64,000 nt of DNA from positions 124,001 through 188,000 of the forward strand of contig CANNFR010000002.1 in the NCBI GenBank assembly GCA_947503935.1, written 5' to 3'. Of the stretch, positions 1 through 64,000 are shown piece after piece. Within the stretch, counting starts at the first letter, position 1, and each line of letters begins with the position of its first letter. The notes under the pieces were generated by a model that had not been told where the DNA came from, searched no databases, and was given only the letters and a program-made list of their open reading frames with translations. Origin of the DNA: an uncultured Paracoccaceae bacterium (GTDB taxonomy: Bacteria; Pseudomonadota; Alphaproteobacteria; Rhodobacterales; Rhodobacteraceae). A program made the position numbers and the translations under genes.

Positions 1-83
1 CATGCTATGCGGTAAATTTGCCAAAGCGCCAGCCCGTGGGGCGGACAGGCGCTCGCCCGGCGCCTTCGGCTTGAGTCCGGGCG
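1..83 (+). repeat. Dispersed intergenic repeat, copy A (cut by window start)
   Basis: Positions 20-83 match, with few differences, the right part of the elements at 45711-45874 (same strand) and 21661-21824 (opposite strand). The shared core runs from GCCAAAGCGCCAGCCCGT through GGCGCTCGCCCGGCGCC to TCCGGGCG. It contains an inverted repeat (GCCCGG ... CCGGGC) that can form a hairpin. The left part of this copy lies mostly outside the window. It sits just downstream of the cysQ-like gene and may double as a transcription end. Confidence 0.75.
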
Positions 84-94
84 CAACCGGCTTG

Positions 95-871
95 TTATGA
101 CCCGAGCTTCTGCAAAAACGCCTTATGCAGCGCGGGCGGCGCGACCAACAGGCCGGGCGCTTGCGGATGGGGCGCGTTGAAGGCCAGCGGGGCCCCTTTG
201 GTGTCAGTCACCCGCGCCCCGGCTTCTTCGGCGATCAGCGCCCCCGCTGCGATGTCCCATTCCCAGGCCGGGCGGAAGGTCATGGTGGCGTCGAAGCTGC
301 CATCGGCGATGCGGCAGATGCGGTAGGCCAGCGACGGGCGAAAGCTGCGCTTCACATCCGGCACACCCTGTGGCCAATGCTCGGCCGCCAGCGCGTGCTT
401 GGCGGACAGGATTGAGGCCTGATGGACCACCTGCTGGGCGCTGACTGCGATCAGGTCGCCGTTCAGCCTTGCGCCTTGGCCCGTGACGGCGGTGTAGAGC
501 CTGTCGGCCATCGGCAGATAGACGACCGCGGCAATCACCCGACCGTCCTCAACCACCGCAAGGGCATGCGAAAAGCCCTTCTCGCCGGCAATGAACGCCC
601 GCGTGCCGTCAATCGGATCGACGATGAAGACGCGTTTGGCCGACAGCCGGGCAGGGTTGTCCTCGGTCTCTTCCGACAGCCAGCCGTAGTCGGGCCGGGC
701 GGCCAGAAGGCGGGTGCGCAGCATCTCATCCACCGCAAGATCGGCCTCGGTCACGGGGCCTGCGCCGTCGGGCTTGTCCCATTCCTTCGGGGCCTGCCGC
801 CAGTAGCGCGCGGCGATCTCACCTGCGTCGCGCGCCGCCTCGGTCAGAAGCGCAAGATCATTCTCCGGCAA
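95..871 (-). CDS. cysQ: 3'(2'),5'-bisphosphate nucleotidase CysQ-like (inositol monophosphatase superfamily)
   Basis: 258 residues, normal for the family. It is expected to hydrolyse 3'-phosphoadenosine 5'-phosphate, the by-product of sulfate assimilation, in the cytoplasm with Mg2+. The metal-site motifs of the inositol monophosphatase fold are present in order: GPVTEADLAVDE near residue 38, WLSEET near 64, DPIDGT near 85 and WEWDIAAG near 203. The start overlaps the end of the upstream pmbA-type gene by 14 nt, so the two are co-transcribed. HisN (histidinol phosphatase) or SuhB are other members of the same fold; the CysQ assignment rests on overall resemblance and is less certain than the superfamily. 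Confidence 0.85.
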   Translation of the reverse strand: MPENDLALLTEAARDAGEIAARYWRQAPKEWDKPDGAGPVTEADLAVDEMLRTRLLAARPDYGWLSEETEDNPARLSAKRVFIVDPIDGTRAFIAGEKGFSHALAVVEDGRVIAAVVYLPMADRLYTAVTGQGARLNGDLIAVSAQQVVHQASILSAKHALAAEHWPQGVPDVKRSFRPSLAYRICRIADGSFDATMTFRPAWEWDIAAGALIAEEAGARVTDTKGAPLAFNAPHPQAPGLLVAPPALHKAFLQKLGS

Positions 872-2204
872 TCGTCAGCCCCTCGACCAGAAGGCTTGGC
901 ACCACGCGGCTGAGATGGGTGCGCGCATCGTTGGCGGGGATGATGCGCCCCAGCATGTCGCGCAGGTTGCCCGCGATGGTGCATTCGTTCACCGGGTAGG
1001 CAATGGCGCCGTTCTCGACCCAGAAGCCCGAGGCGCCACGCGAATAATCCCCCGTCGTCGGACTGATCGTCGAGCCGATCATCGAGGTCACCAAAAGCCC
1101 TGTGCCCATCTGCGCGATCAGGTCGTCGCGGGTCTGATCGCCTTCGGTCAGCGTGACGTTGCCCACGCTGGGCGAGGGCGGCGCCGAGGTGCCGCGATAG
1201 GCATTCGAGGTGCTTTGCAGGCCCAGCTTGCGGGCCGTGGACAGATCGAGGATCCAGCGTTTCAGGACGCCATCTTCAACGATTGGATTGGGGCCGACGG
1301 GCAGGCCTTCGGCATCGAAGGGGCGCGACCCGCCGGTGCGGGCGCGGGTCGGGTCTTCGATCAGCGACAACCCCTTAGGCAGCACCGCCTCGCCCATCGC
1401 GTCCCGCAACCATGAGGCGCCGCGCGCGATGGCGTTGCCCGATATCGCGCCCAGAAGATGGCCGATCAACTGGCTCGAGACCCGTTCGTCATAGAGCACC
1501 GGATAAGCGCCGGTCGGCGGCTTGCGGGCACCCGCGCGGGCCAGCGTACGCTCGGCGGCCAGATTGCCGACGAAATCGGGCGTCGGCAGATCGGACAGAT
1601 GCGACCGGCCCTCGCCGCACCAATCCCGCTCCATCGAGGTGCCCTCGCCCGTGATCGCAACGCACGAGATGGAATGGTCGGTGCGGGTGTAGCCGCCCGA
1701 GAACCCGTTGGTGGCGGCCAGGTGCAGTTGGCGACGGCCATAGGCCGCGCTGGACTGATCGACCTGGGAAATCCCCTTGTGGGCCAAGGCGGCAGCCTCG
1801 GCCTGGCGCGCGGCGTCCTCAAGGTCGGCCGGGGTCGGCTCGGGCGCGGCATCGACCAGATCGAGCGCGGCGAGGTCCCAGTCGCGGGCCAGTTGATCAG
1901 GCTCGGCCAGGCCGGCATTGGGGTCTTCCGGCGCCTCGCGCGCCATGGCGACGGCGCGTTCAGCCAGGGCGGCCAGTGTCTCGGGCCGCGTGTCCGAGGC
2001 CGCCACGCAGGCCTGACGCCGGCCGATCAGAACGCGCAGCCCGATATCGACCCCCTCGGACCGTTCGGCATGTTCCAGCCGCCCGTCCCGCACATCGATC
2101 GAGACGGATGTCCCGTCAAGCGCTAGCGCATCGGCGGCATCGGCCCCGGCTTTCAGGGCGGCGGACAATGCGGCCTCGGTCAGCGCCTCTAGCGTATCTG
2201 TCAT
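858..2204 (-). CDS. pmbA: TldD/PmbA family metalloprotease-like protein (PmbA type)
   Basis: 448 residues from the ATG at 2204. An upstream in-frame ATG at 2255 would add 17 residues unlike the family N-terminus, so the internal start (MTDTLEALTEAALS) is chosen. PmbA (TldE) partners TldD in a cytoplasmic protease known for microcin B17 maturation and CcdA degradation. In this pair TldD carries the zinc-binding HExxxH and PmbA lacks it; none is visible here, which supports PmbA. The C-terminal part has the family block GDYSRGASGFWVENG and the end NECTIAGNLRDM. tldD itself is not in the window. It is followed by cysQ with a 14-nt overlap. Confidence 0.9.
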   Translation of the reverse strand: MTDTLEALTEAALSAALKAGADAADALALDGTSVSIDVRDGRLEHAERSEGVDIGLRVLIGRRQACVAASDTRPETLAALAERAVAMAREAPEDPNAGLAEPDQLARDWDLAALDLVDAAPEPTPADLEDAARQAEAAALAHKGISQVDQSSAAYGRRQLHLAATNGFSGGYTRTDHSISCVAITGEGTSMERDWCGEGRSHLSDLPTPDFVGNLAAERTLARAGARKPPTGAYPVLYDERVSSQLIGHLLGAISGNAIARGASWLRDAMGEAVLPKGLSLIEDPTRARTGGSRPFDAEGLPVGPNPIVEDGVLKRWILDLSTARKLGLQSTSNAYRGTSAPPSPSVGNVTLTEGDQTRDDLIAQMGTGLLVTSMIGSTISPTTGDYSRGASGFWVENGAIAYPVNECTIAGNLRDMLGRIIPANDARTHLSRVVPSLLVEGLTIAGE

Positions 2205-2335
2205 GCGGTTTGCCCCCGAATTGCCGTGCAAGCCCCGGAGGTAAGGCACCCGCACGGGGGGTGCAAGGGCCGGACAGAAAAGTGCCCCGCAGCCGACGTT
2301 GCAGGGCGCCCTTTTCCGTCAGCGATGCGGCTGGA

Positions 2336-3847
2336 TCAGCGGATGCGCTGACCGTTCGCCAGCACCTGGCCGTCTTCCGTGACTTCGATGGTTGAGACCA
2401 GCTCATCCTCGCCCTCGCCGGGGCGGGCGAAAAGGCCCATCATCATGCGGGCGCCCATCGCCTGTTCTTCGGGCAGAAGACCCATCTCGACCAGCTTATC
2501 CATCAAGCCATTGCCGCCCGTCAGCATCAGGTCGGCCGAGCCGGTGGGCTTGGGCATGCCGTCAAAGGTGGTGGTGTCGGTGTTGTCGAAGGTGAAGTCA
2601 CCGGTCCCGGTCAGGCGCGCGCCCGCCAGGCTGACCTCAAGCTCGTCCAGCGACAGCGATTCCAACTCGCCAGGATTGGCACTGGGGTCGGCCGCGGCTT
2701 CGGGGTTCAGGATGTCGATCAGCCAGCGGGCGGACCCCGACAGATCAATCGCCACGGTCGCCGGATCGCGCGGCAGGTTCTGCATCGGATCGAACAGGGC
2801 CCAGATCCCGTCCGAGATCGTCAGATCGCGCAGCGCGACCAGCAGACCGAAATCGCGCGGCTCATCCGTGGCGACCATCGGCATCGTCATCCCAAAGGCC
2901 GCTTCGCCCATGGTCAGTGCAATCTCCGGCAGCGGGATGGCCGAGGACGTCATGGAGTAATCCAAGCCCGAAGACCGGGTCTCGTACGACAGCGTATCGT
3001 CCTTCATCGCGAAGTCGAACGTGCCGCTGTCAGCCGATCCCGACCCCTGCGCCTGCTGGCCGGGCTCGTTGAAATTGAAGCTGAAGGTCGAGGCGCCGTG
3101 GCTCAGCTGACCCTCCATCACCGCGGCGGATTTCATGAACTGATCGAGGTCAGCCACGGTGACACCTTCGGGCAGCGAGCTGGTGGATGTCGTCTCGATA
3201 TCGTCGAAGGTTACGTTCATTTCGAACGTTCCTTCATTATCGGGGTTTGTCGCGGTTACGACCATCTCACCGGATGCGGCGTTCACGACGCTGTCGACCT
3301 GAAGCGCATCGCCGGAATTGGCGACGGAATATTCGCCCGCCACATCATTCGCCGTCATCGTGAGGTCGAACGGTGCCTGCTCACCATCAAACGTCATCCC
3401 ACCCATCGTCATGACGACGCTGTCCGCATCAATATCATAGGCGATGTCATCGGCCGTTCCGCTGGCGATCATCACCAGGCCGGTTTGTGACATGACCATG
3501 TTCATCTCGACCTCTGGGCCACCGTCTGGCGCGGACGAGGACGTGATACGATAATCAGGCGACATGGTGATCCGGACGGTGCCGTCGCCCTGTTCCTGAA
3601 ACACCATCTGATCGATCGAGCCTGATCCGGAGGCGTCCGGCGTGTCCATCGACAAGACGATGTCATTGACGGTCAGCGTGTCGCCCGACATCTCTTCCGA
3701 ACTGGTCGCCACACTCTGGCCATAGGATTCAAAAAGCCCCTTCCAGCCCTCCCAGGCTTCGGACGCGGTCACATCCGCGAAAGACGCGGTGGATGACAGC
3801 AGGAATACCAGAGCCGAAGTGCGGCCAATGATCGTCAGACGTGCCAT
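2336..3847 (-). CDS. DUF2125 domain-containing exported protein
   Basis: 503 residues beginning with a cleavable signal peptide (MARLTIIGRTSALVFLLSSTASFA). The mature part is acidic, rich in Ser/Thr/Gly/Met and lacks cysteine. I recognise it as the DUF2125 family common in Rhodobacteraceae; no function is established. The repeated beta-rich segments suggest a periplasmic or outer-membrane-associated protein. It is transcribed divergently from the SDR gene at 3962, with 114 bp between. A TATATC element at about 3863-3868 on the minus strand could be its -10 box, but no convincing -35 is visible. Confidence 0.8.
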   Translation of the reverse strand: MARLTIIGRTSALVFLLSSTASFADVTASEAWEGWKGLFESYGQSVATSSEEMSGDTLTVNDIVLSMDTPDASGSGSIDQMVFQEQGDGTVRITMSPDYRITSSSAPDGGPEVEMNMVMSQTGLVMIASGTADDIAYDIDADSVVMTMGGMTFDGEQAPFDLTMTANDVAGEYSVANSGDALQVDSVVNAASGEMVVTATNPDNEGTFEMNVTFDDIETTSTSSLPEGVTVADLDQFMKSAAVMEGQLSHGASTFSFNFNEPGQQAQGSGSADSGTFDFAMKDDTLSYETRSSGLDYSMTSSAIPLPEIALTMGEAAFGMTMPMVATDEPRDFGLLVALRDLTISDGIWALFDPMQNLPRDPATVAIDLSGSARWLIDILNPEAAADPSANPGELESLSLDELEVSLAGARLTGTGDFTFDNTDTTTFDGMPKPTGSADLMLTGGNGLMDKLVEMGLLPEEQAMGARMMMGLFARPGEGEDELVSTIEVTEDGQVLANGQRIR

Positions 3848-3961
3848 GAAAGAATCCCTCTTAGATATAATCGGTGTCGCTTTTCGGGCCTTGCGCCGCT
3901 GGGGTCAAGGGGCCAGAAAGGGCTTATGGACGCAGCTGAAGGCTTTTCAGAGGGTTAGACG

Positions 3962-4717
3962 ATGGCGGAGTTAAGCGGCAAGCGGGTTCTGATCACGGGC
4001 GCCAGCAAAGGGATCGGCGCAGCCGCGGCCCGGCATTTCGCCGAAGCGGGGGCCAAGGTGGGTCTCGCGGCGCGCAGCCTGGGCCCGATCAGCGATCTTG
4101 CGGCCGAGATCGGGCCATCGGCGCGCGCCCTGCCCTGCGACGTTGCCTCATGGGGCGCGGTCGAGGGCGCGGTTGCCGCGATGACCCGCGCGTTCGGGGG
4201 TGTCGACATTCTGATCAACAATGCAGGCGTCATCGAACCCATCGCAGGGATCGACAAGGTCGACCCCGCCGCCTGGGGCAAGCTGATCGATATCAACCTC
4301 AAGGGCGTGCTGCATGGTATTCGCGCCGTTCTGCCCGGCATGATCCGGCAGGGCGGCGGCACGATCATCACCGTCAGTTCGGGCGCGGCCCATAACCCGC
4401 TGGAAGGGTGGAGCGCCTATTGCTCGTCGAAGGCAGGCGCCGCGATGCTGACATCCTGCCTGCACCACGAGATGCATCTGAAAGGCATCCGCGCGATGGG
4501 CCTGTCGCCAGGCACGGTGGCGACCGAAATGCAGACCACGATCCGCGCCTCTGGCGTGAACCCGGTCAGCAAGCTTGACCCGTCGGTCCACATCCCGGCC
4601 GACTGGCCGGCCGAGGCGCTGGTCTGGATGTGTACGTCTGCTGCGGACGAGTTCGCCGGTCAGGAAATCTCGCTCCGCGATGAGGAGATCCGCCGCCGCG
4701 TCGGCCTGATCACGTGA
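3962..4717 (+). CDS. SDR family NAD(P)-dependent oxidoreductase
   Basis: 251 residues, the usual size for classical short-chain dehydrogenases. The nucleotide-binding motif TGASKGIG is at residues 13-20, NNAG at about 86-89, the catalytic Ser in ITVSSGAA near 140 and the YCSSK (YxxxK) pair near 153-157. It should reduce or oxidise a carbonyl/alcohol substrate that the sequence does not reveal. Its stop overlaps the GTG start of the next gene by 4 nt (GTGA at 4714), so it is translationally coupled to a crotonase-fold protein, which suggests an acyl-CoA or related substrate. Confidence 0.9.
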   Translation: MAELSGKRVLITGASKGIGAAAARHFAEAGAKVGLAARSLGPISDLAAEIGPSARALPCDVASWGAVEGAVAAMTRAFGGVDILINNAGVIEPIAGIDKVDPAAWGKLIDINLKGVLHGIRAVLPGMIRQGGGTIITVSSGAAHNPLEGWSAYCSSKAGAAMLTSCLHHEMHLKGIRAMGLSPGTVATEMQTTIRASGVNPVSKLDPSVHIPADWPAEALVWMCTSAADEFAGQEISLRDEEIRRRVGLIT

Positions 4718-5319
4718 TTGAGGTCACGCGCGACGGCGGCTGCCTGATCCTGACGCTAAACCGGCCCGACAAGGCCAATGCGCTGACGGGCCAGATGCTG
4801 GCCGATCTGGCGGAAGCCGTCGAAAATGCAACCGAACAGGCCCTGATCCTTACCGGCCGCGGCAAGGTCTTTTCCGCCGGGGCCGATCTGGAGGCGGCGC
4901 GCGAAGGCCTGGCCACCGATCCGGTTTGGGAGCGTTTGTCAGGCGCCATCGCGAATTTCCCGGGCCTGTCCATCGCCGCCCTGAACGGCACGCTGGCCGG
5001 CGGCGCCTTCGGCATGGCGCTGGCCTGCGATCTGCGGATCGCCGTGGCGGGTGCCAAGTTCTTCTACCCGGTGATGAAGCTCGGCTACCTGCCGCAACCC
5101 TCCGACCCACAGCGGCTGGCCGCCCTTATCGGCCCGGCGCGCGCCAAGATGATCCTGATGGCCGGGGTCAAGGCCACGGCGGACGAGGCCCTGGCCTGGG
5201 GCCTGATCGACCGGATCAGCGCCGAAGACACCTTGGTGGATGAGGCCTTCGCGCTGGCGGAAGACACGCTTGCCGCCGGGGCTGACCATGCCGCGGCGAT
5301 CAAGTCGATGATACCGTAG
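4714..5319 (+). CDS. Enoyl-CoA hydratase/isomerase (crotonase) family protein, catalytic glutamates absent
   Basis: 201 residues, shorter than the usual 255-265 because the C-terminal helices are missing. The crotonase oxyanion-hole motifs are clear: FSAGAD at residues 53-58 and GTLAGGAFGMALACD at 92-106. The two glutamates that act in enoyl-CoA hydratase (rat E144 and E164) align with Gly100 and Val120, so hydration of enoyl-CoA is unlikely; isomerase, thioesterase-like or non-catalytic roles remain possible. GTG start is favoured by the 4-nt overlap with the SDR gene. The stop codon is the first triplet of the palindromic element at 5317-5418. Confidence 0.82.
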   Translation: MIEVTRDGGCLILTLNRPDKANALTGQMLADLAEAVENATEQALILTGRGKVFSAGADLEAAREGLATDPVWERLSGAIANFPGLSIAALNGTLAGGAFGMALACDLRIAVAGAKFFYPVMKLGYLPQPSDPQRLAALIGPARAKMILMAGVKATADEALAWGLIDRISAEDTLVDEAFALAEDTLAAGADHAAAIKSMIP

Positions 5320-5418
5320 AGCGTTTCCGGGACATTCGGAAACAGCTTATCGCCAAAAGCCCGAGAGCGCGCAGCGCGGCAGGGTTTTGGCGATTCCGTT
5401 AAACCCGGAAACGATCTA
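5317..5418. repeat. 102-bp palindromic intergenic element
   Basis: The ends form a 15-bp inverted repeat with one mismatch: TAGAGCGTTTCCGGG at 5317-5331 and CCCGGAAACGATCTA at 5404-5418. A second nested pair is ATCGCCAAAA at 5349-5358 with TTTTGGCGAT at 5385-5394. The centre is GCGC-rich. The element fills the whole gap between the convergent crotonase and HNH genes, and the TAG at each end is the stop codon of the gene entering it. It can form a long hairpin in either transcript and could act as a bidirectional terminator. From memory, similar palindromes are dispersed in Rhodobacteraceae genomes. Confidence 0.8.
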
Positions 5419-5709
5419 GCGCCGCCGCTTGGGCACTTTCGACATGAAATCCGGCGGGCGTTTGGCCACCCATTCGACAAACCGCGCGATACGGGAATGG
5501 GCACGCAAGGCTTCAGGGGTATTGTACTGACGCGCCAGTTCTCCTTCGGTGAATGTCGCGTGGATCTCCTTGTGGCAGATGTGGTGCAGCAGCACCGTCT
5601 CGCCCCCCTTGCCGCCTTTCAGCTTGGGGATCAGGTGATGCAGGCTGGCCGGCACCCCCGGCGGAATGGGCCGCAGGCAAAGCGGGCAGATCGGCATTTC
5701 CCCCTCCAT
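5416..5709 (-). CDS. HNH endonuclease-type protein
   Basis: 97 residues from ATG 5709; ATG 5697, preceded by GGAGGGGG, is an equally good start and ATG 5718 is also in frame. The open frame extends further upstream, but that part lies antisense to the flavoprotein gene and is not protein-like. A zinc-binding CPLC pair near the N-terminus, LHHLIPK, then HHICHKEIH give the beta-beta-alpha-metal (HNH) arrangement of a small nuclease. No partner such as a methylase, terminase or repeat system is adjacent. It is a solitary HNH protein of unknown target. The stop codon lies in the palindrome at 5317-5418. Confidence 0.78.
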   Translation of the reverse strand: MEGEMPICPLCLRPIPPGVPASLHHLIPKLKGGKGGETVLLHHICHKEIHATFTEGELARQYNTPEALRAHSRIARFVEWVAKRPPDFMSKVPKRRR

Positions 5710-5829
5710 CGCGCGCATCCTCTTGCCTGCCCCCCTGTTCAATGACAGAGCATGGGGCGCCGTTTTGAAACGACAAGGGATTTGCATGGATCGCCAGGAT
5801 GCTGCGATGGGCCATAGCGGACGGCCCGG

Positions 5830-7002
5830 ATGAAGACGGCGCTGGTCATCGGGGCGGGGCCGGCCGGGCTGATGGCGGCGGACGCGCTGGCAGAGGCCGG
5901 GCTGGCGGTGACCCTGGCCGAGGCGAAGCCGTCGGTCGGGCGCAAGTTCCTGATGGCCGGGAAGTCTGGCCTGAACCTGACGAAGGAAGAGGCGCCCGAG
6001 GCGTTTCTGCCCCATTATGCCGAGGCCGGCGGGTGGCTCGGCCCCGCCCTAGCGGGCTTTGGCCCGGCCGAGGTGCAGGATTGGGCGCGGGGGCTGGGCC
6101 AAGAAGTCTTCACCGGTTCGACGGCCCGCGTTTTCCCCAAGGCAATGAAGGCCTCGCCCCTGCTTCGGGCCTGGCTGGCCCGTCTGGCCGGTCTGGGCGT
6201 GACGCTCCGCACGCGCTGGCGCTGGGTGGGGTGGGATGGCGAGGCTTTGGCCTTCGACACGCCCGAGGGCCGGCAGCTTGAGACCCCGGACGTCACGGTC
6301 CTGGCACTGGGCGGTGCCAGTTGGGCGCGCCTCGGGTCAGACGGCGCCTGGGCGCCGCTCTTGGCCGCGAAGGGCGTGGCGTTGGCGCCGTTCCAGCCCT
6401 CGAATGTCGGCCTGTCCATCGACTGGACGCCGCATATGGCGCGCCATTTCGGGACGCCGCTGAAAGGCGCGGCTTTGTCGGCGGGGCCGCTGATCTCGCG
6501 CGGTGAGGTCGTCGTCAGTGCAAAGGGGTTGGAGGGCGGGGGCATTTATACCCTGACCCCTGAGTTACGAGCAGGCGCGCCTCTGATCGCCGATCTGGCG
6601 CCGCAGCTGACCACGACGGACATCGCCGAACGCCTCGCCGCGCAGCCAAAGCGCGAGACACTGGCCAACCGCTTGCGCAAAGCCTTGCGGTTCGATCCGT
6701 TACGGTTGGCACTGCTGCAGGAATGCGCGCGGCCCCTGCCCGCCGATGCGGCGGCCCTGGCAGCTCTGATCAAAGCTTTGCCGATCCCCTATCAGGGACT
6801 GCGTCCGATGGATGAGGCGATCTCAACCGCTGGCGGCATCCGCGCCGAGGCATTGACCGATGGCTTGATGCTGCACGCCTTGCCGGGCGTTTTCGCTTGT
6901 GGCGAGATGCTGGATTGGGAGGCGCCGACCGGCGGTTACCTAATCACCGCCTGCCTGGCCACGGGGCGCCATGCCGGACGGGCCGCGGCGGCTTACGCGT
7001 AA
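5830..7002 (+). CDS. TIGR03862-type flavoprotein (HI0933/BaiN-like NAD(P)/FAD-dependent oxidoreductase)
   Basis: 390 residues. The N-terminal FAD-binding Rossmann motif is VIGAGPAGLMAADALAEAG at residues 6-24, followed by GRKFLMAGKSGLNLT near 38-52, which is characteristic of the HI0933 flavoprotein family. The C-terminal flavin motif is GVFACGEMLDWEAPTGGYL. The physiological reaction is not established for the family. It starts 121 bp from the divergent HNH gene and ends 19 bp before the convergent GST gene, so it is probably monocistronic. Confidence 0.85.
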   Translation: MKTALVIGAGPAGLMAADALAEAGLAVTLAEAKPSVGRKFLMAGKSGLNLTKEEAPEAFLPHYAEAGGWLGPALAGFGPAEVQDWARGLGQEVFTGSTARVFPKAMKASPLLRAWLARLAGLGVTLRTRWRWVGWDGEALAFDTPEGRQLETPDVTVLALGGASWARLGSDGAWAPLLAAKGVALAPFQPSNVGLSIDWTPHMARHFGTPLKGAALSAGPLISRGEVVVSAKGLEGGGIYTLTPELRAGAPLIADLAPQLTTTDIAERLAAQPKRETLANRLRKALRFDPLRLALLQECARPLPADAAALAALIKALPIPYQGLRPMDEAISTAGGIRAEALTDGLMLHALPGVFACGEMLDWEAPTGGYLITACLATGRHAGRAAAAYA

Positions 7003-7021
7003 AGCCTGATGTTTCGCCCAG

Positions 7022-7609
7022 CTACTTCGCCATCGCCCGCTGAAAAGCGGGGCGGTCGCGCATCCGGGCCAGATATTCCCCGAACCGGGTATCCACGATG
7101 GGAAACTTGGCCGCCATCGCCCAGATGCCGCAATGGGTTAGGATGATGTCGGGCACCGTCATCTGATCGCCCATAGCGAACGGACCATCGCCCATGCGTG
7201 CGGCGAGGGTCTTCTGACTGCGCTCAAACTCCCATTTCAGGCTGTCCTTGATCGCCGATTGGCGCAGCGCCTCGGGCAGGACAAAGCTGTGACGCGCCGC
7301 CATCCAAAGCGCGGCGTCAAACTCATCCAGCAGGAACTGTGTCAGACTATCCTGCCGGGCGCGGTCCAGCGTGCCGGCCTTGTGGGTCAGCTGCCCGTGC
7401 TTGTCGGCCAGATATTGGATGATCGCGGTGGAATCGGTGATCGGCACGCCGTCGTCGATCAGGATCGGCACTTTACCAGAGGGGTTCAGCGCGACCACAT
7501 CGTCTGACCGCGGGGCGGCGGCGATATGCTCGTAAGGCTGGGCCAACTCCTCCATCATCCACAGAACGCGCGCGGCACGGCTTTTCGTGCTTCCGATGAC
7601 CTTGTACAT
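7022..7609 (-). CDS. Glutathione S-transferase family protein
   Basis: 195 residues with an N-terminal thioredoxin-like domain (residues 1-75) containing NPSGKVPIL with the cis-Pro and DSTAIIQYLADK with the Asp-Ser gamma-glutamyl contact, then an all-alpha C-terminal domain. Near the N-terminus GSTKSRAARVLWMMEEL places a Ser/Thr where the activating hydroxyl of GSH is expected. The substrate is unknown. The gene is convergent with the flavoprotein and lies 75 bp downstream of holA on the same strand, possibly a separate unit. Confidence 0.85.
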   Translation of the reverse strand: MYKVIGSTKSRAARVLWMMEELAQPYEHIAAAPRSDDVVALNPSGKVPILIDDGVPITDSTAIIQYLADKHGQLTHKAGTLDRARQDSLTQFLLDEFDAALWMAARHSFVLPEALRQSAIKDSLKWEFERSQKTLAARMGDGPFAMGDQMTVPDIILTHCGIWAMAAKFPIVDTRFGEYLARMRDRPAFQRAMAK

Positions 7610-7684
7610 GGCCCAATCTCCCCCGAGTGGCGGGACCTATCCAGACATGACAGGCGCCGGGGTTCAACCCCCCGGTCCGGTCGG

Positions 7685-8707
7685 TCAGCGCCGCGCCAGC
7701 ATCGATAGGCGGATCAATGCCCGCTCCATCGCCGCCATCGCGGGCGCGCGGGTGGCAGACCGCAGCGCGAGGTCGGTATCGGTCAGGATGCCCAAAGCCG
7801 TTTCCAGCTTGTGCGGCCCCCAGGCCTGCGCCTGGCGCACCACCCGGTCACGCCGAGGCCCGAAGACCGGCGGGCGCAGCCTGGCCACGCCTTCCGACGC
7901 GCCGCCGGGGGCAGATGCGGCTGCATGCAACTGGCGGAAATGGCGCGTGGCCCCGATGCACAGCGTCACCGGCGCCACGCCCTGCGCCTCGATCCGGCGC
8001 AGAAGCGGGCCCAAGGCACCGGTCTGCGCCTCGGCCACCGCGTTCAGCACATCGTCCAGCTCAGCCTCGGTGGTCGACGGCGCGACGGCGGCGACATCCT
8101 CGGGCGTCACCGTGCTGTCATCGCCCAGCTTGTAGAGGCCGAGTTTCTCAAGTGTCTGGCGAAAATCGCCGGGGCCCTGCGCGCGCGACAGGGCGGTCAG
8201 CGCGGCCATCGCATCGCGCCCGACATCGGACACACCGGCCTTTTTCAGCGCGGCCTCAATCTCGTCCCGGCCCGGCGGATCGTCGTAGAGGCCTGCGGCA
8301 TAGGCGTTGGAATGCCCCTCAAACGCCTTTCTTAGAGACGATTTTGCGGCCAGCTGCGCGGCGGTCACCACCAGCGTGGCATCTCCCTCGGACCAATCGG
8401 CCAAGGCGGCGTTGATCACGGGCGTCAGGCCGTCGGTGGCGTCCTCAACAAAGGCCACACGGGCGCCGGGGAAGAAGCCTTGCGCGCGCATCGCATCCGA
8501 CAGCATCGCGCCATCCTTGCGCAGATCGGCGGCGGGAATGCGGGTCAGCCGCATCTCGGCTTCGCCCTCGGGCCCGATGAGGGCCGCGATCACCTCTTGC
8601 CGGCGGAGCGCCACGCGCATGGCATCGGCGCCGTAGATCAAAAGGCCTGTCCGCCCCGGTTCGGGCTGGGCAAAATAGCGCAGGGCGGCGGCACCGGCCA
8701 GCTTCAT
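7685..8707 (-). CDS. holA: DNA polymerase III subunit delta
   Basis: 340 residues, the expected length. Delta opens the beta sliding clamp within the clamp-loader complex. The N-terminal ATPase-fold domain (LLIYGADAMRV near residue 23) is degenerate, as is normal for delta, and is followed by the lid and collar helical domains (SLRKAFEGHSNA, then HFRQLHAAA). The start overlaps the end of lptE by 4 nt (8704-8707), so it is the third gene of a leuS-lptE-holA operon, an arrangement familiar in Rhodobacterales. Confidence 0.92.
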   Translation of the reverse strand: MKLAGAAALRYFAQPEPGRTGLLIYGADAMRVALRRQEVIAALIGPEGEAEMRLTRIPAADLRKDGAMLSDAMRAQGFFPGARVAFVEDATDGLTPVINAALADWSEGDATLVVTAAQLAAKSSLRKAFEGHSNAYAAGLYDDPPGRDEIEAALKKAGVSDVGRDAMAALTALSRAQGPGDFRQTLEKLGLYKLGDDSTVTPEDVAAVAPSTTEAELDDVLNAVAEAQTGALGPLLRRIEAQGVAPVTLCIGATRHFRQLHAAASAPGGASEGVARLRPPVFGPRRDRVVRQAQAWGPHKLETALGILTDTDLALRSATRAPAMAAMERALIRLSMLARR

Positions 8708-9198
8708 GGGGCCAGTTCGCCGACACGGGCATAAAGCCGGGTAACCAGATCATCGGCCAGAAGGGTCATCAGCCGATCTTCAGCGTCGCGCCGGGCAGTG
8801 ACCGTGGCGATCGTCGTGCCAGTTGCGGAATACGAGGTGAAGTTTTCCAGCGTGCCGGTCATCACCGGTTCATCCCCACCCAGGGGCCGGATCGACCAGA
8901 TCAGCGTGCCGATGATATTGTAGCGCGTGATCACGTTCTCGGGCGAGACACCGATGGCATTGCGCCGGGTGCTGATCCGGTAGCCCAGCGCCCAGCGTGG
9001 CGCCTCAGTGCGGCCAAGCCTGTCTTCAAACTGCGCCACAAAGGCGTAACCGGCCCGATCCTCCGGCGCATCGGCCAGAATGGTGCCCCGCAGCGCACCA
9101 CCCTGGCCGTTCGGCCCATGCACGGGCGTAAACCCGCAGGCCGCCAGCGGCAATCCCGCCAACAGGCCCAGAAATACCCTTCGGTCAGATGACGACAT
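8704..9198 (-). CDS. lptE: LPS-assembly lipoprotein LptE
   Basis: 164 residues with a lipoprotein signal peptide ending in the lipobox LAAC (Cys21). LptE plugs the LptD barrel in the outer membrane and helps place lipopolysaccharide on the surface. The mature part has the short alternating beta strands of the family ([27 protein letters not shown]). It overlaps leuS by 14 nt and holA by 4 nt. The identification rests on the lipobox, length and the conserved leuS-lptE-holA order more than on strongly conserved residues. Confidence 0.88.
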
Positions 9199-11731
9199 TC
9201 ACGATCCGCCCCGGCACCACGATCAGCTTTTTCGGCGCGCCACCATTCAGCGCGCGGATGACAGCCTGATCGGCCAGCACCAGTTTTTCAACCTCGGCCT
9301 TGTCCATATCCTTGGGCACGGTGATTTCCGCCCGCCTCTTGCCGTTGACCTGGATCGGCAGCGTCACGCTGTCGTCGACCAGCATCGCGGGGTCGGCCTT
9401 GGGCCAGGGTGCTGTGGCCACCAGCCCCTCGCCGCCCAGCATCGCCCAAACCTCCTCGGCCAGATGCGGCACCATAGGCGACATCAGCTGCGCCATGATG
9501 CGCATCGCCTGACGTTTGGTGTCAGAGCCCGCGCTGGATTTGGTCAGGATTTTGGTGAATTCATAGAGCTTGGCGACCGCCTTGTTAAACCCGAACCCTT
9601 CGATGCCCTGGGTCACCTCGTGGATCGTTTTGTGCATGGCGCGGGTCAGATCGGCATCCTGCGCATTGGCGTCTGTCGCGCCCTCTGCAATGTCCGAGGC
9701 CAGCCGGTAAACCCGCGCCAGATGATTGAACGCCGCCTCAGCACCAGAGGCCGTCCATTCCACATCCCGCTCGGGCGGGCTGTCGGACATGACAAACCAC
9801 CTCGCGGTATCGGCGCCGTAGCTGGCAATGATATCGTCGGGGTCGACCACGTTTTTCTTCTGCTTCGACATTTTGATGAGTGGGCCGATCTCAACCGGCG
9901 TTCCATCTTTCAGTCTTGCACCATCTTCATTATAAACGATCTCTTCGGGCAGATGCCAAACGTTGCGATTGTTTGCATCTTTCGTTGCATAGGTCTCGTG
10001 TATGACCATCCCTTGTGTGAAGAGTGCATTAAAAGGTTCGATAGACTTCTTAGGCAGGTGCCCGGTCAGTTGCATCGCCCGGGCGAAGAAACGCGAATAG
10101 AGCAGGTGCAGGATCGCATGCTCGATCCCGCCGATATACTGGTCGACATTCATCCAGTACTCGGCGTCTTCCATCACCGTCGGGGTATCCGCGCGCGGTG
10201 CGGTGAAGCGGGCGAAGTACCATGACGAATCGACGAACGTGTCCATCGTATCAGTCTCGCGTCGGGCGGGCTGGCCGCATTTGGGGCAATCGACGTCACG
10301 CCAGGTCGGGTGCCGGTCCAGCGGGTTGCCGGGTTTGTCGAAACTCACATCCTCGGGCAGGCGGACCGGCAGGTTTTCTTTCTTCTCGGGCACGATGCCA
10401 CATGCCTCGCAATGGACGACCGGAATCGGGCAGCCCCAATAGCGCTGGCGGCTGAGGCCCCAGTCGCGCAGGCGGTATTGGGTCTTGCCTTTGCCCAGCC
10501 CGTGCTTCTCGAAATAGTCGATGGTGGCGTCGATCCCTTCCAGGCTGGTCGCCTCAGTAATGCCCGCGAAATGGTCGATATACTGCACCACTTCGGTCTT
10601 GGGCGGCACCAAAGCCTCATCCCCCACCTCGACCAGATCGCCGGGCATATAAAAGGCATTTTGCACCGGCAGATCGTATTTGCGGGCGAAATCCAGATCG
10701 CGCTGGTCATGGGCCGGGCAGCCGAAAACGGCGCCGGTGCCATACTCCATCAGAACAAAATTGCCGATCCAGACGGGCAGGTCGCGGTCGGGATAGACCG
10801 GATGGGCGACGCGGATGCCCGTGTCGATGCCCTTCTTTTCGGCCTTTTCCATCGCCGCCTCGGTCGTGTCCATCCGGCGGCATTCTGCAATGAATTCAGC
10901 CAGATCGGGCCGTTCGGCCTCCAAGGCCTTCGACACGGGATGATCGGGCGCGATCGCGATAAAGCTGGCGCCACGCATCGTGTCGGGGCGGGTCGAATAG
11001 CACAGGATCGACTCGCCCCCATCCTTGCGCTGGAACGGAATGTCGATGCCGCGCGACTTGCCGATCCAGTTGGCCTGCATGGTGCGGACCTTTTCGGGCC
11101 AGTTTTCCAGCCCATCCAGCGCCTCAAGCAATTCCTCGGCGAAATCCGAGATACGGAAGAACCATTGCGTCAGCTCGCGCCGCTCAACCACCGCGCCCGA
11201 GCGCCAGCCCTTGCCGTCGATCACCTGCTCATTGGCCAGAACCGTCATGTCGACGGGGTCCCAGTTGACCACGGCGTTCTTGCGGTAAACCAGGCCTTTC
11301 TCCATGAAATCAATGAACAAGGCCTGCTGCTGGCCGTAGTACTCCGGATCGCAGGTGGCGAAACTGCGGCTCCAGTCATGGGTGTAGCCCAAAGGCTTCA
11401 ACTGGGCCTTCATGTCTTCGATGTTCTGATAAGTCCAGGTGCCGGGGTGAATGCCCTTCTCAATCGCCGCATTTTCGGCGGGCATCCCGAACGCGTCGAA
11501 CCCCATCGGATGCAACACATTGAACCCACATGACATTTTGTACCGCGCGACCACATCGCCCATCGTGTAATTGCGCGTGTGGCCGATATGGATGCGCCCC
11601 GACGGGTAGGGAAACATCTCAAGCACGTAATATTTCGGCCGCGCGGGGTCACGCTTGGCCTGAAAAATACCGGCCTCATCCCAGGCTTTCTGCCATTTCG
11701 GTTCGATCTGGGCGGGGTCGTGGCGCGACAT
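9185..11731 (-). CDS. leuS: Leucyl-tRNA synthetase
   Basis: 848 residues, full length. Class I signature HIGH at HIGHTRN (residue about 48) and KMSKQ near residue 620 are present, with the large CP1 editing domain between them and a CxxC zinc-ribbon region ([18 protein letters not shown]) near residue 480. It charges tRNA-Leu with leucine and edits norvaline/isoleucine. It precedes lptE with a 14-nt overlap and follows the DUF3576 lipoprotein gene by 74 bp, so all four genes likely share one promoter. Confidence 0.97.
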
Positions 11732-11805
11732 GGAGGGGATTCCTTATAGCGAAATGCCGGGCGCTTTGGCCCGGCTCAGGTCATACGGCGAGAGAGCGGG
11801 TGGGT

Positions 11806-12324
11806 CTAGAGCCTCGAATCAGCGATCCGTAGCTGGCGGGCCCGGGTCAGGATGGCGTCTTCGACCGCTCGCACGGTATCGGGGGCAACGGTGCCACCGC
11901 GCGATTCCAGCGCAACCTTCAGCGACCGGGCATCTAGGGCCGGGTCCTGCACGTAGATCGTGGCGCGATAGGCACGGCCGCCACCGGGCGGTGTGCCATA
12001 GCCCGTGACGATGACGCCGGTAAATGGATCAACCGACTGAATGGGCAGGAAATTCAGCACATCCAGAGAGGCGTTCCAGATGTATTTGTTGACCTCAACG
12101 GTGGTGTTGGGATCGTCGTTGTTGTCGAACAGGTCCCAAATGGTTGAGCGTTCCAGCCGCTCACTCCGCTGCGCCTGGGCTGCGCCCTGCTGCTGGCTGC
12201 GGGCCCCGCTGCCACCCAGGCTGTCGCCTGACCCGATGCCGCTGGTCGGCAGACCACCGCAAGCCGCAAGAGCCAGCCCGATTACGCCGAAAGATGCAAA
12301 GCGCGCCGCGCGCGAAAAAACCAT
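11806..12324 (-). CDS. DUF3576 lipoprotein
   Basis: 172 residues from ATG 12324; the frame is open further upstream but that stretch is not protein-like. A signal peptide ends in the lipobox LAAC near residue 21, followed by a Gly/Ser/Gln-rich linker and the DUF3576 domain (STIWDLFDNNDDPNTTVEVNKYIW written in part: NKYIWNASLDVLNFLP, VIVTGYGTPPGGGRAYR). The family is common in alphaproteobacteria and is usually found upstream of leuS-lptE, which suggests a role in the outer membrane, but none is proven. Confidence 0.88.
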   Translation of the reverse strand: MVFSRAARFASFGVIGLALAACGGLPTSGIGSGDSLGGSGARSQQQGAAQAQRSERLERSTIWDLFDNNDDPNTTVEVNKYIWNASLDVLNFLPIQSVDPFTGVIVTGYGTPPGGGRAYRATIYVQDPALDARSLKVALESRGGTVAPDTVRAVEDAILTRARQLRIADSRL

Positions 12325-12554
12325 TGTGCGGACCCGCCCTTCTGAACCCGCACCTTCTGTAGCCGAGCGATTTGCGGGTGACAAGCCGTTTGGGGCCCGC
12401 CCGCACACCAATAAAGCATCTAAAGCATAAGCAGGCGCCGCAACCGCACCGCCTTGGTGTTGCGCGCATGCACCATTGCACCAGCCTTTGTTTTCAAACT
12501 GCCGAGTCGGCTTGCAATGGAAGGGGCAAGAGAGGAAATAACCTTCATTCCTAG

Positions 12555-12575
12555 CCCAACCAATGTGGGGTTGGG
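12555..12575 (+). promoter_or_regulatory. Leader hairpin upstream of porin
   Basis: CCCAACC (12555-12561) and GGTTGGG (12569-12575) form a perfect 7-bp stem with a 7-nt loop, 29 nt upstream of the porin ATG. There is no T tract after it, so it is not a terminator. A 5'-end stem of this kind could stabilise an abundant porin mRNA or be a target for a small RNA; this is inference. The rest of the 280-bp gap (12325-12604) shows no gene. Confidence 0.5.
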
Positions 12576-12604
12576 TGCACCTTACGAAAACACGAGGGAA
12601 AAAC

Positions 12605-13576
12605 ATGAAAAAGATTCTCTTCGCCACGACGGCCCTGGTTGCCTTCGCTGGCGCAGCAGCAGCAGAAGTCTCGATTTCGGGCGAAGCCGAAATGGGCATC
12701 GTCGGCGGTAACGGTATCGAAACCCAGTACTGGCAGGAAATCGAAGTCGAATTCTCGATGACCGGCGAGTCGGACAGCGGCATCTCGTTCGGCGCTGTGA
12801 TTCAGCTCGACGAAGCTGACGGCCCGGAATCCGACGACAATGGCGCGCGCGTCTTCATCTCGGGTGCTTTCGGTACGCTGACCATGGGCGACACTGATGG
12901 CGCGCTTGATTGGGCTCTGACCGAAGCTGGCAATGTCGGCAACCCCGGCTCGATCGCCGACAACGAAACCGAGCATGCTGGCTACAACGGTTCCTATGCT
13001 GACGGCACCTTCGACAACCAGGTTCTGCGTTACGACTACGCGTTCGACTCGTTCTCGTTCGCTGTTTCGCTTGAGCAGGGTGCAACCGGTGCCGGCGGCA
13101 TTCTGCTCGCTGGTGATCCTGACGGCAGCATTGCGGTCGGTGTACGTTACGCTCTGGACTTCGGTGGTACCACCATCGACCTCGGCCTAGGTTACCAGGA
13201 TACCGACTTCAACACCGCCGACAACGAGACCATCATCGGTATCAGCGCCACTGCTGAATTCGCTGGCGGTTTCTCGGCTGGCATCAACTTCTCCGATTGG
13301 TCGGATTTCGGTGGCGCCACAGGTCTGGACGCAACGCATACCGGTCTCGGTCTCGGCTATGAAAATGGCCCGATCGCGCTGCACGCCAACTACGGCGTCT
13401 ATGATGTCGACGGCGTTGGTGAAGCTGAAGGCTTCGGTGTCTCCGCTGCTTACGATCTCGGCGGCGGTCTGAGCGCCAACTTCGGCTACGGTGACTCGTC
13501 GGTCGATGCCCCGCTCGTGGGTATCTTCGGGCCGGACCGCGACGACTGGTCGTTCGGTATGGTCATGGAATTCTGA
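12605..13576 (+). CDS. Gram-negative porin (Rhodobacter-type 16-strand beta barrel)
   Basis: 323 residues from ATG 12605, preceded by GAGGG. The signal peptide MKKILFATTALVAFAGAAAA is followed by EVSISGEAEMGIVGG, a typical first beta strand. The mature protein is acidic, with alternating hydrophobic strands and Gly/Asp turns, and ends in FGMVMEF with the terminal Phe needed for outer-membrane insertion. Codon choice is shifted to T-ending codons (GGT, GCT, GTT) compared with neighbours, as expected of a very highly expressed gene. It has its own leader hairpin and a strong terminator, so it is monocistronic. It should form a trimeric diffusion channel. Confidence 0.93.
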   Translation: MKKILFATTALVAFAGAAAAEVSISGEAEMGIVGGNGIETQYWQEIEVEFSMTGESDSGISFGAVIQLDEADGPESDDNGARVFISGAFGTLTMGDTDGALDWALTEAGNVGNPGSIADNETEHAGYNGSYADGTFDNQVLRYDYAFDSFSFAVSLEQGATGAGGILLAGDPDGSIAVGVRYALDFGGTTIDLGLGYQDTDFNTADNETIIGISATAEFAGGFSAGINFSDWSDFGGATGLDATHTGLGLGYENGPIALHANYGVYDVDGVGEAEGFGVSAAYDLGGGLSANFGYGDSSVDAPLVGIFGPDRDDWSFGMVMEF

Positions 13577-13603
13577 TCTAACCAGATCAGTCTTTGACGG
13601 GAG

Positions 13604-13635
13604 AGAGCGGGCCTTGTGCCCGCTCTTTTCTTTTT
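13604..13635 (+). terminator. Rho-independent terminator of porin gene
   Basis: AGAGCGGGC (13604-13612), loop CTTGT, GCCCGCTCT (13618-13626), then TTTTCTTTTT. This is a perfect 9-bp stem plus T tract. A second small inverted repeat (CTGATCT-AACC-AGATCAG, 13573-13590) surrounds the porin stop codon just upstream. Confidence 0.93.
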
Positions 13636-13668
13636 GCACGTGTGGCATGTGAAACTTGGCGAGGTGTC

Positions 13669-14322
13669 ATGAGTCTGTCTGAAATTCAAACGAGGATCAC
13701 CAAGGCCGAGGCAGATGCGAACCGGCCTACGGGGTCGGTCAGCCTGATTGCCGTGTCGAAGGTCCAGCCATTGGTGCGGATTGAGGCCGTGCTGGAGCAG
13801 GGGCATCGGCTGTTTGGGGAAAACAAGGTACAGGAGGCCGCAGGCAAATGGCCCGATCTGCGGCAGCGCTATCCCGGGACCGAGGTTCACCTGATCGGCC
13901 CATTGCAGACCAACAAGGCCCGCCAGGCGATGGAGCTGTTTGAGGCGATCCACTCGCTCGACCGGCCCAAGCTGGCCAATACACTCGCCCGGCTGGCGCA
14001 AGAACTGGGCCAGTGCCCGGACCTGTTCATCCAGGTGAATACCGGCGAAGAACCGCAGAAAGCAGGCGTGATCCCGTCCGAGGCTGACGCCTTCATCGCC
14101 GAAGCGCGCGGGCTGGACTTACCGCTCACCGGGCTCATGTGCATCCCGCCGGTTGACGAGGAACCCACGCTGCACTTCGCTCTATTGGCCAAGATTGCCG
14201 AACGAAACGGCCTGAAAGGCCTATCGATGGGCATGAGCGATGATTTCGAACGCGCGATCGCCCAAGGCGCGACCCATGTGCGCGTGGGATCCGCCATTTT
14301 CGGGGCGCGGGATTACGGCTGA
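13669..14322 (+). CDS. YggS/PLPBP family pyridoxal phosphate homeostasis protein
   Basis: 217 residues from ATG 13669. It has the alanine-racemase-like TIM barrel with the PLP lysine in LIAVSKVQP (residue about 30) and the family blocks GENKVQEA, HLIGPLQTNKA, IQVNTGEEPQKAG, LSMGMSDDFERAI and VRVGSAIFG. The protein binds PLP and keeps the free cofactor and amino/keto acid pools in balance rather than catalysing racemisation. It starts 34 bp after the porin terminator and faces the L,D-transpeptidase gene. Confidence 0.95.
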   Translation: MSLSEIQTRITKAEADANRPTGSVSLIAVSKVQPLVRIEAVLEQGHRLFGENKVQEAAGKWPDLRQRYPGTEVHLIGPLQTNKARQAMELFEAIHSLDRPKLANTLARLAQELGQCPDLFIQVNTGEEPQKAGVIPSEADAFIAEARGLDLPLTGLMCIPPVDEEPTLHFALLAKIAERNGLKGLSMGMSDDFERAIAQGATHVRVGSAIFGARDYG

Positions 14323-14405
14323 ACGTTCATCGAGCGCTTCGCGCACTCTTCACGCGCCGCCTTGCCATCAGCGATGAGCGCCCGAAGGGCGACGAAGAGC
14401 GGCCA

Positions 14406-14903
14406 TCATCCTTGCACGATCAGACGCGTGCCGTACCCAATCCGCGCCACGATCCACAATAGATGATCGCGCCGGAACGCCACGCAGCCCTCTGTCGGCG
14501 CCCCCTGCCGCCGCCAACTATGTACGAAAATCGCCGACCCCCGGCCTTTTTCGGCAAAGGGCCAGTTCCAGTCGGTGATTAGCACGACATCGTATAGCGG
14601 ATCGGCGCGCGACAATCGCTCGTGCGAAAACCTGTGTGGTGCGCGGACCATCAGGTTGTAGTCCGGGTCGCGCACATCGTCCGACCAAAGGTCGCCCGGC
14701 CTGATCGGCACCGCCCAATCGCAAGGGCGCCCCAACCGATCCGGCCGCCAAAGGCATCCGACAATCCGGTGAACGCCCACGGGCGTCGCGCCGTCGCCCT
14801 CGTGCTTGTCTGTCGTGATGCCGCTGCGACCGATCACCGACGGGAACCGCCGCCCCAGAAACCGTGTGCCCTGGACCGTGACGACAATATCACCTAGCGT
14901 CAC
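14406..14903 (-). CDS. L,D-transpeptidase (YkuD) family protein
   Basis: 165 residues. The YkuD catalytic signature is visible: HSWRRQGAPTEGCVAF, with the His and the Cys nucleophile. No signal peptide is evident; the protein begins directly with the domain (MTLGDIVVTVQGTRFLG), which is common in this short alphaproteobacterial subfamily. These enzymes make 3-3 peptidoglycan links or attach proteins to peptidoglycan, although this subfamily is uncharacterised. Its start overlaps the ribA stop by 4 nt (14900-14903), indicating co-transcription with ribA. Confidence 0.85.
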   Translation of the reverse strand: MTLGDIVVTVQGTRFLGRRFPSVIGRSGITTDKHEGDGATPVGVHRIVGCLWRPDRLGRPCDWAVPIRPGDLWSDDVRDPDYNLMVRAPHRFSHERLSRADPLYDVVLITDWNWPFAEKGRGSAIFVHSWRRQGAPTEGCVAFRRDHLLWIVARIGYGTRLIVQG

Positions 14904-15976
14904 AGCAGATGCCCGGATTTTCGCGCCTTGGTCGCCAGATAAACCTCGTTCTGCGCCGTTTGGCCGACTTTCAAAGGCACCCGCTCGACCACAGAAACGC
15001 CGTTCGCCTCCATCATCCGCACTTTCTCCGGATTGTTGGTCAGTAGCCGCACCGCGCCGAACCCCATCTGGCGCAGGATGGCGGCCCCGATGCGGAAGTC
15101 ACGCTCATCATCCTCAAACCCCAGGCGGTGATTGGCCTCGACCGTGTCAAACCCCTGATCCTGCAGGGCATAGGCGCGCATTTTGTTGGCCAGCCCGATC
15201 CCGCGCCCCTCCTGGTTGAGGTAAAGCAGAACGCCCGCGCCTTCCGCGCCCATCTGCGCCAGCGCCGCGCGCAATTGCGGGCCGCAATCGCACTTCAGCG
15301 ACCCCAGCAGATCGCCCGTGAAACAGGCCGAGTGCAGCCGGGACAAAACCGGCCGCCCGCGATCGGGATGGTCGATTTCGATGGCATAATGCTCCTCGGC
15401 GCCATCTTCGGGCCGGTAGACATGCAGCCGCCCTCTCTCTGACACCTCAAGGGGCAAACGGGCGCTAACGACCAGCTTCATCGGGGACAGCCCGGTTCGC
15501 AGGATCGCGGCGGCCGACAGCAATGTCAGATTATGCGTGGCGGCAAAGGCGGAGGGATCATCAACATTGACACTGATCGTTGCGGGCAGCAGACGCGCCG
15601 CCTTGGCCAGGGCAATCGCCGCCCGATGCGGGCCGGCGGGACCATCACGCAACGTCTGCAACGGGCCCTTCATCGGGTGGTTCAGATCACCGGCTGGGTT
15701 GGCAATCGATTGTATCCATGTCAGCGAGGCCTGACCCGGCACGGCGATCCGGGCGATATCCCCGTCATAGGCCCGCGCATTGAGCGTTTCCGCCCGCCGC
15801 CCCGTCACGCCAAGAACAAGCGGGCCGTCCATGCTGCGCAGGTCGGCCAGCCGATCCTGGGTGAGCGTCTCGACCGCCAGAACGACCAGCCCGTCGGATA
15901 GCACGACCGGCACGCCCATGCGCAGGTCCGCCCAGGCGCGGGCAATCCGCTCGTCAATATCAGGGCCAAGGGTCAT
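14900..15976 (-). CDS. ribA: GTP cyclohydrolase II with divergent N-terminal domain
   Basis: 358 residues. The C-terminal half is RibA: the zinc ligands CFTGDLLGSLKCDCG, then NQEGRGIGLANK and EANHRLGFEDDERDF are all present. It opens the GTP imidazole ring in the first step of riboflavin synthesis. The N-terminal roughly 150 residues resemble a decayed DHBP synthase-like domain and lack its acidic motif, so 3,4-dihydroxybutanone phosphate synthesis is not expected from this protein. It overlaps the downstream L,D-transpeptidase gene by 4 nt and is divergent from the response regulator. Confidence 0.92.
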   Translation of the reverse strand: MTLGPDIDERIARAWADLRMGVPVVLSDGLVVLAVETLTQDRLADLRSMDGPLVLGVTGRRAETLNARAYDGDIARIAVPGQASLTWIQSIANPAGDLNHPMKGPLQTLRDGPAGPHRAAIALAKAARLLPATISVNVDDPSAFAATHNLTLLSAAAILRTGLSPMKLVVSARLPLEVSERGRLHVYRPEDGAEEHYAIEIDHPDRGRPVLSRLHSACFTGDLLGSLKCDCGPQLRAALAQMGAEGAGVLLYLNQEGRGIGLANKMRAYALQDQGFDTVEANHRLGFEDDERDFRIGAAILRQMGFGAVRLLTNNPEKVRMMEANGVSVVERVPLKVGQTAQNEVYLATKARKSGHLL

Positions 15977-16144
15977 GTCTGCCGGGCTTCCCTATATATC
16001 CGCCGCCAGATGTAATCGGGACTGAAAGGAATTGAAACATATTCCACCTTTGCGACACGTCCGCGTGAAGGCTCCGTCACAATTGTTGCCGGGCGTGTGA
16101 TGCGGGCGCATCTCTGGCACAACAGGTGAAGGAGGCAGCTTGAT

Positions 16145-16831
16145 ATGGCGAACCTGAAGAAGATTTTGCTTGTCGACGATGATGAGGATCTGCGCGAGGC
16201 GCTGTCCGAACAATTGGTCATGACCGAGGAATTCGACGTGTTCGAAGCCGGCAACGGCGCCGAGGCGATGCAGAAGGTCAAGGAACAGCTCTATGACCTT
16301 GTGATCCTGGATGTCGGCCTGCCGGACACGGACGGGCGCGAGCTCTGCCGGGTTTTGCGCAAGCACGGCGTCAAATGCCCGGTATTGATGCTGACCGGCC
16401 ACGACAGCGACGCCGACACGATCCTGGGCCTCGATGCCGGAGCGAACGATTACGTGACAAAGCCGTTCAAGTTTCCCGTGCTCCTGGCGCGCATCAGGGC
16501 GCAGCTTCGCACCCATGAGCAATCGGAAGACGCTGTGTTCCAACTGGGGCCGTATACGTTCAAACCGTCGATGAAGATGCTGATCACAGATGAGGAAAAG
16601 AAGATCCGTCTGACCGAGAAAGAGACGAATATTCTGAAATTCCTCTACCGCTCAACCGAGGGCGTGGTGCCGCGCGACGTACTGCTGCATGAGGTCTGGG
16701 GCTATAATGCGGGCGTGACGACGCACACATTGGAGACACATATTTACCGTCTTCGCCAGAAAATTGAACCCGATCCGTCCAATGCCCGCCTTCTTGTCAC
16801 CGAATCCGGCGGTTACAGATTGGTCGCATAG
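16145..16831 (+). CDS. OmpR/PhoB-family response regulator (orphan)
   Basis: 228 residues. The receiver domain has the acidic pair D11-D12 (VDDDED), phosphoacceptor D56 in LVILDVGLP, the switch Thr in MLTGH and the conserved Lys in YVTKPF. The C-terminal winged helix ends in THTLETHIYRLRQKI and GGYRLVA. Start chosen at ATG 16145, preceded by GAAGGAGG. No histidine kinase gene is adjacent. It could correspond to CenR, an essential envelope regulator in alphaproteobacteria, but I cannot decide this from sequence alone. A terminator follows at 16908. Confidence 0.92.
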   Translation: MANLKKILLVDDDEDLREALSEQLVMTEEFDVFEAGNGAEAMQKVKEQLYDLVILDVGLPDTDGRELCRVLRKHGVKCPVLMLTGHDSDADTILGLDAGANDYVTKPFKFPVLLARIRAQLRTHEQSEDAVFQLGPYTFKPSMKMLITDEEKKIRLTEKETNILKFLYRSTEGVVPRDVLLHEVWGYNAGVTTHTLETHIYRLRQKIEPDPSNARLLVTESGGYRLVA

Positions 16832-16866
16832 GGTAACGATTCTTGTGTTTGAAGGTGAAATCCCCT

Positions 16867-16892
16867 TTCCGCGTTGGGGTTATAACGCGGAA
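16867..16892. other. Perfect inverted repeat downstream of response regulator
   Basis: TTCCGCGTT (16867-16875), 8-nt loop GGGGTTAT, AACGCGGAA (16884-16892). A perfect 9-bp stem without T tract lies between the response-regulator stop and the terminator at 16908. It may protect the mRNA 3' end or be an RNase processing site; no function is shown. Confidence 0.6.
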
Positions 16893-16907
16893 CCTCCCTG
16901 TTGGACT

Positions 16908-16937
16908 GGCCCGGGCTTCGCGCTCGGGCCGTTTTTT
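16908..16937 (+). terminator. Rho-independent terminator of response regulator
   Basis: GGCCCGGGC (16908-16916), loop TTCGC, GCTCGGGCC (16922-16930) followed by G and six T. The stop codon of the convergent VWA gene (16936-16938 on the minus strand) is embedded in the T tract. Confidence 0.93.
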
Positions 16938-17805
16938 ATTCGACCAGCGAGAGAGCGAACGGAAGTGCCTTCGCGCCAATGTCATCTGGCGACTCAAGCG
17001 TCAGGCTTTGCGGATAGATATCTCCGGTTTCATGCATGATACCCAGAGCCGCCACCGAAAAATCAGGTTGCGCAGACAGATGTTGGACTACCAGTTTCAG
17101 ATGATCCAGAAGGATCGATGCGTGATTAACGCTGAGTGTTGAGTCATCGGCAGGCACACCATCGGAGAGAACCAGCAAGATACGGCGTCGTGCGACTTGT
17201 GCTTCTAGACGGTCGGCAGCCCATAACAATGCCTCACCGTCAACATTTTCCTTTCTGAACTGACTGAGCAGCAACAAAGGAAGTGTCCAGCGAACCGATG
17301 AGAGTTTTGCATCGGCATCTTTGTAAATGATATGCAGCAGATCACAGAGACGGCCAGGGTTGGGCGGCCTACCTTCCTCAAGCCATCGCGTACGTGCGTT
17401 ACCACCTCTCCAAGTTGCAGTGGTGAAGCCCAGAATTTCCGTTCGAGCGCCTCGACGCTCCCAGGCCTCTGCGATGATCTCGGCGGCCATACAGACGAGG
17501 ATCGCCAGATCGCCCTTCAAAGAACCTGACTGGTCAATCAGAATGGTGGCGCAAATCCCTCCGCCCGAATGCTCCGCCGCACCGTCATTTGCAACAAGCT
17601 CTTTGAACCGCTGATCGAAGGCCCACCGATCGACTTGTGTAGTGTACTGCTCTGTCAGCTCCTCAAGTTGACTGCGCTGACTATTGGTCAGTTTCTGGCG
17701 AAGTTCTGATGCGTGAACGATGCGATCATATCGCCTATCATAAACACGATAGCCAAAACTTTCGTCGGCATTCGGCATCTGAGGGAAGAAACGCTTCCAA
17801 TCCAT
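16936..17805 (-). CDS. CobT C-terminal-like VWA domain protein, stand-alone, low GC
   Basis: 289 residues from ATG 17805 (GGAAG upstream). It resembles only the C-terminal part of cobaltochelatase CobT: a YRVYDRRYDRIV block near residue 19, the MIDAS motif DQSGS at 91-95, then EILGFTTATWRGG, NPGRLCDLLHIIYK, ENVDGEALLWAADRL and RRILLVLSDGVPADDSTLSV. The acidic N-terminal half of real CobT (about 600 residues) is absent, and neither cobS nor cobN is nearby. GC is clearly below that of its neighbours (hand count 27/60 at 17221-17280 and 32/60 at 17041-17100), suggesting recent transfer. VWA proteins of this type usually work with a MoxR/CobS-like AAA+ ATPase. Function unknown. Confidence 0.82.
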   Translation of the reverse strand: MDWKRFFPQMPNADESFGYRVYDRRYDRIVHASELRQKLTNSQRSQLEELTEQYTTQVDRWAFDQRFKELVANDGAAEHSGGGICATILIDQSGSLKGDLAILVCMAAEIIAEAWERRGARTEILGFTTATWRGGNARTRWLEEGRPPNPGRLCDLLHIIYKDADAKLSSVRWTLPLLLLSQFRKENVDGEALLWAADRLEAQVARRRILLVLSDGVPADDSTLSVNHASILLDHLKLVVQHLSAQPDFSVAALGIMHETGDIYPQSLTLESPDDIGAKALPFALSLVE

Positions 17806-17896
17806 CTTTGTCTTCCGAACGGTTGCCTTGCGGCGGGTTTCGAGGTCATTTGGTGACTGCTTCAGTGAACAATACTTTCCTCGAATAGGACGCGCC

Positions 17897-18685
17897 ATGC
17901 CCTTCACCCTTGCCACCTGGAACATTAACTCGGTCCGTTTGCGCGAGGGGCTGGTTTCGCGGCTGATGACCGAGGAGGCGCCGGATGTGTTGTGCTTGCA
18001 GGAATGCAAAAGCCCGGTTGAGAAAATGCCGCTCGAGACGTTTGCGGCGCTGGGCTACGGCAATGTCGTCGCGCGTGGCCAGAAGGGCTATAACGGCGTC
18101 GCCATCCTGTCGAAACTGGCCCTGGAAGAGACCGGTAGCTTTGATTTCGCGGCGCTTGGTCATGCGCGGCATGTGGCGGCCCGGCTGGAAAACGGCGTGA
18201 CGGTCCACAATTTCTATGTACCCGCCGGGGGCGATGTGCCTGATCGGGACAAGAACGAGAAATTCGGACAAAAGCTGGATTACCTGACCGAGATGCGCGA
18301 TTGGGCGCATGGCGAAAAACCCGGCAAGTCCATCCTGGTCGGTGACCTGAACATCGCCCCGCGCGAGGATGACGTGTGGAGCCACAAGCAGCTGTTGAAG
18401 GTCGTCAGCCATACTCCGATCGAGGTTGACCATCTGGGCGCCGCGCAAGAGGCCGGCGGCTGGGTCGATATCACGCGCAAGGACATTCCCGAGGGGCCGC
18501 TGTTCAGCTGGTGGTCCTACCGCTCGCCAAATTGGGACGCCGCTGACAAGGGCCGCAGGCTGGATCATGTCTGGGCGACACCCGATATCGCCAATGCGGG
18601 GCACAGCAGCCGCATCCTGCGCGAGGCCCGGAATTGGGAACAGCCATCAGACCACGCCCCGGTTTTCGCCACATTCGATCTGTAG
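17897..18685 (+). CDS. xth: Exodeoxyribonuclease III
   Basis: 262 residues from ATG 17897. The endonuclease/exonuclease/phosphatase fold motifs are in order: LATWNINSVR near the N-terminus, LCLQECK (metal-binding Glu), ILVGDLNIAP (Asp/Asn) and QPSDHAPV (catalytic His). It removes 3' blocks and cleaves abasic sites in base-excision repair. It is divergent from the CobT-like VWA gene, with about 90 bp between the chosen starts. A longer in-frame start at 17828 is not supported by family length. Confidence 0.93.
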   Translation: MPFTLATWNINSVRLREGLVSRLMTEEAPDVLCLQECKSPVEKMPLETFAALGYGNVVARGQKGYNGVAILSKLALEETGSFDFAALGHARHVAARLENGVTVHNFYVPAGGDVPDRDKNEKFGQKLDYLTEMRDWAHGEKPGKSILVGDLNIAPREDDVWSHKQLLKVVSHTPIEVDHLGAAQEAGGWVDITRKDIPEGPLFSWWSYRSPNWDAADKGRRLDHVWATPDIANAGHSSRILREARNWEQPSDHAPVFATFDL

Positions 18686-18803
18686 AATCGTCGGCGTAAC
18701 GTAGTTGGTAATCTGGTATCATGTTCCGGTATATGTGGGTTGCGCCAACGTTTCTCGGCGCCATTGAAATGCATGACATCGTCCCAGCAACAAGGTGCGT
18801 CTG

Positions 18804-19832
18804 ATGCGCATCTTGCTGTGGGTTTCAATATGGATGAGGCGGTTTGTCCTCTACACCCTGATCCTGCTGGTTGTTCTGTCGGGTCCGGTGATCTACACCG
18901 AATACACCTGCAACAGCGCCCCCGGCGCACCCCCAAGTGCCGAAGATGCCGCCCGCATACGCGGATATGCCGGCATTCCGCCCTATGTGATCAGCGCCAC
19001 GAATGCCGATTATGCCCGCACCATCGCCAAAGGTGATCCGCATGAATTCGGCTATCTCACGGCCATCGGGCGCTATTGGGGTGCGGTCTGTCTGACGACC
19101 TCTCAAAGCGCCGCGTTGGGCGGTCTGCCGGGGGATACCAAGCAGGCGCTCTATGCCCAGGGGGTCGGCCATACGGCGACGCTTCTGTTCAAGGGTGCGT
19201 ATGAAGAGACGTTGGGCCGCATTGCCACGATGGTCCGCGGGCCTGAACGGGCCCCGCTTGACGATCTGGCGGCACAGCAGGCGGCCGAGTTTGCGCAAGC
19301 GCGCCCCGGCCCGATGGGCGGCTGGAACTTCAACGCCGCCGCCCGCGATACCATCGATGTGTCCAACGCCACGCCGCGTGATATTGAACGTATGATCGCC
19401 CTGAATATCGAATACCGCGTGCGTGGGCTGGCAACGCATCTGGTCTCGGCCGGTCATCTACCGGACAACAACGCGCTTCTGGTGGTCGTCGACGGTGTCG
19501 AAACCGATGCGTTGCGCCGGTTTGAGGGCATCGTGGTGACCGGGCGGGAAACCGGCGGCACCGGCATCGGCATCTCGCGGGATCGGGCGTCGATCGAGGT
19601 GCTGATGCAGATCGGCCGCCAGGGCGGCAAGGTGACGCGCATTCCCGGGCATCAGACAGTGTTTCTGGCCCTTAGGGTGCCCGATACCACCGATCAGGGG
19701 GCCGTGCTGGCCTTGCCGGATGTGGATGGCGGCACGCGGCAGATCGTTGAGGTGCCCGCCGCGGGTCTTGCCGCGCGCCTTCTGGCCTTCGCCGATGCGA
19801 GTATCGTGGTTGAGCGTATCCTCGGCAGCTAA
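18804..19832 (+). CDS. Membrane-anchored protein of unknown function
   Basis: 342 residues from ATG 18804 (AAGG upstream); a GTG at 18795 is possible. One N-terminal transmembrane segment (residues about 11-31) is followed by a periplasmic domain of about 310 residues. Visible features are a Cys shortly after the membrane (TCNSAP), the block GYLTAIGRYWGAVCL and a C-terminal half with Gly-rich beta segments (VVTGRETGGTGIGISRDR). I do not recognise a described domain. It is followed 70 bp later by the thioredoxin-TPR gene. Likely a conserved lineage protein of the periplasmic face of the inner membrane. Confidence 0.75.
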   Translation: MRILLWVSIWMRRFVLYTLILLVVLSGPVIYTEYTCNSAPGAPPSAEDAARIRGYAGIPPYVISATNADYARTIAKGDPHEFGYLTAIGRYWGAVCLTTSQSAALGGLPGDTKQALYAQGVGHTATLLFKGAYEETLGRIATMVRGPERAPLDDLAAQQAAEFAQARPGPMGGWNFNAAARDTIDVSNATPRDIERMIALNIEYRVRGLATHLVSAGHLPDNNALLVVVDGVETDALRRFEGIVVTGRETGGTGIGISRDRASIEVLMQIGRQGGKVTRIPGHQTVFLALRVPDTTDQGAVLALPDVDGGTRQIVEVPAAGLAARLLAFADASIVVERILGS

Positions 19833-19902
19833 ACCACCCACCTTGCGAAGCATGCCCCTTTGCGCCATCTAGGGTGCAACACGCGAAAAAGGAGCATGAT
19901 CC

Positions 19903-20805
19903 ATGCTGGAATTCGGTCAAGACCAGGCCCCCGAGGCCGATCTGATCAAGGACACGACCGAGGCGACGTTCATGGCCGACGTGGTCGAAACCTCGCGTGA
20001 GGTGCCGGTCATCGTCGATTTCTGGGCGCCCTGGTGCGGGCCTTGCAAGACCCTTGGCCCCGCGCTTGAGGCTGCGGTGAAAGCGGCCAAGGGCAAGGTC
20101 AGAATGGTGAAGGTCGATATCGACCAGAACCAGCAGATCGCGGCGCAATTGCGCATTCAGTCGATCCCGACGGTCTATGCCTTCTGGCAGGGCCAGCCGG
20201 TGGATGGCTTTCAAGGTGCCGTGGCGGGGTCCGAGATCACGGCGTTTATTGAGCGTCTGACGGGTCTTGCCGGTGATGGCGGCCTGGGCGAGGCGGTTGA
20301 GGCAGCCGATGCCATGCTGGCCGAAGGGGCCGCTGCCGACGCCGCGCAGACCTTCGCGGCCATCCTGGCGGAAGAGCCCGAGCATGCTGGAGCCTTCGGC
20401 GGCCTGGTGCGCGCGCATCTGGCGCTTGAGAATATCGAGCAGGCCGAGGCGCTGTTGAACAACGTGCCCGCGAAGATCGCCACGGCGGCCGAGGTTGAAG
20501 CCGCCCGCGCGCAGCTGGCCCTTCTGCAGCAAACGGCCGAGACCGGCCCGGTGGATGACCTGAAGGCGGCAGTTGAGGCCGACCCGTCGAACCATCAGGC
20601 ACGCTTTGACCTGGCCCTGGCGCTTCATGCGGCGGGTCAGGTGGAAGAGGCCGTGGATGAATTGCTCGAACTCTTCCGCCGCGATCGCGAGTGGAACGAT
20701 GGCGCCGCCAAAAGCCAGCTCTTCACCATTTTCGACGCGCTGAAGCCGACCGATCCGATTGCTTTGAAAGGCCGGCGCAAGCTTTCCTCGATGATATTTG
20801 CCTGA
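19903..20805 (+). CDS. Thioredoxin-TPR protein (YbbN/CnoX type)
   Basis: 300 residues. An N-terminal thioredoxin domain has the redox-active WCGPC (Cys45, Cys48) and the cis-Pro loop SIPTVYAF. Residues about 125-300 are TPR-like helices (EAVEAADAMLAEGAAADA, EQAEALLNNVPAKI, DPSNHQARFDLALALHAAG). CnoX proteins are holdases that protect clients under hypochlorite stress and cooperate with GroEL. The CxxC is intact here. The next two genes follow at 26 bp and with a 4-nt overlap, so it heads a three-gene unit. Confidence 0.9.
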   Translation: MLEFGQDQAPEADLIKDTTEATFMADVVETSREVPVIVDFWAPWCGPCKTLGPALEAAVKAAKGKVRMVKVDIDQNQQIAAQLRIQSIPTVYAFWQGQPVDGFQGAVAGSEITAFIERLTGLAGDGGLGEAVEAADAMLAEGAAADAAQTFAAILAEEPEHAGAFGGLVRAHLALENIEQAEALLNNVPAKIATAAEVEAARAQLALLQQTAETGPVDDLKAAVEADPSNHQARFDLALALHAAGQVEEAVDELLELFRRDREWNDGAAKSQLFTIFDALKPTDPIALKGRRKLSSMIFA

Positions 20806-20831
20806 CGCGCGCAGCACGCTAGATAACGGCC

Positions 20832-21473
20832 ATGATCAAAGCGGCCGACCTGCCGGATACCATACCGGTCTTCCCCCTCCCCGGTGCGCTGCTCTTGCCG
20901 CGCGCCAGGCTTCCTTTGCATATTTTTGAGCCTCGCTATCTGGCGATGCTGGATGACACGCTGAAAACCGGCCATCGGCTGATCGGGATGATCCAGCCAC
21001 GCGAAGTGCCGGGGGGCGAACGGAAATTGCACAGCATCGGCTGCGCCGGGCGGCTGACGGCGTTTTCCGAGACGGAAGACGGGCGCTACATGATCACGCT
21101 TTCGGGTGCATCGCGGTTTCGGGTGACGAAAGAGGTGTCCGGTTTCACCCCGTATCTGCGGGCCGAGGTGAACTGGGACGGGTTCGACCGCGACCTTGGC
21201 GGGACCGAAGCTGATCTGCGGTTTCAGCGCAAGCCGTTCCTTGATTTGCTGGCGCGCTACTTTGCGGCGCAGGGCCTGTCGACCGATTGGGAGAGCCTGA
21301 AAGAGGCCGAGGATGAGTTGCTGATCAACTCGCTGTCGATGCTTTGTCCGTTCGATCCCGAGGACAAGCAAGCGCTGCTTGAGGCGCCGTCGCTGACCAC
21401 AAGGCGCGAAACGCTGGTGACGCTGATCGAGTTCGCCATGCGCAGCGGGTCGGGCGAGGAGATGATGCAATGA
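20832..21473 (+). CDS. LON peptidase substrate-binding domain protein
   Basis: 213 residues comprising only the N-terminal domain of Lon, with no ATPase or protease part. Characteristic blocks are [20 protein letters not shown] written in part as [40 protein letters not shown] and SGASRFRV. Stand-alone LON-domain proteins are common in alphaproteobacteria and are presumed to bind proteins, without a known reaction. It sits between the thioredoxin-TPR gene and Trm112 (4-nt overlap), consistent with protein-quality or translation-linked work. Confidence 0.9.
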
Positions 21474-21652
21474 CCGACGAGGTAAAGATCGACCGCCGGA
21501 TGCTCGAAGCGCTGGTCTGCCCCGAAACCCAAGCGCCGCTCAGCTACGACGCCGAGAAGGCCGAGCTGATCTCGAAGGCCGCCAACCTGGCCTATCCGAT
21601 CCGCGGCGGCATCCCGATCATGCTGGTGTCAGAGGCGCGGGTGTTGGAGTAA
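21470..21652 (+). CDS. Trm112 family protein
   Basis: 60 residues. The small zinc-ribbon-like Trm112 fold is recognisable from [29 protein letters not shown] and the acidic tail. Only one Cys is present instead of the pairs that bind zinc in eukaryotic Trm112, which is usual for bacterial YcaR-type members. Eukaryotic Trm112 activates methyltransferases of tRNA and release factors; the bacterial role is not established. It overlaps the LON-domain gene by 4 nt and is followed 8 bp later by the repeat element at 21661. Confidence 0.9.
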
Positions 21653-21660
21653 CGCCACTT

Positions 21661-21824
21661 CGCCCGGACTCAAGCCGAAGGCGCCGGGCGAGCGCCTGCC
21701 CGTCCCGGCGGGCTAGCGCTTTGGCCATGAAGCGCTTCAAATAGACCGTACAATGATTTGGCTGAAATAAATCGCGTTGTTTGACCGTTGCGGCGCCATC
21801 CCACGGGCAGGCGCTCACCCGGCT
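21661..21824 (-). repeat. Dispersed 164-bp intergenic repeat, copy B
   Basis: Reverse-strand copy of the element at 45711-45874, with exactly the same length. The outer parts are well conserved (right end core GGCGCCGGGCGAGCGCC on the plus strand here; left end GGGCAGGCGCTCACCCGG). The middle 70 bp is more divergent but alignable (GCAACG...CGCG.TTTAT..CAGC). It lies between the convergent Trm112 and UbiH-type genes. It has no open reading frame and behaves like a small non-coding repeat. Confidence 0.78.
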
Positions 21825-21888
21825 CAGATCAGATCTCTATGTCTCTTCTTTTTCAAGAAGGCTTAAATCCACCGCGTCCACATACGCG

Positions 21889-23115
21889 TCAGATCGCCCG
21901 GCCCTGCAGCAGCTTCGGGACATCGCCGGTCAGCCCGGCAGCCTCGCGGATGATGCGACGTCTCAGGCCCGGCATGGCATTTACCAGACCCATCCCGACA
22001 TCACGGCCCGCGCGCAGCACCGGATTGTCACTAGAAAAGATGCGGTTGAACGCATCCGTCGCTACGGCCAGCGTCGCGGTATCGAACCGGCGCCAGCGCT
22101 GATAACGCTCCAACACATCGGGCGCACCGATATCTTCGCCCCGGCGCCGCGCCTCGATCAGCACTTCGGCCAGGGCGCCCACATCGCGCAGGCCCATATT
22201 CAGGCCCTGGCCCGCGATCGGATGCACCCCGTGGCCCGCATCCCCCACCAGCGCCAGACGTTCCGCCACCAGCGCGTTGGCCAGTGACAGGCTGAGCGGA
22301 TAGGTAAACCGCGTGCCCGCCAACCGGATCTCGCCCAGAAAATCGCCGAAACGGGGGCGGAGGGCCTCCAGATATCCCGCGTCGTCCAGCGCGTTGATGG
22401 CCTGGGCCTGGGCCGTCTCCTCACTCCACACGATGGACGATCGGTTGCCGGGCAGCGGCAAGATGGCCAGCGGCCCGGGTGGCATGAAGAATTGATGCGC
22501 GACGCCGTTATGGGGTTTCTCATGCTCAATGGCGCAGACCAGCGCCGTCTGGCCGTATTCCCAACCGGTCCGCTTGATGCCGGCGCGCTCGGCGACACCG
22601 CTCCGCTTGCCGTCAGCGCCGATCAGAAGACGCACGGAGAGGGTTTCGCCCGAAGCCAGCGTGACCGTCGCGCCGGTCAGGCCAGTCTCCTGCGCCACGA
22701 CCTCGGCCCCGGAATGGTGGGTGATCAGCGGCTCGGCGGCCATCGCACCCAGCAGAGCGCGGCGCAAAAACCGATCCTCGGCCATGTAGCCCATCGGGCC
22801 TTCCTCGATCTCGGCATGGTCCAGATGCAGGAAAAACGGCGCGGCCCCCTCGCCCGCGCGGCCATCCGAGGCCACGACCTCAAGGATAGGCTGGGTATTC
22901 TCAGTAATCTGCCCCCAGATTCCGATGGCCGACAGCAACCGTTGCGAGGCCAGCGCCAGCGCGTAGCTGCGCCCGTCAAAGGCGGCATCGGCGCGCATGT
23001 CTTCGGCCAGAGCGTCCAGAATGGCCACCCGAAAGCCGCCTTGCGCCAGCGCCAGAGCCAGGGCGGGGCCGTTCAGACCGCCGCCGACGATCAGGATGTC
23101 TGCATCATCTGCCAT
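21889..23115 (-). CDS. UbiH/UbiF-family FAD-dependent hydroxylase
   Basis: 408 residues from ATG 23115; earlier in-frame starts add a stretch unlike the family. It has the FAD-binding ILIVGGGLNGPALALAL at residues 7-23, the DG motif LLIGADGKRSGVAERAG and the second FAD motif LALVGDAGHGVHPIAGQGLNMG. Members hydroxylate the aromatic ring in ubiquinone synthesis (C5, C6 or C8) at the membrane face. Which carbon this enzyme acts on cannot be told. It is divergent from the amidase gene (84 bp gap). Confidence 0.9.
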   Translation of the reverse strand: MADDADILIVGGGLNGPALALALAQGGFRVAILDALAEDMRADAAFDGRSYALALASQRLLSAIGIWGQITENTQPILEVVASDGRAGEGAAPFFLHLDHAEIEEGPMGYMAEDRFLRRALLGAMAAEPLITHHSGAEVVAQETGLTGATVTLASGETLSVRLLIGADGKRSGVAERAGIKRTGWEYGQTALVCAIEHEKPHNGVAHQFFMPPGPLAILPLPGNRSSIVWSEETAQAQAINALDDAGYLEALRPRFGDFLGEIRLAGTRFTYPLSLSLANALVAERLALVGDAGHGVHPIAGQGLNMGLRDVGALAEVLIEARRRGEDIGAPDVLERYQRWRRFDTATLAVATDAFNRIFSSDNPVLRAGRDVGMGLVNAMPGLRRRIIREAAGLTGDVPKLLQGRAI

Positions 23116-23199
23116 GCCCGGGAATATGGCGGACCGCGCGGGATTGTCCATGCGGCATCGGGCGGTTAGCTTGCGCTGCGACATCATGGCGGGGGCGAT

Positions 23200-24528
23200 A
23201 TGCGCGATTGGCTGACGGCAAGTGCGGGCGATTTGGGGCGCGGAATCGGCGCGGGCGATATCGACCCCGTCGATCTGACAGAGGCGTTTCTTGAGGCGAT
23301 TGCCGGTCATGAGCATGCCGCGCGCATCTATGCCCGCACGACGCCGGGCCGCGCGCGGGCCGAGGCCAGAGCGGCGGCCGCACGCGCGCAATCGGGCCAT
23401 CGTCTGGGCGTGCTCGACGGCGTGCCGATCAGTTGGAAGGACAATTTTGACACAGCCGGGGTGGCGACCGAGGCCGGATCGGCCCTACTGGCCGGCCGCG
23501 TGCCCGACCGGGACGCCACCGTTCTGGTCAATGCAACGGCGCAAGGGTCGGTCTGCCTGGGCAAGACGCATCTGTCCGAACTGGCCTTTTCGGGCCTCGG
23601 GCTGAACCCCATCACCGCGACCTCGCCCAATGTGAATGATCCAGCTGCCGTGCCGGGCGGGTCGTCCTCGGGCGCGGCGGCCTCGGTGGCGTTCGGGCTG
23701 GCGGCGGCTGGCATCGGGTCGGATACCGGCGGGTCGGTACGCATCCCGGCGGCGTGGAACGATTTGGTCGGGCTGAAGACCAGCGCGGGCCGCGTGCCGG
23801 CCAAAGGCGTCGTGCCGCTGGCCGACAGCTTTGACACTGTCGGCCCGCTGACCCGCAATGTTGAGGATGCAGCCCTGCTTTTGGGCCTGCTGGAGGGCAG
23901 CACGCCGCCTGATCTGCCCGGCGCGACACTGCAAAACACCCGCCTTCTGGTGCTGGAAACCGCCGCGTTCGACGATATTCGCGAGGGTCCCGCCCAAGCG
24001 TTTGAGGATGCCGCAAAGCGCCTTGAACGCGCAAGCGCCACGTTGGTGCGCGGCACCGTTCCGCCCCTGGCCGAGGCTTTGGCGATGTCGGCGATTCTGT
24101 TCTCGACCGAGGCCTACGGCCTTTGGAAGGACGTCATCGAAGCGGCACCAGACAAGATGTTCCCCCCTATTCTTGAGCGTTTCCGGGGTGGTGCCGACTT
24201 CAAAGGCGCCGATTTCGTCGCCGCCTGGCGTGCTCTGTTACGGCACCGTGAAAGCTATGCCGCCGCCACCGCGCCCTATGATGCGGTGATTGTGCCCACA
24301 GCACCGAACCTTCCGCCAGATGCCCAGCGCCTCTTGTCGGACCAGGACTATTACGTCACCGAAAACCTGCTGACGCTGCGCAACACCCGCATCGCCAACC
24401 TGATGGGCCTCTGCGCGCTGACCCTGCCCACGGGCACGCCGTCCTGCGGGATCATGCTGATGGCGCCGCCGATGCATGAGGCGCGATTGCTGCGTCTTGG
24501 CGCGGCGGCCGAAGCCGCCCTTGGCTGA
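23200..24528 (+). CDS. Amidase signature family enzyme
   Basis: 442 residues. The Ser-cisSer-Lys triad is visible: Lys80 in PISWKDNFD, the Ser cluster in PGGSSSGAA (155-157) and nucleophile Ser179 in GSDTGGSVRIPA. It hydrolyses an amide whose identity is unknown. GatA is a paralogue, but GatB/GatC are not adjacent and the length is short for GatA. It lies upstream of a class I aminotransferase and ftsK in the same direction, with a 128-bp gap to the next gene. Confidence 0.88.
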   Translation: MRDWLTASAGDLGRGIGAGDIDPVDLTEAFLEAIAGHEHAARIYARTTPGRARAEARAAAARAQSGHRLGVLDGVPISWKDNFDTAGVATEAGSALLAGRVPDRDATVLVNATAQGSVCLGKTHLSELAFSGLGLNPITATSPNVNDPAAVPGGSSSGAAASVAFGLAAAGIGSDTGGSVRIPAAWNDLVGLKTSAGRVPAKGVVPLADSFDTVGPLTRNVEDAALLLGLLEGSTPPDLPGATLQNTRLLVLETAAFDDIREGPAQAFEDAAKRLERASATLVRGTVPPLAEALAMSAILFSTEAYGLWKDVIEAAPDKMFPPILERFRGGADFKGADFVAAWRALLRHRESYAAATAPYDAVIVPTAPNLPPDAQRLLSDQDYYVTENLLTLRNTRIANLMGLCALTLPTGTPSCGIMLMAPPMHEARLLRLGAAAEAALG

Positions 24529-24656
24529 CGGGGCCAAAAAGCCACAGATTATCGGCGCAAGCCCGCTAAACGGCTGGCTTTTTCTGGACCCGCCCGCGCC
24601 ACCCCGCTATCCTGCGGGCAAACGGGGCAAAAAATGACCCCGATCTTGAGGCAGTA

Positions 24657-25835
24657 ATGGACCAACCGGAGCGGTTTTCGAACCTACCCGAATATGCATT
24701 TCCGCGCCTGCGGACCCTGCTCGACGCCCATCCTCCGGGCGGCGACCCTATTGCCATGACCATTGGCGAGCCGCAGCATCCCTTCCCTGCTTGGGTACCC
24801 GACGTGATCGCGACCAGCGCAGCGGAATTCGGGAAATACCCGCCGAACGAGGGTGCACCCGAGCTGCTTGCAGCCATTTCGGCCTGGATTTCGGGCCGCT
24901 ACGGCGCGGTGGTAGGCCCCGGGCGCATCATGGCGCTGAACGGCACGCGCGAGGGGTTGTTCAACGCGGTTCTGGCGCTTTGTCCCGAGACGAAGGGCGG
25001 CAAGCAGCCCGCCGTGCTGACGCCGAACCCGTTCTATCAGGTCTATGCCGTGGCCACCCTGGGCGTGGGGGCCGAGCCTGTCTATGTGCCAACCACAGCC
25101 GCGACCGGCTTTTTGCCCGATTACGCGGGCCTGCCGACGGATGTGCTGGACCGCACGGCCATCGCATTCCTCTGCTCGCCCGCAAACCCGCAAGGGGCCG
25201 TTGCCTCGCGTGAGTATTGGGCCAACTTGCTGGCCCTGGCCGAAAAGCATGACTTTCTGGTCTTCGCCGACGAATGCTATTCCGAGATCTACCGCGACAC
25301 GGCTCCCGTGGGCATCTTGCAGGTCGCGGGTGAGGTCGGCACCGATCCTGAGCGGGTCTTTGCGTTTCATTCACTGTCCAAACGCTCAAACCTGCCGGGC
25401 CTGCGCTCGGGCTTTGTGGCGGGCGGGGCCGGGGGCATCGCCCGCATCCGGCAGTTGCGCAATTACGCGGGCGCGCCGCTGCCCCTGCCTCTGCAACGCG
25501 TAGCCGAGCGGGCCTGGGCCGACGAAGACCACGTCGTGGAAAACCGTGCGCTTTATGCCGCGAAATACGCTGTGGCCGATGAGGTGTTCGGCGGCATCCA
25601 AGGGTATCAGGCCCCGCAGGCCGGGTTCTTCCTCTGGCTGCCGGTCGAGGATGGTGAGGCGGCCGCGCTGAGACTTTGGCGCGAGACCGGCGTGCGGGTG
25701 CTGCCCGGCGCCTATCTGGGCCGCGAGGCACCGGGCGGCAATCCGGGGCAGGGTTACATCAGGGTCGCCATGGTGGCCCCAAAAGACGACATGCAGCGCG
25801 GGCTGATCCAGCTTCGCGACTGCCTCTACAGGTAG
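24657..25835 (+). CDS. Class I/II aminotransferase (DapC-like)
   Basis: 392 residues. Fold-type I PLP enzyme with [11 protein letters not shown] (PLP-binding Asp and Tyr), the Schiff-base lysine in [16 protein letters not shown] and the carboxylate-binding Arg in GYIRVAMV. The combination with [14 protein letters not shown] and [11 protein letters not shown] resembles succinyldiaminopimelate transaminase DapC of the lysine/peptidoglycan pathway, although related aminotransferases cannot be excluded. It ends 13 bp before ftsK and probably belongs to the same transcript. Confidence 0.85.
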
Positions 25836-25848
25836 GAACGAGGGACCG

Positions 25849-28629
25849 ATGGCATCGTATCAGGCAAAACGGCGTGACCCGCTTCTCGACCACAAGACCC
25901 AGGCCGTGATCGAGCGGCGCGGGAAAGAGCTGATCGGCGCGGGCCTTTTTGCACTGGGTGTCATGGTGGCGATGATCCTGGCCTCATATGTGCCCGACGA
26001 TCCGAACTGGCTGGCCGCAACCGATGCCGAGGCGCAGAATTATCTGGGCCGCGTCGGGGCGTCGATCGCCGCGCCGCTGACCGTGATCGCAGGCTTCGGC
26101 GCCTGGGGCATTGCGGCGGTGTTCCTGGTCTGGGGCGTGCGTTTCATGGCCCATCAAGGGTCGGATCGTGCCATCGGGCGGCTGATCTTTGCACCGATCG
26201 CCATCGCGTTGGCCGCGATCTACGCCTCAACCCATGTGCCGCCGGCCAGCTGGGGCCACAGCTTTGGCCTGGGCGGGTTGTTCGGCGATACCGTGTTGGG
26301 CGCGTTGCTGGGCATTTTGCCGATCGGCACCGGCTTTGGCCTGAAATTGCTGTCGCTGGTGGCTGCTCTGGCCCTTGTGGTGATGGCCGCGTTCGTTCTG
26401 GGCTTTGACGGGCGCGAATTGCGCTTGATCGGGCGGGTTTTGCTGATCGGGTCGATCCTGGCCTATGCCCGGATCATGGGTCTACTGGGCCGCGGTGCCA
26501 GCGGCATTTTGCGCGGTGCGCAGGGCCTGCAATCGCGCGCGCATGATCGGCGCGCGGCCCGCGCGACCTCCACCGATGCCGCCCAATTCGATGCGCCCGC
26601 GCCGCTTCAGGCCGCGCGGGTCGAACCCCCCGTGGCCGCTGCACCGAAAGCCGAAAAGCCCGGCCTTCTGGCCCGTCTGCCGGGTGTCCGCCGCGCGATG
26701 GCACCCGAGCCTGAGCTGGTTGAACCCGAACCGCCCGCCTATGCCGATGACGCGCCCAGCGAAGACCGCATCCGTGCCCGCATCAGCACCGCGATCAAAA
26801 GCCGCGTCGCGCTGGGCAAGCCTGTCGCCCCGCCCGACCTGGACGCCCCCGTGCTGCGGGCCGAACCGCCATTGGTCCGTGGGCCGAAGCCACTTGTGAT
26901 GACCCCGGCAGAGACGGGCCAGGATACGCTGGCGGGCGACGAGGACCGCCTCTTCGCCGAATATGACGCCTTCAACGAGGGCGAGGTCGCCCCCCGCGCC
27001 GCCGACCCCGCAATCTATGCGCCGAAGGCCGTTGTGCAGACACCGCCCAAGGCCACCGCGCCGTCGCGCCAGGCCAAGGCCGAGCGGCAGCCCAAGCTGC
27101 AATTCGAAGAGCGTCCCGACACGTACGAAGTGCCGCCGCTATCGCTGCTCTCCTGCCCGGCTGAGGTGACGCGCCATCACCTGTCGAACGAGGCGCTGGA
27201 AGAGAATGCGCGAATGCTGGAAAGCGTGCTGGACGATTACGGCGTCAAGGGCGAGATCGTCAGCGTGCGCCCCGGCCCCGTGGTCACGATGTACGAGCTT
27301 GAGCCCGCGCCGGGCCTGAAAGCCAGCCGCGTGATCGGCCTGTCCGACGATATCGCGCGGTCGATGTCGGCTTTGTCGGCGCGTGTGTCCACCGTGCCCG
27401 GCCGATCGGTCATCGGGATCGAACTGCCCAATGCGCACCGTGAGAAAGTCGTCCTGCGCGAGATCCTCTCGGCCCGCGATTTTGGCGACAGCAACATGAA
27501 GCTGCCGCTGGCGCTGGGCAAGGATATCGGCGGCGAGGCGGTTGTGGCGAACCTGGCCAAGATGCCGCACTTGCTGATCGCAGGCACCACCGGGTCGGGC
27601 AAATCGGTGGCGATCAACACGATGATTCTGTCGCTGCTCTACAAGCTCTCGCCCGAGGAATGTCGGCTGATCATGATCGACCCGAAGATGCTGGAACTCA
27701 GCGTTTATGACGGCATCCCGCACCTGCTCTCCCCCGTCGTAACCGACCCTAAAAAGGCGGTTGTCGCGCTGAAATGGGTCGTGGGCGAGATGGAGGAGCG
27801 CTATCGCAAGATGTCCAAAATGGGCGTCCGCAACATCGAGGGCTATAATGGCCGGGTAAAGGATGCGCTTGGCCGGGGCGAGATGTTCAGCCGCACCGTG
27901 CAGACCGGGTTCGATGACGAGACCGGCGATCCGATCTTCGAGACGGAAGAATTCGCGCCCGAGGCGATGCCCTATATCGTGGTCGTTGTCGATGAGATGG
28001 CCGACCTGATGATGGTCGCCGGCAAAGAGATTGAGGCCTGCATCCAGCGCTTGGCGCAGATGGCGCGCGCCTCAGGCATCCACCTGATCATGGCCACCCA
28101 GCGCCCCTCGGTCGACGTCATCACCGGTACGATCAAGGCCAACTTCCCGACGCGGATTTCCTTCCAGGTCACGTCGAAGATCGACAGCCGCACGATCCTG
28201 GGCGAGATGGGCGCCGAACAGCTGCTGGGCCAGGGCGATATGCTGTATATGGCCGGCGGCGGGCGGATCGGCCGTGTGCACGGGCCGTTCGTGTCCGATG
28301 AAGAGGTCGAAGAGATCGTCAACCACCTCAAATCCTACGGCCCCCCCGAATATGTGGGCGGCGTGGTCGAAGGGCCCGATGACGGCAAGTCCGGCGATAT
28401 CGACCTTGTGCTGGGGCTCGGCGGCAATACCGACAGCGAGGACGCGCTTTACGATCAGGCTGTGGCCGTGGTGCTGCGCGACCGCAAGGTCTCAACCTCG
28501 TACATTCAGCGCAAACTGGGCATCGGCTACAACAAGGCCGCGCGCCTGGTTGAGCAGATGGAGGAAGAAGACCTCGTCGGGGCGGCCAACCACGTGGGCA
28601 AGCGCGAGATTTTGGTGCCTGAGCAGTAA
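25849..28629 (+). CDS. ftsK: DNA translocase FtsK
   Basis: 926 residues. Several transmembrane segments occupy residues about 30-220, then a long Pro/Ala/Glu-rich linker to about residue 420, then the RecA-like motor with Walker [13 protein letters not shown], Walker [13 protein letters not shown] and the ATPLDR-like [12 protein letters not shown] block. The C-terminal gamma domain ([21 protein letters not shown]) reads KOPS-type polarity signals. It pumps the chromosome through the division septum and activates XerCD recombination at dif. It is followed by lolA, a conserved neighbour. Confidence 0.96.
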
Positions 28630-28761
28630 AGCTTCGGCGCCTCACACGGCTGTCTTCGGATAACAACCGGCCTTTCCGGCATGTTATTGCCTAGCACTTG
28701 GCGGCGTGCGTTAAGAGACCATATGAAGAGAGACCGGGTTTTGAACAACGCAGGACACCGC

Positions 28762-29370
28762 ATGGACAAGCTTCGCCGTACCATCCTTCTCGCCCCCTTT
28801 GCCCTGGCCTTGGCAGGCGGACCCGCCCTGGCGCAGAGGATTCCGCTGGACGATATCTCGCGCTATCTGAACGCGCTGCAGACGGCTGAGGCCGAGTTCG
28901 TGCAGGAAAACGGCGATGGCACGATCTCGACCGGCAAGCTCTATATCCAGCGGCCAGGCCGGATGCGGTTTGAGTATAATCCGCCCGATGAGGCGCTGGT
29001 TCTGGCCAGTGGCGGGCAGGTGGCCATTTTCGACAGCAAATCGAACCAGCCGCCCGAACAATATCCGCTGCGGCGGACCCCCCTGAACCTGATCCTTGAG
29101 CGGAACGTGAACCTGTCGCGCGCGCGGATGGTCGTGGCGCATGAAAGCGATGGGCAGACGACATCCGTCGTGGCGCAGGACCCCGACAACCCGGAATACG
29201 GCACGATCCGGATGATCTTCACGGCAAACCCAATCGCCCTGCGGCAATGGGTTGTGACCGATGAGGTGGGAACCGAGACCACCGTGATCCTGGGAGACCT
29301 CCTCACAGGGCAGACCTACAGCGCGTCTACCTTCAGCATCATCTTCGAGCAGAACCGCCGGGATCGGTAA
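28762..29370 (+). CDS. lolA: Outer-membrane lipoprotein carrier LolA
   Basis: 202 residues from ATG 28762 (AGGA upstream). The signal peptide ends at about ALAGGPALAQ. The mature protein has the LolA fold signatures ISRYLNALQTAEAEFVQ, GKLYIQRPGRMRFEYNPP and LRQWVVTDEVGTETTV. It shuttles lipoproteins across the periplasm from LolCDE to the outer membrane. It is separated from ftsK by 132 bp, with several upstream in-frame ATGs that would disrupt the signal peptide. Confidence 0.92.
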   Translation: MDKLRRTILLAPFALALAGGPALAQRIPLDDISRYLNALQTAEAEFVQENGDGTISTGKLYIQRPGRMRFEYNPPDEALVLASGGQVAIFDSKSNQPPEQYPLRRTPLNLILERNVNLSRARMVVAHESDGQTTSVVAQDPDNPEYGTIRMIFTANPIALRQWVVTDEVGTETTVILGDLLTGQTYSASTFSIIFEQNRRDR

Positions 29371-29391
29371 GTCTGGCCTTAGCCGCGGGAG

Positions 29392-29412
29392 GTCCCGGGT
29401 CAAGCCCGGGAC
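29392..29412. terminator. Hairpin between lolA and epimerase gene
   Basis: GTCCCGGG (29392-29399), loop TCAAG, CCCGGGAC (29405-29412): a perfect 8-bp GC-rich stem with no T tract, between the convergent lolA and epimerase genes. Hairpins of this sequence type are dispersed in alphaproteobacteria. A termination or 3'-end stabilising role is likely but inferred. Confidence 0.55.
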
Positions 29413-29450
29413 GGCGTCGCGCTTTCAGAACCAGATCAGTTCCGTCCGTT

Positions 29451-30314
29451 TCATTCCGGGCGGTCTTTCAGCGCGGCAAGGCCCTGGCGGTAATCGGGGT
29501 ATTTCAGGACCACTTCCAATTCGCGTTTGATCCGGTCGTTCTTCACGCGTTTGGATTCGGCATAGAAACTGCGCGCCATGGGTGACATCTCGGCCTCGTC
29601 CCAGGGGATGGCGGGTGGGATCGGCAGCCCCAGAAGCTCGGCCGCATAGGCAATGACGTCCTGTGGCGGGGCGGCGTCATCGTCGCAAACATTGTAGATC
29701 GCACCGGGATTGGGCCGCGCGATCGAAGCCTCCAGCACCTGCGCGATATCCTCGACATGGATGCGGCTGAAAACCTGGTTCGGCTTGATGATCCGCCGCG
29801 CCGTCCCGTCACGCACCTTCGAAAAAGGGCCGCGGCCGGGGCCATAGATGCCAGCCAGTCGGAAAATATGCAGCGGCAGGCCCGATCTGTCGGCCAAGGC
29901 GCGCCACGCAGCCTCGGCCTGGACACGGGCATGGCCGCGCTTGGTCGATGGCGTCAGGGGGGTCGTCTCGTCGACCCAGCCGCCCTGATGGTCGCCATAG
30001 ACGCCGGTGGTGGAAAGGTAACCCGCCCAGTCCAGATGCGAAGCCGCCTCGGCGATCTGATCTTCCAGCGCATTCAGAACGGGGTCGCCATCGTCACCAG
30101 GGCCAACCGAGCTGAGCAGGTGCGTCGCCCGGGCTAACGGGCCACTCAGGTCATCGCCTGGCCAGATGACCGGCTCGATGCCGTCGCTTCTTAATTTTTC
30201 GGCCTTTTCACGGCTGCGGGTGGTCCCGATCACATGCCAGCCTTGCGGCAGCAGGCGGCGGGCCAATGCGTCGGCGGAATATCCGTGGCCGATGGACAGA
30301 AGCGTTGGTGACAT
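29451..30314 (-). CDS. SDR-like NAD(P)-binding protein (YeeZ-type epimerase family)
   Basis: 287 residues. The N-terminus LLSIGHGYSADALARRLLPQG is a modified Rossmann motif. The extended-SDR Tyr region is YLSTTGVYGDHQGGWVDE, with IFRLAGIYGPGRGPF and HVEDIAQVLEASI later. It resembles the E. coli YeeZ group, whose substrate is not known. The catalytic YxxxK is not obvious, so a non-enzymatic or altered role is possible. Convergent with lolA. Confidence 0.8.
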   Translation of the reverse strand: MSPTLLSIGHGYSADALARRLLPQGWHVIGTTRSREKAEKLRSDGIEPVIWPGDDLSGPLARATHLLSSVGPGDDGDPVLNALEDQIAEAASHLDWAGYLSTTGVYGDHQGGWVDETTPLTPSTKRGHARVQAEAAWRALADRSGLPLHIFRLAGIYGPGRGPFSKVRDGTARRIIKPNQVFSRIHVEDIAQVLEASIARPNPGAIYNVCDDDAAPPQDVIAYAAELLGLPIPPAIPWDEAEMSPMARSFYAESKRVKNDRIKRELEVVLKYPDYRQGLAALKDRPE

Positions 30315-30395
30315 GGCTCTGACTATTTCCTTGCATCATCCGGAACGCAAGGCACGGACCCGCCGTGCCGCGTGTCTGGCCGGGGGAGCTTCCGG

Positions 30396-30420
30396 CGGAG
30401 GTATTTGGGACAGAATGAAG
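30396..30420 (+). repeat. Short GGAGGTATTTGGGACAGAATG motif
   Basis: The 136-bp gap between the epimerase and thiolase genes contains a GC-rich stretch followed by a GGAGGTATTTGGGACAG-type sequence ending AATGAAG. I recall closely related sequences as common intergenic motifs in Rhodobacterales, but there is only one copy in this window, so the call rests on memory. Confidence 0.35.
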
Positions 30421-30450
30421 AGAGCCGGTTAACCTTAATGATTTGGCGGA

Positions 30451-31626
30451 TCACAGCCGTTCAATCGCCAGAGCGATGCCCTGCCCACCGCCGATGCACA
30501 TGGTGATCAGGGCGCGTTTGCCGCCGATGCGCTCAAGCTCATGAAGCGCCTTGATGGTGATGATGGCGCCTGTGGCACCCACCGGGTGGCCCAGCGCGAT
30601 GGCGCCGCCATTGGGGTTGACCTTGGCGGGGTCGAGGCCGAGGCCCTTGTTCACCGCCAGCGCCTGGGCCGCGAAGGCCTCGTTCGATTCCACCACGTCG
30701 AAATCATCCGCTGTCAGGCCGGTGCGGGCAAGCAACGCCTCAACCGCCGGGACGGGGCCGATGCCCATCACCTCAGGCCGGACGCCGGCATGGGCGTAGC
30801 CCAGGACCCGCGCGCGGGGTTTAAGGCCGGCCGCCTCGGCCGCCTCGGCGCGGGCCAGCACCATGGCTGCGGCGCCATCATTGATGCCGCTTGCATTGCC
30901 GGCGGTGACCGTGCCGTCTTTCTGGAACACCGCGCGCAGGCCCGCCAGCGCCTCGGCTGTCGTGGCCTTGGGGTGTTCATCGACCTCGAACATCTGCGGG
31001 CCTTTGCGGGTTTTCACCTCGACCGGCACGATCTGACCGGCAAAGCGGCCCTCGGCGATGGCGTCCGCCGCGCGGCGTTGGCTTTGCAGCGCGAAGGCAT
31101 CCTGATCGCCGCGCGAGATATCATGCTCGGCCGCCACGTTTTCAGCCGTGACACCCATATGGCCGGTGCCGAACGGGCAGTTCAGCGCGCCCAGCATCAT
31201 GTCCTGTGTGCCGACATCGCCCATCTTCTGGCCCCAGCGCGCGGCGGGCAGGATATAGGGCGAGCGGCTCATGCTTTCGGCGCCACCGGCCAGCGCGAAA
31301 TCGGCGTCACCCAGCATCAGCGCCTGTACCGCCGAAACGATAGCCTGGGCGCCTGACCCGCAGAGGCGGTTGACGTTCATCGCAGGGGTGGTGTCGGGCA
31401 CACCCGCCTCGATCGCCGCAACGCGGCTGAGGTACATGTCGCGCGGTTCGGTGTTGATGACATGGCCGTAGACCACATGACCGATCTGCGCGCCGTCAAC
31501 ACCGGCCCGGATGAGTGCCGCCTTGGCCACCGTCGCCCCAAGGCTGATCGGCGGCACCGAGGCGAGAGACCCGCCGAACGTGCCGATGGCGGTGCGAGCG
31601 CCGGAGAGGATTACGATATCGGTCAT
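30451..31626 (-). CDS. Acetyl-CoA C-acyltransferase (thiolase)
   Basis: 391 residues from ATG 31626; an earlier ATG at 31659 adds 11 residues and is not supported by family length. The thiolase triad is present: Cys89 in NRLCGSGAQ, His347 in GHPVGATG and Cys377 in CIGGGQG. It catalyses Claisen condensation or thiolytic cleavage of 3-ketoacyl-CoA. Length and sequence resemble acetoacetyl-CoA thiolases (PhaA/AtoB), but no phaB or fatty-acid oxidation partner is adjacent, so the direction of the reaction is open. Confidence 0.92.
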   Translation of the reverse strand: MTDIVILSGARTAIGTFGGSLASVPPISLGATVAKAALIRAGVDGAQIGHVVYGHVINTEPRDMYLSRVAAIEAGVPDTTPAMNVNRLCGSGAQAIVSAVQALMLGDADFALAGGAESMSRSPYILPAARWGQKMGDVGTQDMMLGALNCPFGTGHMGVTAENVAAEHDISRGDQDAFALQSQRRAADAIAEGRFAGQIVPVEVKTRKGPQMFEVDEHPKATTAEALAGLRAVFQKDGTVTAGNASGINDGAAAMVLARAEAAEAAGLKPRARVLGYAHAGVRPEVMGIGPVPAVEALLARTGLTADDFDVVESNEAFAAQALAVNKGLGLDPAKVNPNGGAIALGHPVGATGAIITIKALHELERIGGKRALITMCIGGGQGIALAIERL

Positions 31627-31718
31627 GGGGTGCGGGCCTCCTGGATGGGGTTTTCCCAAGCCTAGACCGGCCCTTCAGGCCTGACCAGTCCGCCCTGCGC
31701 GCGACGTTGCGGAAGACC

Positions 31719-32261
31719 TCAGTCGAGAAGAAGCAGCTGCAGATCGCGGAGGTCCGCAATCCGGTCGCGCAGATCATCGATGCGGCGCTGCAAGCGGCGA
31801 TATTCCGGGTTTACGCTTCCGTCTTCGTTGGTCTTCGGGGTGGCGGCGAGGCGTCTTTCCTCATCGCGCCTCTGGCTTTGCAGATCGCGGATGCGTTTGG
31901 TGAATTCGTAATGTTTGAGGCCGTCGCGATGGGCCGCGCTCATCCGATTGCGCTGATCGGGGGTGCAAACGGTGCTGATACGGTCACCGCGTTTGCCGAT
32001 CTCATAGGCGTTGTCGATCGTGCAATACTCCTGCACGCCGCGCCGATGGCCGCGCATCCAACCCTCGCGGTCGGCGGTGATGCCGACGCTGGCACAGGTC
32101 GAGCGATCGCTTTCAAACGCAGTGCTGCTCGCGCCGGAGAAGCCGGAGTCATAGCCCGATTGATGCCAGTCTTTGCTATTGCAGTAATTCTCAATCAGCG
32201 GGCCGCAGGATGGCAGCAAAAGCAAGACGGCAAGGGTTGGAAGGTAGCGGGGCATCGTCAT
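31719..32261 (-). CDS. DUF2799 lipoprotein
   Basis: 180 residues with a lipoprotein signal ending LLLLPSC. The DUF2799 repeats are seen as KDWHQSGYDSGFSGA and REGWMRGHRRGVQEYC. The C-terminal 60 residues are a charged coiled-coil (RRLQRRIDDLRDRIADLRD). E. coli YfiH/YfeY-like relatives are uncharacterised. It sits alone between the thiolase and maiA genes, probably with its own promoter in the 101-bp gap upstream. Confidence 0.82.
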   Translation of the reverse strand: MTMPRYLPTLAVLLLLPSCGPLIENYCNSKDWHQSGYDSGFSGASSTAFESDRSTCASVGITADREGWMRGHRRGVQEYCTIDNAYEIGKRGDRISTVCTPDQRNRMSAAHRDGLKHYEFTKRIRDLQSQRRDEERRLAATPKTNEDGSVNPEYRRLQRRIDDLRDRIADLRDLQLLLLD

Positions 32262-32362
32262 CTCCGAAATTGATGGGTCCTAACGGGCAAACGGTTTAAG
32301 AGAACATCCGCCGGGGGCAGAGGGCCAATCAATATCGCCTTGGGGTTATACGATAGCGGTCG

Positions 32363-32989
32363 TTATTCCGGCTTGTGCTTGTCGGGATGTGCGTCCGCGA
32401 AGGCGGCGATTTCCACCAAGTTAGAGCCTATTTTTACGATGCGTGGCAGGCCGGTCAGGCCGATGCCCCACCGCCGGGCGTTGTAGAGCTGGGGGGCCAG
32501 ACAGATATCGGCAAGGCCGGGTGCGTCGCCGTGACAGTAATCGCCATCGCCCGTCAGCATCCGTTCGAACGCCACGAGACCGCGTGTCATGTGATGGCGC
32601 ATGTACTCCTCGATCGTCAACGCGCCGCCGGATTGCTCGACCGCATAGCGGGCCACCGAGCTGTTGCAGACGGGGTGAATTTCCATCGCAATGGCATAGG
32701 CCAAAGCCCGCATGCGGGCGCGTTCGACAGGGTTGGCAGGCAGCCAGCCTGCATGGCGCGTTTCATTTATATATTCGAGGATCGCAAGCGATTGGGTCAG
32801 CGTTACGCCATCGATATCAAGTGTGGGCACAAGGCCCTGCGGATTGCGCGACACGTTGGCCTTTTCGCGGTGTTCGCCCGCAATCAGGTCGACCGGGACG
32901 GTATCATGGTCGATACCCAGCAGGTTCAACCCGATGCGCACGCGATAAGCGGCCGAGGATTGCCAGTAATCGTAGAGGATCGCGGTCAT
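32363..32989 (-). CDS. maiA: Maleylacetoacetate isomerase (zeta-class GST)
   Basis: 208 residues. The zeta-class signature SSAAYRVRIGLNLLG (residues 11-25) corresponds to SSCSWRVR of characterised enzymes, with NPQGLVPTLDID and SLAILEYINE completing the GSH site. It isomerises 4-maleylacetoacetate to fumarylacetoacetate in tyrosine/homogentisate breakdown, between HmgA and FahA, whose genes are at 37375 and 39595. Its start overlaps the MarR gene by 4 nt (32986-32989), so it is controlled by the operator at 33423. Confidence 0.9.
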   Translation of the reverse strand: MTAILYDYWQSSAAYRVRIGLNLLGIDHDTVPVDLIAGEHREKANVSRNPQGLVPTLDIDGVTLTQSLAILEYINETRHAGWLPANPVERARMRALAYAIAMEIHPVCNSSVARYAVEQSGGALTIEEYMRHHMTRGLVAFERMLTGDGDYCHGDAPGLADICLAPQLYNARRWGIGLTGLPRIVKIGSNLVEIAAFADAHPDKHKPE

Positions 32990-33417
32990 TCGGCCTCCAG
33001 CAAGGCGTCAAGGCCGTCCAGAAAGTCATCGGTGTGCTCCAGGCGGGACAGCAACTCGGCCTGATAGGCTTGTGCGACGCCCGCAAGCTCGGCCATCATG
33101 GCGCGGCCGTTGTCGGTCAGGGTCAGTTCAACCAGGCGCCGGTCGGTGGGCGAGGTGCGCTTGGCCACGTAACCCGCCGCCTCAAGCCGGGCGGCGGCGC
33201 GGCTGACCTTAGATTTGTCCATATCCACCCGCGCGTGGATCTCGCGCACGCTGACCGCGCCCGCCTGGCCCAGATGGGCCACCACCCGCCATTCGGGGAT
33301 GGTGATGCCGAACCGCTCGCGATAGCGGGTCGAGAATTCGCGGCTGAGGCGCCCGGCCAGCACGTTCAGCCGGTAGGGCAGAAAGGTGTCGAGAACGAAA
33401 TCGGACAAGGGCGCCAC
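32986..33417 (-). CDS. MarR-family regulator, probable homogentisate pathway repressor
   Basis: 143 residues from GTG 33417. Winged-helix MarR fold: FLPYRLNVLAGRLSREF, the recognition region MDKSKVSRAAARLEAAGYVAKR and the wing TDRRLVELTLTDNG. It is the first gene of an operon with maiA. A perfect palindrome with the core GTTGCA-NN-TGCAAC lies 6-23 bp upstream of the start, and the same core lies inside the hmgA promoter. I infer autorepression and repression of hmgA-MBL-fahA, relieved by a pathway intermediate; the ligand is not known. Confidence 0.88.
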   Translation of the reverse strand: MAPLSDFVLDTFLPYRLNVLAGRLSREFSTRYRERFGITIPEWRVVAHLGQAGAVSVREIHARVDMDKSKVSRAAARLEAAGYVAKRTSPTDRRLVELTLTDNGRAMMAELAGVAQAYQAELLSRLEHTDDFLDGLDALLEAE

Positions 33418-33422
33418 TCCGT

Positions 33423-33440
33423 TTGTTGCAGATGCAACAA
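33423..33440. promoter_or_regulatory. MarR operator (autoregulatory)
   Basis: TTGTTGCA (33423-33430), GA, TGCAACAA (33433-33440): an 18-bp perfect palindrome directly upstream of the MarR gene. It shares the 14-bp core GTTGCA-NN-TGCAAC with the site at 37329-37344 upstream of hmgA. Confidence 0.8.
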
Positions 33441-33460
33441 GCCATGGAATGGCGCGTCGA

Positions 33461-33919
33461 TCAATCCACCGCGTTATAGAGCGGCACGGTTGAGATCGAC
33501 ATCTTGGCCGAGCCTTGGGTCAATTCGCGGCCATGGACCAGGTAGATCAACGTCTGATGGTTTTCATCGAAGATACGCCGCACGCGGATCGATTTCAGGA
33601 TGATCGAACGGCCCTCGCGAAAAACCTCTTCGCCATCGGCACTCAACTCAATGTCACCGATGCTGATCGGACCGGTCTGGCGGCAGGCGATCGAGGCGTT
33701 CGAGGGGTCTTCGAACCAGTTTCCGTTGGACAGACGGTCGATCAGGCTGCGTTCGAAATACGAGATGTGGCAAGTGACGCCATCGACCTTGGGGTCTTCC
33801 AAGGCCTCGATGACGATGTCGTTGCCGACCCAATCGACACCGACTTTGCCGATCACCTCGGCATTGGCGGGGCTGGCAGCCAGAAGGGCCGCGGCGAAAG
33901 CGGATTTGAGAGTGCTCAT
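33461..33919 (-). CDS. creA: CreA family protein
   Basis: 152 residues from ATG 33919; the frame continues upstream without protein-like content. A signal peptide ([20 protein letters not shown]) precedes the CreA domain: [46 protein letters not shown] and [21 protein letters not shown]. CreA is widespread but has no defined function; in E. coli it lies beside the CreBC regulators, which are absent here. It is divergent from kbl (106-bp gap) and upstream of the MarR gene. Confidence 0.9.
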
Positions 33920-34025
33920 GCGCCTTGAACGCAGGCCGGGCCCTATTCGTTCCCGACCAGGCATGTCGCTTGTGGTGGACAGCGCCCGCCCGGCGTCGGA
34001 TATCTTGCGCGAAAGGGAGGTGCGG

Positions 34026-35216
34026 ATGCCCGATTTTCTGACCCATATCACCGACATTCTGGCCCAGATCGAGGCCGATGGCATGACCAAGCGCGAGCGT
34101 CTGATCACCTCGCCCCAAGGCGGGCATGTGACGATCGGCGGGCGCGATATCCTGAACCTCTCGGCCAACAACTACCTTGGCCTTGCCAATCATCCGGCGT
34201 TGCGCACGGCCGCGAAGACCGCGATTGACGATCACGGCTACGGCATGGCCTCGGTCCGGTTCATCTGCGGCACGCAGGACCTGCACCGCGCCCTGGAGCA
34301 GCGTCTGGCAACCTTCCTCGGCAAGGACGACACGATCCTCTTCGCCGCCTGTTTCGATGCCAATGGCGGTTTGTTCGAGCCGCTTTTGGGCCCCGAGGAT
34401 GCGGTGATTTCGGACGCGCTGAACCATGCCAGCATCATCGACGGTATTCGCCTGTGCAAGGCCAAGCGTTATCGCTATGCCAACTCGGATATGGACGCGC
34501 TTGAGGATCAGCTGAAGGCCGCACGGGCCGACAATGCGCGCCACATTATGATCGCCACCGATGGCGTCTTCTCGATGGACGGCTATCTGGCGAAATTGCC
34601 TGAAATCACCGCTCTGGCAGAACAATACGGCGCCATCGTGATGGTGGATGATTGCCATGCCACGGGCTTCATGGGGCCAGAGGGGCGCGGCACGCCGCAT
34701 CATGCCGGGGTGGCGGATGGCGTGCAGATCCTGACCGGCACGCTGGGCAAGGCGATGGGCGGCGCGCTCGGCGGTTACATCGCCGGGCCGCAACCGGTGA
34801 TCGACCTTCTGCGCCAGCGCGCGCGGCCCTACCTTTTCTCCAACGCGCTGCCACCGGCGATCTGCGCCGCCTCGCTGGCCGCGATTGATCTGGTGGAACA
34901 GGGCGATGACCTGCGCACGCAGCTTTTCGACAATGCCCGCTATTGGCGCGACGGCCTGTCAGCGCTCGGCTTCACCCTGCTTCCCGGCGAACACCCCATC
35001 ATTCCCGTCATGGTGGGCGAGGCCCCGCTGGCCCAGGATTTCGCCGCCAAGCTCTTCGACCACGGCGTCTATGCCCCGGGCTTCTTCTTCCCCGTCGTGC
35101 CCAAGGGACAGGCCCGCATCCGTACCCAGATGAACGCGGCGCTCAGCCGCACCGACCTCGACGCCGCGCTCGCCGCCTTCAAGGCTGCCGGCCGCACCAC
35201 GGGAGTTCTGGCATGA
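34026..35216 (+). CDS. kbl: Glycine C-acetyltransferase (2-amino-3-ketobutyrate CoA ligase)
   Basis: 396 residues from ATG 34026, preceded by GGGAGGTG; the frame is open upstream but antisense to creA. PLP enzyme of the alpha-oxoamine synthase family: [38 protein letters not shown] and the PLP lysine in [15 protein letters not shown]. It cleaves 2-amino-3-ketobutyrate with CoA into glycine and acetyl-CoA, the step after Tdh. The stop overlaps the methyltransferase start by 4 nt, giving an operon kbl-methyltransferase-tdh. Confidence 0.95.
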
Positions 35217-35842
35217 CTGCACGAGGAGGCTCCGCCGCTGCCATTCTGCGCTACAGTGAGAATGCAGCCACCCTGGCCGACCGCTACGAGGCGATTCCAA
35301 ACGAGGCCTATTACGCGCCGGTCAGGCATCTGATCCCGGTGCGGCCTTGCCGGATCGTCGATATCGGCACAGCCACCGGCCGCGACGCCCGCTGGTTTGC
35401 CGAGATGGGTCATTCGGTCACTGCGGTCGAGCCCGTCGCCGCGTTCCTCGATGCCGCCCGTAAGACAGACGACCGGGTCGTCTGGCTGGAAGATGCGCTG
35501 CCCGATCTGGCGAACCTGCGCGTGCGTGCCGAGGTCTATGATTACATCAACGTCGCGGCCGTCTGGCAGCATCTCGACCTTCAGGAGCGTCTCCGCGCGG
35601 CCGACACCCTGGCCCGGCTCGCGGCACTTGGCGGGCTTCTGGTCATGGCGCTGCGCCACGGGCCGACACCTCCAGGCATGCCGGTCTATCCGATAGACCC
35701 CGACGATACCGCCGATCTGTTCCGGCGGACGGGTTTCACCGAAGTGTTCCGTGCCAAGGCCCAATCGATCCAGGCGCCGAACCGGGCCGCTGGGGTCACA
35801 TGGACCTGGCTTGCCCTGCGCCGCGTAGGAGCGGAAAAATGA
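35213..35842 (+). CDS. Class I SAM-dependent methyltransferase
   Basis: 209 residues from ATG 35213. The SAM-binding motif I is [20 protein letters not shown] (about residues 46-65), followed by an acidic residue after strand 2 ([15 protein letters not shown]). The C-terminal half is short and ends in WTWLALRRV. The substrate is unknown. It lies between kbl and tdh with 4-nt ATGA overlaps on both sides, so it is translated with the threonine-degradation enzymes even though no methylation step is known in that pathway. Confidence 0.82.
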
Positions 35843-36879
35843 CCAATGAGATGAAAGTGCTGGCCAAGTCCCGCCCCGAACCGGGCCTCTGGATGGAAAC
35901 GCGGCCGGTGCCCCAGATCGGGCCGGATGATGTGCTGATCCGCATCCGCAAGACCGGGATCTGCGGGACCGACGTGCATATCTGGAACTGGGACGACTGG
36001 GCCCAGCGCACAGTGCCCGTGCCCCTCGTGACGGGCCATGAATTCGCGGGCGAGATCGTGGAGCTGGGGCGGGATGTCGAGGGGCTGGTGCTGGGCCAGC
36101 GCTGCTCGGGCGAGGGGCATCTGATCGGCAAGACCTCGCGCCAGAGCCGGGCGGGCAAGTTCCACCTTGATCCCGCGACGCGCGGCATCGGTGTCAACGA
36201 ACCGGGCGCATTTGCCGAGTACCTCCGCTTACCCGCGTTCAACGTAGTGCCCCTGCCGGACGAGGTGGATGATGAGATCGGGGCGATCCTCGATCCGCTT
36301 GGCAACGCGGTCCACACCGCTTTGTCGTTCGATCTGGTGGGTGAGGACGTGCTGGTCACCGGGGCCGGCCCCATCGGTATCATGGCCGCCGCCGTGGCGC
36401 GGCATGTCGGCGCCCGGAACGTGGTGATCACCGATATCAACGCCGACAGGCTGGCCCTGGCGGCAAAGGTGGCCGACGTGGTGCCGGTGAACGTGGCGGA
36501 AGAAGATCTGCGCGCCGTGATCTCGCGCCTGAAGATGAAAGAGGGCTTCGATGTCGGGCTTGAGATGTCGGGCAACCAGCGCGCGCTGGACCAGATGGTC
36601 GAGGCGCTGGTGATGGGCGGGCGGATCGCCCTTCTGGGCATTCCGCCCGGCAAAAGCCCCGTCGACTGGAGCCGCATCGTCTTCAAGGCAATCACCCTCA
36701 AAGGCGTCTACGGGCGCGAGATCTTCGAGACCTGGTACAAGATGATCGCCATGCTGCAAAACGGGCTGAACGTGCGCGACGTCATCACCCACCGCCTACC
36801 CGTGGACCGGTTCGAAGAGGGCTTCGCGGCCATGCGCGGCGGGTCCAGCGGGAAGGTGGTTCTTGACTGGACGTCTTGA
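35839..36879 (+). CDS. tdh: L-threonine 3-dehydrogenase, structural-zinc cysteines replaced
   Basis: 346 residues from ATG 35839. Zinc-dependent alcohol dehydrogenase family with catalytic Cys42 in [10 protein letters not shown], His67-Glu68 in GHEFAG and the Rossmann motif [12 protein letters not shown]. It oxidises threonine to 2-amino-3-ketobutyrate for Kbl. In E. coli Tdh a structural zinc is held by four cysteines in the lobe after GEGH; the aligned positions here are Gly97, Ser100, Ser103 and Asp111, so this zinc site is absent. Product assignment is supported by the kbl neighbour and by AFNVVPLPD and [20 protein letters not shown]. Confidence 0.92.
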
Positions 36880-36901
36880 CGGGTGCGCCAGAGTTCGATA
36901 A

Positions 36902-36937
36902 TTGCGCCACCAGAGAACGGAGTATGACCTATGTCAT
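36902..36937 (+). promoter_or_regulatory. Possible promoter/operator of tRNA-Ser array
   Basis: TTGCGC (36902-36907) and TATGAC (36923-36928) resemble -35 and -10 elements but with a short 15-bp spacer. The -10 overlaps a perfect inverted repeat ATGAC-CTAT-GTCAT (36924-36937). A 7-bp direct repeat TGCGCCA occurs at 36884 and 36903. This is the only plausible promoter between tdh and the first tRNA; read-through from tdh is the alternative. Confidence 0.35.
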
Positions 36938-36961
36938 CAAGTAGTAGCACATCATCACCCC

Positions 36962-37051
36962 GGAGGGTGAAGCGGTAAGGCACCGCAGGCGACTGCTAAT
37001 CGTTCTGTTCCCCTAAGAAGGAATGTGGATCGAGACCACCGCCCTCCGCCA
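36962..37051 (+). tRNA. tRNA-Ser(GCT), 8/4 acceptor/T architecture
   Basis: 90 nt including encoded CCA (37049-37051); discriminator G37048. Acceptor strand GGAGGGTG (36962-36969) pairs over 8 bp with 37040-37047, the eighth pair being G36969-C37040. The linker is AA, then D stem GCGG/CCGC with loop TAAGGCA. Anticodon loop CTGCTAA (36993-36999), anticodon GCT, closed by a stem with two G-T pairs. The long variable arm GTTCC/GGAAT is class II. T stem GTGG/CCAC is only 4 bp, loop ATCGAGA. Serine identity follows from the anticodon, G73 and long variable arm. It reads AGC/AGT codons. Confidence 0.9.
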
Positions 37052-37052
37052 A

Positions 37053-37139
37053 GGATGGGTAATCCGAGCGGCCTCGGACTCTGTCTTGAAAACAGATGGA
37101 CGCGCACGCGTTGGGGATCGACACCTCACCCACCCGCCA
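37053..37139 (+). tRNA. tRNA-Ser(TGA), 8/4 acceptor/T architecture
   Basis: 87 nt with encoded CCA, starting 1 nt after the previous CCA. Acceptor GGATGGGT (37053-37060) pairs with 37128-37135; the eighth pair is T37060-A37128, and the third is an A-C mismatch. Linker AA, D stem TCCG/CGGA with loop AGCGGCCT. Anticodon stem TCTGT/ACAGA is perfect around CTTGAAA (anticodon TGA, 37087-37089). Variable arm ACGC/GCGT. T stem GGGG/CCTC of 4 bp (one G-T), loop ATCGACA. It reads TCA and, by wobble, other TCN codons. Confidence 0.9.
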
Positions 37140-37141
37140 AA

Positions 37142-37227
37142 GGTAAGTCAACCGAACAGGGTTCGGCACCCGTTGGAAACGGGTTGGCGCGGCAACGTGT
37201 GGGGATCGAGACCTCGGCTTACCGCCA
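37142..37227 (+). tRNA. tRNA-Ser(GGA), 8/4 acceptor/T architecture
   Basis: 86 nt with encoded CCA, 2 nt after the preceding gene. Acceptor GGTAAGTC (37142-37149) pairs with 37216-37223; the eighth pair is C37149-G37216. Linker AA, D stem CCGA/TCGG with loop ACAGGGT. Perfect anticodon stem ACCCG/CGGGT around TTGGAAA (anticodon GGA, 37175-37177). Variable arm GCGCG/CGTGT closed by a GCAA tetraloop. T stem GGGG/CCTC, loop ATCGAGA. It reads TCC/TCT. Confidence 0.9.
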
Positions 37228-37228
37228 C

Positions 37229-37315
37229 GGAAGGCAAACGCAGGCGGTCCTGCGTCCTGTTTCGAAAACAGTGAGTTCCGCAAGGAATGGGGTTCGACAC
37301 CTCTGCCTTCCGCCA
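37229..37315 (+). tRNA. tRNA-Ser(CGA), 8/4 acceptor/T architecture
   Basis: 87 nt with encoded CCA, 1 nt after the preceding gene. Acceptor GGAAGGCA (37229-37236) pairs with 37304-37311, all Watson-Crick, the eighth pair being A37236-T37304. Linker AA, D stem CGCA/TGCG with loop GGCGGTCC. Anticodon loop TTCGAAA (anticodon CGA, 37263-37265); the outer anticodon-stem pair is a C-T mismatch. Variable arm GTTCC/GGAAT with a GCAA tetraloop. T stem GGGG/CCTC, loop TTCGACA, the only member with T54. It reads TCG. The hmgA -35 begins 7 nt after the CCA. Confidence 0.9.
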
Positions 37316-37321
37316 TCCACC

Positions 37322-37351
37322 TTGACGTCGTTGCATTTGCAACGATATCCT
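37322..37351 (+). promoter_or_regulatory. hmgA promoter with MarR operator in the spacer
   Basis: TTGACG (37322-37327) and TATCCT (37346-37351) are separated by 18 bp. The spacer contains the 16-bp perfect palindrome CGTTGCA-TT-TGCAACG (37329-37344), which shares the core GTTGCA-NN-TGCAAC with the site upstream of the MarR gene. A dimer bound here would block RNA polymerase, so repression is the expected effect. hmgA starts 23 bp downstream of the -10 with the ribosome site AGGAGG. Confidence 0.8.
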
Positions 37352-37374
37352 CTTGCAGCGACAGGAGGCCTCCG

Positions 37375-38736
37375 ATGAACACCCACACCCTGCCCAAAGG
37401 CATGACCCGCGCCGCATCTGAACCGGGCCCGCATGAGGGGTACATGCCCGGCTTCGGCAATGACTTTGAGACCGAGGCGCTGCCGGATGCGCTGCCGCAG
37501 GGACAGAACTCACCGCAGAAGTGCAATTACGGGCTTTATGGCGAACAGCTGAGCGGCACGGCCTTCACCGCGCCCAGCCATCAGAATGAGCGGACGTGGT
37601 GCTATCGCATCCGGCCCTCGGTCAAGCACAGCCACCGCTATACCAAGATCGACCTGCCCTATTGGAAGACCGCCCCGCATGTCGACCCCGACGTGATCTC
37701 ACTAGGCCAATACCGCTGGGATCCGGTCCCGCATTCCGACCAGCCGCTGACCTGGCTGACCGGCATGCGCACAATGACCACCGCAGGCGACGTGAACACG
37801 CAAGTCGGCATGGCCAGCCACATCTATCTGGTCACCGCCAGCATGGAAGACGCCTATTTCTACTCGGCCGATTCCGAGCTTCTGGTGGTTCCGCAGGAAG
37901 GCCGCCTGCGTTTCTGCACCGAACTTGGCGTGATCGACCTCGCCCCGCAGGAGATCGCTGTTCTGCCGCGCGGGTTGGTGTACCGGGTCGAGGTACTTGA
38001 GGGTCCCGCACGGGGCTTTGTCTGCGAGAATTACGGGCAGAAATTCCAGCTGCCCGGCCGCGGCCCGATCGGCGCCAATTGCATGGCCAACCGGCGTGAT
38101 TTCAAGACACCCGTCGCCGCCTTTGAGGACCGCGAGGTGCCCTCCACTCTCACCATCAAGTGGTGCGGCCAATTCCATGAGACGAAGATCGGCCACAGCC
38201 CCTTGGATGTCGTGGCTTGGCACGGCAATTACGCGCCTTGCAAATACGACCTGAAGACCTACTGCCCCGTCGGCGCGATCCTCTTCGATCATCCCGATCC
38301 GTCGATCTTCACCGTGCTGACCGCGCCAAGTGGCGTCGAGGGCACCGCCAATATCGATTTCGTGCTGTTCCGCGAACGCTGGATGGTGGCCGAGCACACC
38401 TTCCGCCCGCCATGGTACCACAAGAACATCATGTCGGAACTCATGGGCAACATCTACGGCCAGTATGACGCCAAGCCCAAAGGCTTCGTCCCCGGCGGCA
38501 TGAGCTTGCACAACATGATGCTGCCCCACGGCCCTGACCGGAATGCGTTCGAGGGCGCGTCCAACGCCAATCTCGGCCCGGACAAGCTCGACAACACCAT
38601 GTCCTTCATGTTCGAGACGCGGTTCCCGCAGCATCTGACCGCCTTTGCCGCAAATGAAGCGCCCTTGCAGGATGATTACATCGATTGCTGGGCCGATCTT
38701 GAAAAGAAATTCGACGGCACGCCGGGCGTGAAGTGA
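37375..38736 (+). CDS. hmgA: Homogentisate 1,2-dioxygenase
   Basis: 453 residues, full length. Family blocks include [20 protein letters not shown] written in part as [30 protein letters not shown] in part as [10 protein letters not shown], and the iron-site region [16 protein letters not shown] with the His and Glu ligands. It opens the homogentisate ring to maleylacetoacetate with O2. First gene of hmgA-MBL-fahA; the stop overlaps the GTG of the next gene by 4 nt. Expression is probably controlled by the MarR site at 37329. Confidence 0.97.
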
Positions 38737-39590
38737 CCGACCGTCTTGTCCTTCTCGGCACCAAGGGTGGCCCGGCGATCCGGCAAGGGGGTGCGATGCC
38801 GACAGCGTCGTTTCTGGACCTCGGCGGACGAAAGGCTGTTGTCGACTGCGGGATCGGCGTGACCAAGGCCTTGGTCGAGGCGGGCGAGAGCCTGAAGGAC
38901 CTCGATCTGATCTTCATTACCCACCTGCACTCCGATCATCTGCTGGAGCTTGGGCCGCTGATCCACACCGCCTGGACCACAGGGATGCAAGGGCCGGTCA
39001 CGATCTACGGACCGTCGGGCATCGATGAGTATTGGCGGCATTTCCTGGCCTCGATGGCGTTCGACAACGCGATCCGTGTGGACGATGAAGGCCGCACGCC
39101 GCTGACCGAGATCATGGCCGTGAAGACGTTTGGCGAGGGCGAGGTGCTGACCTCTGCCGGCTACAAAGTCTCGGCCCTGCGGGTCGATCACCCGCCGGTC
39201 ACCGATTGCTTCGCGTTGCGGTTTGAGGCCGGCGATAAAACAATCGTCTTTTCGGCCGACACCACCTACTTTCCGCCGCTCGGCGCGTTCGCATCGGGGG
39301 CCGACATCCTGGTGCACGAGGCGATGCTGTTGGAGGGGGTCGAAGCGCTGGTCGAACGGACCGGGCTGGGCGACAAGTTGCGCCAACACCTGCATGCCAG
39401 CCACACCAAGGCGTCCGATGCGGGCCGTATCGCACGTGCGGCGGGCGTGGGGCATCTGGTGTTGCATCACCTCGTGCCAGCCGACGATCCGGCGTTTGGC
39501 CCGTCTGACTGGCTGGCCGAGGTCGCCAGGGAGTGGAACGGCCCCGTCACAATTGGCCATGACAGCTTGCAGATTAACCTTGGAGACTGA
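38733..39590 (+). CDS. MBL-fold metallo-hydrolase of the homogentisate operon
   Basis: 285 residues from GTG 38733. The metal motif THLHSDH (HxHxDH) is intact near residue 63, with further ligands in [14 protein letters not shown] and [11 protein letters not shown], resembling the RNase Z/arylsulfatase-like branch. The catalysed step is unknown; its place between hmgA and fahA, with a 4-nt overlap on one side and a 4-nt gap on the other, suggests hydrolysis of a lactone or thioester side product of the pathway (inference). Confidence 0.85.
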
Positions 39591-39594
39591 CCTT

Positions 39595-40854
39595 ATGCAG
39601 CGCAGTTGGATCGAGAGCGCCAATTCGGCCGAAACGCATTTTCCGCTGCAGAATCTGCCTTATGGCGCCTTCGTTCCGCCCGGAGACGATCTTCCGCGCT
39701 GTTGTATTGCCATCGGTGATTTTCTGTTCGACGCCCATGAAGCGGAATTCGATGGCCTGTTGGATATCGATGGGCTGCCGATCGCCATTCTTGGCAACTG
39801 GAATACGTTGATGGCGCATGGCCCACGGATTTGGGCAGCGTTCCGTGCCAGACTGACCGAGCTTTTCAGCGAAGGCGCGCCCGAGCAAGAGGCCGTCAGG
39901 AAGCACTTACACCCCCTTTCAGATGCGCAACTTGCAATGCCACTGGACGTTCGGGGATATACCGATTTCTACGCAGGCAAGCACCACGCTACCAATGTCG
40001 GCACCATGTTCCGTGGGGCTGAGAACGCGTTGCCGCCGAACTGGCTCTCGATCCCGATCGGATATAACGGCCGCGCTTCGTCAGTCGTTGTCTCGGGCAC
40101 GCCGGTGCGCCGGCCCTGGGGGCAGTTGAAGGCGCCCGACGCCGAATTGCCGGTCTTTGCGCCCTGCAAGCGGCTCGATTTCGAGCTGGAGATGGGGGCG
40201 GTGGTGGGGCAGCCGTCGGAGGGGATGGTGTCGGTCGGGAAGGCCGATGAGATGATCTTCGGCTATGTGCTGTTGAACGATTGGTCGGCCCGCGACATCC
40301 AGGCTTGGGAGTATCAGCCCCTCGGCCCGTTCCAGTCCAAAGCGACCGCCACGACGATCAGCCCCTGGATCGTGCCGAAAGCGGCGCTGGAGCCGTTCCG
40401 CGTGCCGACACCGGACCGCGAGCGTGCGTTGCTGCCCTATCTGGAGGAGCCGGGGCCTATGCTCTACGATATCCAGCTTGAGGCGACATTGGCGCCAGAG
40501 GGTAAGGCACCGACAGTGATCACGCGCACCAATTACCGTGAGATGTACTATTCCGCCGCCCAGCAATTGGCGCATCATACGACAAGCGGTTGCCCGATGG
40601 AGGTGGGGGACCTGCTGGGATCAGGCACGATCTCGGGGCCCGAGCGCGGCAATCGCGGCAGCTTGCTGGAGCTCAGCTGGGGTGGGAAAGAGCCGCTGAC
40701 GCTGGACGCGGGCGAGGCGCGCAGCTTCCTTGAAGACGGCGACACGCTGACCCTGACCGGCTGGGCGCAAGGCGAGGGCTACCGCATCGGCTTCGGACAA
40801 TGCAGCGGAACCGTTCTGGCCGCCCACACTGATCCTACGGACGCAGGCGGATGA
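39595..40854 (+). CDS. fahA: Fumarylacetoacetase
   Basis: 419 residues from ATG 39595 (GGAG upstream); the longer in-frame extension overlaps the MBL gene and is not real. The N-terminal SH3-like domain (FPLQNLPYGAFVP) and the catalytic FAH domain are complete: DFYAGKHHATNVGTMFRG (catalytic His), LDFELEMG, LLNDWSARDIQAWEYQPLGP (Asp metal ligand, Lys/Gln site) and TSGCPMEVGDLLGSGTISGP. It hydrolyses fumarylacetoacetate to fumarate and acetoacetate, the last step of tyrosine degradation. Confidence 0.96.
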   Translation: MQRSWIESANSAETHFPLQNLPYGAFVPPGDDLPRCCIAIGDFLFDAHEAEFDGLLDIDGLPIAILGNWNTLMAHGPRIWAAFRARLTELFSEGAPEQEAVRKHLHPLSDAQLAMPLDVRGYTDFYAGKHHATNVGTMFRGAENALPPNWLSIPIGYNGRASSVVVSGTPVRRPWGQLKAPDAELPVFAPCKRLDFELEMGAVVGQPSEGMVSVGKADEMIFGYVLLNDWSARDIQAWEYQPLGPFQSKATATTISPWIVPKAALEPFRVPTPDRERALLPYLEEPGPMLYDIQLEATLAPEGKAPTVITRTNYREMYYSAAQQLAHHTTSGCPMEVGDLLGSGTISGPERGNRGSLLELSWGGKEPLTLDAGEARSFLEDGDTLTLTGWAQGEGYRIGFGQCSGTVLAAHTDPTDAGG

Positions 40855-40856
40855 GC

Positions 40857-40967
40857 GATTTTTCTGCGAAAAATCAGGCCGACATTTCTCGCCAAGTCAC
40901 GATTTTTCTGCGAAAAATCATGGCGCCAACGGCCGATCCCGCGCCCCTAATTTTTCGCAGAAAAATT
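40857..40967. repeat. Three copies of a 19-bp palindrome
   Basis: GATTTTTCTGCGAAAAATC occurs at 40857-40875 and 40901-40919, and its near-reverse-complement AATTTTTCGCAGAAAAATT at 40949-40967. Each forms a 7-bp stem with a 5-nt loop (CTGCG or CGCAG). The cluster fills the gap between the convergent fahA and DUF2585 genes. The A/T-rich arms give a T tract on either strand, so bidirectional termination is plausible; a protein-binding site is the alternative. Confidence 0.8.
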
Positions 40968-40976
40968 GTGGCCACC

Positions 40977-41537
40977 TTACCCGGCGGCTTGCCAATCGCG
41001 GATGACATCCAGCGGATACAAAAGCATGATGATGTTGAGCGCGAGGCCGTCGCGGATGATCCACATCGTCAGCACCTCGAACCCGATCACAAGCGCCACG
41101 CTGGCCCAGACCGGGATTACCCGCGCCAGCCAGAAGCCGACCACCATGGCCAGGATATCGGCCACAGAATTGATGACACTGTCACCGTAGTAATCGAGCG
41201 AGATCGTCACCGCCCGATAGCGCTCAATGATCGCGTCAGAGTTCTCGACGATCTCCCAGGCGCACTCGATCAGCGTGGCAATCGACAAGCGCCAGCCAAA
41301 GCTCAGCTTGCGGGCGACCAGCCACAATGCGCCATAGAACAAAAGCCCATGCAGCAGATGCGACGGTGTGTACCAATCCGCGATATGCTGCGAATTTTCG
41401 GACGTCATGGTCTGCCCATGCCAGAGTTTGACATACCCGCATTCGCAGATCGGCACGCGACCGATATAAAGCAGCCAGGCCGCCGTCGCGGCGATGATGA
41501 AGGCCGTCAGGCCATAGGCGCGCATATCCCGTGTCAT
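40977..41537 (-). CDS. DUF2585 family integral membrane protein
   Basis: 186 residues with about four to five transmembrane helices (first at residues 10-25). The family block CECGYVKLWHG, then HIADWYTPSHLLHGLLFYGAL and IECAWEIVENSDAIIERYR are conserved-looking, with several Glu/His inside membrane-proximal regions. DUF2585 proteins are found mainly in alphaproteobacteria and have no assigned function. The gene is convergent with fahA and divergent from the VOC gene, with a 47-bp gap. Confidence 0.87.
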   Translation of the reverse strand: MTRDMRAYGLTAFIIAATAAWLLYIGRVPICECGYVKLWHGQTMTSENSQHIADWYTPSHLLHGLLFYGALWLVARKLSFGWRLSIATLIECAWEIVENSDAIIERYRAVTISLDYYGDSVINSVADILAMVVGFWLARVIPVWASVALVIGFEVLTMWIIRDGLALNIIMLLYPLDVIRDWQAAG

Positions 41538-41584
41538 GGCGCCATCAGAATCATGGCTGGCGGCCGACGTCCATGGGGGAATTC

Positions 41585-41953
41585 ATGACCTGCGCATCGT
41601 CATTGCGGCTTGATCACCTACAATTGGCCATCCCGAAGGGATCAGAGGACGACGCACGCGCGTTCTGGATCGGGCTTCTAGGCTTGCCGGAATTGCCGAA
41701 GCCCGAGGGACTTCAGGGGCGCGGCGGGCTATGGCTGCAAGGCCCCGGATATGAGCTGCACCTTGGGGTTGAAGACAGCTTCCGGCCCGCAAAGAAAGCA
41801 CACCCGGCCTTCGCGACGCATGATTTGGATGCGCTGGCGGAGAAACTGAACACGGCAGGGCATCCCGTCCGCTGGGATGATGCCATCGCCGGCCGGCGGC
41901 GGTTTTTCAGTGAAGACCCTGCCGGCAACCGTTTGGAATTCATAGGAGAATAG
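41585..41953 (+). CDS. VOC (glyoxalase/bleomycin-resistance) family protein
   Basis: 122 residues from ATG 41585; ATG 41573 is an alternative. The vicinal-oxygen-chelate fold is seen as LRLDHLQLAIPKGSEDDARAF in part (DHLQLAI), FWIGLLGLPEL, GLWLQGPGYELHLGVE and the C-terminal FFSEDPAGNRLEFIGE with the metal Glu. The reaction is unknown; the class includes isomerases, dioxygenases and binding proteins. It ends 3 bp before the next MBL gene, with which it is likely co-transcribed. Confidence 0.88.
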   Translation: MTCASSLRLDHLQLAIPKGSEDDARAFWIGLLGLPELPKPEGLQGRGGLWLQGPGYELHLGVEDSFRPAKKAHPAFATHDLDALAEKLNTAGHPVRWDDAIAGRRRFFSEDPAGNRLEFIGE

Positions 41954-41956
41954 AAC

Positions 41957-42907
41957 ATGGCGAAAGCCTTTGCGTCAGCCGGCGACATGGCCGAGAAAAA
42001 GACCAGCTTTACCGAGATCGGCGAGGGTCTTTATGCCTTCACCGCCGAGGGTGACCCAAATTCAGGCGTCATTATCGGCGATGACGCCGTGATGGTGGTC
42101 GAGGCGCAGGCGACGCCCCGTCTGGCCCGCAAGGTGATCGAGTGCATCCGGGGGGTCACCGACAAACCCATCACCCATCTGGCGCTGACCCACTACCACG
42201 CCGTCCGCGTGCTTGGCGCTTCGGCTTACGGCGCCAGTCAGATCGTCATGTCCGACACCGCCCGCGCCATGGTGGCCGAGCGCGGTCAGGAGGACTGGGA
42301 CAGCGAGTTTGACCGCTTCCCCCGCCTTTTCCAAGAGCATGAGGAGATTCCGGGTCTCACTTGGCCAACCACGACCTTCAGCGAGGCGATGACGGTCTAT
42401 CTGGGAAAACGGAAGGTCGAGATCATGCATCTCGGCCGTGCGCATACGGCGGGCGACGCGGTAGTCTGGGTGCCGGATGCCGAGGTCATGTTCACAGGCG
42501 ATATCGTCGAGTACCACTCGGCCTGCTATTGCGGCGACGGGCATTTCGCCGACTGGCCGGACACGCTGATGAACATCGCCGCGTACGATCCCGTCGCCAT
42601 CGCGCCCGGACGCGGCGACGCGCTGCAAGGGCGCGAGATGGTGGCCAAGGCCATCGCCTCGACCGCCGATTTTGTGGAAAGCACCTACCGCCCCGCCGCC
42701 CGCGTGGCTGCCAAAGGTGGCACCCTGAAGGAAGCCTGGGACGCGGTGCGCGAGGCATGCGACCACAAGTTCAGCGACTACGCGATCTACGAACACTGTC
42801 TGCCCTTCAACGTCGCCCGCGCCTATGATGAGGCCATGGGCATCGACACGCCGCGCATCTGGACCGCCCAGCGCGACAAGGAAATGTGGGAGGCATTGCA
42901 GGGATGA
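41957..42907 (+). CDS. MBL-fold protein with altered metal motif
   Basis: 316 residues. The metallo-beta-lactamase fold is clear (GVIIGDDAVMVVEAQATP, IMHLGRAHTAGDAVVW, VMFTGDIVEY), but the HxHxDH motif reads HYHAVR (79-84): the Asp and the third His of the second metal site are replaced by Val and Arg. Such HxHxxR variants form their own subgroup and may use one metal. C-terminal helices (residues 230-316) are longer than in simple hydrolases. Substrate unknown. It sits near homogentisate genes and an FAD-monooxygenase/DUF2783 pair, suggesting aromatic catabolism. Confidence 0.85.
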   Translation: MAKAFASAGDMAEKKTSFTEIGEGLYAFTAEGDPNSGVIIGDDAVMVVEAQATPRLARKVIECIRGVTDKPITHLALTHYHAVRVLGASAYGASQIVMSDTARAMVAERGQEDWDSEFDRFPRLFQEHEEIPGLTWPTTTFSEAMTVYLGKRKVEIMHLGRAHTAGDAVVWVPDAEVMFTGDIVEYHSACYCGDGHFADWPDTLMNIAAYDPVAIAPGRGDALQGREMVAKAIASTADFVESTYRPAARVAAKGGTLKEAWDAVREACDHKFSDYAIYEHCLPFNVARAYDEAMGIDTPRIWTAQRDKEMWEALQG

Positions 42908-42935
42908 GATCGATGGCCACACAAACGGTAAAGCG

Positions 42936-43235
42936 ATGATCTTTGTCGCGGCGCTGGTGGCGCTATCGTGCCTGCTTCTCGCGGTCGCCCTTTTGTCGCT
43001 TTGGCTGACGCACTTGGGGACCGTCAACGCCGCATTGCGCCAAGCCAGCAACGCAGAAAGACGCGCGGGCAAGGAGCGTAACTTTGCCCAGACACAACGC
43101 ATTCATGAAGCACTATCTCGATGGTGGACAAGCCACTGCGACCAAGGCTCGCGAGCGGCTGGCCGAACGGCCTTTCCTTCTCGCTCTCGCGGACTTTGCC
43201 CTCCCTCGCGGACTCTCTGTAGTGCAAGGATATGA
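42936..43235 (+). CDS. Possible small membrane protein
   Basis: 99 codons from ATG 42936. Residues 1-27 are a convincing transmembrane helix (MIFVAALVALSCLLLAVALL), followed by a charged segment. The last 40 residues are Arg/Ser-rich and look like non-coding sequence, although the stop overlaps the DinB start by 4 nt. It may be a real small protein, a decayed gene, or chance. Without it the 324-bp gap between the MBL and DinB genes holds nothing recognisable. Confidence 0.35.
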   Translation: MIFVAALVALSCLLLAVALLSLWLTHLGTVNAALRQASNAERRAGKERNFAQTQRIHEALSRWWTSHCDQGSRAAGRTAFPSRSRGLCPPSRTLCSARI

Positions 43236-43759
43236 CTGAGATGAAGTCATCCTTCACCCTTCTCGCCCGCAACAATGCCTGGGCGAACCACCGGCTCCTC
43301 GCAACCTGTGAAGCACTTCCTCCCGGAGAGTGGGACGCCGAGAGGGTGTCTTTCTTCCCGTCGCTCAAGGCGACGCTGGAGCATATCCATGAGGTCGATC
43401 TCTACTATCTTGACGCGCTCGAAGACGGCGGACGGGGGCGGGCTTTGTTTTCTGAGGACCGGAGCTTTCCCGATGCTGCGGCCCTGCGGCTTGCACAGGC
43501 CCCAGTCGACGCGCGGTTGATCGCGTTCTGCGAAACCCTGACCGAAGCTGACCTATCCCGGCAGGTCGCGACCGACCGGGGGGCGCACGGGATAGTGGCT
43601 GAGCGGGTGGATCATCTCCTCCTCCACCTTTTCCAGCACCAGATCCACCACCGGGGGCAGGCCCATGCGATGCTGGCGGGCACCTCGGTCGCGCCGCCGC
43701 AGTTGGATGAGTTCTTTCTGGATTACGACCGCCACCCGTCAGCGGAGGCATACCAATGA
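43232..43759 (+). CDS. DinB family protein
   Basis: 175 residues from ATG 43232 (AAGGA upstream). Four-helix-bundle DinB/YfiT fold with three metal-binding histidines: His in ATLEHIHEVD and two in FQHQIHHRGQAHAML. Members act as metal-dependent thiol transferases or have unknown roles; not related to DNA polymerase IV. The stop overlaps the next small gene by 4 nt, and that gene overlaps the FAD-monooxygenase gene, so all are in one operon. Confidence 0.9.
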   Translation: MTEMKSSFTLLARNNAWANHRLLATCEALPPGEWDAERVSFFPSLKATLEHIHEVDLYYLDALEDGGRGRALFSEDRSFPDAAALRLAQAPVDARLIAFCETLTEADLSRQVATDRGAHGIVAERVDHLLLHLFQHQIHHRGQAHAMLAGTSVAPPQLDEFFLDYDRHPSAEAYQ

Positions 43760-43959
43760 AATACGGGCCCTCACGCGGTGAGCTCTGGTTCCGCCTGATC
43801 GCCTCGGTCTTCGGGCTGGGCTTTGTCGGCGTGGCCATTGCCCTCCGGGGCGTCCCGTCAGGCCCCGCTTTCTTCGAGCTGATCTTGCTCGGCGGCGGGT
43901 TCTTCGTGGCGCTTGGTCTGTTCTCGGCCCGCGGCCTGTTGAAAACCAATCGTGAGTGA
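43756..43959 (+). CDS. Small two-helix membrane protein
   Basis: 67 residues, two hydrophobic segments (about 10-30 and 37-58) and a basic C-terminus (LLKTNRE). No known domain recognised. 4-nt overlaps with the genes on both sides (ATGA at 43756, GTGA at 43956) make it a credible operon member. Confidence 0.7.
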   Translation: MKYGPSRGELWFRLIASVFGLGFVGVAIALRGVPSGPAFFELILLGGGFFVALGLFSARGLLKTNRE

Positions 43960-45512
43960 CGCTAATGCCTTATGATTACAAACCTTTCCCCTATCACTCA
44001 CCGCCCGGTCTGGACGCGGCCGAACCGCGCCATGGCGTGGTGATCGTGGGCGCGGGGCCGGTGGGCCTGGCCCTGGCGCTGGAACTGGCGCGCCATGACC
44101 AGCCCTCGGTTGTGCTGGACGACAATGATGTGGTTTCGGTCGGCAGCCGGGCGATTTGCTGGTCGAAGCGGTCGCTGGAAATCTTCGACCGTCTGGGCAT
44201 CGCCGAAAAGGCGCTGGCCAAGGGCGTGACCTGGCAGGTGGGCCGCACGTTTCACGGGGATCGCGAGGTTTTCAACTTCGACCTTCTGCCCGAAGCGGGC
44301 CACAAGATGCCCGCCTTCATCAACCTTCAGCAATATTACGTTGAGCAATTCTTGGCCGAGGTCGCTTTGGCCCATCCGCTGATCGACCTGCGCTTCAAGA
44401 ACCGCGTCACGGCGGTGGAACAGAACGCCAATCGTGCGATCCTGGATATCGAAACGCCCGAGGGGGCCTATGCGCTGGAGGCTGGGTATGTGGTGGCCTG
44501 CGACGGCGCGCGGTCACCCCTCCGCCAGATGCTGCACCTCGATTTCGCGGGCGAGTTGTTCGAAGAACGGTTCCTCATCGCCGATATCGAGATGCAGGGC
44601 GATTTCCCGTCCGAGCGGCATTTCTGGTTCGAGCCGCCCTTTCATAACGGCCAATCAGCGCTGTTGCACAAGCAGCCCGACAACATCTATCGCATCGACC
44701 TGCAGCTGGGCTGGGAGGCCGACCCGGAGGTTGAGAAGCAGCCCGAGATCGTCATCCCCCGCATCGAGAAGGTTGTCGGCCACAGCGACTTTCGCCTCGA
44801 TTGGGTCAGCGTCTATACGTTCCAATGCCGCCGGTTGGAAAGCTTCGTGCAGGGCCGCGTGATCTTTGCCGGCGACAGCGCCCATGTGGTCAGCCCCTTT
44901 GGCGCGCGGGGTGGCAATAGCGGGCTGCAGGATGTTGACGCGCTGGGCTGGCGGCTGGCGGCCATCGCGCAAGGCAGGGCCGATGCGGGCCTCCTGGCCG
45001 CGTATGATGCCGAGCGGGCCTTTGCGGCCGACGAAAACATCCTCAATTCCAGCCGCGCCACGCGGTTCATGACCCCGGCCGATGGGGTTGAGCGGATGTT
45101 TCGCGACGAGGTCCTGAACCTGGCGGGCCATGCTGATTTCGCGCGGCCCATGGCGAATTCCGGCCGCCTGTCGCGGCCGTGCTCCTATCCGCTTGACGCT
45201 CCGGATGATGCCGCCCTTCCGCCGGTCAGCCGCCCGGGTACTGTGGCGCCCGATGCGCCGCAGGGCAATGGCTGGCTGATCGATGCGCTGGGGCGGGAGT
45301 GCCTGGTGATGGCCATTGGCGGTGAGGCGCCCGACCTCGGCCTGCCGATCTTGCGAGCGGAGGTGAACGACACACTCCGCGCCCGCTATCTGGGCGAGGC
45401 GCCGTGCGCTTTGTATTTGATCCGGCCCGATCAGGTCATCGCCGCGCGCTGGCAAAAGGCGACCACCGTCCAGATCGAGGCCGCCCACCAAGCCATCTGG
45501 ACTGCGCCATGA
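43956..45512 (+). CDS. FAD-dependent aromatic monooxygenase (MhpA/UbiH-like)
   Basis: 518 residues from GTG 43956; ATG 43965 is an alternative. The FAD motif VVIVGAGPVGLALALELA is at about residues 28-45, DGARSPLR is the DG motif and VIFAGDSAHVVSPFGARGGN is the second FAD site. Sequence resembles 3-(3-hydroxyphenyl)propionate hydroxylase and related phenol hydroxylases with a thioredoxin-like C-terminal domain. The substrate is unknown, but the nearby homogentisate genes and the DUF2783 gene (4-nt overlap) point to aromatic degradation. Confidence 0.9.
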   Translation: MTLMPYDYKPFPYHSPPGLDAAEPRHGVVIVGAGPVGLALALELARHDQPSVVLDDNDVVSVGSRAICWSKRSLEIFDRLGIAEKALAKGVTWQVGRTFHGDREVFNFDLLPEAGHKMPAFINLQQYYVEQFLAEVALAHPLIDLRFKNRVTAVEQNANRAILDIETPEGAYALEAGYVVACDGARSPLRQMLHLDFAGELFEERFLIADIEMQGDFPSERHFWFEPPFHNGQSALLHKQPDNIYRIDLQLGWEADPEVEKQPEIVIPRIEKVVGHSDFRLDWVSVYTFQCRRLESFVQGRVIFAGDSAHVVSPFGARGGNSGLQDVDALGWRLAAIAQGRADAGLLAAYDAERAFAADENILNSSRATRFMTPADGVERMFRDEVLNLAGHADFARPMANSGRLSRPCSYPLDAPDDAALPPVSRPGTVAPDAPQGNGWLIDALGRECLVMAIGGEAPDLGLPILRAEVNDTLRARYLGEAPCALYLIRPDQVIAARWQKATTVQIEAAHQAIWTAP

Positions 45513-45706
45513 CCCTGATCACCCACCCCAATATCACCGATGCCGATGGGTTCTACGCCCGACTTCTGGCTGCCCATCAAGGGCTAAGCGAGGCGGAAAG
45601 CCAAAGGCTGAACGCCCGTCTGGTGCTGATCCTGGCCAATCATGTAGGCGATGATGCCGCGCTGGAAGAGGCGTTGAAATTGGCGAAGGCGGCGGGACAA
45701 TCCTGA
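45509..45706 (+). CDS. DUF2783 domain protein
   Basis: 65 residues from ATG 45509, overlapping the monooxygenase stop by 4 nt. The DUF2783 family consists of very short proteins typically encoded next to such FAD monooxygenases; the motif here is DADGFYARLLAAHQGLSEAES. It may be a small partner subunit or assembly factor of the monooxygenase (inference from neighbourhood). Likely helical, no signal peptide. Confidence 0.85.
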   Translation: MTLITHPNITDADGFYARLLAAHQGLSEAESQRLNARLVLILANHVGDDAALEEALKLAKAAGQS

Positions 45707-45710
45707 GCCA

Positions 45711-45874
45711 AGCCGGGCGAACGGCTGCCCGTGGGGTGGCGCAGCAACGATGTTTCAGCGCGCTTTATGCCAGCAAAGTCCCTCTGCCCGATTAGTGAGG
45801 CGAGAGATTGCCAAAGCGCCAGCCCGTCGGGGCGGGCAGCCGCTCGCCCGGCGCCTTCGGCTTGAATCCGGGCG
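45711..45874 (+). repeat. Dispersed 164-bp intergenic repeat, copy C
   Basis: Same element as 21661-21824 (reverse strand) and 1-83 (partial). Left end AGCCGGGCGAACGGCTGCCC, right end TTCGGCTTGAATCCGGGCG. Left and right ends are partly complementary to each other, so the element can fold on itself. The gap between DUF2783 and the convergent arylesterase is almost entirely this element. Confidence 0.78.
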
Positions 45875-45893
45875 AAAAGAGGTCGATCCGGCT

Positions 45894-46583
45894 CTAAGCC
45901 CCGGTATCCGCTTGCTGCACCAGCTCAAGCACGCGCGGGCCCAGCGCCTCGACCACCAGTTTCACGCCTTCGGCATTGGGGTGGATGCCGTCGCCTTGCA
46001 TGACGTCGCTGACCTGACCGCCCGCCTCGACCCGCTCAGAGAGCGGTTCCAGAAAGCTTTCCACGTGCAGCGCCCCGTATTCCGCCGCCAGTTCAGGATA
46101 CATCGCCTCGAACGCGGCCTTGTAATCCGGCCCGTAATTCCCCGGCGCGGTGAGGCCGACCAGCAGCACCGGCACGCCCTCGGCCTCGGCCACTTTCAGA
46201 ATGCCCTCAAGGTTCTGGCGGCTGACGGCGGGGTCGATCCCGCGTAGCAGGTCGTTGCCGCCCAGAGCCACGATCATCGCGTCCACTTCAGGCGTCAGCG
46301 TCCAGCCCACGCGCGACAGGCCACCAGCCGTCGTATCACCCGACACACCGGCATTGACCAGCGCCACATCGGCGCCGTTCTCGCGCAGCCAGGCCTCAAG
46401 CTGGGGCACAAACCCCTCTTCCTGCGGCAGGCCGTATCCTTGCGTCAGGCTATCGCCCAGTGCTGTAATTGTAATCGGTTCGGCGGCGGCGGACGTAGAA
46501 ATAACAACAAGTGCCGCCAAAAGGTTGCGGCCATGCCGAAATGCGCCATATGCCCTTTGGGCTACAGAACGGAAAACATGCAT
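45894..46583 (-). CDS. Arylesterase / TesA-like SGNH hydrolase
   Basis: 229 residues from ATG 46583. A signal peptide (to about residue 35) precedes the SGNH blocks: ALGDSLTQGYGLP (nucleophile Ser), VNAGVSGDTTAGG (Gly), VALGGNDLLRGID (Asn) and DGIHPNAEGV (Asp-His). Periplasmic lysophospholipase/thioesterase/arylesterase of the TesA type. Its start codon overlaps the start of the divergent ABC ATPase gene by 2 nt. A TesA-ABC divergent pair is common in proteobacteria (E. coli tesA-ybbAP). Confidence 0.92.
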   Translation of the reverse strand: MHVFRSVAQRAYGAFRHGRNLLAALVVISTSAAAEPITITALGDSLTQGYGLPQEEGFVPQLEAWLRENGADVALVNAGVSGDTTAGGLSRVGWTLTPEVDAMIVALGGNDLLRGIDPAVSRQNLEGILKVAEAEGVPVLLVGLTAPGNYGPDYKAAFEAMYPELAAEYGALHVESFLEPLSERVEAGGQVSDVMQGDGIHPNAEGVKLVVEALGPRVLELVQQADTGA

Positions 46584-47277
46584 GACCGACCCCATCCTTT
46601 CACTCACCGACGCGACGCTGACCCTGTCGGGCAATGCCGGACCGGTTGAGATCCTCCACGGTATCACGCTGGCGGTGGCCAAGGGTGAAAGCCTTGCGCT
46701 GGTGGGGCCATCTGGGTCGGGCAAATCGTCACTCCTCATGCTCATGGGCGGGCTTGAACGCGCCACCGGGGGGCAGATCCATGCCATGGGGCATGACCTG
46801 ACCACGATGAACGAAGACGCGCTGGCCCGCTTTCGTCGCAACAATATGGGGGTGGTGTTTCAATCTTTCCACCTGATCCCCACGATGACCGCGTTGGAGA
46901 ACGTGGCCACCCCGCTGGAACTGGCGGGCCACGCCGATGCCTTTGACCGCGCCGAGGAGGAATTGCGCACGGTGGGCCTGGGCGACCGGATCGATCATTA
47001 CCCCGCGCAGATGTCGGGCGGCGAACAGCAGCGCGTGGCGCTGGCCCGCGCCGCCGCGCCCCGGCCCGCGATCTTGCTGGCCGATGAACCCACCGGCAAT
47101 TTGGACGGCGCCAACGGCCAGGCGATCATGGAGCTGCTCTTCGGGCTGCAACAACGCCACGGCGCGACGCTGGTCATGGTCACCCACGCGCCCGATCTGG
47201 CCCAGCAATGCGACCGGGTGGTGCGCCTGATGGATGGCCGTATCGCCGAGGAACCTGCCCGCAAGGCCGCCGAATGA
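46582..47277 (+). CDS. ABC transporter ATP-binding protein (YbbA/LolD-like)
   Basis: 231 residues. Walker A GPSGSGKSS, Q-loop VVFQSFHLIPTMT, signature MSGGEQQRVALARA and Walker B ILLADEPTGNLD are all present. It belongs to the MacB/LolD type of ATPases that drive substrate extraction rather than transport. It pairs with the permease overlapping its stop by 4 nt. As in E. coli ybbAP, it faces the TesA-like gene. Substrate unknown. Confidence 0.93.
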   Translation: MTDPILSLTDATLTLSGNAGPVEILHGITLAVAKGESLALVGPSGSGKSSLLMLMGGLERATGGQIHAMGHDLTTMNEDALARFRRNNMGVVFQSFHLIPTMTALENVATPLELAGHADAFDRAEEELRTVGLGDRIDHYPAQMSGGEQQRVALARAAAPRPAILLADEPTGNLDGANGQAIMELLFGLQQRHGATLVMVTHAPDLAQQCDRVVRLMDGRIAEEPARKAAE

Positions 47278-49802
47278 GCCCGGCTTTCGCCATTGCACGG
47301 CGCGAATTGCGCGGCGGCCTGCGCGGGTTCCGCGTGTTCCTCGCCTGCCTGGCGCTGGGTGTCGCCGCCATCGCCGCCGTCGGTACGGTGCGCGTCTCGA
47401 TCGAAGACGGTCTGGCGCGCGAGGGCGCCACGATGCTGGGCGGCGATGCCGAGATGCGGTTCACCTATCGCTACGCCGATGAGGCCGAGCGCGCCTGGAT
47501 GGAGGACAACGCCCTTGCCGTGTCAGAGATCGCCGATTTCCGGTCGATGGCGACGGTTCAGCGGGGCGACCAGATCGAGCGTGGGCTGACGCAGGTCAAG
47601 GGCGTTGATGACGCCTATCCGCTGACGGGCCAGGTGGTTCTTGAGCCCGAGATGCCTCTGGCCGACGCTCTGGCGGGTGATGGCGGCCTGCCCGGCGGCG
47701 TGATGGACCGGGTTCTGGTCGACAGGCTGGGCCTGGAAATCGGCGATACGTTCCGGCTGGGCGTGCAGGATTTCCACCTCAGCGCCATTCTTGCGCGCGA
47801 ACCCGATGCCGCGGGCGACAGCTTTAGCCTTGGCCCCCGCACCCTCGTGCGGACCGCGGATCTGGCCAATTCCGAACTTCTGGGCGCCGGAACCTTGTTT
47901 GAGACGAAATACCGTCTGCTGCTGCCAGAGGGCACCGACCTGACCGCGATGGAGGACAGTGCTCAGGCTTTGTTCCGCGACACCGGCATGCGCTGGCGCG
48001 ATAGCCGCAATGCCGCGCCGGGCGTGGCGCGGTTCGTCGACAGGCTGGGGTCGTTCCTGGTGCTGGTGGGCCTGGCCGGGATGGCCGTGGGCGGCGTGGG
48101 TGTTTCGGCCGCCGTACGGTCGTATCTGGACGGCAAGATCGCCGTCATCGCCATTCTGAAGACGCTGGGCGCCGAGGGGCGGACGATCTTTGCGGCCTAC
48201 CTGATCCAGATCGGCGTGCTGGCAGGCATCGGGATCATATTGGGCCTGATCCTGGGGGCGGCCCTGCCACTGATCTTTGCGCCCCTCCTGGCGGCGCAAT
48301 TGCCCTTGCCGACCGCATTCGCCATCCAGCCCGGTCCGCTGGCCGAGGCCGCACTTTATGGCGCGCTGACCGCACTTCTCTTCACGCTTTGGCCTCTGGC
48401 GCGCACCGAGGAAGTCCGCGCCGCCGCCCTCTTCCGCGACGCAATGGGCCAAAGCCGCGCCCTGCCACGGCCGATCTTTTTCGTCATAACGGCGGCATTG
48501 CTGGCCGCGCTGGTCGGGTCGGCGATGTATTTCTCAGGTGCCCCGACCCTCGCGCTCTGGGCGTCGATCGGGGTGCTGGGCGCGCTGATCTTGCTGGTGC
48601 TGGTGGCCATGGGCGCGCGTCGATTGGCGCGACGCATGGCGCGGATGCGGGTGATGCGCGGGCGCACGTCGCTGCGGCTGGCTCTGGGCGCCGTGGGCGG
48701 CCCGGGCAATGAGGCAAGCTCGGTCGTGCTGTCGCTGGGCCTTGGGCTGGCGGTGCTGGCCGCGGTGGGTCAGATCGACTGGAACCTGCGCAACTCGATC
48801 TCGACCGAACTGCCCGACATCGCACCGTCCTATTTCGTCGTCGACATCCAGCCCGACCAGATGGAGGGCTACATGGCCCGGCTGGAAGGTGACCCGGGCG
48901 TCGAAAAGGTTGACAGCGCGCCGATGCTGCGCGGCGTGATCACCCGGATCAACGGCGACCCGGCGATCGAGGTGGCTGGCGATCATTGGGTACTGCGCGG
49001 CGACAGGGGCATCACCTATTCGGCCACGCCCACCGCCGAGACGCGTGTGACCGCCGGCGAATGGTGGCCTGCGGATTACACAGGCGACCCGGTGATGAGC
49101 TTTGCCGCCGAAGAGGCCGAGGAACTGGGCCTGAACCTTGGCGATGAGGTCACCGTCAACATCCTTGGTCGCGACATCACCGCCACGATCACCAGCTTCC
49201 GCGAGGTCGATTTCTCGACCGCCGGCATCGGGTTCGTCCTGTCGATGAACCCCGCCGCCCTGCAGGGCGCTCCGCATACCTTCATTTCGACGATCTATGC
49301 CGAGGAGGAGGCCGAGGCCGCAATCCTGCGCGATCTGGCCTCAAGCTACCCCAACATCACCGCAGTCCGCGTGAAAGACGCGATTGACCGGGTGACCGAG
49401 GTGCTGGGCGGCATCGCGGCCGCGATCACTTATGGGGCCGCGGCGACCCTGATCACCGGTGTGGTCGTCCTGATCGGCGCGGCGGCGGCGGGGGAACGCG
49501 CCCGCGTCTTCGAAGCGGCGGTGCTGAAAACCGTCGGCGCGGCGCGGGGCAAGATCCTGGCCTATTTCGCGTTGCGATCCGCCATGCTGGGCGCCGTGGC
49601 TGGGCTTGTCGCCATCGTCGCGGGGGGCTTGGCCGGATGGGCCGTCATGCGGTTCGTGATGGAGGCCGATTATGTGTTTGAGCCCGTCTCGGCCATCATG
49701 ATCGTCGCAGGCGGCGCCTTAGCGACCCTTCTGGCGGGGCTGGGCTTTGCCTGGCGTCCATTGGCCACCCGCCCGGCCCGGGTCCTGCGCGCTCGCGAAT
49801 AG
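47274..49802 (+). CDS. ABC transporter permease (YbbP-like, FtsX/MacB type)
   Basis: 842 residues from ATG 47274. A first transmembrane helix at about residues 20-40 is followed by a periplasmic domain, then a central membrane block (about 260-480) with an FtsX-like domain, another periplasmic domain and a final FtsX block near the C-terminus. This two-FtsX layout matches YbbP (10 helices). It is the partner of the upstream ATPase. Likely extracts a lipid or hydrophobic molecule from the inner membrane; the substrate is unknown. Confidence 0.9.
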   Translation: MSPAFAIARRELRGGLRGFRVFLACLALGVAAIAAVGTVRVSIEDGLAREGATMLGGDAEMRFTYRYADEAERAWMEDNALAVSEIADFRSMATVQRGDQIERGLTQVKGVDDAYPLTGQVVLEPEMPLADALAGDGGLPGGVMDRVLVDRLGLEIGDTFRLGVQDFHLSAILAREPDAAGDSFSLGPRTLVRTADLANSELLGAGTLFETKYRLLLPEGTDLTAMEDSAQALFRDTGMRWRDSRNAAPGVARFVDRLGSFLVLVGLAGMAVGGVGVSAAVRSYLDGKIAVIAILKTLGAEGRTIFAAYLIQIGVLAGIGIILGLILGAALPLIFAPLLAAQLPLPTAFAIQPGPLAEAALYGALTALLFTLWPLARTEEVRAAALFRDAMGQSRALPRPIFFVITAALLAALVGSAMYFSGAPTLALWASIGVLGALILLVLVAMGARRLARRMARMRVMRGRTSLRLALGAVGGPGNEASSVVLSLGLGLAVLAAVGQIDWNLRNSISTELPDIAPSYFVVDIQPDQMEGYMARLEGDPGVEKVDSAPMLRGVITRINGDPAIEVAGDHWVLRGDRGITYSATPTAETRVTAGEWWPADYTGDPVMSFAAEEAEELGLNLGDEVTVNILGRDITATITSFREVDFSTAGIGFVLSMNPAALQGAPHTFISTIYAEEEAEAAILRDLASSYPNITAVRVKDAIDRVTEVLGGIAAAITYGAAATLITGVVVLIGAAAAGERARVFEAAVLKTVGAARGKILAYFALRSAMLGAVAGLVAIVAGGLAGWAVMRFVMEADYVFEPVSAIMIVAGGALATLLAGLGFAWRPLATRPARVLRARE

Positions 49803-49816
49803 CGCGGGGGCCCGCG

Positions 49817-51385
49817 TCAGCGGACCCAGACCTCGACCCGGCGGTTGACGCGGCGGCCCCATTCGGTGTCGTCGCAGGCCATCGGCATTGCCTCGCCGAA
49901 GGCTTCGGTGCGCAAGGTGACACGGTCAAAATCGGCCATCTCGGCCAGCGCGCGGACGGCCTTCATCACCGTGTCGGCACGGGTACGGGCGATGCGCAGA
50001 TTGGCAGCGGCGCTGCCCTCACCATCGCTGAAGCCCACGAAAATAACCTCCTGCCCATCATAGACGCCCGCCTCCAAAGCCTCGGCCAACAGCAAGGCGT
50101 TGCCGCGCGACGGCGCATCCAGCCCAGCGGCCCCGGTGCGGAACCGGAAGGTCGGGCTCAGACGCTCGGCGCCCTCCAGGGCCGCAACCATCTGTTGCAG
50201 ATCACGGAGTGTCGTCTCAGACCCCGCAGCGGTGATCGCCTTGGCCAGCCGGTCGCCCTGATCCGACAGCGGCATGCGGCGCGCGGCAAGATCGGTAAAG
50301 CCCGCGCGGCGGATCACCCGTTCGGCCGCGGGCGACGACAGAAACGACAGGAAATCCCGCATGATCGCGGGAAGCCGGCGGTTCGGGGTATAAAGGAAAA
50401 GCGGCGCCATCAGCGGATAATCCTCGCTGCGGATGGCGGCATCTTCGGGCGGCACGGAGAACCCGCAGGCGCCCGACAGGGCCAGCCCGCGCGCCGACCC
50501 GACCGCCGATTGCAGCGTGATGCCCAGCGCGAAGGGATCGTCGGCCACGGCATCGGCCAGGGCGGCGGCATCGCTGTGGCGCACGGCGTTGGGCGCAGTC
50601 GCCGCGCCACCCGCGGGCAAAAGCAGCGCCTCGATCGCCTGCTGCGCCCCAAGCCCGCTGTCCAGAAGATGCAGATGCAGCCTTTCGCCCTCGGGGCCGC
50701 CCAGAGGCCCCCAATTCTCGATCTGGCCGTCCAGCGCGGCGGCCAGAACCTCCATCGAGATTCTCGTGACCGGATTCTCGGGCGCAACGACGGCTGTGAA
50801 CGCATCCAGCGCCACGATGCGGCCCTGGCGCGGCGCCGAAAGCGTGCCGAGACCCGCCTCGCGACCCAGCGCAACCTCGGGCGGGCGGATTTCGCGCGCG
50901 GCCATGGCCACATCGGCCTCATCGGCAACGAGGTCGGCAAAGCCCTCATCGGTGGTGGTCAGCCGAAAGTCCAGCCGGGCCAGCGGGCGCGCCTCGGGGT
51001 CGGAGAGGATATAGGTGAAGCCCAGCGGATCGCGAATTTCACGCGCCGCCCGCAGCCCCCGTTGCGCGGCGAACGCCTCAAGCAGGGCGGGCATCAGAAC
51101 GCTGCCCATCGCCTCGGCGCCCGACAGCGTGACCTCGGCTACGAAGGCCTCAAGGTCGGGGCAGCCCGGCCCGGTGCAGGTCACGCCCAGCCCATCCACC
51201 GTCAGCGGGCCGTAGATGGTTTCGATCAGGTAGAACTCACCATCAAAGGTGGTCAGTGTGCCATCCAGTGTGAACGACCCGTCGCGCGACGTCAGGGTCA
51301 CGTCCTGCGCGGCCGCTGGTTGCGGCGCGAGAGAGCACAGGAAAAGCGCGGCGATCATCGCCGCGCCGAACCGAACTGGGCGCAT
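49817..51385 (-). CDS. Substrate-binding domain fused to C-terminal OmpA domain
   Basis: 522 residues. Signal peptide to about residue 26. Residues about 80-370 form a PstS-like periplasmic-binding fold (GAEAMGSVLMPALLEAFAAQ, WGPLGGPEGERLHLHLLDSG, LFLYTPNRRLPA), and the last 120 residues are an OmpA peptidoglycan-binding domain (VIFVGFSDGEGSAAANLRIA, RTRADTVMKAVRAL, GRRVNRRVEVWVR). The binding domain suggests an anionic ligand such as phosphate, but the ligand is unproven. No pst transporter is adjacent. Follows the hypothetical exported gene by 25 bp on the same strand. Confidence 0.85.
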   Translation of the reverse strand: MRPVRFGAAMIAALFLCSLAPQPAAAQDVTLTSRDGSFTLDGTLTTFDGEFYLIETIYGPLTVDGLGVTCTGPGCPDLEAFVAEVTLSGAEAMGSVLMPALLEAFAAQRGLRAAREIRDPLGFTYILSDPEARPLARLDFRLTTTDEGFADLVADEADVAMAAREIRPPEVALGREAGLGTLSAPRQGRIVALDAFTAVVAPENPVTRISMEVLAAALDGQIENWGPLGGPEGERLHLHLLDSGLGAQQAIEALLLPAGGAATAPNAVRHSDAAALADAVADDPFALGITLQSAVGSARGLALSGACGFSVPPEDAAIRSEDYPLMAPLFLYTPNRRLPAIMRDFLSFLSSPAAERVIRRAGFTDLAARRMPLSDQGDRLAKAITAAGSETTLRDLQQMVAALEGAERLSPTFRFRTGAAGLDAPSRGNALLLAEALEAGVYDGQEVIFVGFSDGEGSAAANLRIARTRADTVMKAVRALAEMADFDRVTLRTEAFGEAMPMACDDTEWGRRVNRRVEVWVR

Positions 51386-51410
51386 GGTCCGCCTTTTGGT
51401 TACGCGCGCG

Positions 51411-52358
51411 TCATTGCGCGGCGATCTTCAAGTCTCGGGCCAGGTTTTTCAACAGCAGATAACCCCCCGCCTGGCTGCAATCGGGCATTGTCACGCTTAC
51501 ATCGACGGGCTCACCGGGCAAGTCACGGCCCAGTTGCAACGTCACTGCTTCGATTTTCTGGCCGCACGTCGCCGTGTTGACCTGTACGCCCAGGCTGATC
51601 CGAACCGCACCGCCGCGCGCGGCATCGCCTGCGGGGAACGAGTACACCTCGGCGCGCCGGGCGCCAGGATGGGCGGCGCCAAGTTCCAGCAAGAAGCCGC
51701 CCCGGCCCGCCTCGGCGATGGTCGGCGCGCGCGGGTCGCCACGCCAGATATGGCCCGCCTGCCCCTGCCGGGCGCCGTATTCGAAGGCGTGGATCGCAAG
51801 GCCCGTATGGCCGTGCCACATCGTCACCACCCGCTCATAGGTCTCTGCGCCAGGCACATGCGCGGCGGTTTGCACGAACTGGCCACCCCGAAGGTCTGCG
51901 CGGTAGCGAGCGATTTCGCTCAGGGCTGGGAAAACAGTCTCTATTATGCCTGAACTCGACGTGAAGTAGTCAGCCTGAAGCTTGCCATGGCGAAGGGTGA
52001 CCCGCTCGGACGGATGGCATGGCGCCTCAAGACGCAAGTGAACAGTGCCCCCCTGCGACAGCGTGGCCGTCAGGCGCGCCTCACACGGCAAGCCAAGGGG
52101 GCCGACCGATTGGACAGGGCCGGGGCCGGCGATGTCGTCGGGGATCACCGCGCGGACCGGAAGGGCGGGGTGCCCGAACCGCGGCGGCAGAGCGGTCTGC
52201 GGGTCGTTCGGCAAAAGCCGCGCAATCGCAGCCGGTTGCGGTGGCTTGGCAAGGCCAACCAACGTCAAACGCTCTTCGGCCCACCCCGACAGGGGGACCA
52301 AAGCCAATGATATCGCAAAGAATGCCCGCAATGCGGGGCTTGAACTGCCTGGCCTCAT
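51411..52358 (-). CDS. Exported protein of unknown function
   Basis: 315 residues with a signal peptide (to about residue 27). The mature protein has a moderately conserved-looking centre (LPCEARLTATLSQGGTVHL, CHPSERVTLRHGKL, MWHGHTGLAIHAFEYG) and four cysteines that could form disulfides. In Rhodobacteraceae, proteins of this kind are sometimes annotated as translocase because of proximity to secA; that is not evidence of function. It is co-directional with the PBP-OmpA gene downstream. Confidence 0.75.
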   Translation of the reverse strand: MRPGSSSPALRAFFAISLALVPLSGWAEERLTLVGLAKPPQPAAIARLLPNDPQTALPPRFGHPALPVRAVIPDDIAGPGPVQSVGPLGLPCEARLTATLSQGGTVHLRLEAPCHPSERVTLRHGKLQADYFTSSSGIIETVFPALSEIARYRADLRGGQFVQTAAHVPGAETYERVVTMWHGHTGLAIHAFEYGARQGQAGHIWRGDPRAPTIAEAGRGGFLLELGAAHPGARRAEVYSFPAGDAARGGAVRISLGVQVNTATCGQKIEAVTLQLGRDLPGEPVDVSVTMPDCSQAGGYLLLKNLARDLKIAAQ

Positions 52359-52485
52359 AACCGCTGAATTCTCCGTCAGCGTGATTTGCAGTGATGTTAG
52401 CGGAAAACCGCTTGAATGTCAGGGCTCTACACGCCGTTGAACGGAAATCCGCCGATGGTGAGTCTTTGCGGCGACAGGGCCGCGG

Positions 52486-55188
52486 TCAGAGCTTGCCGTG
52501 ACAATGCTTGAACTTGCGGCCCGAACCACAGGGGCAGGGATCATTTCGGCCAGGATTGCCCCATGTCGTCGGGTCAGTCTCGTCAAAGCCCTCGACAAGC
52601 GGCACCGGCTCCGCGCCGCCATCGGCCAGAACCGGCTGCTTTGGCGCGGCGGCCCTGGCCTGCTCCATCATCTGGGCAACCATGGCCTGCTGTTCTTCCG
52701 GCGTGATCTGGCGGATCTGCAATGTGGCCAGCTTTTGCGTGACCTCTTCGCGCAAGCCGTTCAACAGAGATTCGAACAGCATGAAGGATTCGTTTTTGTA
52801 TTCGTTCAGCGGGTCACGCTGGGCATAGCCCCTGAACCCGACGACCGAGCGCAGGTGATCAAGCCGGATGATGTGTTCGCGCCATTTTGCGTCGATCGTG
52901 TTCAGCAGAAGCTGCTTTTCGACCTGGCGCATCGTCTCGGCGCCGTATTCGGTGGTCTTGGCGGCGATAACCTCATCAGCCGCTTTTTCAAGCCGCTCGA
53001 TCATCTCGGCCTGGTCGACACCCTCTTCGTCGGCCCATTCGGCGATCGGCGCTTCAACGCCCAGCTTCTCGCGCGCCGCCGTGACCAATCCGTCGACATC
53101 CCACTGATCGGCATAGCTTTTCGGCGGCATGTGTTGATCGACAAGATCCTCGACCATCTGCTGGCGCATATCGTCGACGATCTCGGACAGATCCTCGGCC
53201 TCCATGATCTCACGCCGCTGGCTAAAGATCACCTTGCGCTGATCGTTCATGACGTTGTCGTATTTCAGCAATTGCTTGCGGATGTCGAAATTGTGTCCCT
53301 CAACCTTGGCCTGAGCCTTTTCGAGGCTCTTGTTGACCCAAGGGTGCATGATTGCCTCGCCCTCTTTCATACCGAGGGTCGAGAGCACCTTTTCCAGCTT
53401 GTCCGACCCGAAAATCCGCATCAGATCGTCTTCCAGCGACAGGAAGAACGACGATTTGCCAGGGTCGCCCTGCCGGCCCGAGCGGCCGCGCAGCTGGTTG
53501 TCGATCCGCCGGCTCTCGTGACGTTCGGTGGCCAGAACATAAAGCCCGCCCGCGGCCTTCACCGCCTCTTCTTCCTCAACATGCTCGGCCTCGATCTGGG
53601 CGCGCACCTCGTCGGGATGGGCCTCGGGGTCGGCGTCGAGCGCCTCGATCACCTTCAACTCGACATTTCCGCCCAGTTTGATGTCGGTTCCGCGGCCGGC
53701 CATGTTGGTGGCGATGGTAACGGCCCCCAGCTTGCCCGCATCGGCGACGATCTTGGCTTCCTGCTCGTGATAGCGCGCGTTCAGCACGTTGTGCGGGATG
53801 TCCGACTCTTTCAGATGCTCTGAGATGAATTCCGACTTCTCGATGGATGTCGTGCCGACCAGCACGGGCTGGCCCTTGGCATTCGCCGCGCGGATCGCCT
53901 CAACCACCGCGTCGTACTTTTCGCGGGCGCTGCGATAGACCTGATCGTCTTCATCCTCGCGCTGGATCGGGCGGTTGGTGGGCACCTCGACCACGCCGAG
54001 ATTATAGATTTCCATGAATTCCTCGGCCTCGGTGGTGGCCGTGCCGGTCATCCCCGCCAGCTTTTCGTAAAGACGGAAGTAATTCTGGAACGTCACATTC
54101 GCCAAGGTCACGTTTTCGGGCTGAATTTCGACGTTTTCCTTGGCCTCAAGCGCTTGGTGCACGCCTTCCGACAGGCGGCGGCCGGCCATCATGCGGCCGG
54201 TGAACTGGTCGATCAGCATCACCGCGCCGTCGCGGACGATGTAATCGGTATCCCGCATATAGGCCTTGTGCGCCTTCAGCGCCTGATTGACGTGGTGGAT
54301 GATCGTCGTGCTTTCGGGATCATAGAGCGTCTGATCCTCGGGCAGGATGCCCAGCTCATGCAGGCGCACCTCGGCAAATTCGTTGCCCTCATCCGTCAGG
54401 GACGCGGTTTTGCGCTTTTCGTCCAGAACGTAGTGCTCTTCCTGAAACTCGGGGATCAGCGCGTCGATGGTCTTGTAAAGCTCGGACCGGTCCTCGCTGG
54501 GGCCGGAAATGATCAAAGGTGTCCGCGCCTCATCGATCAGGATCGAATCCACCTCATCGACGATCGCATAGAAATGGCTGCGCTGCGCCATATCGGCGAT
54601 CGTGCTTTTCATGTTGTCGCGCAGGTAATCAAACCCAAGCTCGTTATTCGTGGCGTAGGTGATATCGGCCTGATAGGCGATGCGCTTTTCGTCTTCGGGC
54701 TGACGGGGGATGACGACCCCGGTGGTCAGGCCAAGCTGGCTGTAGACCTTGCCCATCCATTCGGCGTCACGCTGGGCCAGGTAATCGTTCACAGTGACGA
54801 TATGCACGCCCTTGCCGGCCAGCGCGTTCAGATAAGCCGGGAAGGTGGCGACAAGGGTCTTCCCCTCACCCGTCTTCATCTCGGCAATGTTACCCTGATG
54901 CAGGAAGATCCCGCCCATCAACTGCACGTCGAAGGCGCGCAGGCCCAGGGCCCGTTTGGCGGCTTCGCGGCAATTGGCGAAGGCCTCGGGCAGCAAGTTA
55001 TCCAGGCTTTCGCCGCCTTGGGCGCGCATGGCCAGCTGTTCGGTACGATCGCGGATCTCTTCGTCCGTCAGCTTCTCAAAATCCGGCTCAAGCGCGTTGA
55101 TCTGTTCGACCAATGGCTTCACAGCCTTGATTTTGCGGTCGTTGGCGGTGCCAAAGACCTTCTTCGTGATCGTTCCAATGCCAAGCAT
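52486..55188 (-). CDS. secA: Preprotein translocase ATPase SecA
   Basis: 900 residues from ATG 55188; the frame extends 28 residues upstream without family similarity. Walker [17 protein letters not shown] in part (TGEGKTL), [13 protein letters not shown], the second-half motor with [12 protein letters not shown] and [18 protein letters not shown] in part ([11 protein letters not shown]), and the C-terminal zinc motif [12 protein letters not shown] used for SecB/ribosome contact. It powers protein export through SecYEG. Divergent from the parvulin gene (186-bp gap), which has a role in folding exported proteins. Confidence 0.97.
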
Positions 55189-55374
55189 ATGTTTGCTGCT
55201 TTCCGCTCTGACGTACTCGTGTTGCGAGTTCGCCTTGCCCGCCTCTCCGACGGGCCCTAGTAAGGGGCCCATGAATGAAAGGAAGCCCGGCGCTCGCGGA
55301 CCTGAGCGATGTAAGGGGCTGACCTCTTAGTGTCAACGTCGCTGGCCAAGGCGATAGCAACCCGGAGATCCCAT

Positions 55375-56298
55375 ATGACCCTGATGAAACACCTGCTTTG
55401 CAGCGCTGCGCTGGCCGCCCTCCTTGCTGGCCCCGGCTTTGCACAGGACACACCGACCGAGGCGCCGGCCGAAGCGGCCCCCGAGATGGGCGAGGCCGAT
55501 GACAGCCTTGAGGTCGTGGGCGACCCGCCTTCAGCCGACATGGTGGTCGCGTCAGTCAACGGCACGGATATCACGCTGGGCCATCTGATCGTGGCCCGCG
55601 CCCGCCTGCCGCAGCAATATCAGGAATTGCCCGACGATATGCTGCTGTCGGGTCTTCTGGACCAGCTGATCCAGCAGATCGCCATCGCCGAGACGATCGA
55701 AGACGGGCTGTCAATGGGCTCGGAACTGGCGCTGGAGAATGAACGCCGTGCCTTTCTGGCGGGCGAAGCGCTCAGCGCCATTGCCGAGGGTGCCGTGACC
55801 GATGAGGCGCTGCAGACCCTTTATGATGAGCGTTACGCCAGCGCCGATCCCAGCCAGGAATACAATGCCGCCCACATTCTGGTCGAAACCGAGGAGGCCG
55901 CGCAGGAGGTCAAGACCGCGCTTGATGGCGGTGCCGACTTTGCCGAATTGGCGCGCGAACGCTCCACCGGCCCGTCCGGCCCGAATGGCGGCGATCTGGG
56001 CTGGTTTGAGAAAGGCATGATGGTCGAACCCTTCGAACAGGCGGTCGTCGCGCTTGAACCGGGCCAGATCTCGGACCCTGTCGAGACGCAATTCGGCTGG
56101 CATGTCGTCAAGCTGAACGAGGTGCGCCTGAAGGAAGCCCCCGCGATTGACGACGTCCGCGCCGAGCTGGAGGAAGAGCTGCAGCGCCAGGCCGTTGAAG
56201 ACGCGGTGACCGCCGCAACCGATGGCGCCGAGATCACGCGGAACGACGAAGGGCTTGACCCGACCGTCCTTCGTAACCTTGATCTGGTTCAGCAATAA
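55375..56298 (+). CDS. Peptidylprolyl isomerase (parvulin)
   Basis: 307 residues from ATG 55375. Signal peptide (MTLMKHLLCSAALAALLAGPG), an acidic linker, an N-terminal SurA-like helical region and one parvulin domain at about 155-260 (AAHILVETEEAAQEVK, ARERSTGPSGPNGGDLGWF, GQISDPVETQFGWHVVKL). Periplasmic chaperone/prolyl isomerase of the PpiC/PrsA type. It is followed 27 bp later by argJ and lies opposite secA, in line with work on exported proteins. Confidence 0.9.
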   Translation: MTLMKHLLCSAALAALLAGPGFAQDTPTEAPAEAAPEMGEADDSLEVVGDPPSADMVVASVNGTDITLGHLIVARARLPQQYQELPDDMLLSGLLDQLIQQIAIAETIEDGLSMGSELALENERRAFLAGEALSAIAEGAVTDEALQTLYDERYASADPSQEYNAAHILVETEEAAQEVKTALDGGADFAELARERSTGPSGPNGGDLGWFEKGMMVEPFEQAVVALEPGQISDPVETQFGWHVVKLNEVRLKEAPAIDDVRAELEEELQRQAVEDAVTAATDGAEITRNDEGLDPTVLRNLDLVQQ

Positions 56299-56325
56299 CA
56301 AAATCTGACGGGGGGAGTGCCGGAG

Positions 56326-57729
56326 ATGGCCAAGACCAAGGCGAAAGCAAAGGACAAGGGCGGCAAGAAGGCAAAGAAAGCCAAGGCCGCGAAAAAGGAC
56401 GGTAAGGCCAAGAAGATCGCCAAGGCCAAGGTGAAGGCGGCGGTCAAGAAAGTGAAGGCCGTGGCAACCAAAGCCATGCAGGCCGCTGAACCCGTTTCCC
56501 TTCTGGCGCCCAAGGCCGGGTTTCCGTCGCTTCCCGCGATCTCCGGGGTTGAATTCGCAGCCGTCGCGGCCGGGGTGCGCTATCCCGGCCGGACCGATGT
56601 GATGCTGGCCAAGCTGGCCCCCGGCACGGCCATTGCGGGGGCCTTCACCCGCTCGGCCACGCGCTCGGACCCTGTGCGGGTCTGCGAGGCCAATCTGGCC
56701 GCAAAGACCGCCGCGCGCAGCGGGGCTGCGATCATCGTGAACTCCGGAAATGCCAACGCCTTTACCGGCGCGGCGGGCGAACAAGCGGTGAAAGCCGTGT
56801 CCGACGCGGTCGCCACGGCGGTTAAGGTGCCCGCGACGCGGGTTTTCCCAGCCTCGACCGGGGTCATCGGCGAACCGCTTCCCCATGACCGCATCACGGC
56901 CGTCATCGGCGATCTTGCCAAAGGTCTATCAACGGGCGGCATCGAACAGGCCGCCCGTGCGATCATGACGACCGATACGTTCCCCAAAGGCGCCTCGGCC
57001 GAGGTTGAGATTGATGGCGAGGTCGTCAAGATCGCCGGTATCGCTAAGGGCTCGGGCATGGTGGCGCCGGATATGGCGACGATGCTGGTCTACCTCTTTA
57101 CCGACGCCAAGGTGGGCCCCGTGCCATTGCAGCGCATGGTGACCCGCGCCACGAACGAGACGTTCAACTGCATCACGGTCGATGGCGATACCTCGACCTC
57201 GGACACGCTGATCATGGCTGCCACCGGCAAAAGCAAGGCGCCCGAGATCCGCGATGTGCGCACCCGCCAGGGCCGCGCCTTCTACGACGCGCTGCACGGT
57301 GTGATGCTGGATCTGGCCCATCAGGTCGTGCGCGACGGCGAAGGGGCGACGAAGTTCGTCGAAGTCGCCGTGACCGGGGCCGCAACCGACGGAGACGCGC
57401 GCAAGGTCGCCTTCGCCATCGCCAACTCGCCGCTGGTGAAAACCGCCATCGCGGGCGAAGACCCCAATTGGGGGCGCATCGTCATGGCCGTCGGCAAATC
57501 CGGCGCCAAGGCCGATCGCGACCTCCTGACCGTCCGCCTGGGCGACGTTCTGGTGGCCGAAAAGGGCATGGTGGCCCCCGATTACACCGAGAAGGACGGC
57601 GCCAAGCACATGAAGGGCGAAGAGGTCAGGATCGGGGTTGATCTGGGGCTTGGGCCCGCCACGGCGACCGTCTGGACCTGCGATCTGACCAACCGGTATA
57701 TCGAGATCAACGCCGACTACCGATCATAG
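56326..57729 (+). CDS. argJ: Bifunctional ornithine acetyltransferase/N-acetylglutamate synthase with Lys-rich N-terminal tail
   Basis: 467 residues from ATG 56326 (GGAG upstream; GTG 56317 also in frame). The ArgJ core starts at about residue 57 (PLAPKAGFPSLPA-like LLAPKAGFPSLPAISG) and has the autocleavage site before the Thr of GMVAPDMATMLVYL, which separates alpha and beta chains, plus GEDPNWGRI. It transfers acetyl from acetylornithine to glutamate, recycling the arginine pathway. The first ~55 residues are an extra Lys/Ala-rich tail (MAKTKAKAKDKGGKKAKKAK) resembling histone H1 tails; such a tail is not part of the usual enzyme. Confidence 0.93.
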   Translation: MAKTKAKAKDKGGKKAKKAKAAKKDGKAKKIAKAKVKAAVKKVKAVATKAMQAAEPVSLLAPKAGFPSLPAISGVEFAAVAAGVRYPGRTDVMLAKLAPGTAIAGAFTRSATRSDPVRVCEANLAAKTAARSGAAIIVNSGNANAFTGAAGEQAVKAVSDAVATAVKVPATRVFPASTGVIGEPLPHDRITAVIGDLAKGLSTGGIEQAARAIMTTDTFPKGASAEVEIDGEVVKIAGIAKGSGMVAPDMATMLVYLFTDAKVGPVPLQRMVTRATNETFNCITVDGDTSTSDTLIMAATGKSKAPEIRDVRTRQGRAFYDALHGVMLDLAHQVVRDGEGATKFVEVAVTGAATDGDARKVAFAIANSPLVKTAIAGEDPNWGRIVMAVGKSGAKADRDLLTVRLGDVLVAEKGMVAPDYTEKDGAKHMKGEEVRIGVDLGLGPATATVWTCDLTNRYIEINADYRS

Positions 57730-57730
57730 C

Positions 57731-58129
57731 ATGAAAGTGGTCCTGGTTTCCGCCGTCGCCCTCATCGACGTCGATGGGCGGGTGCTGCTGGCCCAGCGCC
57801 CCGAGGGCAAGAGCATGGCCGGCCTTTGGGAATTTCCCGGCGGCAAGGTCGAGGATGGCGAAACACCAGAAGCCGCGCTGGTGCGCGAATTGCAGGAGGA
57901 GCTGGGCATCGACACCTGGGCGTCGTGCCTGGCGCCCCTGACCTTCGCAAGCCACGCCTATGACGATTTCCACCTGCTCATGCCGCTTTTCGCCTGCCGC
58001 AAATGGCAGGGCATCCCCCAATCGCGCGAGGGCCAAACCCTGAAATGGGTCCGCCCCAACGCCCTGCGCGACTACCCCATGCCGCCCGCCGACCTACCGC
58101 TGATCCCGATCCTGCGGGACTGGCTATAA
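57731..58129 (+). CDS. mutT: MutT-type Nudix hydrolase
   Basis: 132 residues. The Nudix box is complete (GGKVEDGETPEAALVRELQE then EELGI), with RPEGKSMAGLWEFPGG upstream, typical of MutT that hydrolyses 8-oxo-dGTP and prevents A:T to C:G transversions. It begins 1 bp after the argJ stop, so it is the last gene of the ppiC-argJ-mutT unit. A dNTP/NTP substrate cannot be distinguished in detail. Confidence 0.92.
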   Translation: MKVVLVSAVALIDVDGRVLLAQRPEGKSMAGLWEFPGGKVEDGETPEAALVRELQEELGIDTWASCLAPLTFASHAYDDFHLLMPLFACRKWQGIPQSREGQTLKWVRPNALRDYPMPPADLPLIPILRDWL

Positions 58130-58241
58130 GGGACCGCCGCTCGGAACGTGCTCGTCCGGGGTATCTGCAGAGCGGACCGGCATAGTGGCCGGCTGATCCC
58201 AGGATGCGGAGCTTGCAGTTAGAGCGGCGTCCTCCATGAAA

Positions 58242-58269
58242 CCAGAAGGGCGCGGAAACACCCTTCTGG
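58242..58269. terminator. Hairpin between mutT and znuA
   Basis: CCAGAAGGG (58242-58250), 10-nt loop, CCCTTCTGG (58261-58269): a perfect 9-bp stem between the convergent mutT and znuA genes. On the minus strand it is followed by TTTC, a weak T tract, so it may end the znuA transcript. The remainder of the 167-bp gap shows nothing. Confidence 0.55.
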
Positions 58270-58296
58270 CTTCGGTTGTGTCATCGCCGGGCCAGC

Positions 58297-59301
58297 TTAG
58301 AGACACCCGGCAAGCGTGGTCGCGATGCCGCGAATAAGCTGCGGATAAAGCGTCGGGCCGGGCTCAAGGTCAGCACCGATCGGGTCGATCACACCGGTAT
58401 CCGCCTCGGTTCCATCAAGCACAGTGGTCACAAGTCCTGCGTTGAATTGCGGCTCGGCCAGGACGCAATCGACGCCTTCCCCGCGAACCCGACCCTGGAT
58501 TTCGGCGATACGCGCGGGGCTTGGGTCGGCCGCGTCGCTGAGTGAAATGGCCCCGGATGCCGGGAAATCGAAATCGGTCTCGAAGTACTGGAAAGCATCG
58601 TGAAACACAATAAAGCTGCCACCGCGCACCGGGTTCAAGACCTCGCTGACCTCGGCGGACAAGGCTTCCAACTCGTCATTCGCCGCGGCGGCATTGCTGA
58701 AGTAGGTGCTGGCATTATCCGGGTCCGCCGCAGAGAGCTCGGCCGCGATCAGGTTGACCCAGGTCCGCGCGTTTGTCGGTGACAGCCAGGCATGGGCATC
58801 ATGCGCGCCATGGGCATGGCCGTGGTCGTCATGGTCGTGTTCATCATGGGCGTGGTCGTCATGGGCATGCTCTTCGTGATCGTGCTCGCCTTCGGCATGC
58901 TCTTCATGCCCATGCTCTTCATCCCCGTGGGAATGCGCCTCAAACAACGCGTCCTCTCGGATATCAAGCAGCACGGTGCCGTCGGCTTCCAAAAGCGTCA
59001 GAACAGCCGCCTCTTGTGCCAGTGTCTCCACGGCGTCTTCCATCCAGGGCGCCAGGTCCTCTCCCATCCAGATCACGATATCCGCATTCTGCAATGCCGC
59101 TGCCTCGGATGGGCGCAGGCTGTATTCATGGGGCGACGCGCCGGGTGGCAGGATCAGGTCCGGGGTGCCAACCCCCTCCATCACGCGGGCGACGAGGGAA
59201 TGCACGGGCGCGATATCAACCGCAACGTTCGGCACATCGGCCATCGCCGCACCACCCACCAATGCAAGCGCGGCAGAGAGAGATGTGAGTTTTCTGGACA
59301 T
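58297..59301 (-). CDS. znuA: Zinc ABC transporter substrate-binding protein ZnuA
   Basis: 334 residues with a signal peptide (to about residue 21). Cluster A-I metal-binding fold: DIAPVHSLVARVMEG with the first His, ASPHEYSLRPSEAAAL with the second His and FHDAFQYFE with the third. Between residues about 122 and 168 there is a long His/Asp/Glu-rich loop (HDHEEHAHDDHAHDEHDH) that characterises ZnuA and helps capture Zn2+. It is transcribed divergently from zur-znuC-znuB and starts 56 bp from zur. Confidence 0.96.
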   Translation of the reverse strand: MSRKLTSLSAALALVGGAAMADVPNVAVDIAPVHSLVARVMEGVGTPDLILPPGASPHEYSLRPSEAAALQNADIVIWMGEDLAPWMEDAVETLAQEAAVLTLLEADGTVLLDIREDALFEAHSHGDEEHGHEEHAEGEHDHEEHAHDDHAHDEHDHDDHGHAHGAHDAHAWLSPTNARTWVNLIAAELSAADPDNASTYFSNAAAANDELEALSAEVSEVLNPVRGGSFIVFHDAFQYFETDFDFPASGAISLSDAADPSPARIAEIQGRVRGEGVDCVLAEPQFNAGLVTTVLDGTEADTGVIDPIGADLEPGPTLYPQLIRGIATTLAGCL

Positions 59302-59313
59302 TAGAACCTCTTT

Positions 59314-59331
59314 GTGATTTTATAACATTGC
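59314..59331. promoter_or_regulatory. Zur box, znuA-proximal
   Basis: GTGATTTTATAACATTGC contains the TTATAACAT half-site of alphaproteobacterial Zur operators. It lies in the 56-bp gap between znuA and zur, 12 bp upstream of znuA. Call made by resemblance and context. Confidence 0.65.
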
Positions 59332-59344
59332 AGATCGCATATAT

Positions 59345-59362
59345 GATATGAAATAACATGAC
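59345..59362. promoter_or_regulatory. Zur box overlapping zur start
   Basis: GATATGAAATAACATGAC has dyad symmetry around ATAACAT-type half-sites and overlaps the zur ATG at 59358. Together with the upstream site it would let Zn-bound Zur repress both divergent units, including its own gene. Confidence 0.6.
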
Positions 59363-59876
59363 AAGAGCACCCCACAGCGTCTCAGCCGAAAATGCGGCCC
59401 CAATCGGGTTCGAAAAGCATGACCATAAGGCCTGTGTCGCCCAGGCATTGGCGACGGCCGAAGCCCGTTGCGCAGCCGAGGGGCTGCGCCTGACGCCCGT
59501 TCGGCGCAAGGTGCTTGAGCTTTTGCTGCAGAAGCATCGGGCGCTGGGGGCTTACGCCATTCTTGATCTGCTGCGCGACGCGGGGTTCGGCTCGCAGCCG
59601 CCGGTGGCCTATCGCGCACTGGATTTTCTGACGGAACACGGCTTTGTCCACAAAATTCAGCGCCTGAACGCCTTCGTTGCCTGCGCGCATCCCAGTGAAA
59701 CGCACTCACCCGCCTTCATGATCTGCCGGCTATGCGATGCCGTGGCCGAGGCACACGCAACGTCGGCCAAGGGGGCGCTTGGGCCCGCAGCGCAGGCCGC
59801 AGGGTTTCACATCGAAAAAACCGTCGTCGAGGCCGAAGGGGTCTGCCCCGCCTGCATGGACAAGGCAGACGCATGA
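59358..59876 (+). CDS. zur: Zinc uptake regulator Zur (Fur family)
   Basis: 172 residues. Fur-fold winged helix: LTPVRRKVLELLLQKHRALGA and PPVAYRALDFLTEHGFVHKI (recognition helix). The structural-zinc cysteine pairs are present as ICRLCD and CPACMD, and the sensing region is rich in His (ACAHPSETHSPAF). With zinc bound it should repress znuA and znuCB. Its stop overlaps the znuC start by 4 nt. Confidence 0.95.
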   Translation: MTRAPHSVSAENAAPIGFEKHDHKACVAQALATAEARCAAEGLRLTPVRRKVLELLLQKHRALGAYAILDLLRDAGFGSQPPVAYRALDFLTEHGFVHKIQRLNAFVACAHPSETHSPAFMICRLCDAVAEAHATSAKGALGPAAQAAGFHIEKTVVEAEGVCPACMDKADA

Positions 59877-60610
59877 GCCTGATCAATGTCAAGAATCTCA
59901 GCGTCGCCTATGGTGCAAACACGGTCCTGCACAATGTGGATCTGCACCTGCAACCTGGCGAGATCGTCACCATTGTCGGCCCCAACGGGTCAGGCAAAAC
60001 AAGCCTTTTGCGGGCGATCATTGGCGCGACGAAACCCGCCAGCGGAGAGATCACGCTGAAGCGCGGGCTGAAGATCGGGTATGTGCCGCAGCGCCTGCAT
60101 ATCGACCAGACCCTCCCCATCACGGTTGAGCGGTTCATGCGGCTGACCGACCCCGTCTCGCAGGCCAACTGCCAAGCGGCGTTGGAGACGGCAGGTGTTC
60201 CTGACCTCTTGAAACGCCAGATGTCGCTTCTTTCAGGCGGACAATTCCAGCGGGTTCTGCTGGCCCGGGCACTGATTAACGGACCCGATGTTTTGCTTCT
60301 GGATGAAGCGACACAGGGCCTGGACCAGCCTGGTTCGGCCGCGTTCTACCGGCAGATCGAGGCGGTGCGTCGTGACACGGGCTGTGCGATCTTGATGATC
60401 AGCCACGAATTGCACGTTGTGATGAGCGCCTCTGACCGGGTGATCTGCCTGAACGGACATGTCTGCTGCGAAGGCGCGCCCGCCGTTGTCGCCTCGGCGC
60501 CCGAATATCGCGCGCTGTTCGGAACGGGCACGGGTGGCGCCTTGGCGCTCTACCGGCATGACCATGACCACGATCATGACCACGCGCATCATCACGAGGC
60601 GGCCGAGTAA
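59873..60610 (+). CDS. znuC: Zinc ABC transporter ATP-binding protein ZnuC
   Basis: 245 residues from ATG 59873. Walker A IVGPNGSGKTSLL, signature LSGGQFQRVLLARAL and Walker B VLLLDEATQGLD. The C-terminus carries an unusual His/Asp-rich tail (HDHDHDHDHAHHH) about 10 residues before the end, which could bind zinc on the cytoplasmic side. It overlaps zur by 4 nt and znuB by 1 nt (TAATG). Confidence 0.96.
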   Translation: MSLINVKNLSVAYGANTVLHNVDLHLQPGEIVTIVGPNGSGKTSLLRAIIGATKPASGEITLKRGLKIGYVPQRLHIDQTLPITVERFMRLTDPVSQANCQAALETAGVPDLLKRQMSLLSGGQFQRVLLARALINGPDVLLLDEATQGLDQPGSAAFYRQIEAVRRDTGCAILMISHELHVVMSASDRVICLNGHVCCEGAPAVVASAPEYRALFGTGTGGALALYRHDHDHDHDHAHHHEAAE

Positions 60611-61407
60611 TGCTTGACGATTTCATGATCCGCGCCACGCTTGCCGGGGTCGGCGTGGCCTGTGCCGCCGCGCCGCTGGGGTGCTTCGTCGTGTGGCGGC
60701 GAATGGCCTATTTCGGGGATGCGACGGCGCATGCGGCCATCCTTGGGGTCGCGCTATCGCTTGCGCTTCAGATGTCGATCTTCGCGGGGGCAATGGCTGT
60801 CGCGCTGGTCATGGCCCTGGCTGTGACGCATCTTGCCGGGCGCGGATATGCGATGGACACGCTCTTGGGCGTGCTCGCCCATTCCGCCCTCGCCTTCGGC
60901 CTGGTTGCGGTGTCGTTCCTTTCGGGCATCCGGATCGATCTGATGGCATATCTCTTCGGCGATATCCTCGCCGTTTCGCGGTTGGACCTGATGGTCATCT
61001 GGGGCGGCGCGGCTCTGGTGGTCGCGCTGATCGTCTGGCGATGGTCGGCCCTTCTGACATCAACGTTGAGCGAAGAGCTGGCCTATGCAAGCGGTCTTGA
61101 CCCACGGCGCGAGCAGTTGATCCTGACGGTATCGCTGGCCATCACCGTTGCCGTCGCGATCAAGGTGGTGGGCGTATTGCTGATTGCAGCGATGCTGATC
61201 ATCCCCGCCGCCGCGGCGCGCGGCCTTGCGCGCACGCCAGAGGCCATGGCGGTGATCGCCGCAATGATCGGGGCGTTTGCGGCTATCGCCGGCCTGCGCG
61301 CCGCCTATCTGTTCGATACGCCGGCAGGTCCGTCCATCGTTTGCGTCGCGGCCATCGTTTTCGCCGCATTGAACCTGATCGGCTGGCGCAGTCAGCGCCG
61401 CGCGTAG
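60610..61407 (+). CDS. znuB: Zinc ABC transporter permease ZnuB
   Basis: 265 residues, about 8-9 transmembrane helices. ABC-3 family features include GDATAHAAILGVAL, HSALAFGLVAVSFL, FGDILAVS and the conserved LLIAAMLIIPAAAARGLA. It forms the Zn2+ channel with ZnuC. The start is fused to the znuC stop (TAATG). After its stop there are about 200 bp (61408-61616) with no gene or clear structure. Confidence 0.96.
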   Translation: MLDDFMIRATLAGVGVACAAAPLGCFVVWRRMAYFGDATAHAAILGVALSLALQMSIFAGAMAVALVMALAVTHLAGRGYAMDTLLGVLAHSALAFGLVAVSFLSGIRIDLMAYLFGDILAVSRLDLMVIWGGAALVVALIVWRWSALLTSTLSEELAYASGLDPRREQLILTVSLAITVAVAIKVVGVLLIAAMLIIPAAAARGLARTPEAMAVIAAMIGAFAAIAGLRAAYLFDTPAGPSIVCVAAIVFAALNLIGWRSQRRA

Positions 61408-61616
61408 TCTGGCCAAACAGCCCGGCATTGCGCGCCCCAAGCGAAAGCGGCGACGGAAGGGTCGGCGGGGTCAGCCTGACGATGCCTGCCCTAAAGAATA
61501 TCGGGCGACGGCCTGATAGACGCAAAGTCACATCGTTTCGAAATCTTCACAAAACGCTGGATTTTTGCGCAAATCGTGCAATTCTATAGGCGGAGAAATG
61601 CTCACGGGAGGGGCAG

Positions 61617-61754
61617 ATGATCAGAACGATCACCATTGGTAGTTGCGTTTCCATCCAGGGGATGTTCGTGCGCGCCTTTACTGACGGCACCATTTTGGTG
61701 CGCGTCGGGCAGAAGGTGTTTCGCGGAATTCCTGTTAATAAAAAGGCGGCCTGA
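61617..61754 (+). CDS. 45-residue protein of unknown function
   Basis: ATG 61617 has a strong ribosome site (GGGAGGGG, about 6 nt away). The product is MIRTITIGSCVSIQGMFVRA, then 25 more residues with alternating hydrophobic residues and a basic end (IPVNKKAA). The stop codon TGA is the loop of the terminator hairpin at 61745-61760. No domain is recognised. Good initiation and termination signals make it likely a real gene, convergent with infB. Confidence 0.65.
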   Translation: MIRTITIGSCVSIQGMFVRAFTDGTILVRVGQKVFRGIPVNKKAA

Positions 61755-61764
61755 GGCCGCCTTT
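61745..61764 (+). terminator. Rho-independent terminator of the 45-residue gene
   Basis: GGCGGCC (61745-61751), loop TGA, GGCCGCC (61755-61761) followed by TTTTCTTTTT, and preceded by AAAA. The stop codon forms the loop, so coding ends inside the terminator. Because of the A tract on the left it could also terminate the convergent infB transcript. Confidence 0.9.
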
Positions 61765-61782
61765 TCTTTTTACACCAGATCC

Positions 61783-64000
61783 TTAGCTTAGCGAGCGTTC
61801 AACGGTCTCACGCTCGAAAATCTCGATCACGTCGTTCGGACGGATGTCTTCGTAATTCTCGAACGCCATACCACATTCCTGGCCTGACTGGACCTCGGGC
61901 ACCTCGTCCTTGAAGCGCTTCAGCGTCTTCAGCGTGCCCTCGTGAATCACCACGTCGTCGCGCAGAAGCCGCACACCGGCCGACCGGCGCGCCACACCTT
62001 CGGTGACAAGACAGCCCGCCACCTTGCCGACGCCCGAGACCTTGAAGACCTCCTTGATCGAGGCGTAGCCGATGAATTTCTCGCGCACTTCATCCTTCAG
62101 AAGGCCCGAGGCGGCGGCTTTCACATCGTCGACCAGATCGTAGATCACGCTGTAATAGCGGATCTCGACACCCTTCTGGTTGGCCGAGTTCCGGGCCGAA
62201 GCATTGGCCCGCACATTGAACCCGATGACCGGCGCTCCGCTGGCTTCGGCCAGGCCGATATCCGTCTCGGTGATGGCACCGACGCCCGAATGCAGCACGC
62301 GCACGCGCACCTCTTCGTTGCCGATTTTGTCCATCGCCTGAACGATCGCCTCGGCCGATCCCTGCACGTCCGCCTTAACCAGGATCGGCAGTTCGGACAC
62401 GTCCTCATCCGCCTTGGCCTTGGCCATCAGCTGCTCCAGGGTCGTCGCGGCCCCGGCGGCGGCGCGTTTATCTTTCGCCGCCTGCTCGCGATAGTTGGCG
62501 ATTTCACGCGCCTGGGCTTCGGTCTCAACCACGTTCAGAACGTCACCGGCCTCGGGCGTGCCATTCAGGCCCAGAACCTCAACCGGAACCGATGGGCCAG
62601 CCTCGTCCACACGTTCGCCCTGATCATTGATCAGCGCGCGGACCTTGCCCCATTTCTCGCCCACGACGAAGATATCGCCCTGACGCAACGTGCCGTTCTG
62701 GACCAGAACGGTGGCCACGGGGCCGCGGCCCACATCCAGCTGCGCTTCGATCACCGCGCCAGAGGCGGCGCGCTTCGGGTTGGCTTTCAATTCAAGCACT
62801 TCGGCCTGCAAGGCGATGGCTTCCAGAAGCTCGTCCAAGCCTTGGCCCGTCGTCGCCGAAACCTCGACATCCTGCACCTCACCCGACAATTGCTCAACGA
62901 TCACCTCGTGTTGCAACAGATCGGTGCGGACCTTCTGCGCGTCGGCCGCCGGCTTGTCGATCTTGTTGATCGCCACGATCATCGGCACTTCGGCCGCTTT
63001 GGCGTGGGCGATGGCCTCAACCGTTTGCGGCATGACCTGATCGTCGGCCGCCACAACAAGCACAACGATATCCGTCACTTGCGCACCGCGTGACCGCATC
63101 GAGGTAAAGGCCGCGTGGCCCGGCGTATCGAGGAACGACAGAACAGCACCGGATTCGGTTGTCACCTGATAGGCGCCGATATGCTGGGTAATGCCCCCGG
63201 CCTCGCCCGAGACCACATTGGTCTTGCGAAGAGCATCAAGCAGAGAGGTCTTGCCGTGATCGACGTGGCCCATGATCGTGATGACCGGCGGGCGCGGCTG
63301 CAGATCCTCTTCCTTGTCCTCGACCGCGTCGATGACCTGTTCGACATCGGCATCCGACACGCGGACAGTCTTGTGGCCAAACTCCTCGATGATCAGTTCC
63401 GCCGTATCCGCATCGATCGGCTGGTTCATGGTCACCATCATGCCCATGTTCATCAGCGACTTGACCACGTCGGCGGCGCGTTCGGCCATGCGGTTGGCCA
63501 GCTCCTGCACCACGATGGTCTCCGGCAGCTGCACTTCGCGCACCTGCTTTTCGGCACGCCCGCCGGTTTCGCCCATCGCCTTCTGGCGCTGACGTTCCTG
63601 CTTGCGCTTCATCGCGGCCATGCTGCGCTGACGGCCACCGCCGCCCGACAGGGCCTCGTTCAGGGTCAGCTTGCCGGCGCGACGGCCTGAGTCTTCGCGC
63701 GACTTGGGGCCGCCGCGATCATTGCCCTTGCGATCATCCCGCTCGCGGTCGACCTTGCGGGCGCCCGCTGTGGGTTTCGAGGTGCCACGCTGGGCGGGCC
63801 CTTCAACCGGCGCGGCGACCGGATCGGCCGCGGCCGGCGGGGCGTTCTTCTTCGCCTCGGCCTCGCGCTTTTTGCGCTCGTCCTCATCGGCCTTGGCCTT
63901 CAGCGCTTCCTCGCGCTCGCGATCCTCGCGTTCCTTCGCTTCCAGATCTGCGCGGCGACGCTCGCGTTCTTCTTCACGCGCCTTTTCGTCGGCTTCGCGT
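61783..64000 (-). CDS. infB: Translation initiation factor IF-2 (N-terminus cut by window end)
   Basis: The frame is open from the stop at 61783 to the window edge (at least 739 codons). The charged N-terminal region (Glu/Arg/Lys-rich) is followed by the G domain: [15 protein letters not shown] (G1), [15 protein letters not shown] (G3) and [11 protein letters not shown] (G4), then domains II-IV including the IF2-C fMet-tRNA-binding part. It places fMet-tRNA on the 30S subunit and promotes 50S joining. The first ATG of the gene lies beyond position 64000. Confidence 0.97.

Follow-up and report, generated by a model that had tools for sequence, protein, structure and literature searches.

A tandem array of four 8/4 serine tRNA genes in a Paracoccaceae genome, with a serine-rich leader ORF and a putative leader:tRNA trap

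Class II serine tRNAs of the 8/4 type were reportedly described in bacteria and phages by Mukai et al. in 2017 (Nucleic Acids Res. 45:2776, as cited in PMC7609411). We know of no bacterial tRNA operon that stands under a leader ORF reading the tRNAs' own codons, and listings of open-licence papers showed neither a serine leader nor a cis codon-anticodon trap for a tRNA operon, which is weak evidence of absence. The original prediction for this DNA had pointed to the same work, in agreement with two reviews (PMC7609411, PMC11231383). According to these, allo-tRNAs are characterized by a long D stem (6 bp), a small D loop, and mostly non-serine anticodons (PMC11231383, PMC7609411). Phage tRNAs evading tRNA-targeting defences have been reported (PMC10264068, PMC11555353), and in sinR of Bacillus subtilis, pausing at serine TCN codons has a signalling role (PMC3862929, PMC11925247).

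Here, we analysed a stretch of 64,000 nucleotides from an uncultured Paracoccaceae bacterium (hereafter the window), which contains a tandem array of 8/4 serine tRNA genes. The 8/4 serine tRNA type is already known; the new part of the locus is the leader upstream. The original prediction was right about the array and overlooked the leader before it, which we consider the more important feature. On balance, and going by sequence comparison and predicted folds, we are inclined to read leader and array together as a back-up cassette of serine tRNAs that has spread horizontally and carries its own sensor of serine decoding.

The array of 8/4 serine tRNA genes and its relatives

The array consists of the following genes:

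36962-37051 (+), 8/4 tRNA-Ser(GCU), gene 1, 90 nt
37053-37139 (+), 8/4 tRNA-Ser(UGA), gene 2, 87 nt, with an A3-C70 mismatch
37142-37227 (+), 8/4 tRNA-Ser(GGA), gene 3, 86 nt
37229-37315 (+), 8/4 tRNA-Ser(CGA), gene 4, 87 nt

Four tandem tRNA-Ser genes of this type had been predicted at 36962-37315, and our analysis confirmed them, with acceptor stems of 8 bp and T stems of 4 bp. The pairs claimed for position 8 (G-C, T-A, C-G, and A-T in genes 1 to 4) are present in the sequence, as are the combinations that a 7/5 fold would place as fifth pair of the T stem (T-C, T-A, T-G, and T-T). All four genes also share the AA linker, the 4-bp D stem, the D loop of 7-8 nt with GG, the class II variable arm, G73, and the encoded CCA attributed to them, and their T loops read ATCGAGA, ATCGACA, ATCGAGA, and TTCGACA, respectively. 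A single G-U pair occurs in the acceptor stems of genes 1 and 3, that of gene 4 is perfect, and the mismatch A3-C70 in gene 2 had gone unmentioned. The canonical combination of a 7-bp acceptor stem, a 5-bp T stem, and an unpaired U8 is not found in the array genes. A purpose-built scanner gave 8/4 scores of 22.9, 21.9, 23.2, and 21.9 for genes 1 to 4, while under 7/5 genes 1 and 2 fell below the threshold and genes 3 and 4 scored 19.2 and 17.6.

Across eight homologues, two of them taken from the window array itself, 8/4 pairing was found in 98.1% of cells, compared to 76.8% after shuffling. Sliding the partners lowered the figure to 51.4% or less, and three Watson-Crick types are seen at pair 8. 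Position-8 pairing, whose loss in homologues had been named as an argument against the 8/4 fold, is kept via compensatory changes, so this comparison did not refute the 8/4 interpretation of the array, which is supported at the sequence level.

ARAGORN detected gene 1 alone of the four, a gathering search of the window with Rfam listed none of them, and none is among the 42 tRNAs matched by RF00005 across the whole genome. Since ARAGORN finds one of the four and the Rfam tRNA model none, 8/4 serine tRNA genes are probably under-annotated. As side observations, tRNA-Tyr is absent among the 42 RF00005 matches as classified by ARAGORN and may have been missed or lie in an assembly gap; a weak tRNA-Asn-like gene with an irregular fold was seen in the same genome (L042:117-189 (-), equal to G000:C8:124819-124888, 30.5 bits); and the window encodes the small RNA SorX (RF02784) at 16862-16935 (+) with 72.1 bits.

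BLAST with the array led to nine phage records, and 8/4 serine genes were identified in five of the six records scanned, namely three each in Ruegeria phage V10 and Phaeobacter phage MD18, four in Xanthomonas phage X1 (all four anticodons), and one each in Pseudomonas phage Milchi and a 735-kb uncultured phage, the record of which is unannotated; in Synechococcus phage S-CBWM1 (L048), the scanner gave none. In the four annotated records, none of the listed tRNAs covers the 8/4 genes. Scanning viral contigs for a T-arm motif revealed 52 stretches, 51 of them with scanner hits, and 85 hits in total, three of which have non-serine anticodons and some of which are probably false. Their anticodons are UGA (29), GGA (23), CGA (18), GCU (12), and others (3), and their position-8 pairs GC (30), TA (27), AT (18), and CG (8), with two unpaired. 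With a second motif, 57 stretches were found in viral contigs, 15 of them with scanner hits. Seven further phage loci were scanned: 8/4 serine genes came up in L272, L276, and L277, and none in L271, L273, L274, and L275, despite BLAST similarity of the latter to 8/4 genes. Overall, 8/4 serine tRNAs are frequent in phage tRNA arrays. A close viral source for the bacterial GCU gene was not found by the first pattern, and a wider one led to L266 only; the pattern for the UGA gene gave no close viral source, and the search for plasmid relatives no match. As a separate observation, the CGA and GCU 8/4 serine genes of viral contig L270 are followed by a tRNA of the 8/4 type (10125-10207 (-)) whose anticodon, GTA, is that of tyrosine.

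In bacteria, the cassette is rare and patchy. The covariance-model search that had been proposed was performed with a custom 8/4 model built from eight genes and set apart 3 of 394 genomes of the family, a lower bound since 11 candidates per genome were scored under strict filters. In the three carriers, the best match reached at least 74 bits, compared to 53.3 bits in the next genome, and the scanner, applied to loci L051-L080, set the three apart as well. A class-wide search of 385 genomes returned the window's own genome only, at a limit of 1e-8 that weak arrays could escape. In the genera of four carriers, 1/6, 1/2, 1/54, and 1/25 genomes were positive, in each case the carrier itself.

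Arrays of four genes are present in the window, an uncultured Ruegeria (G774), and genome G783. Two genes were found in G357 and Pseudohalocynthiibacter (GCU and UGA) as well as in G004 (GCU and CGA), the array of Shimia consists of GCU alone, and in that of Sulfitobacter algicola, GCU and CGA flank a UGA/GGA fusion gene. This fusion (L150:593-679 (-)), as read from the sequence, has two mismatched acceptor strands and reflects either a deletion between adjacent genes or an assembly fault. The arrays have thus decayed in places, as seen in the mismatch in gene 2 of the window, the S. algicola fusion, and the lone GCU gene of Shimia. At L133, the scanner misread the GGA anticodon and missed the UGA gene, which ARAGORN found; both were read by eye.

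The leader ORF and its predicted pairing with the first tRNA

The region upstream of gene 1 and overlapping it contains the following features:

36919-36922 (+), Shine-Dalgarno-like GGAG, 8 nt 5' of the leader ATG, as read from the sequence
36931-36978 (+), leader mini-ORF, MSSSSSTSSPRRVKR, with its stop codon within the D arm of tRNA gene 1
36940-36948 (+), trap strand 1 in the predicted fold of the leader with the 5' half of tRNA 1
36955-36960 (+), trap strand 2, facing the 5' acceptor strand of tRNA 1 (36965-36970) in the predicted fold

The leader of the window reads ATG TCA TCA AGT AGT AGC ACA TCA TCA CCC CGG AGG GTG AAG CGG TAA, so that 7 of the 14 codons after ATG are serine codons (four TCA, two AGT, and one AGC). 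Mini-ORFs at the equivalent place were identified in 11 loci, comprising nine bacterial loci, all with GCU as the first gene, and two viral contigs. The remaining bacterial ones are those of S. algicola (MSSSSCSSSPRRVKR), G783 (MSSSSSTSSPWRVKR), Shimia (MESSSRTSSLL), G004 (MFRSSRSHLG), MAG contig OFTM82 (MRSSSSSSITGE), Ruegeria (MFTKRSYSL), Pseudohalocynthiibacter (MNMQRSSSL), and G357 (MNTKRSQSSSR), and the viral ones those of L266 (MNSNLSSSSSL) and L270 (MFASRTLSSSSIALRY), the latter having been picked out of 15 viral loci for its Ser-rich upstream ORF. A motif scan of genome contigs resulted in 41 loci, 12 with 8/4 hits by the scanner and 29 without; a GCU-first leader is present in 6 of the 12, and no Ser-rich ORF was found before the scanned genes of the other six. 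As a further observation, 8/4 serine genes adjoin tRNA-Tyr in a deltaproteobacterial MAG (L173:7630-8000 (-)) and a Parvularculaceae MAG (L134:1800-2260 (-)), where the scanned genes have no serine leader.

All 11 leaders contain both UCN and AGY codons, and serine accounts for 55 of their 123 codons. Of these, 24 are UCA and 17 (after correction of L270) AGU, although the two codons make up 10.5% and 4.2%, respectively, of the Ser codons in 38 long ORFs of the window, chosen by length and not by annotation. The ATG frame, which is kept and often preceded by GGAG or similar, holds most of the Ser-type triplets in 10 of the 11. In this respect, the leaders resemble those of ribosome-mediated attenuation, where codons for the amino acid being sensed are clustered in a short ORF.

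A criterion requiring an ATG ORF 6-25 codons long and close to where the tRNA begins, with at least 25% Ser and both codon boxes, was passed by 11/11 leader loci versus 2/168 control tRNA genes, though it was drawn up post hoc with the cases already seen. By control set, 2 of 41 tRNAs of the same genome, 0 of 26 other tRNAs of the family loci, and 0 of 101 phage 8/4 genes passed, as did 111 of 5000 random window positions. Compared to dinucleotide shuffles, the Ser count was unusual in eight loci (at most 26/2000) and not unusual in L133 (309/2000), L162 (513/2000), and L190 (123/2000). Of the control tRNAs in this test, 19 of 45 had some mini-ORF, with at most 5 Ser (of 21) by count and at most 0.33 by fraction.

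Folding 45 nt of leader together with the first 45 nt of tRNA 1 predicted a single topology in 10/10 GCU-first loci, in which the leader pairs with the anticodon arm, its 3' end pairs with the 5' acceptor strand, and the D arm is kept. In the window, 36940-36945 is predicted to pair with 36992-36997 and 36947-36948 with 36989-36990 in the anticodon arm, which places the in-frame AGT at 36940-36942 opposite the GCU anticodon. Against shuffled leaders, z was at most -1.28 in 10/10 GCU-first loci and at most -2 in seven of them (window -1.73, L133 -2.77, L150 -4.49, L167 -2.20, L139 -3.68, L149 -3.25, L162 -1.28, L190 -4.55, L198 -1.87, and L266 -4.14), but the loci are not independent, because the window, L150, and L167 are near copies. 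In the CGA-first locus L270, the trap was not seen (z +1.39). Among the controls, z reached -1.28 or less in 0/41 tRNAs of the same genome, and 2/79 phage 8/4 genes, neither of which is among the 12 phage GCU genes. The anticodon is predicted to be fully paired in 8 of the 10 GCU-first loci, seven times facing an in-frame AGC or AGU; the presence of AGY codons and the anticodon pairing are partly one fact. At eight paired positions, two Watson-Crick types occur in which both partners have changed, with the pairs taken from separate predicted folds and not from one alignment. When leaders were exchanged among the loci, the foreign leader often paired no less well than the native one.

A hairpin with the acceptor strand as the sole lock was dropped, as this pairing by itself was not significant in most loci; in its place, we examined the full three-way pairing that involves the 5' half. 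With the complete tRNA 1, the interaction is significant in 3/11 loci only; the best fold of the whole tRNA shows the trap in 8/11 and keeps the cloverleaf in L167, L162, and L270. The predicted exclusivity of the two folds is clear with the 5' half and weak with the whole tRNA. By folding rules, trap and cloverleaf are close in energy, which could suit a co-transcriptional switch or mean that the cloverleaf usually wins.

The array could also be an unregulated, phage-derived extra set that boosts or tops up serine decoding, with leader and pairing being incidental. In phages, 8/4 serine tRNAs are common in tRNA arrays that are leaderless by our criterion, and the loss or damage of genes in some bacterial arrays suggests weak constraint. 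Still, we judge this unlikely, since Ser-rich leaders precede 11/11 of these loci as opposed to the few passing controls, and the GCU-first loci have a common leader:tRNA topology. Quite improbable, in our view, is that the leader acts untranslated as a structural antisense trap in which the Ser triplets are forced by the match to the GCU anticodon arm. AGC and AGU are indeed the triplets that pair there; however, the UCN codons found in every leader are unneeded for pairing, the ATG frame with its frequent upstream GGAG-like motif is retained, and L270 has a Ser-rich ORF and no trap.

Genomic context and the proposed switch

The array lies between metabolic genes, with a short direct repeat at its borders:

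33600-35216, aminotransferase, upstream of the array
35800-36879, zinc dehydrogenase, upstream of the array
36875-36881, direct repeat CTTGACG (7 bp), left copy, bracketing leader and array
37321-37327, direct repeat CTTGACG, right copy
37375-38736, homogentisate dioxygenase, downstream of the array

A methyltransferase lies upstream as well; the aminotransferase is probably kbl and the zinc dehydrogenase probably tdh. In genome G011, matches to the dehydrogenase and the homogentisate dioxygenase lie 122 bp apart and the array is absent. Judged by its sequence, the repeat is possibly a target-site duplication and may be due to chance. Two other arrays have prophage-like neighbours. In G357, these comprise an endolysin, a tape-measure-like protein, and a DNA invertase; in Ruegeria, they comprise an exonuclease, a tail collar fibre, an Ant anti-repressor, and a head protein. 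For the protein adjoining the array of L149, PHROG gave no match, so that its phage origin is only putative, and no neighbour gene common to the arrays was noticed, as the neighbours differ. In regard to expression signals, scanning for promoters revealed no sigma-70-like site upstream of the leader, and no intrinsic terminator was found in the leader; the one terminator-like site in 36800-37420 lies inside gene 2 and is at chance level.

The prophage-like genes adjoining two arrays would fit tRNA-dependent lysogeny, in which, as far as the available part of PMC10865867 goes, prophage tRNAs replace a host tRNA gene broken by integration. We regard this as very improbable for the window, whose genome keeps all four canonical serine tRNAs, whose array lies between two metabolic genes and not at a tRNA gene, and whose cassette type carries up to four isoacceptors. 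A check for canonical 7/5 tRNA-Ser elsewhere in the genome, as had been suggested, located UGA, GCU, GGA, and CGA on other contigs. Since this 7/5 set is complete, the array is a second serine set, and its role as a replacement was rejected. A dedicated synthetase for the 8/4 tRNAs was rejected as well, because the genome encodes a single SerRS above the family cut-off (second match 31.5 bits versus a cut-off of 301.65). An orthogonal set with its own synthetase, or one placing serine at non-serine codons, is extremely improbable: 8/4 allo-tRNAs with odd anticodons do exist (PMC7609411, in the part available), but there is only this one SerRS, and all four array genes and 82/85 viral hits have serine anticodons.

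For the back-up cassette with a sensor, we propose the following course. On the emerging transcript, a naked leader would capture the 5' half of tRNA 1 before the 3' half exists, and cloverleaf formation and 5' processing of tRNA 1 would be hindered. If serine codons became slow, with canonical tRNA-Ser being cut, blocked, uncharged, or outnumbered, a ribosome waiting at the Ser codons of the leader would cover the trap strands, so that tRNA 1 could fold and the array mature, whereas under rapid translation the leader would stay available for pairing. Both codon boxes are present in every leader, chiefly as UCA and AGU/AGC, so that it is the UGA and GCU isoacceptors that the leaders would monitor, and the sensor would fire on a shortage of these, e.g., after a tRNA-cleaving or tRNA-blocking attack. 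Charging of the 8/4 tRNAs would fall to the one SerRS of the host, and their body may evade factors recognising 7/5 tRNA-Ser. Genes 2-4 might be controlled by processing order or Rho. The polarity of the switch, the way in which genes 2-4 would be controlled, and any benefit of having an 8/4 fold are our inference.

As a tentative and rather doubtful extension, the cassette might be a mobile immunity-like device that senses loss of working serine tRNAs via leader pausing and releases a structurally disguised full set, with the sensing codon doubling as the lock by pairing in cis to the anticodon of the very tRNA under its control. If the proposed switch is true, a cell or prophage could follow how well one amino acid is being decoded and supply differently shaped tRNAs. 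It would then be directly testable why 8/4 serine tRNAs are so frequent in phages and whether they escape factors that target tRNAs.

Comparison with known systems

Like the 8/4 serine tRNAs of Mukai et al., the array has the 8-bp acceptor stem, the 4-bp T stem, the class II form, and serine anticodons. Unlike them, it supplies all four isoacceptors in a genome whose canonical set is complete as well, and it follows a serine leader ORF and a putative trap. From allo-tRNAs it differs in its D stem of 4 bp, its D loop of 7-8 nt, and its four serine anticodons.

With the leaders of ribosome-mediated attenuation, as presented in the accessible part of PMC1183508, the locus shares a short ORF and putatively also regulatory codons of one amino acid and alternative folds. 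Unlike in amino-acid operons described there, the leader precedes tRNA genes and not enzyme genes, the tRNA itself is predicted to be sequestered, and no terminator was found here. As with the defence-countering phage tRNAs in the available sections of PMC10264068 and PMC11555353, mobile extra copies could replace inactivated host tRNAs; those tRNAs have changes in the anticodon loop, whereas here the overall fold differs, a putative sensor is present, and the location is chromosomal. Finally, pausing at serine codons, proposed as the signal for the leader, links it to sinR as described in the parts of PMC3862929 and PMC11925247 at hand, with the difference that the sinR codons lie inside a protein gene and those of the window in a leader before tRNA genes.
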